This document shows, piece by piece, positions 1 through 64,000 of a stretch of DNA of 64,000 nucleotides. Each line of letters begins with the position of its first letter. Position 1 is the stretch's first letter. The DNA comes from Parabacteroides sp. Lineage in GTDB: Bacteria; Bacteroidota; Bacteroidia; Bacteroidales; Tannerellaceae. The DNA is taken from the NCBI GenBank assembly GCA_017481945.1, contig JAFUOJ010000015.1, positions 1 to 64,000 of the forward strand, written 5' to 3'. The position numbers were made by a program, and so were the translations under genes. Under the pieces are notes generated by a model. That model did no database searches and was not told where the DNA came from. It saw only the letters and a program-made list of their open reading frames with translations.

Positions 1-900
1 AGAAGTAATCTTATCTCCCTCCTTCGTCACGCTGATTGCCCGATAATTCAGAAACAGAGTGACATTCTTTTCATTTGCCAACCAATCTAATTTCTTCTGA
101 TCTTCGTAGTTCTCAGCCGGTTTTGCATTACCTCCTTTCACAGGACCAAACTCTTTTTGCAAACCACCTAACTCTTTATAAATACCTTCTTCAATACGTC
201 CTCCCAAATGCACACGTATTTCGGAACTATTATTACCACCAACTACCGGACGATCATTGATCAATGCGACTTTACATCCCAAACGTGCTGCAGAAACAGC
301 GGCACTCATTCCGGCAATACCTGCACCTACTACCACCAAATCATAACGTCCTTCTACCGGAGCGACCTCAGGTATTCCCAAAGCTTTCCGGCGAAAAGCG
401 TCCAATTCTTTTATCTCAGATGGAGGTACTTTCCCCTTTTCGGTCGTAAAATAAATGGCATCACAACGACCATCAAAGCCTGTTAAATCATGAAGTTTAA
501 TGACTGTATTCAAATTCTTTACCGTAACCTTACCGGCAATTTGCCACATCCAAGAGGAACCTTCAGCACCTAATGGAGAGGTCATCTTCTTTCCTCCAAC
601 CGATAGGCTAAACTTACCGGGGCCTTCTCCCTTTTTCCAAGGAGAGGTCCAGTTATAAGTACGTACATATACATAGTACTCTCCTTTCTGAGGAAAAGCA
701 ACTTCTGTATAAGCATCTTCAACAGGTGTTCCCATTCCATGTGCTAATAAATAGGGAGAACCCATTAAATCCATAAACTGTTGGTCTACCTTCCAGCCGC
801 CTTTGTTGCTAAAACTTTCCGCCTCAACCAGAAGATCAGCCGCACGAATCGTGCCCAAACTCAATAAGAATAATAAAACTAAAACTGACCGTACTTTCAT
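1..900 (-). CDS. Secreted FAD-dependent oxidoreductase, C-terminus cut by window edge
   Basis: The open frame runs from an ATG at 898-900 to the left edge with no stop, giving 300 visible residues. It opens with a signal peptide (MKVRSVLVLLFLLSLGTIRA). A roughly 150-residue beta-type module follows, containing the phrases MGSPYLLAHG and LHDLTGFDGRCDA, and then a Rossmann FAD motif (VVVGAGIAGMSA) near residue 185. The protein is a clear paralogue of the one at 3496-5391, with the same two-module layout (PF12831-like FAD oxidoreductase). The N-terminal module looks like a carbohydrate-binding or sugar-contacting domain, but that is inference. It is the most distal visible gene of the SusC/SusD operon. 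The substrate is unknown; oxidation of a sugar or glycoside in the periplasm is the natural guess. Confidence 0.85.
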   Translation of the reverse strand, partial: MKVRSVLVLLFLLSLGTIRAADLLVEAESFSNKGGWKVDQQFMDLMGSPYLLAHGMGTPVEDAYTEVAFPQKGEYYVYVRTYNWTSPWKKGEGPGKFSLSVGGKKMTSPLGAEGSSWMWQIAGKVTVKNLNTVIKLHDLTGFDGRCDAIYFTTEKGKVPPSEIKELDAFRRKALGIPEVAPVEGRYDLVVVGAGIAGMSAAVSAARLGCKVALINDRPVVGGNNSSEIRVHLGGRIEEGIYKELGGLQKEFGPVKGGNAKPAENYEDQKKLDWLANEKNVTLFLNYRAISVTKEGDKITS

Positions 901-938
901 GATATCAACTATTTTCTATGATTCTATATTCAACAATC

Positions 939-3416
939 TTATTCATAATCCAACCAAGCTGTAACCTTCGTATCAGTATCTGCTACAAAACGAATCCATC
1001 TGGCTTGGAATGTTTCCGGGAAACGATGGGTAGTTGTCTCTTTAGACTTTACAACAAAAGAGTCATATTCCATCCAATCTCCATTACCAGTCGGGTCTAC
1101 TTCGACGGTAATTTTCACCTCTTTATCTGATTGATGAGAAAGAGTTAGCTTCTTTTGATCATAAAATGCAATCAAATAAGGATCGGAAGCGACTCCCGCT
1201 TTCACAGCTGTTTTATCCCAAGGACCACCCTTTCCTACCGGTTTTCCTAAGGACCATAGGTCATCAATAACCCCAACCCAAACGGCAGCTTTCCCATCTT
1301 CAGAAACGACTACATGCGGATTTCCCTTGCCCTCTTCCGGGGTTACTCCGGTCAAGACAAGCATACCTCGGTAAGAAGCATAGTCATTGATTCTGAAATT
1401 ATGAGAAGAGATCGGACGTATCTTAGCATATCCGTCTGCATTTTCCGCAGGTAACTCATAAAAAGTCCCCATACAAGAGAATAAATCTCGTTCTGTTGCC
1501 ACCTCACGACAAATACGAAGTTGGCCTTGATCGGTAAGTTTCTTGTAAGAATCATTCCCTAAAGGCAAACGCCAACGACGTCCTAAATCGTCAATAATCA
1601 AGACAGAGCTTTCTTCAATAGCCACCACTTGTTGTGGGATAGCAAATTTATTACGAATCAATTCTGCTGTCTTCACATCCTCTTTACGGACTAACTTCAA
1701 CTCGCTTCCCATTTCATAATAACCGGTTTCCACCACTTTATCATCGACAGTTTCATTCGCTAATAGGCCTAATGTACGGCGATTGTCACCCAAACCATAC
1801 AGCAAACCGCCTGTAACTTTCTCTTTATCCACTGTCGCAACTCCTGCATATAGGGCTTCAGGTGAAGTGGTTCTCTGATCAGAAGTGGTATAGTTGAAAC
1901 TTACTGTTGCCTTTGTATTCTTATCCGTCTTGACACGAATCCATTCTCCTTTCTCTACACTGCTAAAAGAAACAAATGAAGATTTTCCCGGATCAAGAGT
2001 AATCGACTTCAATTCTTTCCATTCATTTTTACCTAACTCATCTACTTCAAAAGTAAAAGAGACAGTTTGTGTTCCCTCATTCTTTAACCAACTGCAACGT
2101 TCTGTCCAACCTCCAAATAAGAAAGGTTCAGAAGCTTCGTTTGCTTTTACGGTCTCTTTAGCCCAAATAGCCCCTTCGGCAGTCGCAGGTCCCAATTCAT
2201 CCGGCTTAGTTAATGAGGTAAACCATAAATTAGAATTGGATTGTCCCGGACCTTCTATATTACCTTTCGCTTTACGTTTATTCAAGAACTCCTTCTGAGC
2301 AGAGTCATCACAACCAAAAACTAACTGATCATTCCAACGCGTAAAATCACCAATTACTTTTAAATAGGCAGATCTTGGACGGATACCGGCTGAATGATCC
2401 GCTGTAAATGTCTGGGGGAAACGCCAAAACATTCCGTGCATCGTCATTAAATAATCCGGATTAGACTCTGTACCAATGTTACGAATTCGGGGCCATTCCG
2501 TATTCCATCCGTGAGCACCATCATAACTATGGCTGGCTTTAGGCAAACGATAGAAAGACCATCCCTTCTTATTGTCACGAACACCTAATATAATTGACTT
2601 ATAATCCCAACCGGTTGCCCAAATAGGATCTGTATCTGGATTCACATTTCCTTTAATACCTCCCGGACCGGTTACCTCAACAAATTGGTTACGACGAACG
2701 ACTTTCCAATCCTTTCCATTCCATTCAGCCAAGACACCTGCCTCAACATCAAACTTAGATAATGCCTCATTCGTTCCTTCACCATTATTAGAATAGACCA
2801 TAACTCCCTGTCCGGAATATAAACCTTTCCCATGAACTCCCGGCAAAAGATTTCCAACAGGTGCATAGCTATCCTCTCTTTTCTTTATTGAATTACCATC
2901 TTGATATAACTCTTTTACTTCCAACGAATGTACATCTACCTCATAAAAGCCCTCTTCCATCGTGCCATAATAGATCTTATTAGCAGGGTCTGTCAAATGT
3001 CGGGCGTTACCTGTATGTCTACCGGGCATGACATTATACGGGATCACACGTACATTGGCTTTTGAATCAATGGCATAAGGACCTATAAACAGTTGGTCGC
3101 TTTCCTTATGTATCATACGGTTCGCCGGTGTACCTCCCACACTCTCCTCATGTATTATCTGTTGATAGTCGGGGGTTACTTCATACAATTTATCCGAAGA
3201 GCCATTGGGCAAATGCGGCCCATAGGTAATTACCCACAGACGATCTGCCCAAGGAACAACTGCTCCTGTACCACATTCTCCTTCATTATTATAATAAGCT
3301 AATCTCGGATATATACCAGAGATGGTATCAACTACTGACTTGTCTGTATGGTTATGACCGGTACACGACATAAAAGCTATCGCAGTAGCAAAAAATAAAT
3401 ATTTAGTACAACCCAT
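939..3416 (-). CDS. Large lipoprotein of unknown function between two FAD oxidoreductases
   Basis: 825 residues with a lipoprotein signal (lipobox FMSC, acylated Cys 18), so probably surface- or periplasm-anchored. I do not recognise a named enzyme family. The N-terminal ~400 residues have many Trp/Tyr/Gly-containing strands, as in a beta-propeller. Two similar segments, about residues 422-510 and 735-825, share the pattern SxPxL, FEVDxxGxxxW, WIRxxxD and TKxTVxxxY, so a beta-sandwich module appears to be duplicated. It lies 38 bp from the upstream end of one FAD oxidoreductase gene and 79 bp from the stop of the other, pointing to a shared operon. A role in binding or processing the glycan imported by SusC/SusD is inferred from context only. 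Confidence 0.8.
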   Translation of the reverse strand: MGCTKYLFFATAIAFMSCTGHNHTDKSVVDTISGIYPRLAYYNNEGECGTGAVVPWADRLWVITYGPHLPNGSSDKLYEVTPDYQQIIHEESVGGTPANRMIHKESDQLFIGPYAIDSKANVRVIPYNVMPGRHTGNARHLTDPANKIYYGTMEEGFYEVDVHSLEVKELYQDGNSIKKREDSYAPVGNLLPGVHGKGLYSGQGVMVYSNNGEGTNEALSKFDVEAGVLAEWNGKDWKVVRRNQFVEVTGPGGIKGNVNPDTDPIWATGWDYKSIILGVRDNKKGWSFYRLPKASHSYDGAHGWNTEWPRIRNIGTESNPDYLMTMHGMFWRFPQTFTADHSAGIRPRSAYLKVIGDFTRWNDQLVFGCDDSAQKEFLNKRKAKGNIEGPGQSNSNLWFTSLTKPDELGPATAEGAIWAKETVKANEASEPFLFGGWTERCSWLKNEGTQTVSFTFEVDELGKNEWKELKSITLDPGKSSFVSFSSVEKGEWIRVKTDKNTKATVSFNYTTSDQRTTSPEALYAGVATVDKEKVTGGLLYGLGDNRRTLGLLANETVDDKVVETGYYEMGSELKLVRKEDVKTAELIRNKFAIPQQVVAIEESSVLIIDDLGRRWRLPLGNDSYKKLTDQGQLRICREVATERDLFSCMGTFYELPAENADGYAKIRPISSHNFRINDYASYRGMLVLTGVTPEEGKGNPHVVVSEDGKAAVWVGVIDDLWSLGKPVGKGGPWDKTAVKAGVASDPYLIAFYDQKKLTLSHQSDKEVKITVEVDPTGNGDWMEYDSFVVKSKETTTHRFPETFQARWIRFVADTDTKVTAWLDYE

Positions 3417-3495
3417 ATTAAAATAGTTTTTAGTTTATTTCATACATTTATACACGTCAGCAATTCCTTAGTTTAGCTTATTAAATAACTAAGTA

Positions 3496-5391
3496 TTACT
3501 CTTCAGGGAAGCCGGACTTTCCTACGCCCTGCTTCATCAAAGTCTTCAGATCCGACAGGTATTTCTTATAGATACCTCGTGGATTCGTCTGATGTTTCTT
3601 ACATAAAGAGGCAGCCATTCCAACCACTTCTCCCATCATCCCTCCGGTTCTCATCACACGTACAGTACCTAATGCAACGTGAGTCACGCTTATATCCCGA
3701 CCTGCCATAAATAAATTCTCAATGTTCCGCGAATATAAACAACGATAAGGTACGGCATACGGCTTGATCTTTTGCACATCACAATAAGAGAGGAACGGTT
3801 CATCTTTCATCCCGGGTATCGGTTTCGGATAATGAAGATCCACATCCCAAGTGGTCGTAAAGGAAGCGTCTTCATACTGAACATTATTCAATACGTCCTG
3901 TTCCCGCAAGATAAGATCACCCATTAAACGACGAGACTCCCGCTTACCTCCGATATAAGCCACCCAAGCCAGCTTTTTCTTGGCAAACTTTTCCTTCTTC
4001 TCACTCTTATTCTTCAAGAAATCCCAGTTCCCATACACCGCACGAAGCGCATGATCTCGGATATATTCTATCTCTGTTATCTGATTTTTATCCAAACCTG
4101 CTTCCCAATTCCAATCGCCACGAGTAATAGGTATACAGGTCTTTTCTGTAAATTGAATTGCCCAAGGACAGTCCGGGAAAGAAGAAACTTCCGAAGTATC
4201 TTCGGCATACCACTGTACGGATGTCCCCATTACTAACTGATCTGCTACTAAAGGAGCCCGGGGTTCTTCCGTCTCTTCCTTACATTCTCTTCCCATACGA
4301 TAATCAGCTCCTGCCAAGAATCCAACCTCTCCATCTCCCGTACAGTCAGAGAATAACTGAGCGTTAAATATATATTCCTTCCCGGACAATATATCTTTTC
4401 CGATAACGGCTGTAATTTTATTTCCCTCTTTCTTCACATCAACCACCTGCATATTCAAGAATAGGCTCAAGTTCTCCTGATTCTGTAGCAAGGTAAGTTT
4501 CTTTTCATCCCCATAATTAGAGGCTGGTCCTGCATTGTGAATCTTCTTTTCCGGGTGCTGACGTAAGATTTTTAAAATCTGTTGACTTCTAACGGATGAC
4601 GAATCTCGCTTTGCTTCCCAGTTATTCCAATAGCCAACAGGCCCCAGTTCATCGATAAGATTTCCTAAGTTAGGGTAAGGTTGTTGGGCAATTAATCCCG
4701 AAAGTCCGACACGAACTTCCGAACTATTATTCCCACCTAAGACCGGACGATTGTGAATCAATGCCACTTTACAGCCCAAACGAGCAGCACTTACGGCTGC
4801 ACAACAGCCGGCAATTCCTCCGCCTACCACTACTAAATCATACGATCCTCCCTCTTCCGGACGGGCAGGTATCCCCAGCATTTCTCTACGAAAAGCCGCT
4901 AATTCTTCTTTTTCATTGGGAGGTAACATCTCCAATTCCGACGTAAAGAGAATCGCGTCACAGCGACCATCAAAGCCGGTTAAATCATGTAGTTCCAACT
5001 GATTCGCTCCTGCTTTCAACTTAATCACTCCACCATCTTGCCAATGCCACTCTGCCTTCTCTGTGCCAAACGTCGTTTTTAAAGCTTTTCCATTCAATAA
5101 TAGTTCAAAACGTCCGGGAGATCCTGATTGACTCCATTGCTTTACCCAATCTTTAGTTCTAACCCAAACGCGATACTTGCCTGTTTTTTTTACTTGAATC
5201 ATTGTTAAGGCATTCTCAACAGGTACTCCCAATCCATGAGCCAACAAATAAGGAGAGCCCATTTGTCCCATAGATTGATTATCTACAACCCATCCCCCTT
5301 TAGAGTCAAAACTTTCAGTTTCAACGAATATATTATCTGCCTGCAAAGGAAAAGCTATCATCCATAATATAACGAACCACCACTGTTTCAT
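3496..5391 (-). CDS. Secreted FAD-dependent oxidoreductase with N-terminal beta module
   Basis: 631 residues. It has a signal peptide (MKQWWFVILWMIAFPLQA) and an N-terminal module of about 150 residues (ETESFDSKGGW, GSPYLLAHG, LHDLTGFDGRCDA). A dinucleotide-binding motif VVVGGGIAGCCAAVSAA follows near residue 190, with a second FAD contact in FSDCTGDGEVGFLAGADYRMG. The C-terminus has the typical NLFMAGRDISVTHVALGTVRVM block. This matches PF12831 FAD-dependent oxidoreductases, common in Bacteroidetes carbohydrate loci. It is paralogous to the truncated gene at the left edge. Being secreted, it probably oxidises a saccharide outside the cytoplasm; the electron acceptor and substrate are not visible. 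Confidence 0.88.
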   Translation of the reverse strand: MKQWWFVILWMIAFPLQADNIFVETESFDSKGGWVVDNQSMGQMGSPYLLAHGLGVPVENALTMIQVKKTGKYRVWVRTKDWVKQWSQSGSPGRFELLLNGKALKTTFGTEKAEWHWQDGGVIKLKAGANQLELHDLTGFDGRCDAILFTSELEMLPPNEKEELAAFRREMLGIPARPEEGGSYDLVVVGGGIAGCCAAVSAARLGCKVALIHNRPVLGGNNSSEVRVGLSGLIAQQPYPNLGNLIDELGPVGYWNNWEAKRDSSSVRSQQILKILRQHPEKKIHNAGPASNYGDEKKLTLLQNQENLSLFLNMQVVDVKKEGNKITAVIGKDILSGKEYIFNAQLFSDCTGDGEVGFLAGADYRMGRECKEETEEPRAPLVADQLVMGTSVQWYAEDTSEVSSFPDCPWAIQFTEKTCIPITRGDWNWEAGLDKNQITEIEYIRDHALRAVYGNWDFLKNKSEKKEKFAKKKLAWVAYIGGKRESRRLMGDLILREQDVLNNVQYEDASFTTTWDVDLHYPKPIPGMKDEPFLSYCDVQKIKPYAVPYRCLYSRNIENLFMAGRDISVTHVALGTVRVMRTGGMMGEVVGMAASLCKKHQTNPRGIYKKYLSDLKTLMKQGVGKSGFPEE

Positions 5392-5496
5392 AAAACTTGA
5401 TCTTTTTAAAATGATAAAACTACTGTTTTTTAACGACTTCTAAAAGGGATTATTAATGAAGAGGGTGAAGAAATCACCCCCTTCTTGCAATCATTA

Positions 5497-7290
5497 TTAC
5501 CAATTTGGATTCTGTTTCAAATTTGAATTAATAAGGATATCCGCTGCAGGTATCGGCCACAAATAATCACGGTTCTCATCAAACCTACGTTCAGTAGCCA
5601 CAACAATGTACCCTTTATCTACCATATAACTCAAATCAGCGATACCATCTTCATCAATCTGAGGAATACCTCCTAATGGATAATTACCATCCTTCCAGTT
5701 CTGAATCAACTGTTTGTATTCAGCTGATACAGCATTTTCATCTCCATTCCAAGAGGTAGAGCCCGACCAAGCACGACGTAAATAATAGACCGGTCTATTA
5801 TATACCTTACCGGCAATTTTCCATCTAATCAAATCCGAGTAACGATGTCCTTCCCAAGCCATCTCAATAAAACGTTCAGTACGTATCAATGTTCGTACTT
5901 GTTGTTGCGTTCCTGCGGTTGCTTGTGGATAAGAAATACCGGTACCACTGTAAGCTCTTTCACGCAACTTATTAATGGTCATATCCAGTACCTCCTGAGT
6001 ACACTGGTTCAATTCATTCATTGCCTCTGCATACATCAAAAGAACATCCCCATATCTTAACATCGGATAGGTCGTTGGAGCCCCTTTTCTTCCATTTTCC
6101 AAGAAAGATTCATCAATATATTTCTTAAAAAGGAAGCCGTCGTATGAAGCATGTTCTGCACGGGCTTTTGAATCATTGTTACCTACTTGTGCCCCATCGG
6201 AAGCACGCATAACTGTAGTTCGTGTCGGATCCGGAGAATATTCATAGCCTAACCATACATAATCATTCGGATCATACGTTCCATCCAATACACTTTTTGT
6301 ATAGGCACTTGCGAAAGGAACGATAGTCATTGCCATACGTGGGTCACGATTTTCAAAAATATCTTTTGGATTATAAAGAGGTGACTCATCAATAGGCTTG
6401 CCATCAATACAAGGATAAGCACAAACCAATTCATAAGAAGGAGCTTTCTGACCACCCCATCCTCCTGACAAACGAGAGATACAATTTTGAACATCAGAAG
6501 CTGCCCAATAATACTGTTTCAAGGTAACATCTCCTCTAAAGAAGAAAATCCATTCATCAGACCAAGAAACTGTAAATAAATCCTGATAATTACTGTGCAA
6601 CTTATACACATTCAAATCCATACAACTCTTCGCTGCGGCAGCTGCAACAGCATAATCTCCATTATAAATAGCAACTCTTGCCTTAAAAGCATAAGCAGCT
6701 CCTTTGGTTGCATGTTGTATGCCTGAGTAGCTAAGTGGCAAACGTTCCGCAGCCTTATCTAAACATTCATAGCTATAAGCCAATACATCTGCCTTCGGAG
6801 AACGGGAAGCTGTGTACGCTTCGTCCAAACTCATTCCTACCTTATCAAGGATAACATCTCCCCAATGAAATGCCAACATACCATACGCATATCCTAAATA
6901 AAAATAGGCTTCCCCTTCATATTGAGTGATGTCTGCTTCAGATATACCCAAGCTACGTGCCTTCTCCATATTATTCAGTAGGCGTAAAGCACGCGCAATC
7001 CCTTTATAATAATTCTGCCAACGCGTAGCAATCGTACTGTTTTCAGCGGTCAACGTACCATTCTGTACTGCTGATGTTGTGTTTCGAGCTGTCACATCAT
7101 CTCCCCATGTCATGTCATCAATTGGGAAGAAAGCTGTGCGATAGAAATCATTTACAGCCATTTCTATCTCCGCTTGTGAAGAATACCAATTCTCACTTGA
7201 ACCTTCGGATAACGGATTCAAATCAAGATCGACACACGACATAAACGTGAGTAGCGAAACTATACATATAGTGAATCTTATCTGTTTCAT
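5497..7290 (-). CDS. SusD/RagB-family outer-membrane glycan-binding lipoprotein
   Basis: A start 36 bp upstream exists, but the ATG at 7288-7290 gives a proper lipoprotein signal (MKQIRFTICIVSLLTFMSC) and avoids overlap with the SusC stop at 7304, so I use it. The mature protein starts CVDLDLNPLSEGS. The C-terminal half has RagB/SusD signatures such as YPMLRYGDVLLMYAEAMNEL and RTERFIEMAWEGHRYSDLIRW. SusD proteins form the lid on a SusC TonB-dependent porin and bind the oligosaccharide at the cell surface. It sits directly downstream of susC. Glycan specificity cannot be read from the sequence. Confidence 0.95.
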   Translation of the reverse strand: MKQIRFTICIVSLLTFMSCVDLDLNPLSEGSSENWYSSQAEIEMAVNDFYRTAFFPIDDMTWGDDVTARNTTSAVQNGTLTAENSTIATRWQNYYKGIARALRLLNNMEKARSLGISEADITQYEGEAYFYLGYAYGMLAFHWGDVILDKVGMSLDEAYTASRSPKADVLAYSYECLDKAAERLPLSYSGIQHATKGAAYAFKARVAIYNGDYAVAAAAAKSCMDLNVYKLHSNYQDLFTVSWSDEWIFFFRGDVTLKQYYWAASDVQNCISRLSGGWGGQKAPSYELVCAYPCIDGKPIDESPLYNPKDIFENRDPRMAMTIVPFASAYTKSVLDGTYDPNDYVWLGYEYSPDPTRTTVMRASDGAQVGNNDSKARAEHASYDGFLFKKYIDESFLENGRKGAPTTYPMLRYGDVLLMYAEAMNELNQCTQEVLDMTINKLRERAYSGTGISYPQATAGTQQQVRTLIRTERFIEMAWEGHRYSDLIRWKIAGKVYNRPVYYLRRAWSGSTSWNGDENAVSAEYKQLIQNWKDGNYPLGGIPQIDEDGIADLSYMVDKGYIVVATERRFDENRDYLWPIPAADILINSNLKQNPNW

Positions 7291-7303
7291 ATAACTACCA
7301 ATT

Positions 7304-10300
7304 TTAGAATTTAATATTTGCACCAAATGTAATAGACATAGAGATAAAATCTGAAGTTGAACCTACTTCAGGATCCCATCCTTTAGGATAATGACTTATT
7401 GCCGGTAAATCATTTACACTTGCATACACACGAAGTCCTCTTACAGAAAGTTTATTCATCCACTTAGAAGGTAATGTATATCCTAATGTAATATTCTTCA
7501 CACGGAAATAGGCTCCATTAAACAACCAATAGTCAGAACCTGTATAAGTATTAGTCGTATTCGTATAAGTCAGACGCGGATATTTTGCATTCCGATTCTG
7601 TTCTTCCGTATTATGCTGGCTCCAATAATTACCCAAAACCAAAGAAGGTACAGCTCCCCACTGTTCTTTCAACGGTTGAATCCAAGCGGAATTGAAAAGA
7701 ACATTCTGGTGACCTACTCCTTGGAAAGAGAGTGAGAAGTCTAAATCTTTCCAACCTAAGAATAAATTACCTCCGTATTGGAACTCAGGAAGTGAGTTAC
7801 CTAAACGTACTTTATCATCGGCATTGATCACACCATCTTCATTCACGTCGACATACTTAATATTACCTGCCTTATCATTTTTTGTAAGTGTCGGATATTT
7901 ATTACCATCCGGGTCATACAAATCAGCGTCAGTTACAAATAAACCATCGGTCTTATACATATACCATTCATAGTAATAAGAATCCTCTTCATAAATCTTA
8001 TTACCGCTAATGGTACGCTTATCACCCAAATATCCCATCTTTGAACGATAGTCAGACAAGTTAAATGATACGCCATAAGAGACATCTTCGATCTGATCTC
8101 TCCAACTTACATCAAATTCCCAACCACGTGTATGCATATCTCCTGCATTCTGTGACGGAGCAGAGAAGCCTGCATAAGAAGGGAAGCCTAATGTCAAAAG
8201 CATATCTGATGTTTTCTTGTAATAATAATCCCCTGTAAAGTTCAAGCGATTATCCAACAAATTGACATCCACACCAATATCATACGTAGTGGTTGTCTCC
8301 CAAGTAATGTCAGAGAAAGCATAATAAACCTGCGCAGCATTCTGTACAGCCGTTACAGATTGTGAACCTTTATCATACATATAGCTGTTACCAAAAGAGA
8401 TAGAAGCCTGATAAGGGAACTCAGAACCAATACGTTCATTACCTAATGAACCGATAGATCCGCGTAATTTCAAATGATTAAGCACTGTATTCTTTGGGAA
8501 CCAAGACTCTTCTGAAAGCACCCAACCGGCAGAAACAGAAGGGAACACACCCCAACGTGAGCTGGAAGCGAAACGAGAAGAACCGTCTGCACGTACATTG
8601 GCTTGCAACATGTATCTATTTTTAAATGAATACATCACACGTCCAAAGATAGATTCATAGGCATTATGTCCGGCACTACCTGAGTTATATTGATAATCTT
8701 CCGGTCCGATATTCAGATACGGATAGGTATCCAATTCATAATTAGTTCTGGAAGCTCCTTCATTCTCCCATTTATATTTATAGGCCTCATATCCAGCCAT
8801 CGCATTCAAAGAGTGATCTCCCCACTTATTCTGATAGTTCGCATAGAACTGATAGGTACGACTTTGCGTATTATTACGGGTTTCACTCAAAGAGGTTGAT
8901 TTATTACTTTGTGCTTGAATAGCAGTACCATCTTCATAATATACATTTACAGCCTTTGTAAATGTCTTCCCATTTGTAAAGGTATAACGAGGAGAAAAGA
9001 CAGCACTCAAAGTCAAACCCTTCACCGGAGTCAACTGTAACGAAGCCTTACCGCCAAACTTATAATAATTTGTATTCGCTGTTCCCCCTTCATTCAACAT
9101 AGCCAAAGGGTTCGCTCCTGATTTTACATCGGCATAACTTCCATCTTCCCAATAGGCATTATAATAAGGAGATGCCAAATAAGCCCAATAAACGGGGTTG
9201 ATAGTTGCCGGTGATACGCTCTTAGAGGTGGAGAAATCAAGGTCAATATTGGCACGAATCCAAGAGTTGATCTTATAATCATTATTCACACGACCGGCAT
9301 AACGTTCATACGATTTATATTTGTAATACCCGTCTGCTGTCTGATAATTAAATGAGAATTTAGATTGTAACTTATCTGTACCTCCGGACATACTCAACGT
9401 ATGCTGCTGGTGAGAGGTAGTCTCCTTCAATAATAAATCCACCCAATCGGTATTCGGATAATGGTAAGGATCTGTAGCATTTTTTGTTAGCCATGAATTG
9501 ATAGTCTCTTGTGAATATTGAGAATAAGGATCTTTAGCACCGTCGTTGTACTTAATCTCATTCTGAACGTTCATCCAATCAATGACATTCCCATTCGTCG
9601 GCTTTGTAGTTGGTTTATCAATTGAGTATTCATAGGTATAATCCAACTGGAACTTATTTTGCTTCGCTCTCTTGGTAGTAATCAAAATTACACCGGCAGC
9701 CGCACGAGAACCATAGATAGAAGCGGAAGCTGCGTCCTTCAAAACACTCATAGTCTCTACGTCAGAAGCCACCACATCGTTCAATGAACCCGGCACACCG
9801 TCGATGATCACCAACGGGTCATTGGTTGAAAGTGTGGTCACACCACGTACGCGAACAGTCGCTGAGCTACCCGGGCTACCGGAAGAACGTGTTACTTCTA
9901 CACCGGAGATCTGTCCCTGCATAGCCGTTGATAATTGCTGAGTAGAACGTTCTGTCAATGAAGCACCGCTCACACTTGAAATCGGACCTGTCAAATCTCC
10001 TTTACGAGCTGTACCGTAACCGATGACAACGACTTCATCCAATATCTCCGTATCTTCCTTTAATGTTAATGAAACAGAGCTCTGATTCCCTACAGAGATT
10101 TCATTCTGTACATAACCTATATAGGAAACAACTAACGTTGCATTGAATGCAACGTTAAGGGAGAACCTCCCTTGAGCGTCCGTAATCGTTCCGTTGGTAG
10201 TTCCCTTTTCAACTACATTCGCTCCAATAATCGGTTCGCCTGATTCATCTACAATCGTACCTGTCACCGTCTTTCGACTCTGTTGTACACCTGTAGAAGA

Positions 10301-10669
10301 GGTTGTATTATCAGCTGCCTTAATCAATACTTGCTTATCAATAATCTGATATTTATAGCCTGTATTGCGAAAGATTTGCCTCAAAACTTCCTCCAAAGAG
10401 GCATTATCCGCACTGACTGTTACGGTCTTATTTACATCGACACGATTGTCATTGAAGAAGAAAGTAAATTCACTGTTACTTTCTATTTCCCGAAGAATTT
10501 CAATGATACTACTGTTTGATTTGTTTATCGAGATCCTATAATCTTTTGCATAAGTAGAGGCAGATAGACTACATATTATACCTATCAATAAGAGAGTAGT
10601 GATCTTCATGATACGTCTTGCTTTTTTTAATCGAAAGATTTGATAATCTCCATCTCTGTCTTTTTTCAT
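7304..10669 (-). CDS. SusC/RagA TonB-linked outer-membrane transporter with N-terminal STN domain
   Basis: 1121 residues. After a signal segment (MKITTLLLIGIICSLSAS, starting at residue 21; a shorter start at 10609 is possible) comes an STN domain, about residues 47-110. A CarboxypepD_reg-like domain (TGTIVDESGEPIIGANV, TNGTITDAQGRFSL) follows at about 135-210, then the TonB plug (LSTAMQGQISGVEV, VRVRGVTTLSTNDPLVIIDGVPG) and a beta-barrel ending in aromatic F. The STN domain is the part that contacts a FecR anti-sigma factor in Fec-type signalling, which fits the FecR/ECF pair just upstream. The transporter probably both imports glycan and signals its presence. Confidence 0.95.
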   Translation of the reverse strand: MKKDRDGDYQIFRLKKARRIMKITTLLLIGIICSLSASTYAKDYRISINKSNSSIIEILREIESNSEFTFFFNDNRVDVNKTVTVSADNASLEEVLRQIFRNTGYKYQIIDKQVLIKAADNTTSSTGVQQSRKTVTGTIVDESGEPIIGANVVEKGTTNGTITDAQGRFSLNVAFNATLVVSYIGYVQNEISVGNQSSVSLTLKEDTEILDEVVVIGYGTARKGDLTGPISSVSGASLTERSTQQLSTAMQGQISGVEVTRSSGSPGSSATVRVRGVTTLSTNDPLVIIDGVPGSLNDVVASDVETMSVLKDAASASIYGSRAAAGVILITTKRAKQNKFQLDYTYEYSIDKPTTKPTNGNVIDWMNVQNEIKYNDGAKDPYSQYSQETINSWLTKNATDPYHYPNTDWVDLLLKETTSHQQHTLSMSGGTDKLQSKFSFNYQTADGYYKYKSYERYAGRVNNDYKINSWIRANIDLDFSTSKSVSPATINPVYWAYLASPYYNAYWEDGSYADVKSGANPLAMLNEGGTANTNYYKFGGKASLQLTPVKGLTLSAVFSPRYTFTNGKTFTKAVNVYYEDGTAIQAQSNKSTSLSETRNNTQSRTYQFYANYQNKWGDHSLNAMAGYEAYKYKWENEGASRTNYELDTYPYLNIGPEDYQYNSGSAGHNAYESIFGRVMYSFKNRYMLQANVRADGSSRFASSSRWGVFPSVSAGWVLSEESWFPKNTVLNHLKLRGSIGSLGNERIGSEFPYQASISFGNSYMYDKGSQSVTAVQNAAQVYYAFSDITWETTTTYDIGVDVNLLDNRLNFTGDYYYKKTSDMLLTLGFPSYAGFSAPSQNAGDMHTRGWEFDVSWRDQIEDVSYGVSFNLSDYRSKMGYLGDKRTISGNKIYEEDSYYYEWYMYKTDGLFVTDADLYDPDGNKYPTLTKNDKAGNIKYVDVNEDGVINADDKVRLGNSLPEFQYGGNLFLGWKDLDFSLSFQGVGHQNVLFNSAWIQPLKEQWGAVPSLVLGNYWSQHNTEEQNRNAKYPRLTYTNTTNTYTGSDYWLFNGAYFRVKNITLGYTLPSKWMNKLSVRGLRVYASVNDLPAISHYPKGWDPEVGSTSDFISMSITFGANIKF

Positions 10670-10824
10670 AACTTTTTACGTTTTAAATAAATACTAATAC
10701 TTGCCTGAGACATAAGCAAGTATCCTCTCAATCTCTTGCAAAGAAGAAAACAGCTGTTTCTTCTCATTTTTTTAAGCTAACAAAACATGTTTCATAGGCA
10801 TTACTATTTAAAGTTCATACTTTT

Positions 10825-11805
10825 TTATTTTAATGATAATATATAATCTCCATTATCCTTCTCCTCATATTTTAACTGGGACGACCTCTGCATGATGAAA
10901 AGAATCCGATCCAAAGATTCATCCCGTACTTTAAAAGTAAAACGATATTTCTCCAATAGTTCCTGCGGACAAATGATGTTGCGCCCGTACCATTTCTCCA
11001 AACGAGGAATAATCATAGAGAGCTTTTCATTCTGAAAGCATAACATCTTCTGATTATACCAAGCGGTGTATCTTGAAGCGTCTACCTTCTGTTTAGACAC
11101 CTCTTGGGATTCTCTATTCAACGTGATCTTCTCATTGGGAGAGACGAGGTGAGTACTCTTTACCGTCCCCTCTTCATCTGCCAAGATAGCGACCTTAATC
11201 TTTCCACTGACCAATACCGTCTCCACCGATTTGTCTTTCTCATAATTAAACACCTCAAAGGCGGTTCCTAAGGCTTCGATATCCATCCCTTGGGTCTGTA
11301 CCACAAAAGGGTGTTTACGGTCCTGTGCGACGTCAAAAAAGGCCTGTCCATTCAATTGTACCATCCGCTTCCCTCCTTTAAAACATACGGGGTAAGTCAG
11401 CCGGCTGCCCGGTCCCATCAGTACGTTGGTCCCGTCAGGCAAAACAACCGTTTCTATATTTTGAACTCCTGAGCTTACGACGTACATGGAAGCAGGAGAC
11501 TGCCATACATAGTAGGAAAAACTCAGCAGACCGATGATCAATAGCAGGGAGGATACCAGACTGTAGCATTTATAGATCCCGATACGTCTCCTCTGATTTT
11601 TTTCAACGTCTAACGTGGTATTAATTTTTTTCAGGAGCGTTGACTCCATAGAAGAATCCCGAGAGGAAGAATCCTCCACGTTCTCCCATTGCTGTTCCAT
11701 CAGTTCGGAGACAGGCTTAGAAGCACTTAAGTAGGTCTGTTCCTCTTCAGTCAACGCATTTTGCATTAATTTTCGGACGATATATTTCTTTTCTTTGTAT
11801 TCCAT
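10825..11805 (-). CDS. FecR-family anti-sigma factor
   Basis: 326 residues with a cytoplasmic N-terminal domain, one membrane segment near residues 80-102 (SLVSSLLLIIGLLSFSYYVW), a periplasmic FecR domain (TVVLPDGTNVLMGPGSRLTYP, GQAFFDVAQDRKHPFVVQT) and a C-terminal DUF4974-type domain (LSMIIPRLEKWYGRNI). It lies between the ECF sigma gene and susC, in the usual order sigma, anti-sigma, susC, susD. It should hold the sigma factor inactive until the STN domain of SusC signals substrate binding. Confidence 0.93.
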   Translation of the reverse strand: MEYKEKKYIVRKLMQNALTEEEQTYLSASKPVSELMEQQWENVEDSSSRDSSMESTLLKKINTTLDVEKNQRRRIGIYKCYSLVSSLLLIIGLLSFSYYVWQSPASMYVVSSGVQNIETVVLPDGTNVLMGPGSRLTYPVCFKGGKRMVQLNGQAFFDVAQDRKHPFVVQTQGMDIEALGTAFEVFNYEKDKSVETVLVSGKIKVAILADEEGTVKSTHLVSPNEKITLNRESQEVSKQKVDASRYTAWYNQKMLCFQNEKLSMIIPRLEKWYGRNIICPQELLEKYRFTFKVRDESLDRILFIMQRSSQLKYEEKDNGDYILSLK

Positions 11806-11899
11806 TTTTTACATCTATACATAGATAAATACATTTGAACAGAGCCCTCCCCCTATCCAAAAGCAAAAAAAAGTTTTAAGTTTTGAAAGATTTTTTTCT

Positions 11900-12439
11900 T
11901 TATACAAAGAATAATAATAGCGTAATGTTCTTTTTAAGGAACTTCAAGGCTTCATGAATTTGGTTCTCCACGGTCTTTTCTGATATGTTCAATAGAAGCG
12001 CTATCTCCTTATAGCTCTTATTCTCTTTACGGCTCAGGTTAAAAATCTCACGTCTGCGGGGTGGCAATTCCTCGATTAGCAAATCGATATATTCACGCAG
12101 GTTATTGGTTTCTATCTCATCCTCTATGTCATAAGATTTCTCCATAGCGGCTAAAACCGTCACGCGATAGAAGTCTTCATTCAACTTCTTCCGGTGCTGG
12201 TTAAAAATCATATTGCGAGTGATGATAAACAGAAGTCCTTTGAAGTTATCATCTTCACGAAGGAACTCTCTCGACTCCCATACCTTGATGAAGACCTCTT
12301 GAACGACCTCTTCGGCTGCGCTGACTGAGGTTAAATAGAGGCAACTGAAATCATACACCTGTTTCCAATATTGTTTATAGAGAGTAGTAAAGGCCTCTTT
12401 ACTCCCTTGCTTTAATCGTATGATCAGCTCCTTCTCCAT
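11900..12439 (-). CDS. ECF-type RNA polymerase sigma factor of the PUL
   Basis: 179 residues. Sigma region 2 is seen in EAFTTLYKQYWKQVYDFSC, EEVVQEVFIKVWESR and FKGLLFIITRNMIFNQHRK. Region 4 helix-turn-helix is seen in LPPRRREIFNLSRKENKSYKEIA and ISEKTVENQIHEALKFLKK. It is the first gene of the divergon-free minus-strand PUL, with FecR 94 bp downstream. It probably drives the susC promoter when FecR is released. Confidence 0.93.
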   Translation of the reverse strand: MEKELIIRLKQGSKEAFTTLYKQYWKQVYDFSCLYLTSVSAAEEVVQEVFIKVWESREFLREDDNFKGLLFIITRNMIFNQHRKKLNEDFYRVTVLAAMEKSYDIEDEIETNNLREYIDLLIEELPPRRREIFNLSRKENKSYKEIALLLNISEKTVENQIHEALKFLKKNITLLLFFV

Positions 12440-12593
12440 CTCTATTTTTCTATGCTTTATAAACCCGCTCTAACAATATTACCCAGTATTTTGTTCGCAA
12501 ATTAAATAACATTTTCTTAAACATCCTTGATTTTAGAATAAAAAATTTAACACAACGAGGACACCTCCCTTCAAAAGAAAGCGAAAGTTCTCG

Positions 12594-12601
12594 TATCTTT
12601 G
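12594..12601 (+). promoter_or_regulatory. Bacteroidetes -7 box for the SDR gene
   Basis: TATCTTTG matches TAnnTTTG, 24 bp before the ATG at 12626. An alternative TTG start at 12599 lies inside this box, which argues that 12626 is the true start. I see no good -33 TTG at the expected distance. Confidence 0.55.
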
Positions 12602-12625
12602 TTCCATCACAACAGAGATTCATTT

Positions 12626-13360
12626 ATGACAGCAACAAAACGTATTATCATCATAGGCGCTACCTCGGGTATCGGGTATGAGGTCGCTAAAATCTATTGT
12701 CAAAAGGGCTGGCGTATCGGTATTGCCGGACGGCGTCTGCCTTTGTTAGAACAGCTGCGTTCGGAAGCTCCGGAGCAGATAGAGACTGAACAAATAGATG
12801 TCACCCAAGCGGACGCACCGGAGAGATTGGCTGCTCTTATTCGTAAGGTAGGCGGGATGGACCTCTTCCTGCTCAGCTCCGGTATCGGGAGTCAGAATCG
12901 GGAGTTAGACCCGGCTATCGAACTGGCAACCGTCGAGACAAACACGTTAGGCTTCACCCGTATGGTCACAGCTGCTTTTAACTATTTTAAAGAGAACGGA
13001 GGCGGACACTTAGCGGTCATCAGTTCCATCGCCGGCACCAAGGGGTTGGGAGCTGCACCTGCCTACTCGGCAACCAAACGGTATCAGAATATGTATATAG
13101 ATACCCTCGACCAGCTCACCCATATCGAGAAGCTTCCGATCCGTTTTACAGACATTCGTCCGGGGTTCGTTCAGACAGCCTTGTTAAAAAAACGTAAATA
13201 TCCCTTATTAATGCTACCCGACTATGCTGCCCAGCGGATTGTCCGGGCACTCGAACGTAAAAAAAGGGTCGCTATCATTGACTGGAAGTATGAAATTTTG
13301 GTCTTTTTCTGGAGACTTATCCCCAATTTTATCTGGAGAAAACTCCCAATTCACAACTAA
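12626..13360 (+). CDS. Short-chain dehydrogenase/reductase
   Basis: 244 residues from the ATG at 12626. The N-terminal NAD(P) motif is IIIIGATSGIGYEVAKIY with AGRR after strand 2, where the Arg pair suggests NADPH. The catalytic Ser lies in VISSIAG and the YxxxK motif in AYSATKRYQNMY. The C-terminus carries a hydrophobic, basic stretch (VFFWRLIPNFIWRKLP) that may touch the membrane. A classical SDR of unknown substrate, 65 bp upstream of the amino-acid permease, which has its own promoter. Confidence 0.9.
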   Translation: MTATKRIIIIGATSGIGYEVAKIYCQKGWRIGIAGRRLPLLEQLRSEAPEQIETEQIDVTQADAPERLAALIRKVGGMDLFLLSSGIGSQNRELDPAIELATVETNTLGFTRMVTAAFNYFKENGGGHLAVISSIAGTKGLGAAPAYSATKRYQNMYIDTLDQLTHIEKLPIRFTDIRPGFVQTALLKKRKYPLLMLPDYAAQRIVRALERKKRVAIIDWKYEILVFFWRLIPNFIWRKLPIHN

Positions 13361-13362
13361 TA

Positions 13363-13394
13363 TTTGTATATCACTCCGGCAATTTCTACCTTTG
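13363..13394 (+). promoter_or_regulatory. Promoter of the amino-acid permease gene (-33 TTTG, -7 TACCTTTG)
   Basis: TTTG at 13363-13366, 20-bp spacer, TACCTTTG at 13387-13394, followed by CCGCC. This matches the Bacteroidetes consensus TTTG-N19-21-TAnnTTTG. The ATG follows 31 bp later. Confidence 0.75.
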
Positions 13395-13425
13395 CCGCCA
13401 ATTTTAAAATTAAAAAACATTAAAA

Positions 13426-15063
13426 ATGGGATTATTCATTAGAAAACCGTTGGAGGCTTTGCAGGCCGAAGCCAACCAATCGGGCAGTAAATCACTCAAA
13501 CGCGTATTAGGACCTTGGAGTCTGGTCGCTCTCGGCGTGGGAGTCATCATCGGAGCCGGACTCTTTTCTATTACCGGTACGGTGGCTGCCGGATACACCG
13601 GGCCTGCGATTACCCTTTCATTTGCCATTGCAGCCATCGGCTGCTGTTTTGCCGGACTTTGTTATGCTGAGTTCGCCTCTATGATTCCCGTAGCAGGGAG
13701 CGCTTACACCTATTCGTATGCAACAATGGGTGAGCTGATTGCTTGGATCATCGGCTGGGACTTGGTGTTGGAATATACCGTTGCCGCTACGACGGTCAGT
13801 ATCAGTTGGAGCCGCTATCTCGTTGTGTTTCTGGAAGGTTTAGGAATCCACCTGCCTACCGTCCTTACGGCTTGCCCTTGGGATGGCGGGATCGTGAACG
13901 TGCCTGCCTTTCTGATTGTGATACTCATGAGTATATTCCTGATTCGAGGGACGGAAGGTAGTTCTATCTTCAATGGAATCATTGTCTTTTTAAAGGTATC
14001 GGTAGTGCTTGTCTTCGTCCTATTGGGGTGGAAATACATCCAGACAGACAATTATATTCCTTATATTCCGGCAAATACGGGGACATTGGGAGAGTTCGGA
14101 TTCTCCGGTGTGCTACGAGGAGCAGCCATAGTATTTTTTGCTTTTTTAGGATTTGACGCTGTCAGTACAGCCGCTCAAGAGGCTAAAAATCCGAAACGGG
14201 ATATGCCTATCGGAATCTTAGTCTCGCTGCTGGTCTGTACCATTCTCTATATGCTGTTCGCCCACGTGATGACAGGTGTCGCTCATTATACAGAGTTTGG
14301 AGGGCAACAGGGGATTGCTCCGGTGGCTATCGCCATCGCTCACATGGGAGAAGCAAACGCTGCAGGAGTCATCCAGCCCGATTATCCTTGGATGAATAAA
14401 GCGATTGTATTAGCAATTTTATTCGGTTATTGTTCGGTTATCATGGTGACCCTATTGGGCCAAAGTCGCGTCTTTTTAAGCATGAGCCACGACGGTCTGC
14501 TGCCGCCTTTCTTCTCTCACATTAATGAGAAGTTCCGGACACCGGCTCGCAGTAATTTGCTATTTATGGTCTTGGTCGGACTTTTAGCCGCTTTTGTCCC
14601 CGCCCGTTTAGCCGGAGAAATGACCAGTATCGGGACCCTTTTTGCCTTCACTTTGGTATGCGCAGGGGTCTTAGTGGTGCGAAAAACGATGCCAGACGTT
14701 CCTCGTGCTTTCAAAACTCCGTTTGTCCCTTTTGTGCCTATAGCAGGGATTTTGACCTGTCTCAGCATGATGCTTTTCCTACCGGCTGACACATGGATTC
14801 GACTGGTTCTCTGGATGTTAATCGGCTTGGACATCTATGTCTGCTACGGTCTCAAACACAGTAAACTGGAATACAACCAACCGAAGCGAAAAGGACAATT
14901 AGCTTTGAATTTAATCGGTATTTCGCTATCTATTTTATGTGTTATCACCGGACTTTGGCACCAACAAACTGTCGGATGGAGCGAAAGTAAGGTACTTTTA
15001 GTAATCTCATTTGTGTTTGCATTTACTCATTTGGGATTCTACATTGCACGCATAAAAAGATAG
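13426..15063 (+). CDS. APC-family amino-acid permease (cationic amino-acid transporter-like)
   Basis: 545 residues with at least 12 hydrophobic segments. The first helix carries the APC substrate motif GVGVIIGAGLFSITGTVAA. The segment AGLCYAEFASMIPVAGSAYTY is typical of YfnA/CAT-like members, and FFAFLGFDAVSTAAQEAKNP is the conserved helix 6 region. It probably imports an amino acid by proton or sodium symport; specificity is unknown. It has its own promoter and is followed by a long non-coding region. Confidence 0.92.
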   Translation: MGLFIRKPLEALQAEANQSGSKSLKRVLGPWSLVALGVGVIIGAGLFSITGTVAAGYTGPAITLSFAIAAIGCCFAGLCYAEFASMIPVAGSAYTYSYATMGELIAWIIGWDLVLEYTVAATTVSISWSRYLVVFLEGLGIHLPTVLTACPWDGGIVNVPAFLIVILMSIFLIRGTEGSSIFNGIIVFLKVSVVLVFVLLGWKYIQTDNYIPYIPANTGTLGEFGFSGVLRGAAIVFFAFLGFDAVSTAAQEAKNPKRDMPIGILVSLLVCTILYMLFAHVMTGVAHYTEFGGQQGIAPVAIAIAHMGEANAAGVIQPDYPWMNKAIVLAILFGYCSVIMVTLLGQSRVFLSMSHDGLLPPFFSHINEKFRTPARSNLLFMVLVGLLAAFVPARLAGEMTSIGTLFAFTLVCAGVLVVRKTMPDVPRAFKTPFVPFVPIAGILTCLSMMLFLPADTWIRLVLWMLIGLDIYVCYGLKHSKLEYNQPKRKGQLALNLIGISLSILCVITGLWHQQTVGWSESKVLLVISFVFAFTHLGFYIARIKR

Positions 15064-15138
15064 ACAACGAGAGATAAAGTACTGTAAACAAAAGGATTAT
15101 TCTGCTCTTCACTTACTGAAAGAAGTTGAAAATATCCT

Positions 15139-15273
15139 ATTCAATTATTCAGTTATTCAGTTGTTTGATTCCCCTCAAAAAATTTTTTGATTATATATAT
15201 AATAATATATATAATCAAATTTATTATTACTATAATAATCATTTTAAAAAACTGAATAACTGAATAACTGAAT
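15139..15273. repeat. AT-rich nested inverted-repeat element
   Basis: Outer arms of 24 nt (15139-15162 and 15250-15273) are inverted complements with one mismatch. Each arm is built from short tandem units of the type attcagtt / aactgaat. Inside lies a second hairpin at 15189-15216, with 12-nt arms (GATTATATATAT and its complement) around AATA. It sits 76 bp after the permease stop. It could be a large terminator-like structure or a small mobile palindromic element. No ORF is present. Confidence 0.8.
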
Positions 15274-15420
15274 ATTCAATCAGCCTTAGAAGAGGGAGGA
15301 CAACTGTTAAATTCAAGGCAGATGAGGTAAAAATTCAAGGCAGGTGAAAAAAGAAAATACTGTGCCTCAATGAGATAAAATGTTCTCAATTGTTAAAAAC
15401 AAAATCAATCAGGGAAAAAC

Positions 15421-15452
15421 TTGCAAAAGCCTATAGCGAAGCCTTACCTTTG
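15421..15452 (+). promoter_or_regulatory. Promoter for a candidate small RNA
   Basis: TTG at 15421-15423, 21-bp spacer, TACCTTTG at 15445-15452: a full match to the Bacteroidetes promoter consensus. No plausible coding frame follows on this strand, which points to an RNA product. Confidence 0.65.
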
Positions 15453-15457
15453 CATTG

Positions 15458-15552
15458 TGGGAGTTGAGAATGTTGGCCACACTCTTAGCGATACCACACC
15501 GCCCTATGGCCAAGAGCGGAAGTGAAGGTAAAAAGAGTTCCGGAGCTCTTTT
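15458..15552 (+). ncRNA. Candidate small non-coding RNA, family not recognised
   Basis: About 95 nt between a consensus promoter (-7 box at 15445-15452) and a hairpin terminator at 15530-15552. A 7-bp perfect stem pairs TTGGCCA (15473-15479) with TGGCCAA (15507-15513), and CACT (15480-15483) can pair with AGTG (15521-15524). The 5' end is set from the promoter and is approximate. It does not show the GGTCCGGAAGGAAGCA core of SRP RNA and is too short for 6S RNA. The frame on the opposite strand (15409-15615) lacks any protein-like features. Confidence 0.5.
15530..15552 (+). terminator. Terminator hairpin of the candidate small RNA
   Basis: Arms AAAAGAG (15531-15537) and CTCTTTT (15546-15552) around TTCCGGAG; the T tract is inside the 3' arm and is followed by CCC. 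Confidence 0.5.
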
Positions 15553-15741
15553 CCCAAACTTAAACAAGAAATCAGGAAATTTGTAACAAGCTGCCTGAAA
15601 ACCTTTGTGACACAAGAGAGTGACACATGAAATAAGTTCAAAGTATAACTACTTGATTATTTCGAATCAAAATATTGGAAAATTGATACAACAGATAGGC
15701 TCTAAGGATAGATAAGATCTGATCAAATCTGATCAAAAAAG

Positions 15742-15825
15742 TACGCAGGATGAGACTTGAACTCACACGCTGTTACCAGCACTACCCCCTCAAAGTAGCG
15801 TGTCTACCAATTCCACCACCTGCGC
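15742..15825 (-). tRNA. tRNA-Leu(GAG)
   Basis: 84 nt without encoded CCA. The acceptor GCGCAGG pairs with CCTGCGT (one G-T). The D region has TGGTGGAATTGGTAGACACG, and the anticodon stem-loop CTACT-TTGAGGG-GGTAG gives GAG. A long variable arm of the class II type is present, and the T loop contains TTCAAGT. It reads Leu CUC/CUU. Confidence 0.93.
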
Positions 15826-15833
15826 AAGAAGGG

Positions 15834-15915
15834 TGCCCAGAACAGGACTCGAACCTGCATGCCTCTCGACACACGCACCTGAAACGTGCGCGTCTACCAA
15901 TTCCGCCACCTGGGC
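15834..15915 (-). tRNA. tRNA-Leu(CAG)
   Basis: 82 nt, class II. Acceptor GCCCAGG pairs with TCTGGGC (one G-T). Anticodon arm CACGT-TTCAGGT-GCGTG gives CAG. T loop TTCGAGT. It lies 8 bp from tRNA-Leu(GAG), so the two are probably cotranscribed. Confidence 0.93.
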
Positions 15916-15953
15916 ATCTCAATACATTAAAAAAGCGGACTCATACCGCCTTG

Positions 15954-16026
15954 AGCGGAAGACGGGGCTCGAACCCGCGACCCTAACCTTGGCAAGGTTA
16001 TGCTCTACCAACTGAGCTACTTCCGC
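15954..16026 (-). tRNA. tRNA-Gly(GCC)
   Basis: 73 nt. Acceptor GCGGAAG/CTTCCGC. D arm AGCTCAGTTGGTAGAGC. Anticodon arm TAACC-TTGCCAA-GGTTA gives GCC. T arm GCGGG-TTCGAGC-CCCGT with one mismatch-free core. It is first in the three-tRNA cluster on this strand. Confidence 0.95.
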
Positions 16027-16127
16027 GATAACGGGTGCAAAGATAGAGGTATTTTTCATTTCTCCAAAACTTGAATCTACTTTTTATCTCCTTTTATCTC
16101 CTTACACCCGCTCTTTTCATCCTGGTT

Positions 16128-16898
16128 TTATTTCAAACCGGTAGCTTCTAACCACATATTTGCCATCAACTGACGACCGGGCAGGTCCGGATGGACTCCA
16201 TCATTCGACCAATAGCGTGTCGGAGCTACCTTTACTGCAGCGTCAAAACCGGCTTGGAAGGGAACGAAAATCGTATTAAACTCTTCGGACAACTTTCGGG
16301 CTGCCTTACGGAACTCATCGAACATGGGGTACCACTTCGAGTCTTCTATCGCGGTTCCGTCACGCAGAGTGAACGGCTCACAAAGAACTAACTGCGTATT
16401 AGGTAACTTCTCTTTTGTATATTTCAATAGATCCCGTAAGTCATTCTCATACGTCTCTACCGTTCCTTTATATCCGTTTGTCAAAGAGTGCCAGTAGTCA
16501 TTGACCCCGATCAAGATACTTAGCACATCCGGTTGGAACGCCAGGCAATCAATCTCCCAACGTTCGCGTAGCTGATACACTTTATTACCACTGATTCCTC
16601 GGTTGTAGATTTTAGGTTGAAAGGCTGCCTGACGCTCTAAAAGCTGAGTCGCTGTAAACAGGACGTAGCCCTTCCCAAGCTGCTCAAAGGTATTGCAACG
16701 ATTGTTTGTCTTATCCCGCCCACAATCCGTAATCGAATCTCCTTGAAACAGGATGACACAATCTTTCTTTAATTTGAGCTTCGGTGCATGTACTGATGTA
16801 CTCTCTTTTACTGCTGCTTTAGCAATCTCCGGTATCATCAACGCACTGAATCCTGCCAAAGCTCCCTTCTTTAAAAAGTTTCTTCTTGAATTTTCCAT
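16128..16898 (-). CDS. SGNH/GDSL-family esterase or lipase, exported
   Basis: 256 residues. The N-terminus has a twin-arginine-like signal (SRRNFLKKGALAGFSALMIP). SGNH blocks are all visible: block I FQGDSITDCG with the nucleophile Ser, block II GISGNK, block III LIGVNDYW, and block V DGVHPDLPG with the Asp-His pair. These enzymes remove acyl groups from carbohydrates or lipids. The gene sits 23 bp before the purine phosphorylase stop, with no obvious functional link. Confidence 0.9.
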   Translation of the reverse strand: MENSRRNFLKKGALAGFSALMIPEIAKAAVKESTSVHAPKLKLKKDCVILFQGDSITDCGRDKTNNRCNTFEQLGKGYVLFTATQLLERQAAFQPKIYNRGISGNKVYQLRERWEIDCLAFQPDVLSILIGVNDYWHSLTNGYKGTVETYENDLRDLLKYTKEKLPNTQLVLCEPFTLRDGTAIEDSKWYPMFDEFRKAARKLSEEFNTIFVPFQAGFDAAVKVAPTRYWSNDGVHPDLPGRQLMANMWLEATGLK

Positions 16899-16921
16899 GA
16901 TTGATCAAGTTTATTCATTTA

Positions 16922-17758
16922 TTACATCCTTGCTATTAGTTTCCGAAATAAAGTAGTCATTGTAGCAGCCGCACGGTTAGCTGCTTCTATCACATCGGCT
17001 CCGTCGTTCACAAAATCGTCTGCAAAATGATACCCCTCATTGGTGATTACTGACATACCAAAGACACGTAGTCCGGCATGACGGGCGACGATCACCTCGG
17101 GTACTGTACTCATGCCTATCGCGTCTCCCCCGACTTTGCCATAGAAAGCATACTCTGCCGGAGTCTCATAAGAGGGACCTGTCAGGCCGACATAAACCCC
17201 TTTCTTCAATGGGATCTGCAAAGAAGAGGCTATCTCTTCCATCCACTGTATGAACTCTCGGTCATACGCTCGGGTCATATCCGGGAAACGTGTACCAAAC
17301 AGTTCATTGTTCGGACCGATCAATGGGTTCGGCAGCATATTGATATGATCGCGGATAATCATCAAGTCTCCGACCTTAAACGTCGTATTAATCCCTCCTG
17401 CTGCATTTGAGACCAACAGATTCTTTATACCCAAGAGCTTCATCACTCGGATCGGGAAGGTTACTTGCTGCATGGTGTACCCTTCGTAATAATGAAAACG
17501 TCCTTGCATAGCCAAGACGGGCTTACCGCCTAACTTACCACAAATAAAGTTTCCTTTATGCCCGGCAGCCGTTGAATGGACAAAATGGGGTATCTCCTTA
17601 TAAGGAATCACTGTCGCCTCTTCGAGCTGGTCAGCCAAAGCCCCCAAGCCACTCCCTAAGATGATCGCGATCTCAGGTCTGTCCGGAAGATGAGCAGACA
17701 GATAGTCTGCTGCCTCCTGATATTGTTTGTTTATTTCATTCATATCCATATTCGTCAC
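16922..17758 (-). CDS. punA: Purine nucleoside phosphorylase (trimeric, inosine/guanosine type)
   Basis: 278 residues of the COG0005 family. Visible motifs are [14 protein letters not shown] (phosphate loop), [49 protein letters not shown] (purine-binding Glu) and [28 protein letters not shown]. The Asn in VITN favours 6-oxopurines such as inosine and guanosine over adenosine. It splits purine nucleosides with phosphate in salvage. The upstream gene is an MTA/SAH deaminase, so deaminated nucleosides such as 5-methylthioinosine could be its substrate too (inference). Starts 9 or 15 bp further in are possible. Confidence 0.92.
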
Positions 17759-17795
17759 CTTTCATTATACTTTTACTTATGGACCTTCTCTCGCC

Positions 17796-19052
17796 TCAAG
17801 ATTCAGCAACCAATTTATAGGCAAGTTCTCCTGCCTTCTTCAGAATCTCCTCTTCACCTGGGACTTTTCGATTTTGCATGATTATCTTCCCATCACAAAT
17901 CACCGTATCGATACAGCTACCGTTAGCCGCATAAACCAAATTAGAGATAAAGTTATGATTCGGGACAAACGCTGGCTGATTCAAATCAACGATACAAAGG
18001 TCTGCCAAAAAGCCTTCCAAGATTTCTCCCGACTTTAGTCCGACAGCTGCTGCACCTGCCGCTGTTGCTACTTGAAAGATATCGTCCGCAGGAACTGCTA
18101 CCGGATTCTTTCGCCAGGCTTTTCCTAACAATGAGGCCAACTTCATGGCTTCTATCATATCCAAGTTATTGGAAGAAGAACAGCCATCTGTCCCTAAAGA
18201 GAGTCTAATCCCCATTTCTCTCATCTCTGTGAACTTAAACCTCATCCCGGAAGCTAACTTCATATTGGAAGCCGGATTATGTACGACCGTCACACCAAAC
18301 TCAGCCAACATCCGAATCTCTTCATCATCTACATAAAGCCCATGTGCAATAATCAAACGTGGAGAGAGGACACCCAGCTGACGTAAATAACGTACAGGAG
18401 TACACCCAAATCGTTTCACACAATTTTGTACCTCCTCCTCTGTCTCTGCCAAATGCATATGCATAGGGACTTTGTACTCCCGGGTAAACCAACTCATCCA
18501 TTGTAATAACTCACCTGACACCGTATAAATGGCATGAGGACCTACAGCGTATCTGATCCGGTCACCATATTTCTCGGTCTCTAAATAAAGTTGCTCAACT
18601 ACCTTCTTGCTCTTCTCGCGTAGCTCCGGATCGAAATGATCCATACAAGCTCCTGCTAAGACCGCACGTATCCCCATCTCTTCGACAGCCCGTGCCGAAG
18701 CTCCTAATTTGTGATACATATCAAAGAAGGTCGTTGTCCCACTCTTGATCATCTCCAAGCAAGCCAATTTAGTACCCCAATACACATCTTCCGATGTCAA
18801 CTTCGCCTCATTCGGCCAAATCTTCTTTTGTAACCAAGGCATAAGCGGCATATCATCCCCAAAACCTCGGAAAAGTGTCATCGCTGCATGTGTATGCGCA
18901 TTTACAAACCCCGGTATTAAAGCCTTTTGCCGTCCGTCAATCACTATATCTGCAGTCTTTGGTACATCACCGATTGCTGCAATTATATTTCCCTCAATGT
19001 ACACATCTAACTTCACGTCATTCAAGAAGATGTCCTTTATTAATATGCTCAT
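17796..19052 (-). CDS. mtaD: 5-methylthioadenosine / S-adenosylhomocysteine deaminase
   Basis: 418 residues, amidohydrolase superfamily. Metal ligands are seen in GFVNAHTHAAMTLFRGFGDD, MHLAETEEE, IIAHGLYVD and LGTDGCSSSNNLD. The LMPWLQKKIWPNEAKLTSEDVYWG stretch is characteristic of the MtaD/SAH deaminase group. It converts MTA or SAH to the inosine form, a route that bypasses MTA phosphorylase. It overlaps the upstream helicase gene by 4 bp (ATGA) and is followed 37 bp later by the purine phosphorylase, forming a likely salvage unit. Confidence 0.9.
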   Translation of the reverse strand: MSILIKDIFLNDVKLDVYIEGNIIAAIGDVPKTADIVIDGRQKALIPGFVNAHTHAAMTLFRGFGDDMPLMPWLQKKIWPNEAKLTSEDVYWGTKLACLEMIKSGTTTFFDMYHKLGASARAVEEMGIRAVLAGACMDHFDPELREKSKKVVEQLYLETEKYGDRIRYAVGPHAIYTVSGELLQWMSWFTREYKVPMHMHLAETEEEVQNCVKRFGCTPVRYLRQLGVLSPRLIIAHGLYVDDEEIRMLAEFGVTVVHNPASNMKLASGMRFKFTEMREMGIRLSLGTDGCSSSNNLDMIEAMKLASLLGKAWRKNPVAVPADDIFQVATAAGAAAVGLKSGEILEGFLADLCIVDLNQPAFVPNHNFISNLVYAANGSCIDTVICDGKIIMQNRKVPGEEEILKKAGELAYKLVAES

Positions 19053-20359
19053 ATATATTTAGCTTTCAAGTTTTTAATTTTCTCATCTTTTATACGTGCT
19101 AACAAAGCTTTCACTTTGTCTCGCTTAACAGCTGCAAAAGCACAACTCTCTTTAATCTCAACGATACCTAAGTCCTCTTTATCCAATGCTCCCTTTTGGA
19201 AAAGGAACCCTACAACATCTTTCTTGCTTAACTTATCCCGTTTCCCCCGGTTGATAACGATGGTCTTCCAATCAGGTGGCGTAGGTTTTCTTGCCACCTC
19301 TGGTAGGAAAAACTCCTCCGGCTCCCGCGTTACATAATCAGGTACTGTCTCCGTCTCATTTAAGATCAGATAGGCAACCCCCTCGGCATGCATACGGGCG
19401 GTACGTCCATTCCGATGTACATAGGCCTCTTCATTGACCGGGAGATGGTAATGAATCACATGCTTTACCTCCGCTATATCTAACCCACGTGAGGCCAGAT
19501 CCGTAGAGATAAAGACCGTCGTACTCCCATTGCGGAAGTAGGCTAAAGCTCGTTCACGATCCATCTGCTCCATACCTCCATGAAAACAACCGTTATCTAC
19601 TCCCATCTTCGTCAAGTAATTGCTCACCCGTTCTACCGTTTCACGATAATTACAAAAGACCAAAGCAGAACCTCCTTTAAGCTCTCCCAGAAGCTTATAG
19701 AGTGTCTCTAACTTATCTTTTACCGGAGATTTTACGACCCGCAGAGTTAACCCTTTTACCTCTTTCGTTTCTTTCAAAAAAGAAAGACGTATCGGTTTCT
19801 TCATCCCTACAAAGGCAGGAACTTCAACAGCAGCTGTAGCTGAAGTTAAAACACGACGACGCAAGCCGGGCAGATGAGCAGCGATCTTCTTCATTTCATC
19901 CAAGAATCCCAACTCAAGAGATTTATCAAATTCATCTAAAATCAGAGTTCGGACAGTTCCTAACTCAATATTGCCTCGATCTAAATGGTCGAGGATTCGT
20001 CCCGGGGTACCAATCAAAACCGTAGGAGGATACTCTAAACTTCGGCTCTCAATGCGTAAAGGATGTCCCCCATAACAACAATTCACTTTACACCCGGCTC
20101 CTAAAGAGCGAAAAACGGTCTCTATTTGTATCGCCAGCTCACGTGATGGGGCAATAATCAACGCCTGTATCTTCTTCTCTTCATCCGTCAGCGTAGTAAG
20201 CAAAGGCAATAGAAATGCTAACGTCTTACCCGAGCCTGTCGGGCTTAACAATAACATATCTTTCGTTGTCCCAGCCTCCAATACAGCCTGCTGCATTTCA
20301 TTTAAGGCTGTAATACCCGTATTGGCTAACGCACGAGCTATTATCTCTTCTTTCGTCAT
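19049..20359 (-). CDS. DEAD-box RNA helicase with DbpA-type RNA-binding C-terminus
   Basis: 436 residues. Helicase motifs in order: Q-like LNEMQQAVLEAG, motif I SPTGSGKT, Ia PSRELAIQ, Ib TPGRILDH, motif II DEFD (instead of DEAD), SAT, STDLASRGLDIAEV, and HRNGRTAR. The last ~75 residues (KLSKKDVVGFLFQKG and following) resemble the DbpA RNA-binding domain that targets 23S rRNA, so a ribosome-assembly role is likely. Cotranscribed with mtaD (4-bp overlap) and the M20 peptidase (2-bp gap). Confidence 0.88.
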   Translation of the reverse strand: MTKEEIIARALANTGITALNEMQQAVLEAGTTKDMLLLSPTGSGKTLAFLLPLLTTLTDEEKKIQALIIAPSRELAIQIETVFRSLGAGCKVNCCYGGHPLRIESRSLEYPPTVLIGTPGRILDHLDRGNIELGTVRTLILDEFDKSLELGFLDEMKKIAAHLPGLRRRVLTSATAAVEVPAFVGMKKPIRLSFLKETKEVKGLTLRVVKSPVKDKLETLYKLLGELKGGSALVFCNYRETVERVSNYLTKMGVDNGCFHGGMEQMDRERALAYFRNGSTTVFISTDLASRGLDIAEVKHVIHYHLPVNEEAYVHRNGRTARMHAEGVAYLILNETETVPDYVTREPEEFFLPEVARKPTPPDWKTIVINRGKRDKLSKKDVVGFLFQKGALDKEDLGIVEIKESCAFAAVKRDKVKALLARIKDEKIKNLKAKYI

Positions 20360-20361
20360 AC

Positions 20362-21717
20362 TTATTGATACCGTTTATAAAACTCTGCTACTGACTCTAT
20401 TCCTTTGTAAAAGAAATCTAAAGAGCAACTTTCATTTGGAGAATGAATTGCATTTTGCTCTACACCAAAGCCCATAAGCACTGTCTTAATACCTAACACT
20501 CGCTCAAAGGTGGAGATGATAGGAATACTTCCTCCACGACGTACAGCCAACGGACGTTTACCAAAAGCAACAGCCATCGCCTCCTCAGCCGCTTTATAAG
20601 CTGGTAAGTCTATCGGGCAGACATACCCTTGGCCACCATGCTTCGGGGTAACCTTCACTTTGACATAGGCTGGAGCTACTTGCGCTATATAGTCTTCAAA
20701 CAATTTAGAAATCTTTGCATGCTCCTGATGAGGTACCAAGCGACAAGAGACTTTAGCATAGGCCTTGGAAGGAAGAACTGTTTTACTTCCCTCTTCGATA
20801 TAACCACCCCAAATACCACAAATATCAAAAGAGGGACGACAGCTATTACGTTCCAACGTCGAGTAACCTTTTTCACCAAAAACTTCATCAATACCAATCG
20901 CAGCCTTATATTTAGCTTCATCAAAAGGAATTTGAGCAATCATATCACGCTCTGCTTGCGGAACCTCTTCAACATCATCATAGAACCCAGGAATCGTAAT
21001 TCGTCCGTCTGCGTCTGTAATATCAGCCATCATCTTACATAAAACATTGATGGGGTTAGCGACCGCTCCTCCAAAATGACCTGAATGTAAGTCTCGGTTT
21101 GGTCCTGTCACCTCTACCTCCCAATAAGCCAACCCACGTAAGCCGGTTGTTAAAGATGGAGTCTCTGCGCTAACCATACTGGTGTCAGAGACTAAGATTA
21201 CATCTGCTTTCAACAGTTCTTTATTCTCTTTGCAAAAGGCTTCTAAGCTCGGTGAGCCGATCTCTTCTTCCCCTTCAAAAATGAACTTCACATTACATTT
21301 TAACAGGTCTAACTTCAAAGCTGTTTCAAAACCTTTCACCTGCATCATGGCCTGCCCCTTATCATCATCAGCGCCACGTGCCCAGATACGACCGTCTCTA
21401 ACCTCCGGTTCAAAAGGAGAGCTCTTCCAAAGTTCCAACGGTTCAGCCGGCATTACATCATAATGAGAATAGACTAATATAGTTGGAGCCTCTGGCGAAA
21501 CATTCTTCTCACCATAAACAACCGGATTACCCATAGTAGGCATAACTTCTACTTTATCAGCTCCAGCAGCTAATAACAACTCTTTCCAACGTTCCGCACA
21601 AGCCACCATGTCTGGTTTATGTTCTTGTTTAGCACTAATTGAAGGAATACGAATCAAGGAGAAAAGTTCCTCTAAAAAACGGTCCTTATTGGACTCAATA
21701 TACGTCTTTATTGTCAT
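20362..21717 (-). CDS. M20-family dipeptidase
   Basis: 451 residues. Zinc ligands and catalytic residues appear in VYSHYDVMPAEP, GRIWARGADDDKGQ, FEGEEEIGSPSLE, VSDTSM and near the C-terminus GFGVEQNAIHSPNE. The dimerisation domain lies between about residues 205 and 350. Members hydrolyse dipeptides or aminoacyl conjugates in the cytoplasm. No signal peptide. It is first in the minus-strand cluster with the helicase and mtaD. Confidence 0.9.
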   Translation of the reverse strand: MTIKTYIESNKDRFLEELFSLIRIPSISAKQEHKPDMVACAERWKELLLAAGADKVEVMPTMGNPVVYGEKNVSPEAPTILVYSHYDVMPAEPLELWKSSPFEPEVRDGRIWARGADDDKGQAMMQVKGFETALKLDLLKCNVKFIFEGEEEIGSPSLEAFCKENKELLKADVILVSDTSMVSAETPSLTTGLRGLAYWEVEVTGPNRDLHSGHFGGAVANPINVLCKMMADITDADGRITIPGFYDDVEEVPQAERDMIAQIPFDEAKYKAAIGIDEVFGEKGYSTLERNSCRPSFDICGIWGGYIEEGSKTVLPSKAYAKVSCRLVPHQEHAKISKLFEDYIAQVAPAYVKVKVTPKHGGQGYVCPIDLPAYKAAEEAMAVAFGKRPLAVRRGGSIPIISTFERVLGIKTVLMGFGVEQNAIHSPNESCSLDFFYKGIESVAEFYKRYQ

Positions 21718-21798
21718 ATTATTTATCTTGTTTTAATTAAATTCTAAAAAAGGAGACACAATAATACAACATTTCCTATTCAAATAAAAATTTCTCCT

Positions 21799-21806
21799 TA
21801 CCTTTG
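21799..21806 (+). promoter_or_regulatory. -7 box for the sialate O-acetylesterase gene
   Basis: TACCTTTG, 25 bp before the ATG at 21832, matches the Bacteroidetes -7 consensus. No good -33 TTG is visible. Confidence 0.6.
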
Positions 21807-21831
21807 ATTAGTCTATTTAATAAAACTTATC

Positions 21832-23247
21832 ATGAGAACAAAATTATTTTTTGTATTCGTTTTATTCTCTTGCATGACTTCTCATGCTAAAATAAAACTA
21901 CCTGAATTACTCAGTGACCACATGGTTCTACAACAACAGACCAACGCTCGTCTATGGGGGGAAGCTACTCCAAACAGTACGGTAACGATTCAATCTTCTT
22001 GGAACAATCAAATTTGGGAAACAAAGGCTGACGCTCAAGGTATTTGGGAAACAACGATTGCGACACCAAGTGCCTCGTTTGCTCCACAGACAATTACTAT
22101 CAGCGATGGAGAACCTATAACTCTCCACAATGTCCTCATTGGGGAAGTTTGGTTCTGCTCCGGACAATCTAATATGGAAATGACATTGAATGGGTTCAGC
22201 AAATGCCCTATCGAAGGAGCTAATAATGTCATTGCTGACGCTCCCAATCACACAATACGAGTAGCCACTATTCATCGGAGCGGAGCTCTTACTCCTCAAC
22301 CTTATGCTAAAGGGATGTGGAAAGAATCAACTACAGAGAACGCGGCAGGCTTCACTGCTACCGGTTATTTTTATGCGCTTGCTCTACAAAAAACATTGCA
22401 AGTACCTATTGGACTAATCAACTGCTCATGGGGTGGTTCCTGCGTAGAGGGCTGGCTACCGGAAAGAATTTTAAAGAATTACCAGGATATTGATCTTAAT
22501 AAAGCGAAAGAGCCCAAATTCAAATGGCGTCAACCGATGGTAATGTATAATGCCATGCTCTATCCCAGTCGTAAATATACCATCAAAGGTTTTATCTGGT
22601 ATCAAGGTTGCGCTAACGTAAGCCGAGCTGCAAGTTATGCAGAACGTATGACTGCTATGGTGAAAGAATGGCGTTCTCTTTGGGGACAAGGAGATCTTCC
22701 TTTTTATTACGTAGAGATTGCCCCCTTTGCCTATAGCAATGATTGCAAAGGAACTAAATCAGCCTACCTACGTGAAGCTCAATTTAAAGCACAAGCAATG
22801 ATTCCTAACAGTGCCATGATTACTACAAATGATTTGGTAGAACCTTATGAGTTCTCACAAATTCATCCGAAAAACAAAAAAGATATTGGCGACCGCTTGG
22901 CTTGGCAAGCCCTTTCAAAAACATACGGGTATAAGGGAATCTATGCTGATAGCCCCTCCTACCGAGAGATGGAGATCAAAGGGAATCAAATCTTAGTTCG
23001 TTTTGACCATGCCGAATTAGGTCTTAGCCCTTGGGAAGAAATTACTGGATTTGAGATTGCAGGAGAAAACAAAGTCTTTCATCCAGCAACAGCTAAGTTG
23101 ACGAACAACCCGGAAGAAATCGCTGTATCCTCACCAAAGGTAAAGAAACCTGTAGCTGTCCGCTATTGCTTCCGTAACTTCCAAATCGGAAACGTTGTGA
23201 ACCATCGCAACCTTCCTTTGATCCCATTCAGGACGGATAATTGGTAA
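21832..23247 (+). CDS. Sialate 9-O-acetylesterase, exported
   Basis: 471 residues with a signal peptide (MRTKLFFVFVLFSCMTSHA). The SGNH-like SASA core shows VWFCSGQSNMEMTLNGF (nucleophile Ser), WGGSCVEGWLPE, GFIWYQGCANV and the catalytic QIHPKNKKDIGDRLA. An N-terminal beta-domain (LLSDHMVLQQQTNARLWGEA) is typical of the family. The enzyme removes O-acetyl groups from sialic acids or other sugars in the periplasm, helping mucin glycan breakdown. It is monocistronic and convergent with panB. Confidence 0.9.
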   Translation: MRTKLFFVFVLFSCMTSHAKIKLPELLSDHMVLQQQTNARLWGEATPNSTVTIQSSWNNQIWETKADAQGIWETTIATPSASFAPQTITISDGEPITLHNVLIGEVWFCSGQSNMEMTLNGFSKCPIEGANNVIADAPNHTIRVATIHRSGALTPQPYAKGMWKESTTENAAGFTATGYFYALALQKTLQVPIGLINCSWGGSCVEGWLPERILKNYQDIDLNKAKEPKFKWRQPMVMYNAMLYPSRKYTIKGFIWYQGCANVSRAASYAERMTAMVKEWRSLWGQGDLPFYYVEIAPFAYSNDCKGTKSAYLREAQFKAQAMIPNSAMITTNDLVEPYEFSQIHPKNKKDIGDRLAWQALSKTYGYKGIYADSPSYREMEIKGNQILVRFDHAELGLSPWEEITGFEIAGENKVFHPATAKLTNNPEEIAVSSPKVKKPVAVRYCFRNFQIGNVVNHRNLPLIPFRTDNW

Positions 23248-23286
23248 TTTATCCTCTCTTCCTCCCCCTTTCCATTCGCGCCTTTA

Positions 23287-23394
23287 GCGACTTACCAGTC
23301 GCGGGACCCGCGACTGGTAAGGTTGGAGAGTAGCGACCGATAAGTCTACTGACCGTAGACCGGTAAGTCTATTCAGGATAGACTAAAATAGAGG
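23287..23394. repeat. 23-bp-period tandem array of small palindromes, locus 1
   Basis: Units of 16 bp plus a 7-bp linker start at 23287, 23310, 23333, 23356 and (degenerate) 23379. Unit 1 is GCGACTTACCAGTCGC, a hairpin with loop TACC. Unit 4 is TAGACCGGTAAGTCTA, identical to the unit at 43150-43165. Units 1 and 2 also face each other as a 15-bp inverted repeat (23291-23305 and 23307-23321) centred on one A. The array lies 39 bp after the sialate esterase stop and before the panB stop, between convergent genes. Confidence 0.85.
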
Positions 23395-23407
23395 TTCGGA
23401 TAATACA

Positions 23408-23443
23408 AGAAAGGGGTATCCTACCTTCCGGATAACCCTTTCT
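23408..23443. terminator. Hairpin between convergent genes, possible terminator
   Basis: 14-nt arms AGAAAGGGGTATCC (23408-23421) and GGATAACCCTTTCT (23430-23443) pair with one mismatch around an 8-nt loop. No strong T tract follows on either strand, so the terminator role is a guess from its place between convergent stops. Confidence 0.5.
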
Positions 23444-23493
23444 ATAATAAAAATACCTCTTTTTCTCTTTAAAAGGAATACGACCTGCTTCTA

Positions 23494-24321
23494 TCAATAC
23501 TGCTCTTTCTCGTTCGGGAAGTCCTGCGTTTTGACATCTTCGATATAGGCTTGTACGGCATGCGTAATGTCTTCTGCCAAATTAGCATAGCGGCGAAGGA
23601 AACGAGGTGAGAAACCTTTGTTGATTCCTAACATGTCGTGCATAACTAACACCTGACCGTCTACACCCCCTCCGGCTCCAATACCGATAATTGGAATCGT
23701 CAGCTCGGAAGCAACTCGCGCAGCTAAGCTGGCCGGAATCTTTTCCAACACAATGGCGAAACAGCCGATTTCTTCCAACAGATGAGCGTCTTCAACAAGC
23801 TTCTTTGCTTCTGCTTCTTCGCGGGCACGCACTGTATACGTTCCAAACTTATTAATGGACTGAGGGGTCAATCCTAAATGTCCCATAACAGGAATACCTG
23901 CACAGAGAATACGTTCAATGGATTCGCGTATCTCAGAGCCACCTTCCAGCTTGATACAATCAGCGTGTGTCTCTTTCATCACGCGAATGGCTGAAGACAA
24001 AGCTTCCTTTGAATTTCCTTGATAGGTTCCGAAAGGTAAATCAACTACAACCAATGCACGCTTTACGGCTTTCATCACGGACTTACCATGATAGATCATC
24101 TGATCCAACGTAATAGGTAATGTCGTCACGTTACCAGCCATTACATTAGAGGCAGAGTCCCCGACAAGGATAACATCCATGCCTGCTTGATCTATAAGTT
24201 GGGCCATTGAGTAGTCGTAAGCGGTCAACATGGAAATCTTCTCTCCACGTTGCTTCATCTCTATCAGGCGATGTGTGGTCACCTTTCTATTGTCTTCTAA
24301 ATCCCTTTTTGCAACTGACAT
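23494..24321 (-). CDS. panB: Ketopantoate hydroxymethyltransferase
   Basis: 275 residues, the usual length. Motifs include [30 protein letters not shown] (metal and ketoacid site), [30 protein letters not shown] and [21 protein letters not shown]. It makes ketopantoate from 2-ketoisovalerate and methylene-tetrahydrofolate, the first committed step toward pantothenate and CoA. It is alone here; panC and panD are not in the window. Confidence 0.96.
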
Positions 24322-24350
24322 AATGAATTTATATTAATTGTTACAGAGCA

Positions 24351-24358
24351 CAAAGGTA
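24351..24358 (-). promoter_or_regulatory. -7 box for panB
   Basis: On the minus strand the box reads TACCTTTG, 29 bp upstream of the panB ATG. A TTG at 24382-24384 is 23 bp away, slightly long for a -33 element. Confidence 0.55.
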
Positions 24359-24367
24359 GAGAAAATT

Positions 24368-26257
24368 TTAGAATGTTACATCAATTCCTCCCATGAAGAT
24401 AGCTTTAGGCATAGGAAAACCCTCATTTATGGTGTACAAAGTAGCAGTCAGGTTTTCTCCCTTCACAAAGAGGTTCATTCCTTTTTCACGTGAACCCAAA
24501 CGATAAGCTATACGGGCGTTCAACGTTGTAAAGTCCTCTTGCTCCGTACAGTTGGTATCTGTATATAGTCCAAAGACAGATTGGACGTTCAAGTTCAAAG
24601 TGAAACGGCCGGGGGTATAGGTTGTTCCTGCATAGAACTTATGTTCCGGTGCACCGGGAATCGGATGGCTCATGTGCAGATAGCTGTAATTCATGTTCAA
24701 ACTTAAATCCTTACAGAGTTGATAACGGGCTTCCCACTCTATACCTTTATTAATAAAGGAACCGGTATTCATATTTTTATACGGCGGGCGATTATCGCCA
24801 TTCACGCTGACGGAATATATCATATCGGATCCATCAATATAGAAGGCTGTCAGTTCAGTATGTAAATCTCCTTCCAAGAAAGATTGCCCAATAGCCACTT
24901 CATAGTTAATCATACGCTCCGGTTTTAGATCCTCATTGGCAGTTCCCCACATATACATCTCACGAATGTTTGGGCTACGGAATCCTTTCGATACAGAAGC
25001 TCGGATGAGATTCCCTTCAAAAGGTCGGAAAGTAATACCTCCTTGGGGGACCCATTCTCCTCCAAAAGAGCTATTGTGCTCATAGCGTATGCCGGCGTTT
25101 AGGCTTACCTTTTCAAAGAGTTCTTGTTGCATAGTCAGATAGCCAGCAACTTCATTGACCGTTTTATTGACTAACATCTGCTTGGAAGAGCCATCAAGAT
25201 AGTTATTCCAAGCTTTTCCACCCCAGTTTTTATAATCAATCCCTACTGTAAAGTGATTCCCCTTAAAAAGGCGAAAGGTCTCATAGAACAGGAGTCCGAC
25301 ATTATGGTCGCTTGAGCGGAAACGATACGTTAGCGGCTCCTCACCCGGTCTATATCCGTCATTAATATCATGGTCTCCCCAATTATAAAACAGACGTAGG
25401 GCACCTGTTACCTTTTCATAACGATTTTCGACAGACAGAGAGGTCGTTCCACGTAGGATATCCATCTTATTATCAAAGATAGGATCAGACACTTTACCGG
25501 GATTTTGATAGTTCGACTTAGCGATACTGACGTCTCCAGATAGTTTATATTGTTCATTGAAAGTGTATCCTAAATTAGCAAAACCGTTTGTCATCCGAAA
25601 ATCCGAATAAGGGCGATGACCATCCGTACGGTCGTGATTCAAAGAGATAAAACTACTGAACCCACCTTTATTATAGCCATTATTCACCATGTACTTCTGT
25701 GTATTATAGGAACCGTACATTACACGTGCCTGTGTACGTCTTCCTTCTTGCTTATGACGACGAGTGATTATATTCACAACCCCTCCCATCGCATTAGAAC
25801 CATAAAGTAATGAACCCGGTCCACGAATCACTTCGACTCTTTCAACATCAGAGGCCACATAAGTATCTGGCAAAGAATGGCCAAACACACCTGCCCATTG
25901 AGGTTGTCCATCAAATAACATTAAAACTTTATTACCACTTCCTACCCCTCGTATATTCACCGTCCCTGCAGCACCTTCCGAGACTCCAAAACCGGTAATA
26001 CCTTTTTGAGTAACAAACAGTCCTGGCACATGTTGGGACAAAACAGGTAATAAAGCAGACTCACTACTTGACTCAATTTGTTCTCGGTCTATCACAGAGA
26101 GAGTAAGTGGGACACTATTACGATTAACTTCTATCTTATTAGCTGAAATAATAACCCCCTGTAGTTGAATCAGACTATCAATTTTATTAGGATCATTGGC
26201 ATAAGACAAATTCCCAAAGCATAGTATAAAAGCAAGTAAAAGTACCTTTTTTATCAT
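24368..26257 (-). CDS. TonB-dependent outer-membrane receptor, probable cobalamin/metal-chelate type, under a NikR-like regulator
   Basis: 629 residues. Signal peptide MIKKVLLLAFILCFGNLSYA, then plug domain (QLQGVIISANKIEVNRNS, VNIRGVGSGNKVLMLFDGQP, VERVEVIRGPGSLLYGSNAMGGVVNIITRR) and a 22-strand-type barrel ending in a C-terminal F (GGIDVTF). Its size and lack of an STN or carboxypeptidase-like domain separate it from SusC proteins; it resembles BtuB/FhuA-type receptors. A 28-bp operator-like inverted repeat overlaps its -7 box, and a NikR-family gene lies immediately upstream on the same strand, so metal- or chelate-linked regulation is likely. The ligand is unknown. Confidence 0.88.
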   Translation of the reverse strand: MIKKVLLLAFILCFGNLSYANDPNKIDSLIQLQGVIISANKIEVNRNSVPLTLSVIDREQIESSSESALLPVLSQHVPGLFVTQKGITGFGVSEGAAGTVNIRGVGSGNKVLMLFDGQPQWAGVFGHSLPDTYVASDVERVEVIRGPGSLLYGSNAMGGVVNIITRRHKQEGRRTQARVMYGSYNTQKYMVNNGYNKGGFSSFISLNHDRTDGHRPYSDFRMTNGFANLGYTFNEQYKLSGDVSIAKSNYQNPGKVSDPIFDNKMDILRGTTSLSVENRYEKVTGALRLFYNWGDHDINDGYRPGEEPLTYRFRSSDHNVGLLFYETFRLFKGNHFTVGIDYKNWGGKAWNNYLDGSSKQMLVNKTVNEVAGYLTMQQELFEKVSLNAGIRYEHNSSFGGEWVPQGGITFRPFEGNLIRASVSKGFRSPNIREMYMWGTANEDLKPERMINYEVAIGQSFLEGDLHTELTAFYIDGSDMIYSVSVNGDNRPPYKNMNTGSFINKGIEWEARYQLCKDLSLNMNYSYLHMSHPIPGAPEHKFYAGTTYTPGRFTLNLNVQSVFGLYTDTNCTEQEDFTTLNARIAYRLGSREKGMNLFVKGENLTATLYTINEGFPMPKAIFMGGIDVTF

Positions 26258-26291
26258 CTATTCCTATAGTTTATGTTCATGAATACAAACA

Positions 26292-26299
26292 CAAAAGTA
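26292..26299 (-). promoter_or_regulatory. -7 box of the TonB receptor gene, overlapping the operator
   Basis: Minus-strand TACTTTTG (26292-26299), 34 bp upstream of the receptor ATG. Its upstream end overlaps the first operator half-site at 26297. A TTTG at 26325-26328 is 25 bp away, too far for a canonical -33. Confidence 0.5.
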
Positions 26300-26324
26300 A
26301 CACATTTATTCATATTCGTGTTAC
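26297..26324. promoter_or_regulatory. Candidate operator for the NikR-like regulator
   Basis: GTAACAC (26297-26303) and GTGTTAC (26318-26324) form a perfect 7-bp inverted repeat with 14 bp between. Total length is 28 bp, the same as the E. coli NikR site GTATGA-N16-TCATAC, and the first two and last two bases are the same. It covers the start-proximal part of the TonB receptor promoter, a repressor position. Confidence 0.65.
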
Positions 26325-26366
26325 CAAACTTTACTATCAAAGCTATTTTATGGATATTTAACGGAC

Positions 26367-26768
26367 TCAATCAGCCCGACTCATCACCAATTTACCATGC
26401 TTAATTCCTTTAATAGTTGTCAGATGATCAGCTAATTCGGTTAATCGATAGGCTGCTCCCATTACGGTAACAATATGCAAAGAGAAGTTTTTATTGATAT
26501 AATATTGAGAGGAAGAGAGGATAACGTCTTGATAATTTTGCTGAATATCAGCAATTCGGGAAGTAATATCTTTTTTTACTTGGTCATACATAATAATGAT
26601 CGTACCTGCAACAATATGGTTACATTGCCACTTTTTCTCAGCCACATTCTTCTCTACCAAGAATCGGATAGCTTGCGAACGATTGGCAAAGCCATTTTCT
26701 ATAACATACTGATCCAATGATTCCAGCAGATTATCTTCCAACGAAACACCAAAACGCTTTAAAGCCAT
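26367..26768 (-). CDS. nikR: NikR-family ribbon-helix-helix regulator lacking the nickel ligands
   Basis: 133 residues, the same length as E. coli NikR, and it aligns to it with a single N-terminal residue offset. The DNA-binding ribbon-helix-helix is intact (FGVSLEDNLLESLDQYVI, ANRSQAIRFLVEK). The C-terminal ACT-like domain keeps the fold (KKDITSRIADIQ, LHIVTVMG, LADHLTTIKGIKHGKL). The four square-planar nickel ligands of E. coli NikR (H76, H87, H89, C95) align with Gln77, Gln88, Tyr90 and Ser96, so nickel cannot be held in the known way. It probably represses the TonB receptor downstream and perhaps itself. The gene symbol reflects homology, not proven nickel response. Confidence 0.88.
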   Translation of the reverse strand: MALKRFGVSLEDNLLESLDQYVIENGFANRSQAIRFLVEKNVAEKKWQCNHIVAGTIIIMYDQVKKDITSRIADIQQNYQDVILSSSQYYINKNFSLHIVTVMGAAYRLTELADHLTTIKGIKHGKLVMSRAD

Positions 26769-26801
26769 ACCTCTTTTTTTACTTTAAACTAATATTCCGA
26801 A

Positions 26802-26809
26802 CAAATATA
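26802..26809 (-). promoter_or_regulatory. -7 box for the NikR-like gene
   Basis: Minus-strand TATATTTG, 33 bp upstream of the ATG at 26768. A 6-bp inverted repeat ATAGAA-N4-TTCTAT overlaps it at about 26807-26822. No clear -33. Confidence 0.45.
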
Positions 26810-26840
26810 GAACTTTTTCTATTAGTATGCATATAAAATT

Positions 26841-26848
26841 TACTTTTG
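26841..26848 (+). promoter_or_regulatory. -7 box for the EamA permease gene
   Basis: TACTTTTG, 19 bp before the ATG at 26868. It lies back to back with the NikR-like promoter. An in-frame TTG at 26859 would leave almost no leader, so the ATG is preferred. Confidence 0.5.
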
Positions 26849-26867
26849 CGCACTTAATTTGTCTAAC

Positions 26868-27830
26868 ATGAATACAAAAGTCAAAGGTTATCTATTAGGG
26901 GCTATTGCTGCTACCACTTATGGGACAAATCCGCTATTCGCTCTACCTCTTTATAAGGAGGGTATGAATCCGGACTCTGTTCTTTTCTATCGTTATTTAT
27001 TAGCTATTCCTATTATAGGAATTATGATAAAGGCACGTGGAAGAAATTTTAAAGTACCACGGGAGAAGATTTTTCCTCTGGTTGGGATGGGAATTTTGAT
27101 TGCTTTTTCTTCGCTTGCTCTTTTCCAAAGTTATAACTATATGGAAGTGGGTATCGCTTCAACCCTACTATTTGTTTATCCAATTATGGTTGCATTAATT
27201 ATGGCAACTATATTTAAAGAAAAGCTTTCTCTACAAACCATCCTCTGTATTCTTTTAGCACTAACAGGTATCGGGTTACTTTACAAAAGTGAAAATGGAG
27301 CAACCCTAAGCCCAACAGGTATTACATTGGTTATGGCATCAGCTCTTTCTTATGCGATTTACATTGTCGGAGTAAACCAATCAACATTGAAAAATGTGGC
27401 GACTCTTTCCCTTACATTTTACACACTATTGTTTGGTGTCAGTCTTTTTCTTCTTCGTATAGCAACAGGACAAGAACTTTTCATTGTCGATAAATGGTAT
27501 CTTTGGCTAAATCTTTTAGCATTAGCCATTTTTCCAACAGCAATTTCTTTCCTTTGTACAACCAGTGCTGTTCAATATATCGGTTCTACTCCCACAGCAA
27601 TCTTAGGCGCTTTGGAACCTGTAACGGCAGTTTTCTTTGGAGTAACCATTTTTGGAGAAGCTCTAACTGGAAGGATTTGTGTAGGTATATCACTTATTAT
27701 TTTAGCCGTAACCCTCATTATTGCAGGAGGTAACATCACCTCTCACTTGATCCGCTTTAGAAAACTATTTCCCAAACTTCCTATCAAGAAGAAAATATTT
27801 TTCAAAAAAACCAACCGCAATCCGTTGTAG
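26868..27830 (+). CDS. EamA/DMT-family inner-membrane permease
   Basis: 320 residues from the ATG at 26868. Ten hydrophobic helices arranged as two EamA repeats: GYLLGAIAATTYGTNPLFALPLY starts the first and LSPTGITLVMASALSYAIYIVG the second, each ending near a conserved P (LLFVYPIMVALI; AILGALEPVTAVFFGV). The C-terminus is basic and cytoplasmic (RFRKLFPKLPIKKKIFFKK). Substrate unknown; family members export or import small metabolites. It is divergent from the NikR-like gene but there is no direct evidence of co-regulation. Confidence 0.9.
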   Translation: MNTKVKGYLLGAIAATTYGTNPLFALPLYKEGMNPDSVLFYRYLLAIPIIGIMIKARGRNFKVPREKIFPLVGMGILIAFSSLALFQSYNYMEVGIASTLLFVYPIMVALIMATIFKEKLSLQTILCILLALTGIGLLYKSENGATLSPTGITLVMASALSYAIYIVGVNQSTLKNVATLSLTFYTLLFGVSLFLLRIATGQELFIVDKWYLWLNLLALAIFPTAISFLCTTSAVQYIGSTPTAILGALEPVTAVFFGVTIFGEALTGRICVGISLIILAVTLIIAGGNITSHLIRFRKLFPKLPIKKKIFFKKTNRNPL

Positions 27831-27854
27831 TATCCAAAGAAAGGGCTAACTTTG
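27825..27854 (+). promoter_or_regulatory. Promoter of pheS (-33 TTG, -7 TAACTTTG)
   Basis: TTG at 27825-27827 inside the end of the EamA gene, 19-bp spacer, TAACTTTG at 27847-27854; pheS ATG follows 26 bp later. Full consensus match. Confidence 0.7.
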
Positions 27855-27880
27855 CACATTGAAAATTAAAAAGATTAGAA

Positions 27881-28900
27881 ATGCTCAACAAAATTAACAC
27901 ACTCCTTCAGGAAGTAGAAAATCTGAAAGCGGCTAACGCAGAGGAATTAGAAGCATTACGTATTAAGTATCTTAGTAAAAAGGGAGCAATCTCTTCGCTA
28001 ATGAATGACTTTCGTAATGTACCGGCTGAGCAGAAGCGTGAAGTTGGACAGTACCTCAATAAATTAAAGGAGGCTACTCAAAATAAAATAAACGAACTGA
28101 AAGCAAATTTTGACAACGCACAGACTGTTAGCGATGATATCGACTTAACTCGTACCTCTTATCCTATTGAATTGGGAACTCGTCATCCGCTTTCACTCGT
28201 AAAAAAAGAAATTTGTGACATCTTTGGACGTTTAGGATTTAGTATTGCAGAAGGACCAGAGATTGAAGATGATTGGCATGTTTTCTCCTCTTTGAACTTT
28301 GCAGAAGATCATCCAGCTCGTGATATGCAGGATACATTCTTCATTCAACATAGTCCGGATGTATTACTTCGTACACATACTTCTTCAGTACAGACTCGTG
28401 TGATGGAAAAGCAAGAACCTCCTATCCGTATTATCTGTCCGGGACGTGTGTATCGTAATGAAGCAATCTCCTATCGTGCACACTGTTTCTTTCATCAAGT
28501 AGAAGCATTGTACGTAGATAAGAACGTTTCTTTTGCAGACCTAAAACAAGCTTTGTTATTTTTTGCGAAGGAAATGTTTAGTGCAGATACAAAGATTCGT
28601 CTGCGTCCATCTTATTTCCCATTCACCGAACCATCAGCAGAAATGGATATCTCATGTAACATCTGTGGAGGCAAAGGTTGTCCATTCTGTAAAGGAACTG
28701 GTTGGGTTGAAATCCTTGGTTGCGGTATGGTAGACCCGAACGTATTAGAGAACTGTGGTATTGACAGTAAAGTCTATTCAGGTTATGCCTTAGGAATGGG
28801 TATTGAGCGTATAACAAACCTAAAATATCAAGTTAAGGACTTACGTATGTTCTCGGAAAACGATGTCCGATTCCTACGTGAGTTCGAATCAGCCAATTAA
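27881..28900 (+). CDS. pheS: Phenylalanyl-tRNA synthetase alpha subunit
   Basis: 339 residues. The N-terminal coiled coil (residues 1-90) precedes the class II core: motif 1 near HPLSLVKKEICDIFGRLGFSI, motif 2 RVYRNEAISYRAHCFFHQVEALYVD, motif 3 GYALGMGIERITNLKYQVKDLRMF, and the Phe site FPFTEPSAEMDI. A Cys-rich insert CNICGGKGCPFCKGTGW could bind zinc, as in some bacterial PheS. It charges tRNA-Phe together with PheT, which is not encoded nearby. It has its own promoter. Confidence 0.97.
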   Translation: MLNKINTLLQEVENLKAANAEELEALRIKYLSKKGAISSLMNDFRNVPAEQKREVGQYLNKLKEATQNKINELKANFDNAQTVSDDIDLTRTSYPIELGTRHPLSLVKKEICDIFGRLGFSIAEGPEIEDDWHVFSSLNFAEDHPARDMQDTFFIQHSPDVLLRTHTSSVQTRVMEKQEPPIRIICPGRVYRNEAISYRAHCFFHQVEALYVDKNVSFADLKQALLFFAKEMFSADTKIRLRPSYFPFTEPSAEMDISCNICGGKGCPFCKGTGWVEILGCGMVDPNVLENCGIDSKVYSGYALGMGIERITNLKYQVKDLRMFSENDVRFLREFESAN

Positions 28901-28931
28901 GTTGAAGACCTAAATCATTTAATTTACCATC

Positions 28932-28984
28932 TTCCCCGGGTCATTAACCAGCCCGGGGAGAAACACACACATAAACACCGGGGT
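28932..28984 (+). promoter_or_regulatory. GC-rich hairpin with an alternative pairing partner in front of crcB
   Basis: CCCCGGG (28934-28940) pairs with CCCGGGG (28952-28958). A third segment CCGGGG (28979-28984), just before the crcB ATG at 28991, could instead pair with 28934-28939. The stretch may be the pheS terminator, though no T run follows, or a control element of crcB. It lacks the conserved fluoride-riboswitch sequences. Confidence 0.4.
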
Positions 28985-28990
28985 ATTAAC

Positions 28991-29377
28991 ATGATAAAGG
29001 TTTTACTTCTTATGGCAGGAGGAGCCATCGGTACAATATTCCGTTTTGGAATTTCCACATGGGTACAACGTTCAATGTTACCTACTTTCCCTTGGGGAAT
29101 ATTATCCGTTAATGTAATTGGTTCTTTCTTTATTGGTCTTTGTTGGAGTATGGCAGAAGTTCTAAATCTATCATCTAACACAAGACTTTTTATTTTTACT
29201 GGATTATTCGGAGGATTCACAACTTTCTCTTCTTTTACTTTGGATACAATGTCCTTAATGAAAGTTGGGGAATACAAGTTGGCTCTTCTGAATATCTTAG
29301 CCAGTAATTTTTTAGGATTGTTAGCCGTCTTTTTAGGATTATTTCTTGGAAAACATATCATATCACTTATCAAATAG
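28991..29377 (+). CDS. crcB: Fluoride channel of the CrcB/Fluc family
   Basis: 128 residues with four membrane helices. Family motifs are GGAIGTIFRFGIS, PWGILSVNVIGSFFIGL (the conserved Asn), and GLFGGFTTFSSFTLDT, which carries the phenylalanine-lined fluoride pore and the central sodium site. It forms an antiparallel dimer that lets fluoride leave the cell. Its stop is 1 bp before the nth ATG, so they are cotranscribed. Confidence 0.95.
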   Translation: MIKVLLLMAGGAIGTIFRFGISTWVQRSMLPTFPWGILSVNVIGSFFIGLCWSMAEVLNLSSNTRLFIFTGLFGGFTTFSSFTLDTMSLMKVGEYKLALLNILASNFLGLLAVFLGLFLGKHIISLIK

Positions 29378-29378
29378 A

Positions 29379-30023
29379 ATGCGAAAAGAAGAGAGATACA
29401 AAGGAGTACTTAACTGGTTTGCAGAGAATGTACCTGTAGCTGAAACGGAATTGCATTATGAAAATCCGTACCAATTACTTATCGCTGTTATCCTATCCGC
29501 ACAGTGTACGGACAAACGAGTTAATATGATAACTCCTGCCCTTTTTCAAGATTTTCCTACACCCGAAGTAATGGCCGCAACCACTCCGGAAGTAATCTTT
29601 GAATATATTCGTAGTATCTCTTATCCTAATAATAAGTCCAAACATTTAGTTGGTATGGCAAAAATGCTCGTGAATGAATTTCATGGAGTTGTTCCATCCG
29701 ACATAAATGAACTACAAAAACTACCAGGTGTAGGTCGTAAGACAGCAAATGTTATTGCTTCAGTTGTTTACAACAAGCCAGCTATGGCTGTTGATACACA
29801 CGTCTTCCGAGTAGCCAATCGTATAGGATTGACCAATAATAGTAAAACACCTTTAGAGACAGAAAGAGAATTAGTAAAGCACATTCCTGAGGAACAAATT
29901 TCAATTGCCCATCATTGGCTGATTCTACATGGACGCTATATCTGTATTGCAAGGAAACCTAAATGTGAAGAATGTGGTCTCAAACCTTGGTGTAAACATT
30001 TCTTACGTCCACAAAAAACATAG
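29379..30023 (+). CDS. nth: Endonuclease III, DNA glycosylase/AP lyase
   Basis: 214 residues from the ATG at 29379, 1 bp after the crcB stop; an upstream in-frame ATG at 29346 lies inside crcB. The helix-hairpin-helix LPGVGRKTANVIASVV contains the catalytic Lys, and AVDTHVFRVANRIG the catalytic Asp. The iron-sulfur cluster loop C-x6-C-x2-C-x5-C (CIARKPKCEECGLKPWC) is complete. It removes oxidised pyrimidines and nicks the resulting abasic site. Confidence 0.96.
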   Translation: MRKEERYKGVLNWFAENVPVAETELHYENPYQLLIAVILSAQCTDKRVNMITPALFQDFPTPEVMAATTPEVIFEYIRSISYPNNKSKHLVGMAKMLVNEFHGVVPSDINELQKLPGVGRKTANVIASVVYNKPAMAVDTHVFRVANRIGLTNNSKTPLETERELVKHIPEEQISIAHHWLILHGRYICIARKPKCEECGLKPWCKHFLRPQKT

Positions 30024-30028
30024 CTATT

Positions 30029-30922
30029 ATGAATATTTACAAGCGAGAAATAGTTACCCTCCTTATTGCTGCTCTCGCTATACTGACAGCAGTCGGCTTC
30101 TTTTTAAACAATTTACAAAAGGAGAAGAGTACTGTGCGAACAGATCTTTATACACTTATCACACCCAAAAGCTATGCTTTATTACAAATAAATCGTCCTC
30201 ATGCATTTGCTAAATATATTCTTTCTCAAAAAACAGAATATGATATATTTGCCTCTAATATTCCCTCTGTTCTTCTTTCTATTATACAAGAGACCCCAGA
30301 GCTATCCTCTTCTCTACTTTCATTCAATCAACAAGGAGTAGTTCTTTATACACATGCTGATAATCGTCTCATTAGGCAAATAGAAAAAAATACATTGGAA
30401 AAACGTTTTCACACGTTCACACCACAACAACAAACAAAAAAAGGAATCACATTTCATTACTATCCTGACACAGGGAATCGTTTCTTCGGTTATTTTCAAT
30501 ACAATGATATATGGGTAGCCAGTTATAGCCGAAAACTATTGGAAGAGGTCGCAAGTATGCTAACGATAGGTACCCGATATTTACTTCCTCAACAGGATAG
30601 TTTACGTAAAGTACTGGATTTAAACGTTCCTTTAAATCTTTTATTACAAACAGACTGTCTTCCACCCTCTGTTCAATTAAACGATTCCATTAGTTGGAAA
30701 ATACCGACAGGATGGTTGGCAGCTGACCTTTTCATGAATGAGCAACACCTTTGTTACTCCAGTAGTTTACCGTTTTACTCAACAACCGATAGTCTTCCTT
30801 TCCACATAGGAGACACATTGGCAAAACATTTAAACCTGTATTTTCCTCAATTTAAAGTTACGAATCAGACTACAACAGATAAAAATCAGATCTATTTCAC
30901 CGGTAAACTGATACCTCAATAG
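30029..30922 (+). CDS. Membrane-anchored protein of unknown function
   Basis: 297 residues. One N-terminal membrane segment (IVTLLIAALAILTAVGFFL, residues 9-27) and a periplasmic domain with no motif I recognise. The stretch YTLITPKSYALLQINRPHAFAKY and repeated Asp/Gln-rich segments recall DUF3352-like proteins, but that is weak. It begins 5 bp after nth, so it is the last gene of the crcB-nth unit and is a real translated frame rather than a shadow. Confidence 0.75.
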   Translation: MNIYKREIVTLLIAALAILTAVGFFLNNLQKEKSTVRTDLYTLITPKSYALLQINRPHAFAKYILSQKTEYDIFASNIPSVLLSIIQETPELSSSLLSFNQQGVVLYTHADNRLIRQIEKNTLEKRFHTFTPQQQTKKGITFHYYPDTGNRFFGYFQYNDIWVASYSRKLLEEVASMLTIGTRYLLPQQDSLRKVLDLNVPLNLLLQTDCLPPSVQLNDSISWKIPTGWLAADLFMNEQHLCYSSSLPFYSTTDSLPFHIGDTLAKHLNLYFPQFKVTNQTTTDKNQIYFTGKLIPQ

Positions 30923-30943
30923 TCTTTCCCCTAAAAGTTATCT

Positions 30944-31420
30944 TCAGATAAAAGCAATAATAAAACGGTAGATAAAATAGCTACAGAGCGAAACTTTCAC
31001 AACTACACTCAATAGGAAACCTAAGAAAGCTCCCAATCCAGCCTTAAAGGCCTCAAAAGAGTTCTTTCCTCCTAATAATTCTCCAATAACAGCTCCAGCG
31101 AAAGGCCCTACTAAAATACCCCAAGGAGGAAAGATAAAGATTCCAACGACGGTTCCTATCACACAACCCCAGTTTCCATATTTACTACCTCCGCTATATT
31201 TAGTTCCCAGCATAGGAGTGATATAATCCAAGAACTGAACAATAACAACTAACAAAGCCCATATTCCTAAACTAACTCCTGAAAACTCTATCCGATCAGT
31301 AAAATACAACAATAAGAGTCCTACATACGAGAGAGGCGGTCCCGGAAGTACCGGTAAAAAACAACCTGCTAATCCCAATAACAAACAAAGTACTCCTAAA
31401 ATAATCAAAAGGATATCCAT
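30944..31420 (-). CDS. DUF456-family membrane protein
   Basis: 158 residues with about five hydrophobic helices. The N-terminus LGVLCLLLGLAGCFLPVLPGPPLSYVGLLLLY and the Gly-rich repeats YGNWGCVIGTVVGIFIFPPWGILVGPFAGAVIGELLGG are hallmarks of DUF456. The function of the family is not known. It starts 5 bp after the UpxY-like gene and is probably cotranscribed with it. Confidence 0.88.
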   Translation of the reverse strand: MDILLIILGVLCLLLGLAGCFLPVLPGPPLSYVGLLLLYFTDRIEFSGVSLGIWALLVVIVQFLDYITPMLGTKYSGGSKYGNWGCVIGTVVGIFIFPPWGILVGPFAGAVIGELLGGKNSFEAFKAGLGAFLGFLLSVVVKVSLCSYFIYRFIIAFI

Positions 31421-31425
31421 ATCTT

Positions 31426-31926
31426 TTACTTTATACGATTCACACGAGCCACATCATCCAACTTCACACATACGGTAGCCCCCAACTGTTCAATGTATAA
31501 AAGCAGATGAGTCTTCTTTATTCTTTTTATCTTTCCTGATATATGCTTCATTGCCCCACAAAGTATTTCAACCTCTTCGCCCGGACAAAGAGTATGATCT
31601 GAAGCTTGCTCTAAGAATTCTTTTATGGCATCAATCTCTTTAGGACGTACAATGGCTGGTTTCCCATTATAGTACACGATTCGAACTACCCCATAAACAT
31701 AAATCAGATCCCTTAGAACAGAATCAGAACAGTATACAAAGACATAAGAGTTAAAAAGGGGGACTTCCACGATCTTAACCCGATCCGACCATACACGAGG
31801 TGAACGGTGAAGAGGAAGCCAGCACTCTATACCCAATGCAGCTATGCGATTCTGTACCTGTTTCTCCGCACGCGGAGAGGTATACAACACATACCAATTC
31901 TGATTCTTATCTGAAGCCATCGACAT
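31426..31926 (-). CDS. UpxY/NusG-family transcription antiterminator, orphan
   Basis: 166 residues from the ATG at 31926 (or 164 from 31920). A frame upstream to 32055 exists, but a -7 box at 31953-31960 places the transcript start downstream of it. The NGN domain is clear: NWYVLYTSPRAEKQVQNRIAALGIECWLP, then VPLFNSYVFVYC. The C-terminal KOW-like part follows (CPGEEVEILCGAMKHISGKIKRI). UpxY proteins normally open capsule operons and act on their own transcript; here no polysaccharide genes follow, only DUF456. Confidence 0.88.
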   Translation of the reverse strand: MSMASDKNQNWYVLYTSPRAEKQVQNRIAALGIECWLPLHRSPRVWSDRVKIVEVPLFNSYVFVYCSDSVLRDLIYVYGVVRIVYYNGKPAIVRPKEIDAIKEFLEQASDHTLCPGEEVEILCGAMKHISGKIKRIKKTHLLLYIEQLGATVCVKLDDVARVNRIK

Positions 31927-31952
31927 TATTATCTGCTTTCTATATGAAGTCA

Positions 31953-31960
31953 CAAAAATA
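31953..31960 (-). promoter_or_regulatory. -7 box of the UpxY-like gene
   Basis: Minus-strand TATTTTTG matches TAnnTTTG. It predicts a leader of about 20-26 nt before the chosen start codons. Confidence 0.5.
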
Positions 31961-32001
31961 AGACTATTTTTCCAATAGCCACCTTTATTCATTAAAAAGC
32001 A

Positions 32002-32052
32002 AAACGTTGTTTCCAAATCTCTTTTCTGCAAAAGAATCGGGAAACAACGTTT
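32002..32052 (-). terminator. Long terminator hairpin after the GH92 genes
   Basis: Perfect 13-bp arms AAACGTTGTTTCC (32002-32014) and its complement (32040-32052) enclose 25 nt that can pair further. On the minus strand the stem is followed by TGCTTTTT, the T run expected of an intrinsic terminator. It lies 43 bp after the GH92 stop at 32095 and separates that operon from the UpxY-like gene. Confidence 0.75.
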
Positions 32053-32094
32053 CAACCTACTTATTACAACTTATAAAAAATTAGAATGAAAAAA

Positions 32095-34383
32095 CTATTC
32101 AGATAAAAGGCCAACTGATGGTGGAGAAGTACCCAGTCCCCACTCTTTATTAGCCTTAGCTCCCATCTTCAACTCTAATACGCCACCGGAAACTATCTGA
32201 CTGTGTTCAAACCAAGATTGATTTAAAGGAGTACCGTCTAAGCGGGCAGCTTGAATATACTTATTTCGATTTGAAACTTTATCAGCTACAATTTCAAAAA
32301 CATTCCCGTTACCTAAATCAATCTTCACGTTTGAAAATACCGGACTACCGATATTATAAATAGGTGAACCCGGTGTAACAGGATAGAATCCCATCATACT
32401 AAATACAACAAAAGCTGACATTCCGCCTCCATCTTCATCGCCTGGAACTCCCATTAGATCATTACGAAACCACTGATTCAACAAGGTACGTATACGCTTC
32501 TGAGTCTTCCAAGGTTGTCCGGCATAGTTATACAAATAAGGAATATGAAGACTTGGTTCATTAGCCATTGAGAACATTCCCACGTTTCCTGTGTGATCCG
32601 GCAAGAAAGAGTAAAAACTCCACTTCGACATACCTAACGGCGTATCAAACATCGAATCGAGTGCCATAATAAATTCATCATTACCTCCCATTAGATGAAT
32701 CAGGTCTGCTACATTATGCTGTACATCCCATCGATAAATGTATCCATTGTTTTCATCATAATAATCACGAGCTCCTAACCCACCTGAATAGCGATAATCT
32801 ACTCCTTCAATAAAGTTTCCCTCTTTATCCTTCGGATGAAAAAATTTAGTAACCGGGTTAAACAGGTTACGGTAGTTATAAGATTGTTGCAAATAATAAG
32901 CAGCCTCTTCTTTTTTTCCTAACTCTTCAGCTATTTGTGACAAACACCATTGATCATAAGCTGTACCTAATGTTACAGCGACCGGTTGGCGTTTTTCCCA
33001 TTTAGAGACATGAGGAACAGTCTCTTCTTCACCAGGTTTCAAGGCCGGGATATAACCATGTTCCTTATAAAAAGTATCCAACCAACCAGCCGGAGCAGCA
33101 GACCACGGGATCAAGGTCTTTTCTTCCATACCTGCTTTAGCCGCTTGGTAAGCCTTTTCCAAATCAAACCCGCGCACTCCTTTACGCCATGCGTCAATTA
33201 CCGTAGCGACTGCATGATTAGAATTCATACGACGAGAGTCTCCTGTAACCTCTGGAAAAGTTGGCATCCAATTCGTTCCCATCTGTTCAGCCATTAAAAG
33301 GAAAGAATGAATTATATCACTTTCTCGTTCATTATCTATCAAAACACGTAACGGATGAGTAGCTCTATAAGTATCCCAAATCCAATCATCTGTATAAAAA
33401 GGACGTCCGTTATCTTCATGAACCTTCCCGTCAAAAGCACTATAGTACTTACCATCCTCACTTAAACATACCGGGCGTTCATAGCAACGATATAACGAAG
33501 TATAGAATACAGTCTTATCATCTTTACTTCCCCCTTCTACCTGAATTTTACCCAAAGCCGCGTTCCAATCGTTTCGACCGATTTGAGCAATGGTATTCAC
33601 GTTATAGGAATGGATTTCACGTGCCAAGTTCTTCTTAGCCTGCTCGGTACTAATAAAAGAGATACCATAACGAATACCAATCTTCGGTTGTTTACCAAAA
33701 GCTAACACCAAAGCAGCGTCTTTTCCCTCTATTGCTAAGGTGTCAAAAAGTATAGCTTTATCAGATAGTACTCCTACTTTTTCCGGTTGTTTATCTATCT
33801 CTGCATATAGATAAACTTTTGTTTTCTTATCGACATATTGATATCCGCTAACCGCTTCTTCCTTCCACTGCAAAGCACCATTACGGCTATTAAAGATAAG
33901 ATAAGCTGGCTCGGCTTTCTCAAAAGTCAGACTATAGACTGCACTCTGATGGGATGGTGCATAATCAACCTCTACATTCGTGTCATCCAAATAGACCTGA
34001 TAGCGATAAGGAGTTATTTTTTCTTGATCATAACTATAGTTAATGACCGGTTGAATTCCGGTTTCCTCTCCTTGATAAGGGCTCAGATTAAAAGCCGAAC
34101 TTCCTCGATGGCTGGTCACGATAATCGGTAATCCCGCTAATTTATCACCTGTATAATCTGCCCTTTCCGGATAAACGCGCAGCATACTATTAGGTAAATG
34201 GATAGTTGGATAGGTCGGGACCAGCAGGTGACTGATATTTCCCATGTAAGGGTTCACGTAGTCTACCCAACCATTCGTTTCACTAACTTCCTGTTTACCT
34301 AAACTACTACACTTCCCTATCAGCCACATCAAAGCGATTCCAACTAAGAATCCGATTAAAAATCTTCCTTTCTTTTGTGACAT
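32095..34383 (-). CDS. GH92 exo-alpha-mannosidase, classical catalytic acid present
   Basis: 762 residues. N-terminal membrane anchor (FLIGFLVGIALMWLIG), then GH92 N-domain (WVDYVNPYMGNISHLLVPTYP) and (alpha/alpha)6 domain. The catalytic acid motif NEPSLHIPYLYNYAG carries Glu609, and GDEDGGGMSAFVVFSMMGFYPVTPGSP is the conserved calcium and base region with its Asp residues. GH92 enzymes are calcium-dependent inverting exo-mannosidases that trim alpha-mannose from N-glycans or yeast mannan. It is 12 bp after a second GH92, forming a two-gene unit. Confidence 0.94.
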   Translation of the reverse strand: MSQKKGRFLIGFLVGIALMWLIGKCSSLGKQEVSETNGWVDYVNPYMGNISHLLVPTYPTIHLPNSMLRVYPERADYTGDKLAGLPIIVTSHRGSSAFNLSPYQGEETGIQPVINYSYDQEKITPYRYQVYLDDTNVEVDYAPSHQSAVYSLTFEKAEPAYLIFNSRNGALQWKEEAVSGYQYVDKKTKVYLYAEIDKQPEKVGVLSDKAILFDTLAIEGKDAALVLAFGKQPKIGIRYGISFISTEQAKKNLAREIHSYNVNTIAQIGRNDWNAALGKIQVEGGSKDDKTVFYTSLYRCYERPVCLSEDGKYYSAFDGKVHEDNGRPFYTDDWIWDTYRATHPLRVLIDNERESDIIHSFLLMAEQMGTNWMPTFPEVTGDSRRMNSNHAVATVIDAWRKGVRGFDLEKAYQAAKAGMEEKTLIPWSAAPAGWLDTFYKEHGYIPALKPGEEETVPHVSKWEKRQPVAVTLGTAYDQWCLSQIAEELGKKEEAAYYLQQSYNYRNLFNPVTKFFHPKDKEGNFIEGVDYRYSGGLGARDYYDENNGYIYRWDVQHNVADLIHLMGGNDEFIMALDSMFDTPLGMSKWSFYSFLPDHTGNVGMFSMANEPSLHIPYLYNYAGQPWKTQKRIRTLLNQWFRNDLMGVPGDEDGGGMSAFVVFSMMGFYPVTPGSPIYNIGSPVFSNVKIDLGNGNVFEIVADKVSNRNKYIQAARLDGTPLNQSWFEHSQIVSGGVLELKMGAKANKEWGLGTSPPSVGLLSE

Positions 34384-34395
34384 ATCTTTTACTGT

Positions 34396-36711
34396 TTACT
34401 TTTTTCTTTTTTCATTAACAGAGAACGAATAAGGGAAATCTTCCGGGTTCACCCCTCGTTGCTTATTAGGTTTATCTCCCATTTTAATCTCCAAAACACC
34501 TCCTTGTAGTAACTCATTATGCTCTAAATAGTTCTTCGTATACTCTTTACCGTTGAACGTCATAGATTCTATATAAATATTTTTATCACTATTAGCAGGT
34601 GCATTGATCACCAAATTCTTTCCATTTTCAAAATGTAAAGTTGCCTTTTTAAATAGTGGAGCCCCTAAAACATATTGTGTCGTACCGGGAGCAACGGGAT
34701 AGAATCCCAAAGCAGAGAAAACATACCAAGCTGAAGTCTGTCCATTATCCTCGTCTCCGCAATAGCCATCTGGCGTCGGACTATACATTCTATTCATCAC
34801 TTGACGTAGCCAATACTGTGCCTTCCAAGGTTCACCGGCATAATTATATAAATAGATCATGTGCTGAATCGGTTGGTTGCCATGAGCATAATTTCCCATA
34901 TTCATGATTTGCATTTCGCGAATCTCATGAATAACCTGTCCGTAGTAACTTTCATCAAACAAAGGTGGTACTGCAAAGACAGAGTCCAGCATAGTGACAA
35001 ACTCTTTTCTTCCTCCCATCAAATCAATCAAACCTTGCGGATCATGAAAGACTGACCAAGTGTAATGCCAACTATTTCCTTCCGTAAAGGCGTCTCCCCA
35101 TTTCAATGGAGAAAAAGGAGCCATAAACTTTCCGTCTTTATTCTTACCACGCATAAGTTTTGTCTCTTTATCAAACAGATTCCGATAGTTCATTGCACGT
35201 TTTGCATAAAGATCGATTTCTTTTTTAGGGCGTCCCAACTCTTTTGCGATTTGGTAGATACACCAATCGTTATAGGCATATTCTAACGTACGGGCTGCGC
35301 TCTCATTAATATTGACATCATAGGGAACATATCCCAATTGATTGTAGTATTCATGTCCACGACGACCGGTAGTCGAAACCGTTGGATGTACATGTTCAGT
35401 ACCGTGAATTAATCCTTCATATAGCGTTTCTAAATCGTCCACCCGAACACCTTTCATATAAGCGTCTACTAAGATCGAAGCAGAATTGTTTCCTACCATA
35501 CAAGCCCGATGTCCCGGACTCGCCCACTCAGGAAAGAAGCCGCTTTCTTTATAAGTATTGATCAATCCTTCTTGCATTTCCTTATTCATGCTGGGATACA
35601 TTAAATTCAAGAAGGGAAATAAACAACGGAAAGTATCCCAAAATCCAGTATCGGTAAACATATATCCGGGTAACACCTCTCCATTGTATGGGCTATAATG
35701 AACCACTTTCCCCGCAGCGTCAATCTCATAGAATTTACGTGGGAACAAAAGGGAACGGTACATACAAGAATAGAAAGTACGATATTCATCCAAAGTACCG
35801 CCTTCTACCTCTATTTTACTTAAAACTTCATTCCAAACCTCTTTCCCTTTCTGTACTAAAGTATCGAATGTATCATTTCCTAACTCTCCCATATTTATAG
35901 CCGCCTGATCAAAGCTGATAAAGGAAGAGGCCACCTTCGCATGAACAACTTCTCCTTTCGTTGTTTGGAAACCGATGACAGCACCAACATGATTTGCCTG
36001 CTGCTCCTTCCCATTTTCTCTTAAAGCTCCATCTACAAATGTCGCTTCGTAAGTAAACGGTTTATCAAACTCAATCACAAAGTAATTCTTGAAATTTTCC
36101 GGCACACCGCCACTATTCTTCGTCGTATAACCAATAATTTTATTCTCTTCCGGTATTACCTTTATATAAGAACCTTTATCGAGAGCGTCAACAACGACAT
36201 ACGATTGTGTACTTTCCGGAAAGGTAAAACGAAACATAGCAGCACGGTCAGTCGGTGTGATTTCCGTCTTTACATCATGGTCTGCCAAGTACACCTCATA
36301 ATAATAGGGTTTCGCAATCTCACTTTTATGCGAAAACCAACTGGCGCGTTTATCTTGATCAAACTCCGGATTACCGACAACAGGCATAATGGCAAACTGT
36401 CCATAATCATTGATCCAAGGACTCGGTTGGTGCGTTTGTTTAAACCCACGTATCTTGTCCGCTGTATAAACATAGGCCCATCCATCTCCCATTTTTCCCG
36501 TTTGAGGTGTCCAGAAGTTCATACCCCAAGGACGAGCAATAGCCGGATAGGTGTTTCCTGTAGACAATCTATAAGTAGATTGTGTCCCCATTAAAGGGTT
36601 TACGTAATCAACTGGAGTGAAAGTTCTCTCTGCTGCTACTATCTGAAATGATTTACCCAAGCAGAACAATAAAGAGACCCATACTAAGACATTTAGACTT
36701 CTTCGCTTCAT
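34396..36711 (-). CDS. GH92 family enzyme with Gln at the catalytic acid, probable mannosyl-phosphate-acting member
   Basis: 771 residues with signal peptide (LNVLVWVSLLFCLGKSFQIVAA). GH92 landmarks: VDYVNPLMGTQSTYRLSTGNTYPAIARPWG near residues 33-65, FWDTFRCLFPFLNL, and CGDEDNGQTSAWYVFSALGFYPVAPG. At the catalytic acid position the motif is GNQPIQHMIYLYNYAG, so Gln613 stands where classical members have Glu. The codon is CAA on the coding strand. In the characterised CcGH92_5 a Gln at this site goes with hydrolysis of mannose-alpha-1-phospho-6-mannose, whose phosphate leaving group needs no acid. The same activity is inferred here, letting the pair uncap and then trim phosphomannan. Confidence 0.9.
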   Translation of the reverse strand: MKRRSLNVLVWVSLLFCLGKSFQIVAAERTFTPVDYVNPLMGTQSTYRLSTGNTYPAIARPWGMNFWTPQTGKMGDGWAYVYTADKIRGFKQTHQPSPWINDYGQFAIMPVVGNPEFDQDKRASWFSHKSEIAKPYYYEVYLADHDVKTEITPTDRAAMFRFTFPESTQSYVVVDALDKGSYIKVIPEENKIIGYTTKNSGGVPENFKNYFVIEFDKPFTYEATFVDGALRENGKEQQANHVGAVIGFQTTKGEVVHAKVASSFISFDQAAINMGELGNDTFDTLVQKGKEVWNEVLSKIEVEGGTLDEYRTFYSCMYRSLLFPRKFYEIDAAGKVVHYSPYNGEVLPGYMFTDTGFWDTFRCLFPFLNLMYPSMNKEMQEGLINTYKESGFFPEWASPGHRACMVGNNSASILVDAYMKGVRVDDLETLYEGLIHGTEHVHPTVSTTGRRGHEYYNQLGYVPYDVNINESAARTLEYAYNDWCIYQIAKELGRPKKEIDLYAKRAMNYRNLFDKETKLMRGKNKDGKFMAPFSPLKWGDAFTEGNSWHYTWSVFHDPQGLIDLMGGRKEFVTMLDSVFAVPPLFDESYYGQVIHEIREMQIMNMGNYAHGNQPIQHMIYLYNYAGEPWKAQYWLRQVMNRMYSPTPDGYCGDEDNGQTSAWYVFSALGFYPVAPGTTQYVLGAPLFKKATLHFENGKNLVINAPANSDKNIYIESMTFNGKEYTKNYLEHNELLQGGVLEIKMGDKPNKQRGVNPEDFPYSFSVNEKRKK

Positions 36712-36870
36712 TATACACTTTGATTATTAGTATTTAGATAAACTTATAGCATTTCACAAGAGATCTTACGTATCTCAAAGAAACCTAACTGCCACAAATA
36801 TAGGAACAATACTCGCAAAAAGAACACAAAGAATGCCAAAAAGAAAGAAGATACTTCCGCATACAAAAAA

Positions 36871-36934
36871 AGTTCCATGCCTAGAAACTGTTAGTTTCAT
36901 CGGCATGGAACTAAATGTTTCTAGGCATGAAACT
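36871..36934. repeat. Three-unit tandem palindrome array, 22-23 bp period
   Basis: Three related ~19-nt units start at 36871, 36893 and 36916; unit 1 is in one orientation and units 2 and 3 in the other. AGTTCCATGCC (36871-36881) is the exact complement of 36902-36912, while CATGCCTAGAAAC (36876-36888) is the exact complement of 36917-36929, so two mutually exclusive stems are possible. The array begins 30 bp downstream of the stop of the outer-membrane efflux gene (36964, minus strand). Confidence 0.8.
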
Positions 36935-36963
36935 TTACGTCAATACCTATCGATTTTTGGGAC

Positions 36964-38145
36964 TTACAGCTTGAATTTATAGAGCTGTGCCATCACCTTA
37001 TGATATTCGTTCTGCAACTGCATGTAGTTTTGCATGCTCTGATACAATGTTGTCACATCAACAAAATATTCAATCATGGAGATCTGCCCGGCCTGGATTG
37101 CTTTATTTAATAAAGCTAAATTGTTTTGACTTTTTAGCACTTCGTTATATTCATCAATGGAAGCCTTCAAGGCAACAGACTGATTATACAATTGAAGTAA
37201 CTCTTTCTCAACAATCGTTTCCGCATTCTCTAACTGCAAATCGGAATAAAGGCTCTGTGCCTTTGCCTGCTTTACATTGTTCCGATTGGCAAAAATAGGA
37301 ATACTAATCCCCACCAGAAAGCCATTATATCGTTCTCCACCGGAAGAGGGATTCATACGATAGCCCACACTGAAAGAGGGTAATCCCTTTGCACGATTGA
37401 CGCTAATCTGACGTGTAGCTGCGTTCTTCTCACTTTGTAAAGCCAACAAACGGCGGTCAGCTGTCATGGCCTCTTGCTTCAAATCGATAAAAGAGTGCGG
37501 AGCCTCCATTGGCGCATACTCTGTAGCAGTAAAAGAGATTTCAGCTCCTCCATTCAAAGCGGCTAATTCCTGTAACTTTGCTACGCGAGCAGTCTCATTC
37601 ATACGGGCTTCATTACGTACATTCAGCAGTTCCAATTCGATTTTATTTGTCTCTAGAATGTTTGCGTCTCCGCTCTCCAATCGCTGCTTATAGAGAGCGG
37701 ACAACTGTTCTGCATTCTGTCGACGAGTCTCCAATAGGGCTTTCTGTTGATTCAAAAGGATTAAATCCAAACAAACCTCCTTAGCCTGTAATAAGATTTG
37801 TTGGCGAAGTTCATCACTTTGTTTATCCAAGCTTTCTCCTTTTACTTTTGCCCACTTATTACGTTGTACGTACAAAGAAGGAAAATCAAAGTCTTGAGAA
37901 GCAATAAACTCTCCGGTAAATCCCATCCCCTCTTTGTTGCCATACAGGTGTGAATAAGTAACGGAAGGATTTGGCAAGTTATTCTCAACTTTAGTCTCCA
38001 ACTTCTGAGCCGTTACCAATTGGCGATTGGCCTGCAGCTCTTTGTTGTTGGCTTCTACCATCCGAAGGACTTCGTCGATAGAGGTCTGCGCTCCTATCGT
38101 CCCAACTGTAGCGGCAAATGCCATGGTTAATATGAATCGTTTCAT
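36964..38145 (-). CDS. czcC: TolC-like outer-membrane component of heavy-metal efflux (CzcC type)
   Basis: 393 residues. Signal peptide MKRFILTMAFAATVGTIGAQ, followed by long amphipathic helices with Ala/Gln/Leu heptads (ANNKELQANRQLVTAQKLETKVENN; QKALLETRRQNAEQLSALYKQRLESGDANILE) typical of OEP repeats. It forms the trimeric exit duct for the RND pump encoded upstream, whose stop it overlaps by 4 bp. The 3' flank holds a palindrome array. Confidence 0.9.
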   Translation of the reverse strand: MKRFILTMAFAATVGTIGAQTSIDEVLRMVEANNKELQANRQLVTAQKLETKVENNLPNPSVTYSHLYGNKEGMGFTGEFIASQDFDFPSLYVQRNKWAKVKGESLDKQSDELRQQILLQAKEVCLDLILLNQQKALLETRRQNAEQLSALYKQRLESGDANILETNKIELELLNVRNEARMNETARVAKLQELAALNGGAEISFTATEYAPMEAPHSFIDLKQEAMTADRRLLALQSEKNAATRQISVNRAKGLPSFSVGYRMNPSSGGERYNGFLVGISIPIFANRNNVKQAKAQSLYSDLQLENAETIVEKELLQLYNQSVALKASIDEYNEVLKSQNNLALLNKAIQAGQISMIEYFVDVTTLYQSMQNYMQLQNEYHKVMAQLYKFKL

Positions 38146-41100
38146 GCGTTATCGTCTTTATTCATTAATAAATATACAATCGGAATGATGAATCCATTTA
38201 GGAAAGTAGAGGTTAATAAGCCACCCAAAATCACCGTTGCCATCGGGCTCTGGATCTCGTTCCCCGGAAGATCTCCATTCAAAGCCAGCGGAATCAATGC
38301 CAACGCTGAGCTAAGAGCTGTCATCAAAATTGGATTCAAACGGTCTTTTGAACCTTGAATAATAGCTTGTAGCAATGGCATATTCTCCTCTTTACGTAGA
38401 TAAGTATAATGGCTGATTAGCAGCATACCATTACGAGTTGCAATACCAAACAATGAGATGAAACCAATAATCGCAGGGATACTAATCTCTCCTGAGGTAA
38501 AACGCAGGATAAAGACACCACCTATCAAAGCTAACGGGAGATTCAACATAATGACTCCACTCTCTTTCGCGTCCTTAAACTCGTGATACAACAGCATGAA
38601 GATAACCAACAGAGACATCAATGAAGTCAACAACAATGTACGGCTGGCAGCTTGTTCACTTTCAAATTGTCCGCCATATTCGATGTGATATCCCTCCGGC
38701 AATTGAATCGAAGCGTCAACCTTTTCTTGAATGTCCTTCACGATACTGCCTAAGTCTCGATCTGCAACATTCCCACTAATCACGATCTTTCTCTGTACAT
38801 TCTCTCGGTTTATGGTATTCGGACCTGTAACGGAACGAATCTCAGCAATATGACTCAAAGGGACTTTCTTATCTCCAGCGTCAATCATTAGGTTACGGAT
38901 ATCCTCCATCGTCGCACGGCTCTCATTAGAAGCTTTTACCGTTAAGTCGAACCGTTTTCCATCATCATACACTTCGCTAACAGCTTCACCACCTAACATA
39001 ACATTCACATACTCCTCCAATTCAGGTAGCGGAATGCCATACTGCGCCATCAATTCCCGTTTCGGAATGATAGTGAATTGCGGACGTTCAATCTGTTGTT
39101 CTACTTTCAGGTCTACCAAACCCGGAATCCCTTGAATTGCTTCCTTGATTTGATTACCTATCGTAAACATCTGATTCAAATCTGTTCCAAAGAGTTTAAT
39201 GGCAATGTTAGCTTCCGTACCGGAAAGCATAGCGTCTATACGATGAGATATTGGCTGACCGATTTCAATATTTGCCCCACTGATCGTAGAAAGTTTCTCA
39301 CGCACATCGTTCACAACTTCACTACGGCTTCGATCTTTCAATTCGAAAGGAGCTTCGATCTCTGAGACATTCACACCTAAAGCATGTTCATCCAATTCTG
39401 CACGACCAGTCTTACGTGCTACAGTTTGTATTTCAGGGACCTGCAATAAAAGCTCTTCAGCTCTACGACCCAATGCGTCTGACTCTTCTAAGGAGATACC
39501 AGGCAATGAACTAACATTAATTGTGAAAGAGCCTTCATTAAAGGAGGGCAAGAAGCTACGACCTAAAGTAAAAAACGTACCTAAAGCAACTACAAATAAT
39601 AGGATTGTACCTCCTAAAACAGCCTTTCTCCGGTTCAAAGCAAACTCTAATGCCGTTCCATACCAACCTTTCAAAGTACGTGCCACCCACGCCTCTTGGT
39701 CTTGACTCTGCATAACCTCTTTGCGATTCAATAAATAGCTACATAAGACAGGAGTCAACGTCAAAGCCACGACAGTAGAAGCAAACAAGGCAACGATAAA
39801 AGCAATACCCAGCGGGAGCAACATGCGTCCTTCCATTCCGCTTAAGAAGAAAAGAGGGACAAAGCTAACAACAATAATCAATGTTGAATTTAAAATGGGC
39901 ATACGTACTTCACGAGAAGCGTCATACACTACATCTAAAATCGAGCGTTGTTGCTCCACTGGCAAGAGACGATTCTCTCGAATTCGTTTGAATACATTCT
40001 CTACATCGACAATTGCGTCATCCACTAACGAACCAATAGCAATTGCCATACCTCCTAAACTCATCGTATTAATCGTTAACCCTAAATAATGTAAGGTCAA
40101 GATAGAGACTAACAGAGAGAGCGGCAATGCAACCAAAGAGATAACCGTAGTCCGCACATTCATTAGGAATAGGAACAACACGACTATCACAAAGAAACTT
40201 CCTTCAAAGAGACTATTCTTTACGTTATCAATCGAATTATCAATGAAGCGGCTCTGACGGAAAATATCTGTAGAAACATGTACATCGGCTGGTAGATTCT
40301 TTTGTAGATCGGCTACAATCGCATCTAACTTTGCTGTCAAATCAATGGTGCTGGTATTCGGCTGTTTGGTTACCGTAATCAAGACTGCCGGTTTAGTACG
40401 TTCGGAAGCTGTTCCCAACTTCGGGCTCTTTGCTCCTATTTGAATCGTAGCAATATTCTCCAATAATACAGGAGAACCGCCTATAGTCTTCACAACTCCT
40501 TTTCCTATCTCTTCGGCAAGAGTTGTCGAGAGAATACCGCGTAAGATATATTCATTACCATATTCATACAAGACTCCTCCATTTGCATTCCGATTCATAT
40601 TACGAGTAACAGCTAATACCTCATCTAAGGTTATTCCATAGTGGCGCATACGTGTCGGATCCAACAAGATCTGGTATTCTTTGATATCACCACCAATCAC
40701 TGCTACTTGCGCAACACCACCCGTTGATAACAAACGCGGACGGAAAGTCCAATCAGCAATCGTACGTAAATCCATCGGAGTGGTAGCTACCTCACCTTGC
40801 TTATTTTCATCAATCGTCAAGCCAATAATCATCATCTCACCCAAGATAGAAGACTGCGGTCCTAACGTTGGCTTCCCGACGTAGTCAGGAAGGCTTTCAC
40901 TGACAATCGCTAACTTCTCCGAGACAATCTGACGAGCCAAATAAATATCCGTGCCCCAATCAAATTCAACCCAAACAACAGAGAACCCTGTTGTCGATGA
41001 GGAACGCACACGGCGTACGCCTGTCGCCCCATTCACAGCAGTCTCCACAGGGAAAGTTACCAAGCGTTCTACCTCTTCAGGAGCCATACCATTCGCTTCC

Positions 41101-41252
41101 GTCATGACTACAACGGTCGGAGCATTCAGATCTGGGAATACATCCACGTCGGTGTGGAATGCTGTGTAAGTCCCAGCAATCATAAGTAACACTGCACAGA
41201 CTAAAACAACTAATCGATTATGCAGTGAGTAATATATAATCTTGTTTAGCAT
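38142..41252 (-). CDS. czcA: Heavy-metal RND efflux pump (CzcA/CusA family)
   Basis: 1036 residues with the RND layout of 12 helices and two large periplasmic loops. N-terminal DVDVFPDLNAPTVVVMTEANGMAPEEVERLVTFPVE is the HME-RND signature. The helix 4 motif reads AIGSLVDDAIVDVENVFKR: it lacks the DFG of CzcA-type (Zn/Co/Cd) pumps and resembles the CusA-type AIGxxVDxAIVxxEN, yet the three Cu-binding Met positions of CusA (near FTINVSSLPG, GVNVSEIE, HRIDAMLSG) are mostly not Met. The metal is therefore open. It pumps ions from the periplasm or cytoplasm through CzcC. Confidence 0.93.
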   Translation of the reverse strand: MLNKIIYYSLHNRLVVLVCAVLLMIAGTYTAFHTDVDVFPDLNAPTVVVMTEANGMAPEEVERLVTFPVETAVNGATGVRRVRSSSTTGFSVVWVEFDWGTDIYLARQIVSEKLAIVSESLPDYVGKPTLGPQSSILGEMMIIGLTIDENKQGEVATTPMDLRTIADWTFRPRLLSTGGVAQVAVIGGDIKEYQILLDPTRMRHYGITLDEVLAVTRNMNRNANGGVLYEYGNEYILRGILSTTLAEEIGKGVVKTIGGSPVLLENIATIQIGAKSPKLGTASERTKPAVLITVTKQPNTSTIDLTAKLDAIVADLQKNLPADVHVSTDIFRQSRFIDNSIDNVKNSLFEGSFFVIVVLFLFLMNVRTTVISLVALPLSLLVSILTLHYLGLTINTMSLGGMAIAIGSLVDDAIVDVENVFKRIRENRLLPVEQQRSILDVVYDASREVRMPILNSTLIIVVSFVPLFFLSGMEGRMLLPLGIAFIVALFASTVVALTLTPVLCSYLLNRKEVMQSQDQEAWVARTLKGWYGTALEFALNRRKAVLGGTILLFVVALGTFFTLGRSFLPSFNEGSFTINVSSLPGISLEESDALGRRAEELLLQVPEIQTVARKTGRAELDEHALGVNVSEIEAPFELKDRSRSEVVNDVREKLSTISGANIEIGQPISHRIDAMLSGTEANIAIKLFGTDLNQMFTIGNQIKEAIQGIPGLVDLKVEQQIERPQFTIIPKRELMAQYGIPLPELEEYVNVMLGGEAVSEVYDDGKRFDLTVKASNESRATMEDIRNLMIDAGDKKVPLSHIAEIRSVTGPNTINRENVQRKIVISGNVADRDLGSIVKDIQEKVDASIQLPEGYHIEYGGQFESEQAASRTLLLTSLMSLLVIFMLLYHEFKDAKESGVIMLNLPLALIGGVFILRFTSGEISIPAIIGFISLFGIATRNGMLLISHYTYLRKEENMPLLQAIIQGSKDRLNPILMTALSSALALIPLALNGDLPGNEIQSPMATVILGGLLTSTFLNGFIIPIVYLLMNKDDNA

Positions 41253-41268
41253 AGGTCTTCAAATCTTT

Positions 41269-42534
41269 TTAATGACTATGTGAATGAGCAGGTATTGCAT
41301 TCGAAGCAGAAGCTAAACGAATCTGGTAAGCTCCTTCCGTAACCACTTCATCTCCATCTTTCAGACCACTTAGGATTTGGACTTCCGAACCGTTGTTCGC
41401 TCCCAACTTCACTGGTACCTTCCGATAAGCCTCTTCATGTTCACGAATATAAACGGCATAAAGCCCCTGTTCTTCAATCAAGGCTGAAACCGGAACACTA
41501 ATCACCTGTTCCATCAGATTCGTCAATAAATAGATCTCTACAAAAGAACCGGGAATAATGGCTCCCTTATTATCAAATTCAAAAGTAACGGGAACAAAGA
41601 AAGAGTTCGTATCAGAAGCCTTTCCATAAGACAACAAACGTCCTCTCAAATCAGCTAACTTATAGGTCGTATTGTCATAAGGAGTTCGGAAATTAGCTGA
41701 CTTAACTGCTGCCAAATAGGGATAATACTTCTCTGACACTTCAGCACGTAAGACTAATCGATTACTCTGTGCAATGGTAGCCAGCGGCTGACCGACCGTC
41801 ACGTAGTCTCCCTCTTTCACCTGTAGATTCTTCAGATAGCCATTAATCGGTGAAACCACAGAAACCCCTTTAGCCGTCTGCTTACCGGCTACGGCCTCCC
41901 AAGCCAACTTCGCATTCTCATAATCCAGACGAGCCTGCTCGAAATCTTTCGCAGAGACAATCCTATCTGCTACTAAAGACTGCATACGGTCATACTCTTT
42001 TTTCGCCTTTTCATAAGCGAACTTAGCTTTAGCCGCCACATCTCCCTCAGAGAGAGTATTGGAAGCAAGACTCAGAACAGCTTGTCCTTTGCGAACGGCT
42101 GTCCCTTCGACGAATGATAATGAACCAAAGGTAACCACACCCGGTACGGTTGCGACCACTGTTGCCTCTTCTCCCTGTGCTGCCAAAACACGACCACTGG
42201 TCTTGATCACATTGGTAAATGTACCCGGAACAACCTTCATGGTCTGCAATCCAACAGCTTCAGCCTGTGCTTTCTTAAAAGAAATCTCTCCGGCATGCTC
42301 ATGGGATTCGTGTTCGTGCTCATGTTCATGGTCATGCCCTTCATGATCGTGGTCATGTTCCTCGTGGTCATGATCGTGTGCTTCGTGGTCGTGATCATGT
42401 GCTTCATGTTCATGATCGTGTTCGTGTGTAGCATGCTCGTGCTCATGGTCATGCTCACTATGGGCTGTAGAATGTCCACTACAACCTGCTAAGATGTAGG
42501 CGAAAGCCACCCACATTATATATATCTTTTTCAT
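41269..42534 (-). CDS. czcB: RND periplasmic adaptor lipoprotein with a long His/Asp/Glu-rich N-terminal tract
   Basis: 421 residues from the ATG at 42534, which gives a clean lipoprotein signal (MKKIYIMWVAFAYILAGC); a longer start at 42558 is less likely. After the lipid anchor comes a tract of about 65 residues holding about 26 His alternating with Asp, Glu and Ala (for example HEHDHEHEAHDHDHEAHDHD). The adaptor core follows: barrel-sandwich hybrid (VVATVPGVVTFGSL, VSPINGYLKNLQVKEGDYV), a helical hairpin between them, beta-barrel and membrane-proximal domain. The tract is a likely metal buffer feeding the pump. It lies 16 bp before czcA. Confidence 0.92.
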   Translation of the reverse strand: MKKIYIMWVAFAYILAGCSGHSTAHSEHDHEHEHATHEHDHEHEAHDHDHEAHDHDHEEHDHDHEGHDHEHEHEHESHEHAGEISFKKAQAEAVGLQTMKVVPGTFTNVIKTSGRVLAAQGEEATVVATVPGVVTFGSLSFVEGTAVRKGQAVLSLASNTLSEGDVAAKAKFAYEKAKKEYDRMQSLVADRIVSAKDFEQARLDYENAKLAWEAVAGKQTAKGVSVVSPINGYLKNLQVKEGDYVTVGQPLATIAQSNRLVLRAEVSEKYYPYLAAVKSANFRTPYDNTTYKLADLRGRLLSYGKASDTNSFFVPVTFEFDNKGAIIPGSFVEIYLLTNLMEQVISVPVSALIEEQGLYAVYIREHEEAYRKVPVKLGANNGSEVQILSGLKDGDEVVTEGAYQIRLASASNAIPAHSHSH

Positions 42535-42614
42535 GTGTTCTATAAGTTTATATGTCAATAATAAATAACGTTATTACTCGAAACGTCCTAAGTTCCAAGT
42601 AACTTTCTTCTTTA

Positions 42615-43037
42615 TTAAGCCATAAAGGGAGGAGCACGTAATCCTGACGCTGATACGATCCACGTATCATGCAGGGATTCTATATAGAAGATCCGGTTCT
42701 TCTCCTTCCATAAATTAGAGATAACCGGTTCAGGCGGGTTTATATAATCAAATAAGACCAGTAAAGGGAAAAGATAAGCATGAACGTCAGTTGTATCAGC
42801 ATGTACAAACAGGGAGGTATAAAGAGCGACGTTATGTCCGTTACATCCGCAATCATGTGTTGTATCACAGCCATGCGCCGTATGTCCTTCGTGTTCTTCT
42901 TCCGCCAATTCCACCAACAAAGACTTATAGCAGGGCATTCCATCACTGTGATGATGGTGTGGGACAACTACCGAGAGCAACAACACAAAGCTCGCCAATA
43001 GCATAAAATACCGTACTATAATCTCTTTTCTTTTCAT
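42615..43037 (-). CDS. Small His/Cys-rich exported protein, first gene of the metal-efflux operon
   Basis: 140 residues. One N-terminal membrane or signal segment (YFMLLASFVLLLSVVV), followed by PHHHHSDGMPC, HEGHTAHGCDTTHDCGCNGHN, and a tail containing PPEPV and LRAPPF. The four-His run and the CDTTHDCGC cluster are ready metal ligands. I do not recognise a characterised family; similar small proteins open RND metal operons in Bacteroidetes, so a periplasmic metal sensor or chaperone is inferred. A -7 box ends 5 bp before its ATG. Confidence 0.78.
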   Translation of the reverse strand: MKRKEIIVRYFMLLASFVLLLSVVVPHHHHSDGMPCYKSLLVELAEEEHEGHTAHGCDTTHDCGCNGHNVALYTSLFVHADTTDVHAYLFPLLVLFDYINPPEPVISNLWKEKNRIFYIESLHDTWIVSASGLRAPPFMA

Positions 43038-43042
43038 TGCGA

Positions 43043-43050
43043 CAAAAATA
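43043..43050 (-). promoter_or_regulatory. -7 box of the metal-efflux operon, 5 bp before the start codon
   Basis: Minus-strand TATTTTTG followed by TCGCA and ATG. With the start point normally about 5 nt downstream, the mRNA would begin at or next to the ATG. Confidence 0.5.
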
Positions 43051-43080
43051 CATAAAAGAAAAGAATCTGCATAGAAAAAA

Positions 43081-43211
43081 TAGACTTATCGTTCTACAGC
43101 GTGTAGACTTACCAGTCTATTGTCCGTAGACCGATAAGTCTATTGACTGTAGACCGGTAAGTCTACGGACGATAGACTGGTAAGTCGGCAATATAGCGAC
43201 TAATTACTCTT
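43081..43211. repeat. 23-bp-period tandem array of small palindromes, locus 2
   Basis: 16-bp units plus 7-bp linkers start at 43081 (degenerate), 43104, 43127, 43150, 43173 and, partly, 43196. The good units are TAGACTTACCAGTCTA, TAGACCGATAAGTCTA, TAGACCGGTAAGTCTA and TAGACTGGTAAGTCGG. Segments 43106-43131 and 43161-43186 also pair as 26-bp arms with one G-T, giving a large hairpin. The last unit runs into the stop codon of thi4 (43204-43206). Confidence 0.87.
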
Positions 43212-43977
43212 TATCTAACTTTGCGCAAATCAACTCGGCAGCCTTCTTTCCACTCATCAACATTCCTCCGAAGATGGGACCCATACGGAAGCTTCCGCTT
43301 ACGCCATTTGCTGCCATACCGGAAACGAACAGACCTGGATAGATTTCTTTTGTATTCTCAACGGTCGTTGTCTCACCCAACTCGACATTCAACGAGCGTT
43401 CGCCAATCACACCGCCGGTTGGAGTGTTCAACTTAATATCATTCTTACGAGCCACTACGCGAGCGATTTCACAATCATGTCCGGTTCCTTCCAAAACAAC
43501 CTTTGCCATGATGGTCAACGGGTCAACATGCATACCTTCGCGAATCACCGGGGCCCAATTGACAACAACTCCGGCTACAGCGTCATTATGGAATACGACA
43601 TCTTCAACTGAATAGCAATTGAAAATCGTAGCTCCGGCCTTTGTTGCGCTATAAATCAAAGCAGAAGTCGTATGTACCGAATCCATGATGTAAGTACCGT
43701 TACCAGCGTCTTTATAGCTGACACCCAACTCTTTGATAATCGGCATTGCTTCTTCCTGCACAACAATGTCATTAAACATCATCGCACCGCCCCACATGCC
43801 TCCACCGGGAGCCAACTTACGGTCGAACAAAGCGACTTTCTTACCTGCTTTTGCCAAATAGTAAGCCGCAACAATACCTGAAGGACCGCCTCCTACAATG
43901 GCTACATCAATTGATAGGTTACTCTTTAATTTCTCAAAATAAGAGTTGATAATTCCACTTGAAACGATTTGTTCCAT
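43204..43977 (-). CDS. thi4: Thi4-family thiazole synthase
   Basis: 257 residues, the short form found in archaea and some bacteria. FAD/NAD-binding motif VAIVGGGPSGIVAAYYLAKAG near residue 28, then PGGGMWGGAMMFNDIVVQ, EGMHVDPLTIMAKVVLEGTGHD, and the C-terminal GLFVSGMAANGVSGSFRMGPIFGGMLMSG. It forms the thiazole precursor ADT from NAD and glycine. The yeast suicide Cys205 lies ten residues into the stretch starting GHD; here the aligned residue is not Cys (a Cys occurs directly after GHD instead), so it may use free sulfide catalytically. It is controlled by the TPP riboswitch upstream. Confidence 0.93.
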   Translation of the reverse strand: MEQIVSSGIINSYFEKLKSNLSIDVAIVGGGPSGIVAAYYLAKAGKKVALFDRKLAPGGGMWGGAMMFNDIVVQEEAMPIIKELGVSYKDAGNGTYIMDSVHTTSALIYSATKAGATIFNCYSVEDVVFHNDAVAGVVVNWAPVIREGMHVDPLTIMAKVVLEGTGHDCEIARVVARKNDIKLNTPTGGVIGERSLNVELGETTTVENTKEIYPGLFVSGMAANGVSGSFRMGPIFGGMLMSGKKAAELICAKLDKE

Positions 43978-44053
43978 GTCAAAAATAATTAGAGTTTAAA
44001 CATCAGGAGAGCACGTAGAGGTAACGCTTCCCGTTATTTAGTATAACTACCTT

Positions 44054-44130
44054 TTCCCTTCGCGGCATTACCCGTGCAGGTTCTATGGGTATAATCTCAG
44101 CCTGCCAGAGGGCAAGCACCCCTATGAGAA
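44054..44130 (-). promoter_or_regulatory. TPP riboswitch (THI element) upstream of thi4
   Basis: On the minus strand the conserved parts appear in order: AGGGGTGC, GGCTGAGATTATACCC, GAACCTG and CGGGTAATGCCGCGAAGGGA. P1 can form from TTCTC (44126-44130) and GGGAA (44054-44058). It lies 77 bp upstream of the thi4 ATG, so thiamine pyrophosphate should shut the gene down, probably by blocking translation or by terminating early. Confidence 0.95.
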
Positions 44131-44136
44131 GTGGCG

Positions 44137-44144
44137 TAAAGGTA
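44137..44144 (-). promoter_or_regulatory. Near-consensus -7 box for the thi4 transcript
   Basis: Minus-strand TACCTTTA, one base off TAnnTTTG, just 5' of the riboswitch. Confidence 0.35.
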
Positions 44145-44149
44145 GTAAA

Positions 44150-44791
44150 TTATCCGAAATGAGGCGGCTGTTTGTTTATTTTTCGTTCAACAAAGCTCTT
44201 GATGAACTCTACCGTCTCGTCTACACCTAAGACAGAGACATCAATAGAGAAATTATAAGAAGAGGCTGCTCCCCACTCTTTATTAGTGTAATAATTATAG
44301 TAAGAGGCACGAGATTTATCGGTCTTCAGAATAAGTTCCTTTGCCTGTTCAACGGTCAAGTTCTGACTCTCAAGGATTCGTTGGATCCGATTCTCCTTTG
44401 TATTATGGATAAAGAAGCTCAAGCAATTGGGATTGTCCCGCAGGATATAATCTGCACATCGTCCAACTATTACACAGGAGCCCTTTTCCGCCAAGTTTCG
44501 GATCGTATCACTCTGATATAAGAACAAGCGATCGTTAGACAAAATATCGTTATAGGGAGTAAATAGTCCCATATAGGAATACCCCATAGTAAAGGCATAC
44601 GACAGACCGCTGGAGGCTCGTTCATCAGCCTTCTCAAAGAACTCTTCACTCAGACCACTCTCCTTGGCTGCTAATGCCATCAGCTCTTTATCATAATAGG
44701 CGATATTCAAAGCCTTTGCTAACTTCTTACCTATCTCACGCCCTCCACTTCCAAACTGGCGACCAATAGTTAATATAATCTTATTATTCAT
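44150..44791 (-). CDS. Cytidylate kinase-like family protein
   Basis: 213 residues of the AAK13189-type (PF13189) family. The P-loop region reads ITIGRQFGSGGREIGKKLAKALN, followed by YYDKELMALAAKESGL and GSCVIVGRCADYIL. It is related to but distinct from true Cmk (no CMP-binding insert seen clearly). Nucleoside monophosphate kinase activity is likely, substrate uncertain. It is 32 bp downstream of the MATE gene. Confidence 0.85.
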   Translation of the reverse strand: MNNKIILTIGRQFGSGGREIGKKLAKALNIAYYDKELMALAAKESGLSEEFFEKADERASSGLSYAFTMGYSYMGLFTPYNDILSNDRLFLYQSDTIRNLAEKGSCVIVGRCADYILRDNPNCLSFFIHNTKENRIQRILESQNLTVEQAKELILKTDKSRASYYNYYTNKEWGAASSYNFSIDVSVLGVDETVEFIKSFVERKINKQPPHFG

Positions 44792-44823
44792 GTATATCTT
44801 ATTTAAGTGTTAATACAAAAATG

Positions 44824-46179
44824 TTATGCCATCTGCTGAGTATGGAACTTCTTAAACTGACGAATCAGAACCACAGCCGTCAAAAGGGTCGCAATCAGAT
44901 CCGAAATCGGCATGCTCATCCATACACCTAATGTACCAAAGAACATCGGAAGAATAATCAGACAGGGAACCAAGAACAACATCTGACGGGTAAGCGAAAG
45001 GAAGATAGCAATCTTCGACTGACCGATAGAGAGGAAAAAGTTCGTAGCCACCATCTGGAAACCGACTATGGGGAACGCTGCAAATACGATATGTAATCCG
45101 AATGTAGAAACTTTGATTAGCTCCAGATCAGAGGTAAACATACGGATGATCCATGTCGGGAACAGATTACACAATAGGAACCCAGTGATGGCTACCCCCG
45201 TAGCCAACTTCATCGTCAGCTTTGTCACCTCCGTAACACGTGGATAAAGACGGGCTCCAAAGTTATATCCTGCAATGGGTTGCATACCCTGATTAAGCCC
45301 CATAATAACCATCACAAAGATAAAGATGATACGGTTCACAATGCCATACGCACCAATCGCAATATCACCCCCATGCTCTTTTAAGCCTCGGTTAATCAGT
45401 ATAACGATCAGACAGGAACAAAGGTTCATTAGGAAAGGAGACATTCCAATAGAAATAATTCCTTTCACAATATCGGACCGCAGCTTACACATTCCTTTCT
45501 GGAAGTGCAGTAGTTGTTTCGGACGAGAAAAGTGAATCAACTGTCCTGTCAAGGATATCACTTGTGAAATAACTGTTGCCCAAGCAGCCCCCTTGATTCC
45601 CCAACCAAAAGCAAAGATGAATAAAGGTGTCAATATGCAGTTAATCACCACTGAGGCTAATGTAGCAAACATCGCTAATCGAGGGAATCCCGAAGAACGA
45701 AGAACAGAGTTCAATCCTAAATACATGTGAGTAAACACATTTCCTATCAAAATAACCTGCATATATTCACGAGCATAAGGAATTGTAATATCACTGGCGC
45801 CAAAAAAATAAAGTACCGGATCCAATGCCAAGAGGAAGATCACAGTAAATAGTAATCCTAAACAAACATTCAGAATCAATACATTTCCTAATACTCGGTT
45901 CGCACCTTCATATTCTTTCTGTCCTAACTTCACAGAAACCAAAGTAGACGCACCCACTCCGACCAAAGAGCCGAAGGCAGCAGCCAAGTTCATCAACGGA
46001 AAGGTTAAAGCCAAACCGGCAATGGCCATAGCCCCTACTCCATGACCAATAAAAATACTGTCAGCCATGTTATACAATGAAGAAGCAGTCATGGCTATAA
46101 TGGCAGGAATCGCATATTGAGTCAATAACTTACTGATACGTTCCGTACCTAAAATTAAAGGTGAATTTTCTTTACTCAT
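44824..46179 (-). CDS. MATE-family multidrug/Na+ efflux pump
   Basis: 451 residues from the ATG at 46179. A frame extends to 46203, but a perfect TACCTTTG box (46184-46191) lies inside that extension. Twelve hydrophobic helices in two bundles, with MATE motifs such as YNMADSIFIGHGVGAMAIAGLALTFP and GLNQGMQPIAGYNFGARLY. It exports cationic drugs or metabolites using an ion gradient. Divergent from the GAF-domain gene. Confidence 0.92.
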   Translation of the reverse strand: MSKENSPLILGTERISKLLTQYAIPAIIAMTASSLYNMADSIFIGHGVGAMAIAGLALTFPLMNLAAAFGSLVGVGASTLVSVKLGQKEYEGANRVLGNVLILNVCLGLLFTVIFLLALDPVLYFFGASDITIPYAREYMQVILIGNVFTHMYLGLNSVLRSSGFPRLAMFATLASVVINCILTPLFIFAFGWGIKGAAWATVISQVISLTGQLIHFSRPKQLLHFQKGMCKLRSDIVKGIISIGMSPFLMNLCSCLIVILINRGLKEHGGDIAIGAYGIVNRIIFIFVMVIMGLNQGMQPIAGYNFGARLYPRVTEVTKLTMKLATGVAITGFLLCNLFPTWIIRMFTSDLELIKVSTFGLHIVFAAFPIVGFQMVATNFFLSIGQSKIAIFLSLTRQMLFLVPCLIILPMFFGTLGVWMSMPISDLIATLLTAVVLIRQFKKFHTQQMA

Positions 46180-46183
46180 GCGG

Positions 46184-46191
46184 CAAAGGTA
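46184..46191 (-). promoter_or_regulatory. -7 box of the MATE gene, 4 bp before its ATG
   Basis: Minus-strand TACCTTTG then CCGC and ATG. It decides the start codon and suggests a leaderless or near-leaderless mRNA. Confidence 0.5.
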
Positions 46192-46212
46192 CATAGATTT
46201 CAAAAAAAAGGT

Positions 46213-46220
46213 TACTTTTG
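46213..46220 (+). promoter_or_regulatory. -7 box of the fRMsr gene
   Basis: TACTTTTG, 23 bp before the ATG at 46244; back to back with the MATE promoter. Confidence 0.5.
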
Positions 46221-46243
46221 TTTCTTAGTAAAGTATAAAAAGT

Positions 46244-46726
46244 ATGGCAGAAAGCTTAATCATCAATACAGGAAGTAAACAGGATAAATACGAAGTGCTT
46301 CTCCCACAGCTGAAAGCATTGATAACAGGGGAATCTGACTCTATAGCTAATTTAGCAAATATTACAGCAGCTTTGAAACAGACATTTGACTTTTTTTGGG
46401 TAGGGTTCTATCTGGTTAAAGAAGACATGCTGGTTTTAGGTCCCTTCCAAGGTCCTATCGCTTGTACTCGTATTCAATATGGGAAAGGCGTCTGTGGCAC
46501 TGCATGGCAAGAGAGACAGACACAAGTCGTCCCCGATGTAGAGCAATTTCCCGGACATATAGCTTGTAGCTCAGATTCTAAATCTGAGATTGTTGTTCCC
46601 ATTCTCAAAGGTGAAAAGGTTATTGCTGTCTTAGATATTGATAGCAACACACTGAATACCTTCGACGAAATAGATGCTTTTTATTTAGAAAAAGCCTGTA
46701 AAGAGATTATAGCAAAGAGCCTATAA
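46244..46726 (+). CDS. msrC: Free methionine-(R)-sulfoxide reductase, GAF domain
   Basis: 160 residues, a single GAF domain. The catalytic cysteines of the fRMsr family are all present: ACTRIQYGKGVCGTAWQERQTQVVPDV has the first two and HIACSSDSKSEIVVP the third. ANITAALKQTFDFFWVGFYLV is the conserved helix and strand before the pocket. It repairs free oxidised methionine in the cytoplasm using thioredoxin. Confidence 0.93.
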   Translation: MAESLIINTGSKQDKYEVLLPQLKALITGESDSIANLANITAALKQTFDFFWVGFYLVKEDMLVLGPFQGPIACTRIQYGKGVCGTAWQERQTQVVPDVEQFPGHIACSSDSKSEIVVPILKGEKVIAVLDIDSNTLNTFDEIDAFYLEKACKEIIAKSL

Positions 46727-46739
46727 TCTCTTTAGATTT

Positions 46740-48082
46740 TTACTCCGATAATTTAGGTAACACCCTCCTCAAGAAGAGATAACCACAGAGTCCCGATATA
46801 AAAGAGCCGGCAAAAACACCTAACTTAGCTTGATTTAATAAATCAATACCACCCTCCGGCATTCCTGCAAAAGAAAGATTTGCGATAAAAAGTGCAACAG
46901 TAAAACCAATACCTCCTAAAATCGCAACACCAAACAGTTGTTTATAGGTTGCCCCTGTTGGCATACTTGCCAGACGTAGGCGTACAAACAACCACGTGAA
47001 AGAAAAAATACCCAAAGACTTTCCGACCAACAACCCCAAGAATACCGCTAATGGAACACCTGGCAATGACGCAATTTGAATATCACCAAAAGTAACTCCA
47101 GCATTGACAAAAGCAAATAAAGGTAGAACGACATAGTTCACAAAAGGATGAAGACTATCAGCCATACGTTGTAAAGGACTAACTGTTTTATCTGCCAAAA
47201 TTTGAATATTATTCAAAGCCTGAATTTGTCTTGAAGAAAGAATCGTTGCCAACTTTGACTCACAAGCTTCATCCATATTCAGCAGCTCTAAATATCCCTT
47301 CATATCTTGAGTAAATTCATCTAACTTTACTACCGGACGAGCAGGAACTGTAAAAGCAACTAAAACTCCGGCTATAGTAGGATGAATGCCTGCTTCTAAA
47401 AACAACATCCACACAAAGAAACCTATAATGTAATAGAAATACATATTATCAACCCGCATTTTTCCACCTATATATAAAATAGCTAATAAGAAAAGAGATA
47501 ATAATAAGGATTGATAAGCAATAGAACCACTGTAGAAAAGAGCAATTACAATAATACCATGTCATCCACCACAGCCAAGGCCGTTAAAAAGATTCTCATA
47601 CTAAGTGGAACCCGTTTTCCTAATAAGCCTAAAACAGCTAAAGCAAAAGCAATATCTGTAGCCATTGGAATTGCTACTCCTCGTACTCCCGGAGCAGAAC
47701 TGCATACACAATAATACACTAAAACAGGAACTATCATCCCTCCACAAGCAGCTACTATCGGGAGAAATGCTTTCTTAAAAGAACTAAGTTCACCTATTAA
47801 AATCTCTTGTTTTATCTCCAATCCTATCAAAAAGAAAAAGACAGCCATCAATGCATCATTGACAAATGCTAACATAGACATAGGTTCTCCATGATGCATA
47901 AAAGGGTTAAAACGACCAAGATCCACCGGATAAGCTAAAATATTATGATAAGCGTCTGCCAAAGTAGAATTTGCTAAAAGCATGGCTAACAGAGTAGCCA
48001 TAAACAATAAAATACTTGCATTCGGCTTTTGTGAAGCCAAATGCTGTAAGGGTCTAAGGATAACTTGAATGGTTCGATTCAT
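46740..48082 (-). pseudogene. nhaA: nhaA Na+/H+ antiporter split by a one-base deletion
   Basis: Two adjoining frames are the halves of one NhaA. The first (48082 down to 47546) carries EIKQEILIGELS, PMATDIAFALAVLGLLG (Asp143) and TALAVVDD (Asp173-Asp174, the ion-binding pair), then hits TAA four codons later. The coding text continues in another frame as IIVIALFYSGS and runs without a stop to 46740, with helix 10-12 motifs VAILGGIGFTVALFIANLSF. Restoring one G at the GG at 47557-47558 (ATGGGT rather than ATGGT) joins them. The protein would be about 447 residues. True mutation, slippage or sequence error cannot be told apart here. Confidence 0.85.
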
Positions 48083-48099
48083 AGAGTTTAATTAAATAT

Positions 48100-49293
48100 T
48101 TACGAAAACAACTTGCTACGCGCATAAGCGCTGTGGGTAAGTTTTTCAACCCACACGACAAATATACCAGTTAAAATTAAATTAAACACTATAGTCAGTA
48201 CAGAAATCATCAAAACAGGTCCACCCAATCCATAGCCTAAGGCAATAAAGATAATTCCAGCTCCTACTTCTCCTCGAGTAAACATCCCAATAGAAAGCGC
48301 TAACCGTTCTCGCTTCAACCGATCTCGATAGAAAAAAAGAGGGAAAAGCTTTCCTATATTTGAAAGTAAAGAAACTACAAGAACATGGAATATAATTATT
48401 AAACCCGACATCATTGGTTGACTTCCTGTTATAGTCGTTGCTTCAGCAGACTGTTTCGCAAAATCAACACTCCAAAAGAGTGGCATACTGACACCCACCA
48501 AAAACATAAAGAGAAAAGAAATAAAGGTTGAAACTTGATATTCTATCTTCGTCTCAATATGTTTATGTTTCATTACCATTCCTAAGACAAAGGCCGGAAG
48601 GAGAACTTCAATGTGGATACTCGAATTCTCACCATACATATATTTAGTAACTAAATATATACATTGAGTGATTCCGCAAGTGATAACCGCATAAAAGAGA
48701 ATCGCCACCCAATTTTGACGTAACTCATAATGCCCCATCCTTTTCCATCCCAAAACCAATAACAAAGCAACTATTAAAAGGATCACTCCTAACTGCCAAC
48801 GAAATCCAACCATCATGACTTGTAAAGGAATCATTAACAAAATAGTATCCAAATCATCAAATATGGCCAATACCTGCACTTTCTTGTATACCCATGAAGA
48901 TTTTAAGCCTGCAGCTGCCAACATTGTAAAAAGTATCCCTGCTGAAGTTGGAGCCGCAAACCTACTTAATAATAGATTCTCTCGCCAAGCGTCACCATTA
49001 TCCCAATAATAACTTGGCAATAAGACAAACATATAATAAAGTGCGACCAATATCCAAGGGCAAGCAGCTGTTGCCATCGCAATCAAATAATCCTCACGAT
49101 ACGAACGCCAACGACTCTTATCTATCTCAAACTCTCTCCCTACATTAATCATGATAAAAGCGAGACATATATACAGCAAGATGTTAGAAATCGTTTTGAC
49201 AAAACGATAAGATTCTCCTACTAAAACAGGTAAAAATTGAGAGACTACCAATCCCAACATCAGAAAAAAAGAGAACATCAGAATCTTTCTCAT
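48100..49293 (-). CDS. Cation:proton antiporter (Na+/H+ exchanger, CPA2-like)
   Basis: 397 residues from the ATG at 49293; a start at 49335 would add 14 polar residues before the signal-anchor MRKILMFSFFLMLGLVVSQF. About 12 helices. Features include AFIMINVGREFEID, the half-helix SRFAAPTSAGILFTMLAAAGL, the ion site AIFDDLDTILLMIP with Asp pair, and SIGMFTRGEVGAGIIFIALGYGLG. Its stop-to-start distance to nhaA is 17 bp, so the two were an operon; this copy could compensate for a broken nhaA. Confidence 0.88.
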   Translation of the reverse strand: MRKILMFSFFLMLGLVVSQFLPVLVGESYRFVKTISNILLYICLAFIMINVGREFEIDKSRWRSYREDYLIAMATAACPWILVALYYMFVLLPSYYWDNGDAWRENLLLSRFAAPTSAGILFTMLAAAGLKSSWVYKKVQVLAIFDDLDTILLMIPLQVMMVGFRWQLGVILLIVALLLVLGWKRMGHYELRQNWVAILFYAVITCGITQCIYLVTKYMYGENSSIHIEVLLPAFVLGMVMKHKHIETKIEYQVSTFISFLFMFLVGVSMPLFWSVDFAKQSAEATTITGSQPMMSGLIIIFHVLVVSLLSNIGKLFPLFFYRDRLKRERLALSIGMFTRGEVGAGIIFIALGYGLGGPVLMISVLTIVFNLILTGIFVVWVEKLTHSAYARSKLFS

Positions 49294-49380
49294 AAAGCAC
49301 GGTTGTTTATACTTTAAATTATAAATATACAACAACTAAAGAGAACATAGGTTTTACACAGCCGACACGTTTTCTTAAAC

Positions 49381-49418
49381 AAAAGAAAACCCTGACATTT
49401 ACTTTTGAAATATCAGGG
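49381..49418 (-). terminator. Intrinsic terminator of the uvrA-yigZ operon
   Basis: On the minus strand CCCTGATATTT (49408-49418) pairs with AAATGTCAGGG (49390-49400), with one mismatch, and is followed by TTTTCTTTT. It starts 9 bp after the yigZ stop. Confidence 0.75.
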
Positions 49419-49426
49419 CTTCCCCT

Positions 49427-50038
49427 CTATTCTGTTTCCTTATCGATCAAATAGGCACTCTCTACCTTGAGCAGTCGGGCTTTCAATCGTTGTATATCTC
49501 CCTTTCGAATACGAAGGGTCATTTCACAGTCCATTTCAAACTTCTGAGAGACAATCATTGGATTATCCTCTTTTACAATACGCATAATTCCATTTAAATA
49601 AGGATATTCAAAAGCAACAGTAACATCCTCATCCACTGTTCGCTCCTCTATCTCAGCCGCAGCAATAGCTTCAGCAGCTGCAGTTCGATAAGCGACAATC
49701 AATCCACTGGTTCCTAATTCGATTCCCCCAAAATAACGGATAACTACTATAAGTATATCTGTTAGTTCATTGGAGTTGATCTGTCCTAAAATGGGTTTAC
49801 CCGCTGTAGAGGAAGGTTCCCCATCATCATTAGCTCGGAATACTTTTCGTTCAGGTCCCAACATATAAGCCCAACAGACATGGCGAGCGTCATAATATTG
49901 TTTCCGATATTTATCGACCTGCTCTTTAACCTCTTCGACTGTACGAACCGGAATAGCATAAGAAATAAAACGACTACGCTTCTCTGTATAATAACCTTCG
50001 GACAATTGTTTAATGGTTTTGTAACTATCGTCTGCCAT
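49427..50038 (-). CDS. yigZ: YigZ/IMPACT-family protein
   Basis: 203 residues. The conserved block SRFISYAIPVRTVEEVKEQVDKYRKQYYDARHVCWAY followed by DDGEPSSTAGKPILGQI and VIRYFGGIELGTSGLIVAYRTAAAEAI defines the family. A smaller C-terminal domain (DUF1949 type) spans about residues 135-200. Its role is unclear; related proteins touch ribosomes and translation control. Last gene in the operon with uvrA, 4 bp after the small protein gene. Confidence 0.92.
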   Translation of the reverse strand: MADDSYKTIKQLSEGYYTEKRSRFISYAIPVRTVEEVKEQVDKYRKQYYDARHVCWAYMLGPERKVFRANDDGEPSSTAGKPILGQINSNELTDILIVVIRYFGGIELGTSGLIVAYRTAAAEAIAAAEIEERTVDEDVTVAFEYPYLNGIMRIVKEDNPMIVSQKFEMDCEMTLRIRKGDIQRLKARLLKVESAYLIDKETE

Positions 50039-50042
50039 CTTT

Positions 50043-50261
50043 TTAATCAGGAATATGAGTTTTTTGCTCTTCTCGAAATGCTCGGAAGTCTTTCATTATC
50101 TCTTCTATCTCCTCTATAAAATAAGGATTTTTCACATGTTTTTTTACCTCCTCATAATAGGTTTCAATGGCTTTTAAAGCACAAATATCCTGTCCACGTA
50201 GTAAGAAGTAAGGTTCCTCTTTCTCCACGCATTGCTTAATCATTTGAATTGGATTCTTCAT
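50043..50261 (-). CDS. Small protein of unknown function in the uvrA operon
   Basis: 72 residues, charged and helical (Glu/Lys-rich: CALKAIETYYEEVKKHVK, EEIEEIMKDFRAFREEQ). No signal peptide or known motif. It overlaps the uvrA end by 4 bp and ends 4 bp before yigZ, so translational coupling supports a real gene. I do not assign a function. Confidence 0.75.
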   Translation of the reverse strand: MKNPIQMIKQCVEKEEPYFLLRGQDICALKAIETYYEEVKKHVKNPYFIEEIEEIMKDFRAFREEQKTHIPD

Positions 50262-53107
50262 ATATTATTATTTTTTAATTCTTCCTTTAAAAATGGGGTT
50301 GTATAACTCTTCACATCAGAACAAATCATTTCCTCAGGAGTTCCTGTAAAAAGAACTTGCCCTCCATTTCGTCCCCCATCGGGTCCCATGTCGATAATGT
50401 AATCAGCAGATTTAATCACATCTAAATTATGCTCAATAACAACAATGGTATTCCCTTTATCAACTAATTTATTCAAAACACTCAAAAGAACTCGAATATC
50501 TTCAAAATGTAATCCCGTTGTCGGTTCATCCAAAATATAAAGAGTCTTACCCGTGTCTTTCTTTGCTAACTCTGTTGCTAATTTCACTCGCTGACTCTCT
50601 CCTCCTGACAAAGTTGTCGAAGGTTGTCCTAATTTAATATAGCCCAGTCCAACATCTTGTAATACTTTCACTTTGGATAAAATTGACGGAACATTTTCAA
50701 AGAATTCTACCGCCATATTAATGGTCATATCCAATATATCGGCAATCGACTTTCCTCGAAAGCGAACTTCCAATGTTTCCCTATTATATCGCTTACCATG
50801 GCATTCCTCACAAGGAACTAAAACGTCCGGCAAGAAATTCATCTCGATTGTCTTATATCCATTTCCTTTACAAGTCTCACAACGTCCTCCTGATACGTTA
50901 AAAGAGAAACGTCCTGGTTTATAGCCTCGAACTTTTGACTCCGGTAGTTCCACAAAAAGATTACGAATGTCAGAAAAGACTCCTGTATATGTTGCCGGAT
51001 TACTTCGTGGAGAACGACCAATCGGAGACTGATCCACATTGACAATCTTATCTATATTCTTTATGCCTTCAATTGATTCGTATGACAACGGTTCTTCTAA
51101 AGAGCGATAAAAATGCTGACTTAAAATAGGTTGTAACGTGCCATTAATCAAAGAAGACTTTCCACTTCCGGAGACTCCAGTCACACAAATAAACATACCC
51201 AATGGGAAAGTAACGTCCACATGCTTCAAATTATTTCCTGTAGCACCTTTTAACGTAATGGATAAACCATTCCCCCTCCGACGTTTTTGGGGAACAACAA
51301 TCCTCATCTTTCCATTTAGATAAGCAGAAGTCAAAGTATCCGCTTGCAACATTTCCTCAGGAGTTCCTGCAAACACGACTTCACCTCCTAAACGTCCTGC
51401 TTTCGGTCCCATATCGACTACATAGTCAGCATTCAACATCATATCCTTATCATGTTCCACAACAACAACCGAGTTCCCTGTATCCCGCAATTCTTTCAAT
51501 GAATTAATCAAACGGACATTATCTCGCTGGTGTAAACCGATACTGGGTTCGTCCAAAATATAAAGCACATTCACTAACTGACTACCGATCTGCGTCGCTA
51601 AGCGAATACGCTGACTTTCACCTCCAGACAAAGTGGCTGAAGCCCGATTCATAGCCAAATAATCCAAACCGACATCCAATAAGAACTTAAGTCGAGAGCG
51701 GATCTCCTTTAAAATCTCAGTTGCGATTTGTAACTGCTTAGGATTGAGTTGTTCCTCTACATTCGCTAACCACTCATAAAGTTCCGATATATCCATCTCT
51801 GCTAACTCTGCGATATTCTTTCCTGCTATTTTATAGTGCAACGCTTCCTTATTCAACCGCTGTCCATTACATTCAGGACAAGTAGTCATTCGAATGAACT
51901 GCCCAGCCCATTTCTGTGCAGAAGCCGAAGCCTCACTCTCCTGCTGCATAAGGATATACTTAGCTACCCCTTCATACGAAAGGAAATAATTTGAGTTACC
52001 CAAAGATTCGTTTTTAATCCGCAGACGTTCATCGGTTCCATTCAAGATTTCATCGATTGCCTCCTCTGGTATCTCTTGGATCGGCGTCTTTAAAGTAACA
52101 CCATATTTCTCACATATCGCTTCAATCTGCCAAAAAATGAGAGAATTCTTATACTTTCCTAAGGCCACAATTCCCCCATTATAAATACTCAAAGAAGCGT
52201 CTGGTACAATCTTAGTCATATCCAACAAATTCACTTGTCCCAACCCTTTACACTTTGGGCAAGCACCTTGAGGAGAATTAAAAGAGAAATTATGAGGTGC
52301 CGGTTCGCTATAAGAAAGACCCGTTATCGGGTCCATTAAACGACGACTAAAATGACGAATTTCATTTGTATCAGCGTCTAAAACCAATACCAAGCCATCA
52401 CCTTGTTTGATGGCAATACGCAGGCTTTCTTTCAAACGGCGTTCATCAGATCCCGAAACAACCAATTTGTCAATAACCACTTCTATACTATGCATTTTAT
52501 AGCGGTCTAACTTCATGCCATGAAAAATTTCACGCATTTCTCCATCCACCCGCACATGCAAATACCCCTTCTTTCGAACTTGTTCAAAAAGTTCCTTATA
52601 ATGTCCTTTTCGATTCCGAACCAAAGGAGCTAAGAGATAGGTTTTCTTTCCTTGGTATTGTCTCAGAATTAACGCTAAGATCTGTTCCTCTGTATATTTT
52701 ACCATCTTCTCTCCACTCAAATAAGAATAAGCCTCCCCCGCTCTAGCATAAAGCAAACGTAAGAAATCATATATTTCTGTCGTTGTTCCAACTGTTGAAC
52801 GAGGATTCTTATTTGTTGTCTTCTGCTCAATCGAAATAACTGGACTCAACCCCGTTATCTTATCCACATCCGGGCGCTCCATATTTCCTAAGAAATTACG
52901 GGCATAAGCAGAGAATGTCTCTACATAACGACGTTGTCCCTCTGCGAAGATAGTATCAAAAGCCAATGAAGATTTTCCACTGCCACTCATTCCAGTAATT
53001 ACCGAAAGTTTATTCCGTGGAATCTCTACATCTATATTTTTTAAATTATGGACGCGGGCTCCTAAAATAGAAATATACCCACCTTCCAGTGCTTCTTTAT
53101 CTTTCAT
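50258..53107 (-). CDS. uvrA: UvrA excinuclease subunit with degenerate first zinc motif
   Basis: 949 residues from the ATG at 53107 (a start at 53140 is also possible). ABC features: Walker A SVITGMSGSGKSSLAFDT, signatures TLSGGESQRIRLATQIGSQ and TLSGGESQRVKLATELAK, second Walker A CVTGVSGSGKSSLINGT, and LYILDEP twice. The UvrB-binding region is present (YLLAPLVRNRKGHYKELFEQVRKKGYLHVRVDG), so it is of the nucleotide-excision type. The C-terminal zinc finger CETCKGNG...CEECHGK is intact, but the first one has only the second Cys pair (GACPKCKG); the usual CPxCG is replaced by LMDPITG. It recognises bulky DNA lesions. Confidence 0.95.
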   Translation of the reverse strand: MKDKEALEGGYISILGARVHNLKNIDVEIPRNKLSVITGMSGSGKSSLAFDTIFAEGQRRYVETFSAYARNFLGNMERPDVDKITGLSPVISIEQKTTNKNPRSTVGTTTEIYDFLRLLYARAGEAYSYLSGEKMVKYTEEQILALILRQYQGKKTYLLAPLVRNRKGHYKELFEQVRKKGYLHVRVDGEMREIFHGMKLDRYKMHSIEVVIDKLVVSGSDERRLKESLRIAIKQGDGLVLVLDADTNEIRHFSRRLMDPITGLSYSEPAPHNFSFNSPQGACPKCKGLGQVNLLDMTKIVPDASLSIYNGGIVALGKYKNSLIFWQIEAICEKYGVTLKTPIQEIPEEAIDEILNGTDERLRIKNESLGNSNYFLSYEGVAKYILMQQESEASASAQKWAGQFIRMTTCPECNGQRLNKEALHYKIAGKNIAELAEMDISELYEWLANVEEQLNPKQLQIATEILKEIRSRLKFLLDVGLDYLAMNRASATLSGGESQRIRLATQIGSQLVNVLYILDEPSIGLHQRDNVRLINSLKELRDTGNSVVVVEHDKDMMLNADYVVDMGPKAGRLGGEVVFAGTPEEMLQADTLTSAYLNGKMRIVVPQKRRRGNGLSITLKGATGNNLKHVDVTFPLGMFICVTGVSGSGKSSLINGTLQPILSQHFYRSLEEPLSYESIEGIKNIDKIVNVDQSPIGRSPRSNPATYTGVFSDIRNLFVELPESKVRGYKPGRFSFNVSGGRCETCKGNGYKTIEMNFLPDVLVPCEECHGKRYNRETLEVRFRGKSIADILDMTINMAVEFFENVPSILSKVKVLQDVGLGYIKLGQPSTTLSGGESQRVKLATELAKKDTGKTLYILDEPTTGLHFEDIRVLLSVLNKLVDKGNTIVVIEHNLDVIKSADYIIDMGPDGGRNGGQVLFTGTPEEMICSDVKSYTTPFLKEELKNNNI

Positions 53108-53183
53108 TGTAAGTCCAATTTTTATTTCCTCACCATACATTTTTTATTCTCTCACTTAGAAAAAAAATCACATGGATATTCAT

Positions 53184-54164
53184 TCATTTATTTATCACCC
53201 AAACAGGATTATGTACATACGTATTGGGTGCCTTATAATACATATCTTCGGCTTTAGGAATCTGAAGCGCATATGTTTTCCCTGCCGTCAATAACTTTCG
53301 ATCACGTAACCAAGGATTGAAACGTTTCAAATCCGCATAAGTAATTCCATGTTTCTTTGCAAAAGCAGCCAAGTCCGGAATGTCATTCGACACTTCAACC
53401 GACTCACATGCTATTGGCTTATATAAATCTTGTGCTTTCAACACGAAACCATATTTATAAGGAGCTTCAAAGATTTGTTTAATCGCCAAAATGCGATAGA
53501 CATAGCGTGTCGTCTCCTCCACCAACCACAAATCCAAGGAATTTTCTCCTCCCTGTTTGGTCAGCTCTCCAGAAATACGTCCCATACCTGCATTATATGA
53601 AGCAGCAACTGTAGCCCAGTCTCCATACTTTTTGTATGCCTCTTTTAGATAACGACAAGCAGCTTCCGTCGCTTTGCCGACATGACAACGTTCGTCCACA
53701 GTCTGCGTTACCGTCAACCCATATTGTCTCCCTGTACTTTCCAAAAACTGCCATGTGCCCACCGCTCGTGCCGGTGAAGAGACACGAGGATCCAAATGAC
53801 TCTCTATCACAGCTAAATATTTGAAATCATCAGGAACTCCATATTCCTTCAAAATAGGTTCTATAACCGGAAAAAGCCGATTGGCACGCTTGATCAATAA
53901 CATAGTTGTTGAATGATAATAAGTAAAGGTACTCAATTCACGATCCAAACTTTCATGCATATTATAGCGTGTCACATCCATTTCTTTTCCACAAAAAGAG
54001 ACCGTCGAAGGGACTTCCGGAGTCATCGTTATGGAAGAGACCAGAGGTCGCTCCTCTTTTGCCCTTTCAGAATCACTTGAACCGATAGACAAGCAAGCTG
54101 TCAGACACAGTGCACTGCCTACGGCAAAACCCAACATACTATTCTTGTTCAATAATTTCATCAT
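53184..54164 (-). CDS. Lytic murein transglycosylase (MltD-like), lipoprotein
   Basis: 326 residues. Lipoprotein signal ending LTAC. The SLT domain spans about residues 90-230: LAVIESHLDPRVSSPARAVGTWQFLESTGRQYGL contains the catalytic Glu, and DWATVAASYNAGMGRI the substrate groove. A LysM-like tail (FAKKHGITYADLKRFNPWL, TYALQIPK) probably binds peptidoglycan. It cleaves glycan strands to 1,6-anhydro ends. The first codons overlap the end of the upstream CHU_C gene by 26 bp. Confidence 0.92.
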   Translation of the reverse strand: MMKLLNKNSMLGFAVGSALCLTACLSIGSSDSERAKEERPLVSSITMTPEVPSTVSFCGKEMDVTRYNMHESLDRELSTFTYYHSTTMLLIKRANRLFPVIEPILKEYGVPDDFKYLAVIESHLDPRVSSPARAVGTWQFLESTGRQYGLTVTQTVDERCHVGKATEAACRYLKEAYKKYGDWATVAASYNAGMGRISGELTKQGGENSLDLWLVEETTRYVYRILAIKQIFEAPYKYGFVLKAQDLYKPIACESVEVSNDIPDLAAFAKKHGITYADLKRFNPWLRDRKLLTAGKTYALQIPKAEDMYYKAPNTYVHNPVWVINK

Positions 54165-55503
54165 TTACATTCTTTGGTCTAAGTATATTAATAGAACCTT
54201 TCTTATTAAATTTTTCACCTGCCGTTCCTGTTGCCTCTATTACATAGAAATATACTCCCGGAGCAACATACTTTCCTCCCTTTTTGCCATCCCAGCCTAC
54301 AGCCGGATTCGTTGAATGATACATCTCTACTCCCCAACGATTGAAAATCCAACACTTATAATTCAACAAGGACTTATAAGCCACCCTGAATTCATCATTA
54401 ATACCGGGAGTTGTCCCCGGTGAAAAGGCATTCGGAACCTCCAAAAATGATTCGGTAATCTTAATCGAGAATGGTTCCGAAGTCACCTCACATTCTCCCG
54501 TACGATCACTCACTGTAGCTTCCGCCACATAATCTCCTTTCTCAGTAAATGTATAATCAATCTCTTCTCCCCGATATAAAATAATCGGATTCTCAGCACC
54601 ATTTTCTATATCACTTCGATAAATCTTCCATGTATATAATGCTGCCACTGGATCATTCGCATAAGCCCGAAAAGTCACTTCTGCCGGAGCAGACAGATAG
54701 TCTCCTTCTCCTAATGTCATATTAGGAGCTTCATCCATTACTAACGTCGTATCGACATGTAACTCTACTGCAACCGCTTGATAAGTCTCAGAAGTAATCG
54801 ACTTTTCAACCCCAAAATGACGTGCAAATAAATCTCCTTTTAATGTGACTTCCGTATCACACAAAGGAGGTAATGTTTCCCTATCACTTATATTTCCAGA
54901 AAAGGGATTTCCCTCTTTTATCTTAGTTACAGACAATGGAGAAAACGAGCGGTTTTCTTCCGACCAAACTAATGTCTGAAACAACACTTCAAACTGACGT
55001 GTTAATTCCACACTACGACCACTGGCAGGTAAAACATACAGCATTCGATCTGGTTCTGGAGTCCCTTTCAAGCGAAAATTATCACAATCTCCCTCCACCG
55101 TCATAGTTTGTGGAGTAAACGTATACTGACTATAATCTATTAACCAAACATAGTGAGTCATCACATCAGATTCCTGCACAAAATAGCCATAACCCGGTTC
55201 TACATTCCGCACGATAGAGGTATTTCCGTTCTGTTCGCAAGCGACGGCTTCCGCTTCCAAAGCTTTAGTCCGATAGCGATACCAAGAATGTTTAGCCAAA
55301 GAAGAGGTGTAACTAATTGTTACATTATTCATTCCATAAACCAAATAGACCTTTAGCTTTTCATTACTTACCTCTTTTGCCATAAGCGGAGAACCTTCCC
55401 CACCCGTTACAGTATAGGTTTGTGCCTGAATACTCAACACACAAAACAATATGATAAATAGTCCTATAAACGTCCTTACTTTTACTCTTAGCATATATCT
55501 CAC
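54139..55503 (-). CDS. Secreted protein with gliding-motility-type (CHU_C, type B) C-terminal sorting domain
   Basis: 454 residues. Signal peptide IGLFIILFCVLSIQAQ, a Bacteroidetes-style start, then a Ser/Tyr-rich extracellular part, a PKD-like fold (AEVTFRAYANDPVAALYTWKIY, YTFTEKGDYVAEATVSD) near residues 275-350, and a C-terminal domain LEVPNAFSPGTTPGINDEFRV ... IFNRWGVEMYHS ... PGVYFYVIEATG, which matches the CHU_C/TIGR04131 sorting signal of type IX secretion. It implies a T9SS or a repurposed domain. It overlaps the transglycosylase gene, so a cell-wall role is possible. Confidence 0.85.
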   Translation of the reverse strand: MRYMLRVKVRTFIGLFIILFCVLSIQAQTYTVTGGEGSPLMAKEVSNEKLKVYLVYGMNNVTISYTSSLAKHSWYRYRTKALEAEAVACEQNGNTSIVRNVEPGYGYFVQESDVMTHYVWLIDYSQYTFTPQTMTVEGDCDNFRLKGTPEPDRMLYVLPASGRSVELTRQFEVLFQTLVWSEENRSFSPLSVTKIKEGNPFSGNISDRETLPPLCDTEVTLKGDLFARHFGVEKSITSETYQAVAVELHVDTTLVMDEAPNMTLGEGDYLSAPAEVTFRAYANDPVAALYTWKIYRSDIENGAENPIILYRGEEIDYTFTEKGDYVAEATVSDRTGECEVTSEPFSIKITESFLEVPNAFSPGTTPGINDEFRVAYKSLLNYKCWIFNRWGVEMYHSTNPAVGWDGKKGGKYVAPGVYFYVIEATGTAGEKFNKKGSINILRPKNVNDEIIEQE

Positions 55504-55825
55504 CTAATTAGCTTTCAAAAATACTATTTTATACGGAGATAATGGGGCTTTTTATTGTAATTTTTGAAGATATCTTTAGGATGCCTGGTCGTCATTATTA
55601 TTTACTTATACCCCAAACGGGACTTAGCCGTCCCGTTTGTTCTTGGTTTAGTAGTTTTTGAAAGGGATTAGAAAGAATACAGCCAATACAGTGTCTGGTC
55701 TTTCCTCCATAAAAGATTCCACTTGTGTCAAAGTCTCCCAATACTTGGAGTGTTAACCGCAAAAAGCCAAACACAGAACTAAAAAGATTACTGCTATATA
55801 TTCTTTCTTATACTTTACCTAACCT
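55504..55825. other. Non-coding stretch with one strong hairpin
   Basis: No convincing ORF on either strand. A 10-bp perfect stem CAAACGGGAC (55614-55623) / GTCCCGTTTG (55630-55639) with loop TTAGCC stands alone; no T run follows it. The rest is AT-rich with no promoter I trust. Confidence 0.6.
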
Positions 55826-56050
55826 TTCTTTTTCAACTCTCGAAAGTCTTTTCCTGCTGTAGGAAAAGCTATTTCTGTTCTCAAAACCATTTTCCAGCCC
55901 CTGGAATTTATTTTTTAATTCTCAAAAATGTTTTCCAGAGACTGGATAAGGCTTTTCAGTTTTCAAAAACGTTTTCCAACTCCCTGAAATTATGTTTATC
56001 TTTTCAAGAAACATTTCCAGCTGCTGGAATTCATTTTTGTCTATTTTACT
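55826..56050. repeat. 41-bp-period tandem palindrome array downstream of the GH127 gene
   Basis: Five unit starts fall exactly 41 bp apart at 55849, 55890, 55931, 55972 and 56013, with a degenerate half-unit before. Each begins with TTTTCC or ATTTCC and a small palindrome such as TTTTCCAG-CCC-CTGGAA or TTTCCAG-CTG-CTGGAA, followed by an AT-rich linker containing TTCTCAAAA. Stem changes are partly compensatory (TTTTCCTGCTGTAGGAAAA in the first unit). The last unit ends at the GH127 stop codon at 56051. Confidence 0.85.
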
Positions 56051-58501
56051 TTACCGGACTTTCCATTCGATGACGCCTCCGGACTCTCCTTTTTGGAGTT
56101 GGACAACCAGTTTCAGGCCGGTAGTCTTGACCGGAGTGAAGTCTACGGAGTTATATTGATCTTTTTGGCAACCGTACTCCCCTTTCGCTTCCACATCTTT
56201 CCAACGGTTTCCTACGCGATACTGAACTTTCCAGCTGGCAGGCACGCGATAGTTTCCGTCGTAGTGATCAAAGTCGAGCCAATAGACCTGTACGTTCTGA
56301 ACGGTTTCCGGACGGTCAAACTCATACTCAATCGCGTTTTCCGTTCCCTCTTCCAACCAGAAATACCAGTAGGGTTTGGACATATCGGCTGAACTCTTCG
56401 GATCCCACTGATCGTTTACCCCGTAACACCAATCGCGGCGCTCCTGAGCAATTCCATCTTTCTGAATGGGGGCACTGATAATGGTGTACGACTTTGCTCG
56501 TGAAGCAATAGTCGGTTCCGGTGTAGGTTTTGCATACTCTACAGAGGCAGGAATCCAGACAGTCATTTCGGCATTGCCTCGGTTGTTCCAAGTAGAGTAT
56601 GGAATCAGTTTTACCGGAACCTCTTTCTCAGAGATGGTACCAGTCGCCTTGTCTTGCTGAAGCTCTTTAGCGGTAGTGGTCAGTTCGACAATACCATTTA
56701 GTTTCTCTTTCTCAAATTGACTGCTGAAAGAGGCTGTTGCCGGAAGATATTTATTGAAAACATGCTTGTCGGGCATATCGGTTCCCTCCAAACAGTAAAC
56801 AATCGGTCCGCGTTCAACCGCTAACAGCCCTTTGTCGTCCTGTACTTTCTCATTTGCTTGGACATGACGTACCTCCATCGGCATACGTAGCTCAACAACA
56901 TCCCCCGGCTGCCATTCCTTTTCGATAGAGACATACCCTTGAACGGCTTTCCGAGATTGTTTTTTACCATTTACATAAAGTTCATACGGTGTATCTGACT
57001 TCTCGACATAAGTATAGAGGTCGCTACCGGGTACAGGAGCATTGCCGGTCCAAGCGGGAATACGTAAATGAAGTGCAAAGGTAGAAGAATGCTTCGGGGA
57101 GACCTTGATTTTGACATTGCCTTCCCAAGGATACTCGGTTTCCTGCTGAAGCGCTACGGTGTCAGTAGGCAAAGCGATCTGGCTGTTGCTACCAATGTAA
57201 AGATTGACATAAATACCATTGCTTTGAGTCGCATACATATACTTAGGAACGGAAGCCATGAAGCGGGTTACATTACCCGGACAGCAGGCACAACCAAACC
57301 AAGGAGCGCGCTCATGTTCTCCCATAGATTCCAAAGGATTATCATAGAAAAACTTATCGCCACTCAGGGAAACACCGGAAATAACGCCGTTGTAGAGGGC
57401 ACGTTCCAAGACGTCAATATATTTAGCCTCTCCGGTAGCTAAAAACATGCGTTGATTCCAATAGACATTGGAGATCGCAGCACAGGTCTCGCAGTAGGCA
57501 CTATGATTATGCAATTCATATTCGGGACCAAAGCCCTCTCCCTGTGCTCTTGAACCGATACCACCGGTGATATAAAGCTTTTTCGTCGCCATATTGTCCC
57601 AGATTCTACAGATAGCATGGAAATAGGCGGTATCTTGAGTCAAAGCAGCCACGTCAGCAACACCGGAATAGAGGTATCCGGCACGAACAGCATGACCAAC
57701 AATTTCGTCCTGCTGTAAAATAGGTTTATGATCTTGGCTATAGGCACTCAACTTGTGTCCGTCTGTGCCTCTACCGGTTTCATCCACGAAATACTTAGCC
57801 ATTGTCAAATATTTAGGGTCGTTGGTCACCTTATAAAGTTTTGCTAATCCCATCTCAATGATAGGATGGCCGGAGGGGACATGTTTTTGTCCCTCGTTGG
57901 GGCCGAAATCTTTGCAGATGAGGTCTGCATTTTTGATAGCAATATCTAACAGGCTACGTTTTCCCGTAGCTTGGTAATGAGCAACGGCTGCTTCATAGAG
58001 GTGACCGCTATTATAAAGTTCGTGACTATTGATTTTCTCCCAGCGGGAACTTCCCCACCAGCCTTTTAGGCGTTCACATCGGTTGGTAACACAAGTTGTC
58101 AGATAGCCGTCCGGTTCTTGGGCGGCACCTATTAAAGTAATAACGCTGTCCAAGTAAGCGTCTAACTGGGGGTCATATTGAACGGCTAAAGAATAGGAAG
58201 CTCCTTCAATGATCTTATACGGATCAGTATCATCAAAAGGGAAATCTCCCTTATGTTCCCCTTTCATCAGTCCACCAGCCAAGGCAAAGTTGTCAAAACG
58301 GCCATTGATTTCACATTGTTTGAAGGCGGAAGGGATAGACACGGTTCGATTGGTTTCGATACGAGGCGCCCAGAAGTGATCCGTCACATGTACTTCTGTA
58401 AATGGAACCTCAACAATAGGTTCTTGCGAAGAGTGAGAAACCGGACTACAGGCGTTCAACGTAGTCAGTATTCCTACACACAATACGTACTTTTTCACCA
58501 T
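56051..58501 (-). CDS. GH127 beta-L-arabinofuranosidase-family lipoprotein
   Basis: 816 residues. Lipoprotein signal MVKKYVLCVGILTTLNAC. The (alpha/alpha)6 barrel shows GYLTTCVTNR, HELYNSGHLYEAAVAHY, the zinc and nucleophile sites YCETCA (about residues 335-339) and GCACCPGN (about 403-409), which match the Glu-x-Cys and Cys-Cys set of characterised GH127 enzymes. The C-terminus is a beta-sandwich (SWKVQYRVGNRWKDVEAKGEYG, GVIEWKVR). It probably releases L-arabinose or a related sugar from plant or microbial glycans. Monocistronic in the window. Confidence 0.9.
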   Translation of the reverse strand: MVKKYVLCVGILTTLNACSPVSHSSQEPIVEVPFTEVHVTDHFWAPRIETNRTVSIPSAFKQCEINGRFDNFALAGGLMKGEHKGDFPFDDTDPYKIIEGASYSLAVQYDPQLDAYLDSVITLIGAAQEPDGYLTTCVTNRCERLKGWWGSSRWEKINSHELYNSGHLYEAAVAHYQATGKRSLLDIAIKNADLICKDFGPNEGQKHVPSGHPIIEMGLAKLYKVTNDPKYLTMAKYFVDETGRGTDGHKLSAYSQDHKPILQQDEIVGHAVRAGYLYSGVADVAALTQDTAYFHAICRIWDNMATKKLYITGGIGSRAQGEGFGPEYELHNHSAYCETCAAISNVYWNQRMFLATGEAKYIDVLERALYNGVISGVSLSGDKFFYDNPLESMGEHERAPWFGCACCPGNVTRFMASVPKYMYATQSNGIYVNLYIGSNSQIALPTDTVALQQETEYPWEGNVKIKVSPKHSSTFALHLRIPAWTGNAPVPGSDLYTYVEKSDTPYELYVNGKKQSRKAVQGYVSIEKEWQPGDVVELRMPMEVRHVQANEKVQDDKGLLAVERGPIVYCLEGTDMPDKHVFNKYLPATASFSSQFEKEKLNGIVELTTTAKELQQDKATGTISEKEVPVKLIPYSTWNNRGNAEMTVWIPASVEYAKPTPEPTIASRAKSYTIISAPIQKDGIAQERRDWCYGVNDQWDPKSSADMSKPYWYFWLEEGTENAIEYEFDRPETVQNVQVYWLDFDHYDGNYRVPASWKVQYRVGNRWKDVEAKGEYGCQKDQYNSVDFTPVKTTGLKLVVQLQKGESGGVIEWKVR

Positions 58502-58660
58502 AAGAGTTACATTTATATTGATATTATCAGGTCACAAAGGAAAGATTTTTTTGAGAGTTAGAAAAGAATTTGTACCGATTGAATGTCGGGAGATGAATAA
58601 AAAGTTGAACAGACTCCAGATTTTTTTACTACCTTCGTTGAAAATTCTCACAAAAACGCA

Positions 58661-59587
58661 ATGAACATACAACAATTAGAATACATTTTGGCTGTTGATA
58701 CCTATCGCCATTTTGCAAAGGCTGCTGAATACTGTCGAGTAACACAACCGACACTCAGCATGATGATTCAGAAATTAGAAGATGAATTAGGAGTCAAACT
58801 CTTCGATAGGAATACACAACCAATCACACCTACAGCTGCTGGTCGTAAAGTTATCGACCAAGCTCGGGTTGTACTCCATCAAGCCTCCTTAATCAAAGAC
58901 ATCGTAAATGAAGAGGAACAGTCACTGAAAGGGACTTTCCGGTTAGCAGTGTTGCCAACGATTGCTCCTTATCTACTCCCCCGCTTCTTCCAGCAGGTGT
59001 CAGGGAAATATCCGGAACTGGACATCCGTATCTTGGAAATGCAGACAGCTCCCACCATGAAAGCTTTAATGAATGGTGAAATCGACGCAGCCATCATTGC
59101 CAATCAGCCAACGGAAATGCAGCTGCAAGGAGATCTGTTGTTCTATGAACAATTCTTTGCTTATGTAGCACGCAATGAGAGTATCTTCAAGAAAGAATTG
59201 GTACGAACAGCAGACATCAGTGATGAACGTCTCTGGTTATTAGATGAAGGACATTGTTTCCGAGACCAGCTAATGCGTTTTTGTCAAATGGAACGGGTAA
59301 AACTACATCAAGCAGCTTACCGTTTAGGAAGTCTGGAAACTTTCATGCGTATGGTAGAAAGTGGAAACGGTATCACCTTCATTCCGGAGCTTGCGACTCA
59401 TCAATTAAGTGAAAAACAGAAAGAGTTAGTACGTCCTTTCGCAATACCTAAGCCGACCCGTGAGATTGTCTGGGTAACTCGCAAAGATTTTATCCGACAT
59501 AAGATTGCCGGAATCCTTATTGAGTGCATAAAAAATAGTGTTCCGAAGGAAATGCGAACCTTACAAGCGGGATTACGAGTGGTCTAA
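58661..59587 (+). CDS. oxyR: OxyR, peroxide-sensing LysR-type regulator
   Basis: 308 residues. LysR helix-turn-helix at residues 17-36 (HFAKAAEYCRVTQPTLSMMI). The substrate-binding-like domain contains LLDEGHCFRDQLMRFCQM with Cys199 and Cys208, the same numbers and spacing as the peroxide-oxidised disulfide pair of E. coli OxyR. It should activate catalase, Dps and thioredoxin genes upon H2O2. No target gene is adjacent; the aromatic operon follows with its own leader. Confidence 0.95.
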   Translation: MNIQQLEYILAVDTYRHFAKAAEYCRVTQPTLSMMIQKLEDELGVKLFDRNTQPITPTAAGRKVIDQARVVLHQASLIKDIVNEEEQSLKGTFRLAVLPTIAPYLLPRFFQQVSGKYPELDIRILEMQTAPTMKALMNGEIDAAIIANQPTEMQLQGDLLFYEQFFAYVARNESIFKKELVRTADISDERLWLLDEGHCFRDQLMRFCQMERVKLHQAAYRLGSLETFMRMVESGNGITFIPELATHQLSEKQKELVRPFAIPKPTREIVWVTRKDFIRHKIAGILIECIKNSVPKEMRTLQAGLRVV

Positions 59588-59663
59588 GCATACAAATGGA
59601 CTAAAAATACAGGTAGCTTAGAAAAAAATTATCACTTTTTGTTTGTAGTATCCAAAAAAGCGT

Positions 59664-59671
59664 TACTTTTG
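59664..59671 (+). promoter_or_regulatory. -7 box of the aromatic amino-acid operon
   Basis: TACTTTTG followed by TCGC. TTTG at 59642-59645 is 18 bp upstream and TTTG at 59638-59641 is 22 bp upstream, both near the -33 position. Transcription would start near 59677, 23 nt before the leader peptide ATG. Confidence 0.65.
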
Positions 59672-59699
59672 TCGCGTAATAAAAAACAATAGAGATTAA

Positions 59700-59774
59700 A
59701 TGAATCGATTTAGCTTTACATATTACTTTTATTACTTTTACTTTAGCAAGGTGAAGGCAGGAGTTTGTATGTAA
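59700..59774 (+). CDS. pheL: Phe/Tyr-rich leader peptide of the pheA attenuator
   Basis: 24 codons, ATG at 59700 and TAA at 59772-59774. Five Phe (codons 4, 6, 10, 13, 15) and five Tyr (codons 8, 9, 11, 12, 14) are packed within 12 codons: the core reads FSFTYYFYYFYF. The two amino acids are exactly the end products of the operon that follows. Ribosome stalling at these codons (59709-59744) is the expected sensor for charged tRNA-Phe and tRNA-Tyr. It is too short for usual gene calling. The symbol is by analogy to the enterobacterial leader, which is unrelated in sequence. Confidence 0.88.
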   Translation: MNRFSFTYYFYYFYFSKVKAGVCM

Positions 59775-59842
59775 AGCGTTGATAAATGAAACATGTATCA
59801 ATAAACAATATAAAGTCCTGCCAATTTCGGTAGGACTTTTTT
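59713..59842 (+). promoter_or_regulatory. Transcription attenuator of the aromatic amino-acid operon
   Basis: Three exclusive pairings are visible. Stem 1:2 joins GCTTTACATA (59713-59722) to TATGTAAAGC (59768-59777), a perfect 10 bp. The antiterminator joins GGCAGGA (59756-59762) to TCCTGCC (59816-59822). The terminator is AAAGTCCTGCC (59812-59822), loop AATTTC, GGTAGGACTTT (59829-59839) with one G-T, then TTTTTT. A ribosome stalled on the aromatic codons covers 59713-59722 and frees 59756-59762 to form the antiterminator; a ribosome at the stop codon covers it and lets the terminator form. Confidence 0.87.
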
Positions 59843-59893
59843 GTTACTAATCAAAAACGATTCAAAGAAAAGATAATATAAAAAGGAAAGTAG

Positions 59894-60739
59894 ATGAAAA
59901 GGAAAGTTGCAATCCAGGGAATAGCCGGAGCGTTTCACGATATAGCTGCCCGCAATTACTTTGAAGGGGATGAAGTAGAAATTATTCCTTGCATTACGTT
60001 TAAAGACGTGATTTCAGCTGTAAAAAGGGATCCATCAGTTTTGGGTATAATGGCTGTCGAAAATACAATTGCAGGTAGTTTGTTGCAAAATCATGAATTA
60101 ATTCGCGAAAGTGGTTTGCAGATTGTTGGTGAATATAAATTACGTATCTCTCACTCACTGGTTGCACTCCCCGGAACAAATATCCATGATATTAAGGAAG
60201 TCAATTCTCACCCTATTGCATTAATGCAATGTACCGAATTCTTAGATACCTTGCCTAATGCAAAAGTCGTTGAGAAAGATGATACTGCCCTCAGTGCTCT
60301 TTGGATTTCAGAAAACCAACTGAAAGGACATGCAGCTATTTGCGGTAAGTTGGCTGCTGAAATTTATCACATGGAAGTATTGGCAGAAGGTATTGAAACA
60401 AACAAACGCAATTTCACTCGCTTCGTTATCATAGCAGATCGTTGGATTGCGGATGAAATGCTTAAAGGAGAAGATAAAAACAAAGCCTCTTTGGTTTTCG
60501 CTGTACCTCATACCTCTGGAAGCCTTTCCAAAGTTCTCTCAGTCCTTTCTTTTTACGATATGAATCTTTCTAAAATACAGTCATTGCCTATCGTCGGACG
60601 CGAATGGGAATATCTATTTTATGTGAACCTGAATTTCACAGATTACCTCCGCTACAAGCAGGCATTAGACGCAATCAGACCACTAACAAAAGACTTAAAA
60701 ATATTAGGTGAATATGCAGAAGGAAGACAAAGTATATAA
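59894..60739 (+). CDS. pheA: Prephenate dehydratase, monofunctional
   Basis: 281 residues without a chorismate mutase domain. PDT core: VAIQGIAGAFHDIAARNYF, GIMAVENTIAGSLLQNHELI, KLRISHSLVALPG, HPIALMQC and NKRNFTRFVII (the conserved TRF). ACT domain from about residue 195 (SLVFAVPHTSGSLSKVLSVLSFYDMNLSKIQSLPI) for feedback by phenylalanine. It decarboxylates and dehydrates prephenate to phenylpyruvate. First structural gene after the attenuator; its last 26 bp overlap the aminotransferase. Confidence 0.95.
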   Translation: MKRKVAIQGIAGAFHDIAARNYFEGDEVEIIPCITFKDVISAVKRDPSVLGIMAVENTIAGSLLQNHELIRESGLQIVGEYKLRISHSLVALPGTNIHDIKEVNSHPIALMQCTEFLDTLPNAKVVEKDDTALSALWISENQLKGHAAICGKLAAEIYHMEVLAEGIETNKRNFTRFVIIADRWIADEMLKGEDKNKASLVFAVPHTSGSLSKVLSVLSFYDMNLSKIQSLPIVGREWEYLFYVNLNFTDYLRYKQALDAIRPLTKDLKILGEYAEGRQSI

Positions 60740-61898
60740 TATCACACCCGCAAATCGTGTAAACAGTGTGCAAGAATACTACTTCTCCAGAAAACTGAAA
60801 GAAGTAGCCGAAATGAATGCTGCAGGCAAAAACGTTATCAGTTTAGGAATCGGAAGCCCAGATCTTCCCCCTTCTGAACAGACTATCGCAACTCTTTGCG
60901 AACATGCACAGCAGCCCAACGAACATGGTTACCAACCGTATGTCGGTATTCCGGAACTTCGCAAAGGTTTCTCTGATTGGTATAAAACATGGTATCATGT
61001 AGACCTTGACCCCAAAACAGAAATTCAACCTTTGATCGGTTCAAAAGAAGGAATCCTGCATATCTCTTTGGCTTTCTTAAACCCGGGTGACGGAGTATTG
61101 GTTCCCAATCCGGGATATCCGACCTACAGTTCTGTCAGTAAACTGGTCGAAGCAAACTTGATTAGCTACGAGTTAAAAGAGGAACTAAATTGGCAACCCG
61201 ATTTCGAAGAATTGGAAAAGATGGATTTATCAAACGTCAAGTTAATGTGGACCAACTATCCCAATATGCCAACCGGTGCTAACGCCAGCATGGAACTATA
61301 TGAGAAATTAGTTGCTTTCGGAAAGAAGCATAATATTATTATCTGTAATGATAATCCTTACAGCTTCATCTTGAATGAACATCCATTGAGTATTCTTTCT
61401 GTTCCAGGGGCAAAAGACATCTGTATTGAAATGAACTCAATGAGTAAAGCCCATAATATGCCCGGTTGGCGTATGGCAATGCTTGCCTCTAATGCACAAT
61501 TCGTACAGTGGATCTTGAAAGTAAAAAGCAATATCGATTCTGGTCAATTCAAACCTATGCAATATGCGGCTGTCGAAGCCTTATCTGCACCTAAAGAGTG
61601 GTATGACAATATGAACCGCGTTTACCGTAGTCGTCGTGATTTAGCAGGACAAATTATGGATGCGTTAGGTTGTAAATATGACAAAAATCAAGTCGGTATG
61701 TTCCTTTGGGGAAAGATTCCGGCAGAGGCAGCAGGCAGTGAGGCTGTCGCAGACAAAGTTTTATACGAAGCAAATGTTTTTCTGACACCCGGATTTATCT
61801 TCGGTAGTCGCGGAGATCGTTACATCCGTATCTCCCTTTGCTGCAAAAACGAAGCATTACAAGAGGCTTTAAACCGAATTAAACAACTTAAGAAATAA
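60714..61898 (+). CDS. Class I/II aminotransferase, probable aromatic or prephenate aminotransferase
   Basis: 394 residues from the ATG at 60714 (a GTG lies 6 bp upstream). PLP site NSMSKAHNMPGWRMAM with Schiff-base Lys, ISLGIGSPDLPPSEQT at the start, and TNYPNMPTGANAS with the conserved Asn-Pro pair, and YIRISLCCKNEALQEAL with the substrate carboxylate-binding Arg. In this operon it should transaminate phenylpyruvate and 4-hydroxyphenylpyruvate, or prephenate itself to arogenate. Related folds include LL-diaminopimelate aminotransferase. Overlap of 26 bp with pheA implies coupled translation. Confidence 0.9.
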   Translation: MQKEDKVYNITPANRVNSVQEYYFSRKLKEVAEMNAAGKNVISLGIGSPDLPPSEQTIATLCEHAQQPNEHGYQPYVGIPELRKGFSDWYKTWYHVDLDPKTEIQPLIGSKEGILHISLAFLNPGDGVLVPNPGYPTYSSVSKLVEANLISYELKEELNWQPDFEELEKMDLSNVKLMWTNYPNMPTGANASMELYEKLVAFGKKHNIIICNDNPYSFILNEHPLSILSVPGAKDICIEMNSMSKAHNMPGWRMAMLASNAQFVQWILKVKSNIDSGQFKPMQYAAVEALSAPKEWYDNMNRVYRSRRDLAGQIMDALGCKYDKNQVGMFLWGKIPAEAAGSEAVADKVLYEANVFLTPGFIFGSRGDRYIRISLCCKNEALQEALNRIKQLKK

Positions 61899-61957
61899 CA
61901 CATCAGTGTTCAATTGATATCGAAACTTTTATATTGACAAATTAAAAAATCATCTAT

Positions 61958-63025
61958 ATGGAAATGCAATTAGAATCAATCTTACTTCCTGGCGTAGACG
62001 CTCAGCGTCCAGTCGTTATCGCCGGTCCGTGTAGTGCGGAAACAGAAGAACAGGTAATGGAAACAGCCAAAGATTTGGCTAACAAAGGCATTAAAATATT
62101 CCGTGCCGGTATCTGGAAACCCCGTACAAAACCAGGTGGATTCGAAGGAGTAGGTGTTGAAGGTTTAGCTTGGTTGAAACGAGTTCAAAAAGAAACTGGA
62201 ATGTATGTTTCTACAGAAGTAGCAACTAAAGACCATGTCTTTGAAGCTTTAAAAGCAGGAGTAGACATTCTATGGATTGGTGCACGTACCAGCGCAAACC
62301 CATTTGCAGTTCAGGAAATTGCAGATGCTTTGAAAGGGGTAGATATTCCTGTATTGATCAAAAACCCGGTTAACCCTGATTTGGAATTGTGGATTGGAGC
62401 AATCCAACGTATCTACAACGCAGGTATCCGTCGTATCGGGGTAATCCATCGCGGTTTCAGCTCTTACGACAAAAAGATGTATCGCAACTCACCGTTATGG
62501 CATATTCCTATTGAATTACGTCGTCGTATTCCTAATATGCCTATCTTCTGTGACCCAAGTCACATCGGTGGTAAACGCGAATTGGTAGCTCCACTTTGTC
62601 AGCAGGCAATGGACTTAAGTTTCGATGGTTTGATTGTTGAATCACACTGTAATCCGGATTGTGCATGGAGTGACGCTTCTCAGCAAGTAACTCCTGACGT
62701 GTTAGATTACGTATTGAACCTTTTGGTGATCCGCGATTCTACACAGACAACAGAAAACTTATCTGAACTACGTCGCCAGATTGACTGTATAGACGAACAA
62801 CTGTTGGAATTATTGGCAAAGCGTATGCGTATCTCTCGCGAAATCGGTATCTACAAAAAAGAGCACAATATGCCGATTTTACAATCTCCACGCTACAGTG
62901 AAATCTTGGAAAAACGCTCTAACATGGGTGAACAAATGGATTTGAACACTGAATTTGTCAAAGAAATCTTGAAAAATATTCATGAAGAATCTGTTCGTCA
63001 ACAGATGATTATCATGAACGAATAA
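61958..63025 (+). CDS. aroF: DAHP synthase fused to C-terminal chorismate mutase
   Basis: 355 residues. Residues 1-260 form a type I-beta DAHP synthase barrel: VVIAGPCSAETEEQVMETA, FRAGIWKPRTKPGGFEGVG, VLIKNPVNPDLELW, FCDPSHIGGKR and IVESHCNPDCAWSDASQQ. Residues 265-355 are an AroQ-type chorismate mutase helix bundle (LSELRRQIDCIDEQLLELLAKRMRISREIGIYKKEH). The order is the reverse of the mutase-first fusion in Bacillus. It supplies both the entry step of the shikimate pathway and prephenate for its neighbours, and can be feedback-controlled through the mutase domain. Confidence 0.95.
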   Translation: MEMQLESILLPGVDAQRPVVIAGPCSAETEEQVMETAKDLANKGIKIFRAGIWKPRTKPGGFEGVGVEGLAWLKRVQKETGMYVSTEVATKDHVFEALKAGVDILWIGARTSANPFAVQEIADALKGVDIPVLIKNPVNPDLELWIGAIQRIYNAGIRRIGVIHRGFSSYDKKMYRNSPLWHIPIELRRRIPNMPIFCDPSHIGGKRELVAPLCQQAMDLSFDGLIVESHCNPDCAWSDASQQVTPDVLDYVLNLLVIRDSTQTTENLSELRRQIDCIDEQLLELLAKRMRISREIGIYKKEHNMPILQSPRYSEILEKRSNMGEQMDLNTEFVKEILKNIHEESVRQQMIIMNE

Positions 63026-63036
63026 TATCAACCGAC

Positions 63037-63090
63037 AAAGGACAATTAAGAACCTCCAATCTTCCCGTTTTTAATTGTCCTTTTTCTTTT
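63037..63090 (+). terminator. Hairpin with T run between aroF and tyrA
   Basis: Perfect 13-bp arms AAAGGACAATTAA (63037-63049) and TTAATTGTCCTTT (63071-63083), 21-nt loop, then TTCTTTT. It looks like an intrinsic terminator inside the operon, 16 bp before the tyrA ATG, and could lower or regulate tyrA expression. No consensus promoter for tyrA alone was found. Confidence 0.7.
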
Positions 63091-63105
63091 CAATAGTCAA
63101 TTAAG

Positions 63106-63879
63106 ATGAAAATACTTATTCTTGGTGCAGGAAAGATGGGCTCCTTCTTCACCGACCTATTGAGTTTCGACCATGAGGTAGCCGTATTAGAAAGTGACCC
63201 TAAACGCATGCGTTTTATCTACAACGCACTTCGTTTACAAAAGCCTGAAGAAGTCGCTGAATTCGAACCTGAGCTGGTTATTAATTGCGTAACGTTAAGT
63301 TATACAATCGAAGCTTTTAAAAGTATTATCCCCTACTTGCCGAAGACTTGTATTCTTTCGGATATTGCTTCCGTTAAAACACATCTGCAAGAGTTTTACG
63401 AGGCATCAGGGTTCCGCTACGTATCTACCCACCCGATGTTCGGACCGACATTTGCCAATTTGGGACAATTGGAAAAAGAAAATACGATCATCATTGCCGA
63501 AGGTGACCATTTAGGTAAAATCTTCTTCAAAGATGTTTATGCCAGCTTACGTTTGCATATCTGTGAATATACGTTCGAAGAACATGATAAAGTAGTTGCA
63601 TACTCTTTAGGAATTCCTTTTGCTTCAACAATGGTTTTTGCTGCCACAATGAAACATCAGGACGCTCCCGGTACGACCTTCAAACGTCACATGAAAATAG
63701 CTCGTGGGCTTTTGTCGGAAGATGATTACCTTTTGACTGAAATTCTTTTCAATCCACGCACACCACGCCAGATTGAACGCATACAAGAGGAATTGAATAT
63801 CTTGCAAGAGTTAATCCAAAACAAAGACTCAGAAGGTATGAAAGAGTATCTTACTAAAATCCGTAAGAACATCGAATAA
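63106..63879 (+). CDS. tyrA: Prephenate/arogenate dehydrogenase
   Basis: 257 residues. NAD motif ILILGAGKMGSFFTDLL with ESDPKR after strand 2 (favouring NAD). Catalytic-site motifs VSTHPMFGPTF (conserved His and Pro-Met) and the helix AYSLGIPFASTMVFAAT are present. It is shorter than E. coli TyrA and has no mutase domain. It converts prephenate to 4-hydroxyphenylpyruvate, or arogenate to tyrosine. Last gene of the operon, closed by the terminator at 63901. Confidence 0.93.
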   Translation: MKILILGAGKMGSFFTDLLSFDHEVAVLESDPKRMRFIYNALRLQKPEEVAEFEPELVINCVTLSYTIEAFKSIIPYLPKTCILSDIASVKTHLQEFYEASGFRYVSTHPMFGPTFANLGQLEKENTIIIAEGDHLGKIFFKDVYASLRLHICEYTFEEHDKVVAYSLGIPFASTMVFAATMKHQDAPGTTFKRHMKIARGLLSEDDYLLTEILFNPRTPRQIERIQEELNILQELIQNKDSEGMKEYLTKIRKNIE

Positions 63880-63900
63880 AAGATACATCAATCCATATAG

Positions 63901-63938
63901 CAAGCCGTTGTTCTATTTTAGGCAACGGCTTGTTTCTT
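63901..63938. terminator. Intrinsic terminator after tyrA
   Basis: CAAGCCGTTG (63901-63910) and CAACGGCTTG (63923-63932), 12-nt loop, then TTTCTTT on the plus strand. It may also serve the minus-strand gene that ends at 63938. Confidence 0.85.
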
Positions 63939-64000
63939 TAAGTAAACAACCGCTTATACTCCTGTTCAAAATTGGGAGTAAAAACACCTTTTCCCAAATT
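63938..64000 (-). CDS. C-terminal end of an unidentified minus-strand gene, cut by the window edge
   Basis: The minus-strand frame from the right edge reads 20 codons ending in KRLFT and a TAA at 63938-63940. The convergent terminator next to it supports a real gene end. Too short to identify. Confidence 0.4.
   Translation of the reverse strand, partial: NLGKGVFTPNFEQEYKRLFT

Follow-up and report, generated by a model that had tools for sequence, protein, structure and literature searches.

The 64,000-nucleotide stretch of Parabacteroides DNA analysed here (the window) carries near its end an aromatic amino-acid operon on the plus strand. It begins with pheA, encoding prephenate dehydratase (59894..60739; Pfam PF00800, PDT, E 2e-53), followed by a class I/II aminotransferase gene (60708..61898; PF00155, Aminotran_1_2), with a tentative GTG start, as listed, that overlaps pheA. 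A gene for a DAHP synthase - chorismate mutase fusion (DAHPS/CM; 61958..63025; PF00793, DAHP_synth_1, and PF01817, CM_2) and tyrA, encoding prephenate dehydrogenase (63106..63879; PF02153, PDH_N), complete the operon. Upstream, the ORF list gives a lysR-type gene on the same strand (58661..59587), which ends about 110 nt ahead of the short ORF described below. Elsewhere in the window, three consecutive tRNA genes lie at 15742-16026 on the minus strand.

In front of pheA we found a leader-peptide ORF of 24 codons, MNRFSFTYYFYYFYFSKVKAGVCM (59700..59774, plus strand; stop codon 59772-59774), which has Phe- and Tyr-rich counterparts in relatives. Its putative sensing codons, five Phe and five Tyr, fall within 12 codons (59709..59744), and the final eight of them are consecutive (59721-59744). 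When upstream regions were shuffled, an ORF with at least seven F/Y/W in 12 codons arose in 8/485 and one with at least nine in none, so that the ten aromatic codons of the window leader exceed any of the shuffled regions. Bacteroidota promoters have the pattern TTTG...TAnnTTTG at -33/-7, and a probable promoter of this pattern (59642..59671, plus strand) consists of TTTG at 59642-59645 and TACTTTTG at 59664-59671. In 69/69 leaders the TAnnTTTG box was present no more than 80 nt ahead of the start codon, compared with 61/1380 shuffles, a count that included the window and left out 4 of 73 leaders with too little sequence. Between the leader ORF and pheA, the first gene of the operon, lies an intrinsic terminator (strands 3:4; 59812..59842, plus strand), read from the sequence and from covariation in relatives, with a stem of 11 pairs (59812-59839) and a T run (59837-59842). 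Terminator-like sites are no rarer in shuffled DNA (four found in 58500-64000 against 3.9 expected), so the weight of this terminator rests on its conservation. By rules demanding an ATG start, at most 40 codons, enrichment of one residue class and a terminator behind, the window holds one such unit only.

Two alternative stems can be drawn on the same strand. Strands 1 and 2 form a predicted protector hairpin (1:2; 59713..59777), with weaker covariation than the other stems; its outer stem, 59713-59722/59768-59777, is a perfect 10 bp, and in its inner part nucleotides 59748-59757 pair with the final aromatic codons. In the antiterminator, strand 2 (59756..59770) can instead pair with strand 3 (59808..59822), which is common to antiterminator and terminator, as indicated by the pairing and by covariation of seven core pairs. 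This core, 59756-59762/59816-59822, is a perfect 7 bp, and past one mismatch seven more pairs, one of them G-U, extend it (59764-59770/59808-59814). A small hairpin is predicted in the antiterminator loop (59778..59802). An earlier note on this DNA had listed the operon as pheA, aminotransferase, DAHP synthase-mutase and tyrA, and Pfam agrees on all four; the short ORF that it placed before pheA, with ten aromatic codons in twelve, its terminator with T run and its 10-bp stem were all found where it put them. Its antiterminator stem is also there, although it had listed only the core and not the seven pairs beyond the mismatch.

The predicted folding of this region (59690-59850) reached -49 kcal/mol, against -26.0 +/- 3.6 in 200 shuffles (z = -6.4), none of which was as good. 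For a ribosome placed on the last Phe codon, which masks strand 1, the minimum predicted fold of the RNA left free from 59756 (59756-59850) was the antiterminator (-28.4 kcal/mol), and the terminator was gone. For a ribosome at the stop codon, 59787-59850 was predicted to fold into the terminator.

We then compared 80 Bacteroidales loci, the best 80 of 582 retrieved by a PheA search; the closest named relatives among the matches listed were Parabacteroides, with PheA 79-90% identical. A Phe/Tyr leader was present in 72 of these 80 pheA loci. Seven of the 80 were leaderless (L036, L040, L041, L046, L065, L073 and L079), and the eighth locus outside this count (L034) has 46 nt of upstream sequence, too short to judge. 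A tblastn search for tyrA behind pheA, within the sequence available, gave no match in the seven leaderless loci, of which L065 and L079 lie on contigs that end too early. Although L036 and L079 satisfied the automatic leader rule, inspection showed that they have no start codon there and that one runs into pheA, and both were excluded from the alignment of 73 rows. Across the 73 leaders, the final eight codons of the run were Phe or Tyr in 553/584 cases (298 Phe, 255 Tyr), and the conserved elements of the alignment were the ORF, strand 2 and the terminator.

Pairing in the 73 sequences was analysed stem by stem, with the reservation that kinship among sequences inflates the significance of every shuffle test of covariation given here. 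In the seven-pair 2:3 core 97.8% of cells were paired and 76 showed a change on both sides, compared with at most 45.7% paired when the partner was slid. Its covariation score was 0.395 against 0.215 in shuffles (0/500 reached it), with two of five measures (pairs with two-sided change, and pair types) not above shuffles, and its stability beat all 20 shuffles in 69/73 loci. The two strands have changed in concert between genera: GGCAGGA/TCCTGCC in Parabacteroides, GACAGGA/TCCTGTC in Dysgonomonas and AGCGGGA/TCCCGCT in Bacteroides and Phocaeicola. The terminator stem 3:4 was paired in 96.5% of cells, 56 of them changed on both sides, and scored 0.389 against 0.276 (0/500), with all five measures above shuffles. 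The 1:2 stem is strong in the window, but its figures across relatives were weaker (76.7% of cells paired, 111 two-sided changes): on two of the five measures 33 and 319 of the 500 shuffles did as well, which may in part come from alignment slip, and the stem beat all 20 shuffles in 26/73 loci only. An RNAalifold consensus contained the terminator only, which is what one would expect of two alternative structures with strand 3 in common. Antiterminator and terminator exclude each other, and the covariation indicates that both have been kept.

The position of strand 2 relative to the aromatic run was also conserved. Strand 2 starts 10-13 nt past the last aromatic codon in 62/73 loci and at least 9 nt past it in 71/73. 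With the leading edge of a stalled ribosome placed from the size of its footprint, 10-13 nt marks the stretch that a ribosome stalled on the last aromatic codon would leave free. Complementarity of strand 2 to its own terminator exceeded the 95th percentile of shuffles in 71/73 loci, and its median was 21, compared with 16.5 for the terminators of other loci. In the window, and in 47/73 loci overall, a ribosome positioned on the leader stop codon would mask the beginning of strand 2; in the other 26, either 1:2 would have to form again or timing would have to suffice.

These features suggest the following course of events. Transcription would start just past 59671 and the RNA would carry the leader, 2:3, 3:4 and then the operon. 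Under scarcity of charged tRNA-Phe or tRNA-Tyr, the ribosome would stall on the run at 59721-59744 with its leading edge just before 59756, leaving strand 2 unmasked to pair with strand 3, and RNA polymerase would enter the operon. When both amino acids are plentiful, the ribosome would reach the stop codon and cover strand 2, or alternatively it would leave and 1:2 would form; in either case 3:4 would terminate the transcript near 59842. Phe and Tyr codons alternate right to the end of the run, from which we infer that lack of either amino acid would be enough (an OR logic). The mechanism needs close coupling of ribosome and polymerase, which to our knowledge is not established for Bacteroidota.

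To relate leader codons to operon content, we used 302 loci with a pheA profile match, 299 of which, including the window, have at least 160 nt upstream; the 299 contain one known duplicate (L362 = L175) and possibly overlaps between collections. L034, L243 and L300 were left out with less than 160 nt, and L247 lacks a full pheA match. A leader under the strict rule was found in 252/299 loci. An aminotransferase, DAHPS/CM or tyrA gene stands behind pheA in 260 loci, and 244 of these have a strict leader; every one of the 244 contains Tyr codons, at least two in 243. The downstream sequence of 19 loci was too short or unclassed. Another 19 distinct loci have a lone pheA, meaning that no gene was identified in the roughly 1.7 kb that follow it (with 1.5 to 6.5 kb of sequence available); L362 was omitted from this count. 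Under a relaxed rule, 8/19 lone pheA genes have a leader, with no Tyr codon in five and one Tyr codon in three. Operon leaders under the same rule lack Tyr in 1/250 and have none or one in 2/250, the 250 including L036, probably a false leader. The difference in leaders with no Tyr gave a Fisher P of 3.6e-8, which is overstated, as the eight lone-pheA leaders come from four family labels (f69, f79, f89 and f149) and represent about four independent events. The other 11 lone pheA loci are leaderless, including six of eight in the genus of G347. These counts indicate that the codon content of the leader follows the content of the operon. In six lone-pheA leaders (L161, L163, L249, L323, L329 and L342) the aromatic run consists of Phe only.

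We conclude that the element in the window is very probably a ribosome-mediated transcription attenuator of the trp/his/pheA type that senses Phe and Tyr together. The earlier note had proposed translation-coupled attenuation and had suggested looking upstream of pheA across Bacteroidales for the aromatic ORF and for compensatory changes in all three stems. It had named loss of the aromatic codons or stems in relatives as a refutation, and the comparison gave the opposite. The conserved leaders, the covariation of 2:3 and 3:4 and the predicted fold switch are in keeping with that proposal; the expected support from 1:2 came out weaker. The link between Tyr codons and operon content supports its further claim that both amino acids are sensed together. 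That link also bears on a different explanation, in which the nascent aromatic peptide would itself stall the ribosome, either by binding free Phe or Tyr or because an elongation factor is lacking, with no sensing of codons. A hydrophobic, aromatic run might well exert an effect inside the exit tunnel, and the last codons, F-Y-F, are strongly conserved. However, the order of F and Y differs greatly among leaders, as do the residues beyond the run, the choice between F and Y tracks operon content as codon sensing but not arrest predicts, and induction by a free amino acid would be the wrong direction for a biosynthetic operon, which makes peptide arrest quite improbable.

Another possibility is that a T-box, a riboswitch or a bound protein works the same terminator, the ORF being secondary. 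The leader is long enough to permit this, but the conserved elements fall in the ORF, strand 2 and the terminator, and neither the T-box nor a known riboswitch family is among the 12 Rfam matches up to E = 10 in 59600-59900, on which basis both were rejected; we regard such a mechanism as very unlikely. The best of these matches, over its full length, was Phe_leader (RF01859; E 0.035 for 301 bases), the family of the enterobacterial pheA leader, which scored 25.0 bits against a gathering cut-off of 55, and 17.4 bits on the opposite strand, so that the element does not belong to this family; at the gathering threshold the Rfam scan gave no match in the window.

It is hardly credible that the hairpin merely ends the transcript of the lysR-type gene as its 3' terminator and that the ORF is a chance product of AT-rich DNA. 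That gene does end shortly before the ORF on the same strand, but the promoter box, present upstream of every leader scored, stands between them, which led us to reject a terminator of the upstream gene; strand 2, inside the ORF, co-varies with the terminator arm; and the rarity of dense aromatic ORFs in shuffled regions led us to reject a chance ORF. Equally far-fetched is a functional aromatic microprotein with incidental regulation, for although the peptide is well conserved within Parabacteroides, its length ranges from 16 to 33 residues in the 73 loci (taking the nearest start codon), most residues outside the run vary and the conserved part coincides with the RNA strands.

The DAHPS/CM gene was also sought elsewhere in the genomes with a lone pheA. 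In nine split genomes (G337, G347, G426, G456, G462, G718, G417, G623 and G595) the sequence reaches back past the start of the DAHPS/tyrA operon, and in 9/9 that operon is preceded by a leader with both Phe and Tyr codons and by a terminator. The lone pheA of four of them (G426, G462, G718 and G595) has no leader. In G657 no leader was found in the 175 nt ahead of tyrA, and the contigs of G583 and G357 break off at the DAHPS/tyrA operon. A second DAHPS/CM copy in G417 and G623 is without a Phe+Tyr leader, as are more distant DAHPS-like matches, and a Tyr-only leader was found in none of the split-operon genomes examined. In G337 (locus L228) a divergent tyrA lies directly before DAHPS/CM, behind the Phe+Tyr leader; with the tyrA of the window as query it gave no match at E <= 0.001.

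We next looked at how widely such leaders occur, using kinship labels of the search tool for class and order and inferring the class name Bacteroidia. In a draw across the phylum pheA was found in 258/296 genomes, 69 of which were examined (the 29 best-scoring and 40 hand-picked from the listing), an aromatic leader being counted at seven or more F/Y/W in 12 codons. Such a leader was present in 2/2 genomes of the same order, 42/44 elsewhere in the class and 5/23 outside it. Within the order of the window it was present in 114/128 loci examined, drawn from 49/119 and 180/393 genomes with pheA.

Some regions carry more than one leader. Scanning 301 upstream regions (the 299 pheA regions and two DAHPS/tyrA operons), we found two separate aromatic ORFs (ATG start, at least six F/Y/W in 12) in 33. 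Each ORF has its own terminator in 24/301, two of these being the DAHPS/tyrA operons, compared with 0/900 distal-shuffled controls. A TAnnTTTG box occurs at most 60 nt upstream of the first leader in 18 of the 24 tandem regions and between the paired leaders in none. In 22/24 first units and 24/24 second units, strand 2 had a better fit to the terminator of its own unit than to that of its neighbour (medians 17.75 and 18 for its own, 12 and 11 for the other). Because strand 2 prefers its own terminator, most tandem regions look like two complete switches in series. Two starvation-sensitive terminators in series should make the response steeper. Examples are L262, L260, L261, L154, L288, L343, L344, L337, L348, L355, L356, L357, L361, L377 (reverse strand) and L378, and in several second leaders YFM follows the aromatic run.

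The enterobacterial pheA leader (pheL) is rich in Phe, lacks Tyr and precedes pheA alone. The leader described here follows the same logic, with a leader peptide, alternative stems and a terminator before pheA, but its Phe and Tyr codons alternate and its operon includes tyrA and DAHPS/CM. The E. coli thr and ilv leaders contain codons for several amino acids, and they resemble the present one in that a single leader holds codons for more than one operon-linked amino acid, whereas the amino acids, the phylum and the RNA differ. We know of no tested example of ribosome-mediated attenuation that senses tyrosine. The pheA, thr and ilv operons are named as attenuated in E. coli in a portion of an earlier report (PMC1183508). 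In the same phylum as the window, leader-peptide attenuation was noted in Flavobacterium psychrophilum (PMC9723704); passages of that paper name no aromatic operon, its main text does not contain the word phenylalanine, and its Table S7 may list a pheA case. A transcriptome of B. thetaiotaomicron, according to part of its text, has leader-peptide-like ORFs in long 5' UTRs (PMC7366714). Tandem attenuators have a parallel in Salmonella mgtCBR, where excerpts describe two leader ORFs with attenuation on one transcript that respond to two different signals, ATP and proline-tRNA (PMC3641672), whereas the aromatic tandems appear to repeat the same kind of sensor. In the literature searched, mostly titles and the beginnings of abstracts, we recognised no Phe/Tyr leader of Bacteroidota pheA, which Lopatovskaya et al. 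2010 (Mol Biol 44:128) may predict; nor did the search find the codon-operon link or the tandem form, part of which that 2010 study might hold.

On balance we favour a broader reading, in which the class of the window (Bacteroidia) has an old, conserved attenuator family that works as a Phe-or-Tyr gate, whose codons have been re-tuned with operon content and whose switch has been doubled in many lineages. Tyr codons would have been lost with a lone pheA and kept on the split-off DAHPS/tyrA operon. If true, this would bring classical attenuation into a major phylum of the gut, where it would control aromatic amino-acid synthesis throughout a class, with one leader reading two amino acids at once, and would mean that transcription and translation in Bacteroidota are coupled closely enough for attenuation. 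The split operons would offer a natural experiment on how leader codons evolve after operon content changes, and the tandem copies one on serial attenuators and dose response.

A scan for runs of five His codons matched many places, and in the 12 loci read (one of them, L389, in the genome of the window) none had a His leader followed by a terminator. Among the 244 strict operon leaders, 50 also contain a Trp codon (for example L086, L089, L093, L098, L101, L106, L113, L119, L131, L233 and L236). DAHP synthase feeds Trp synthesis as well.
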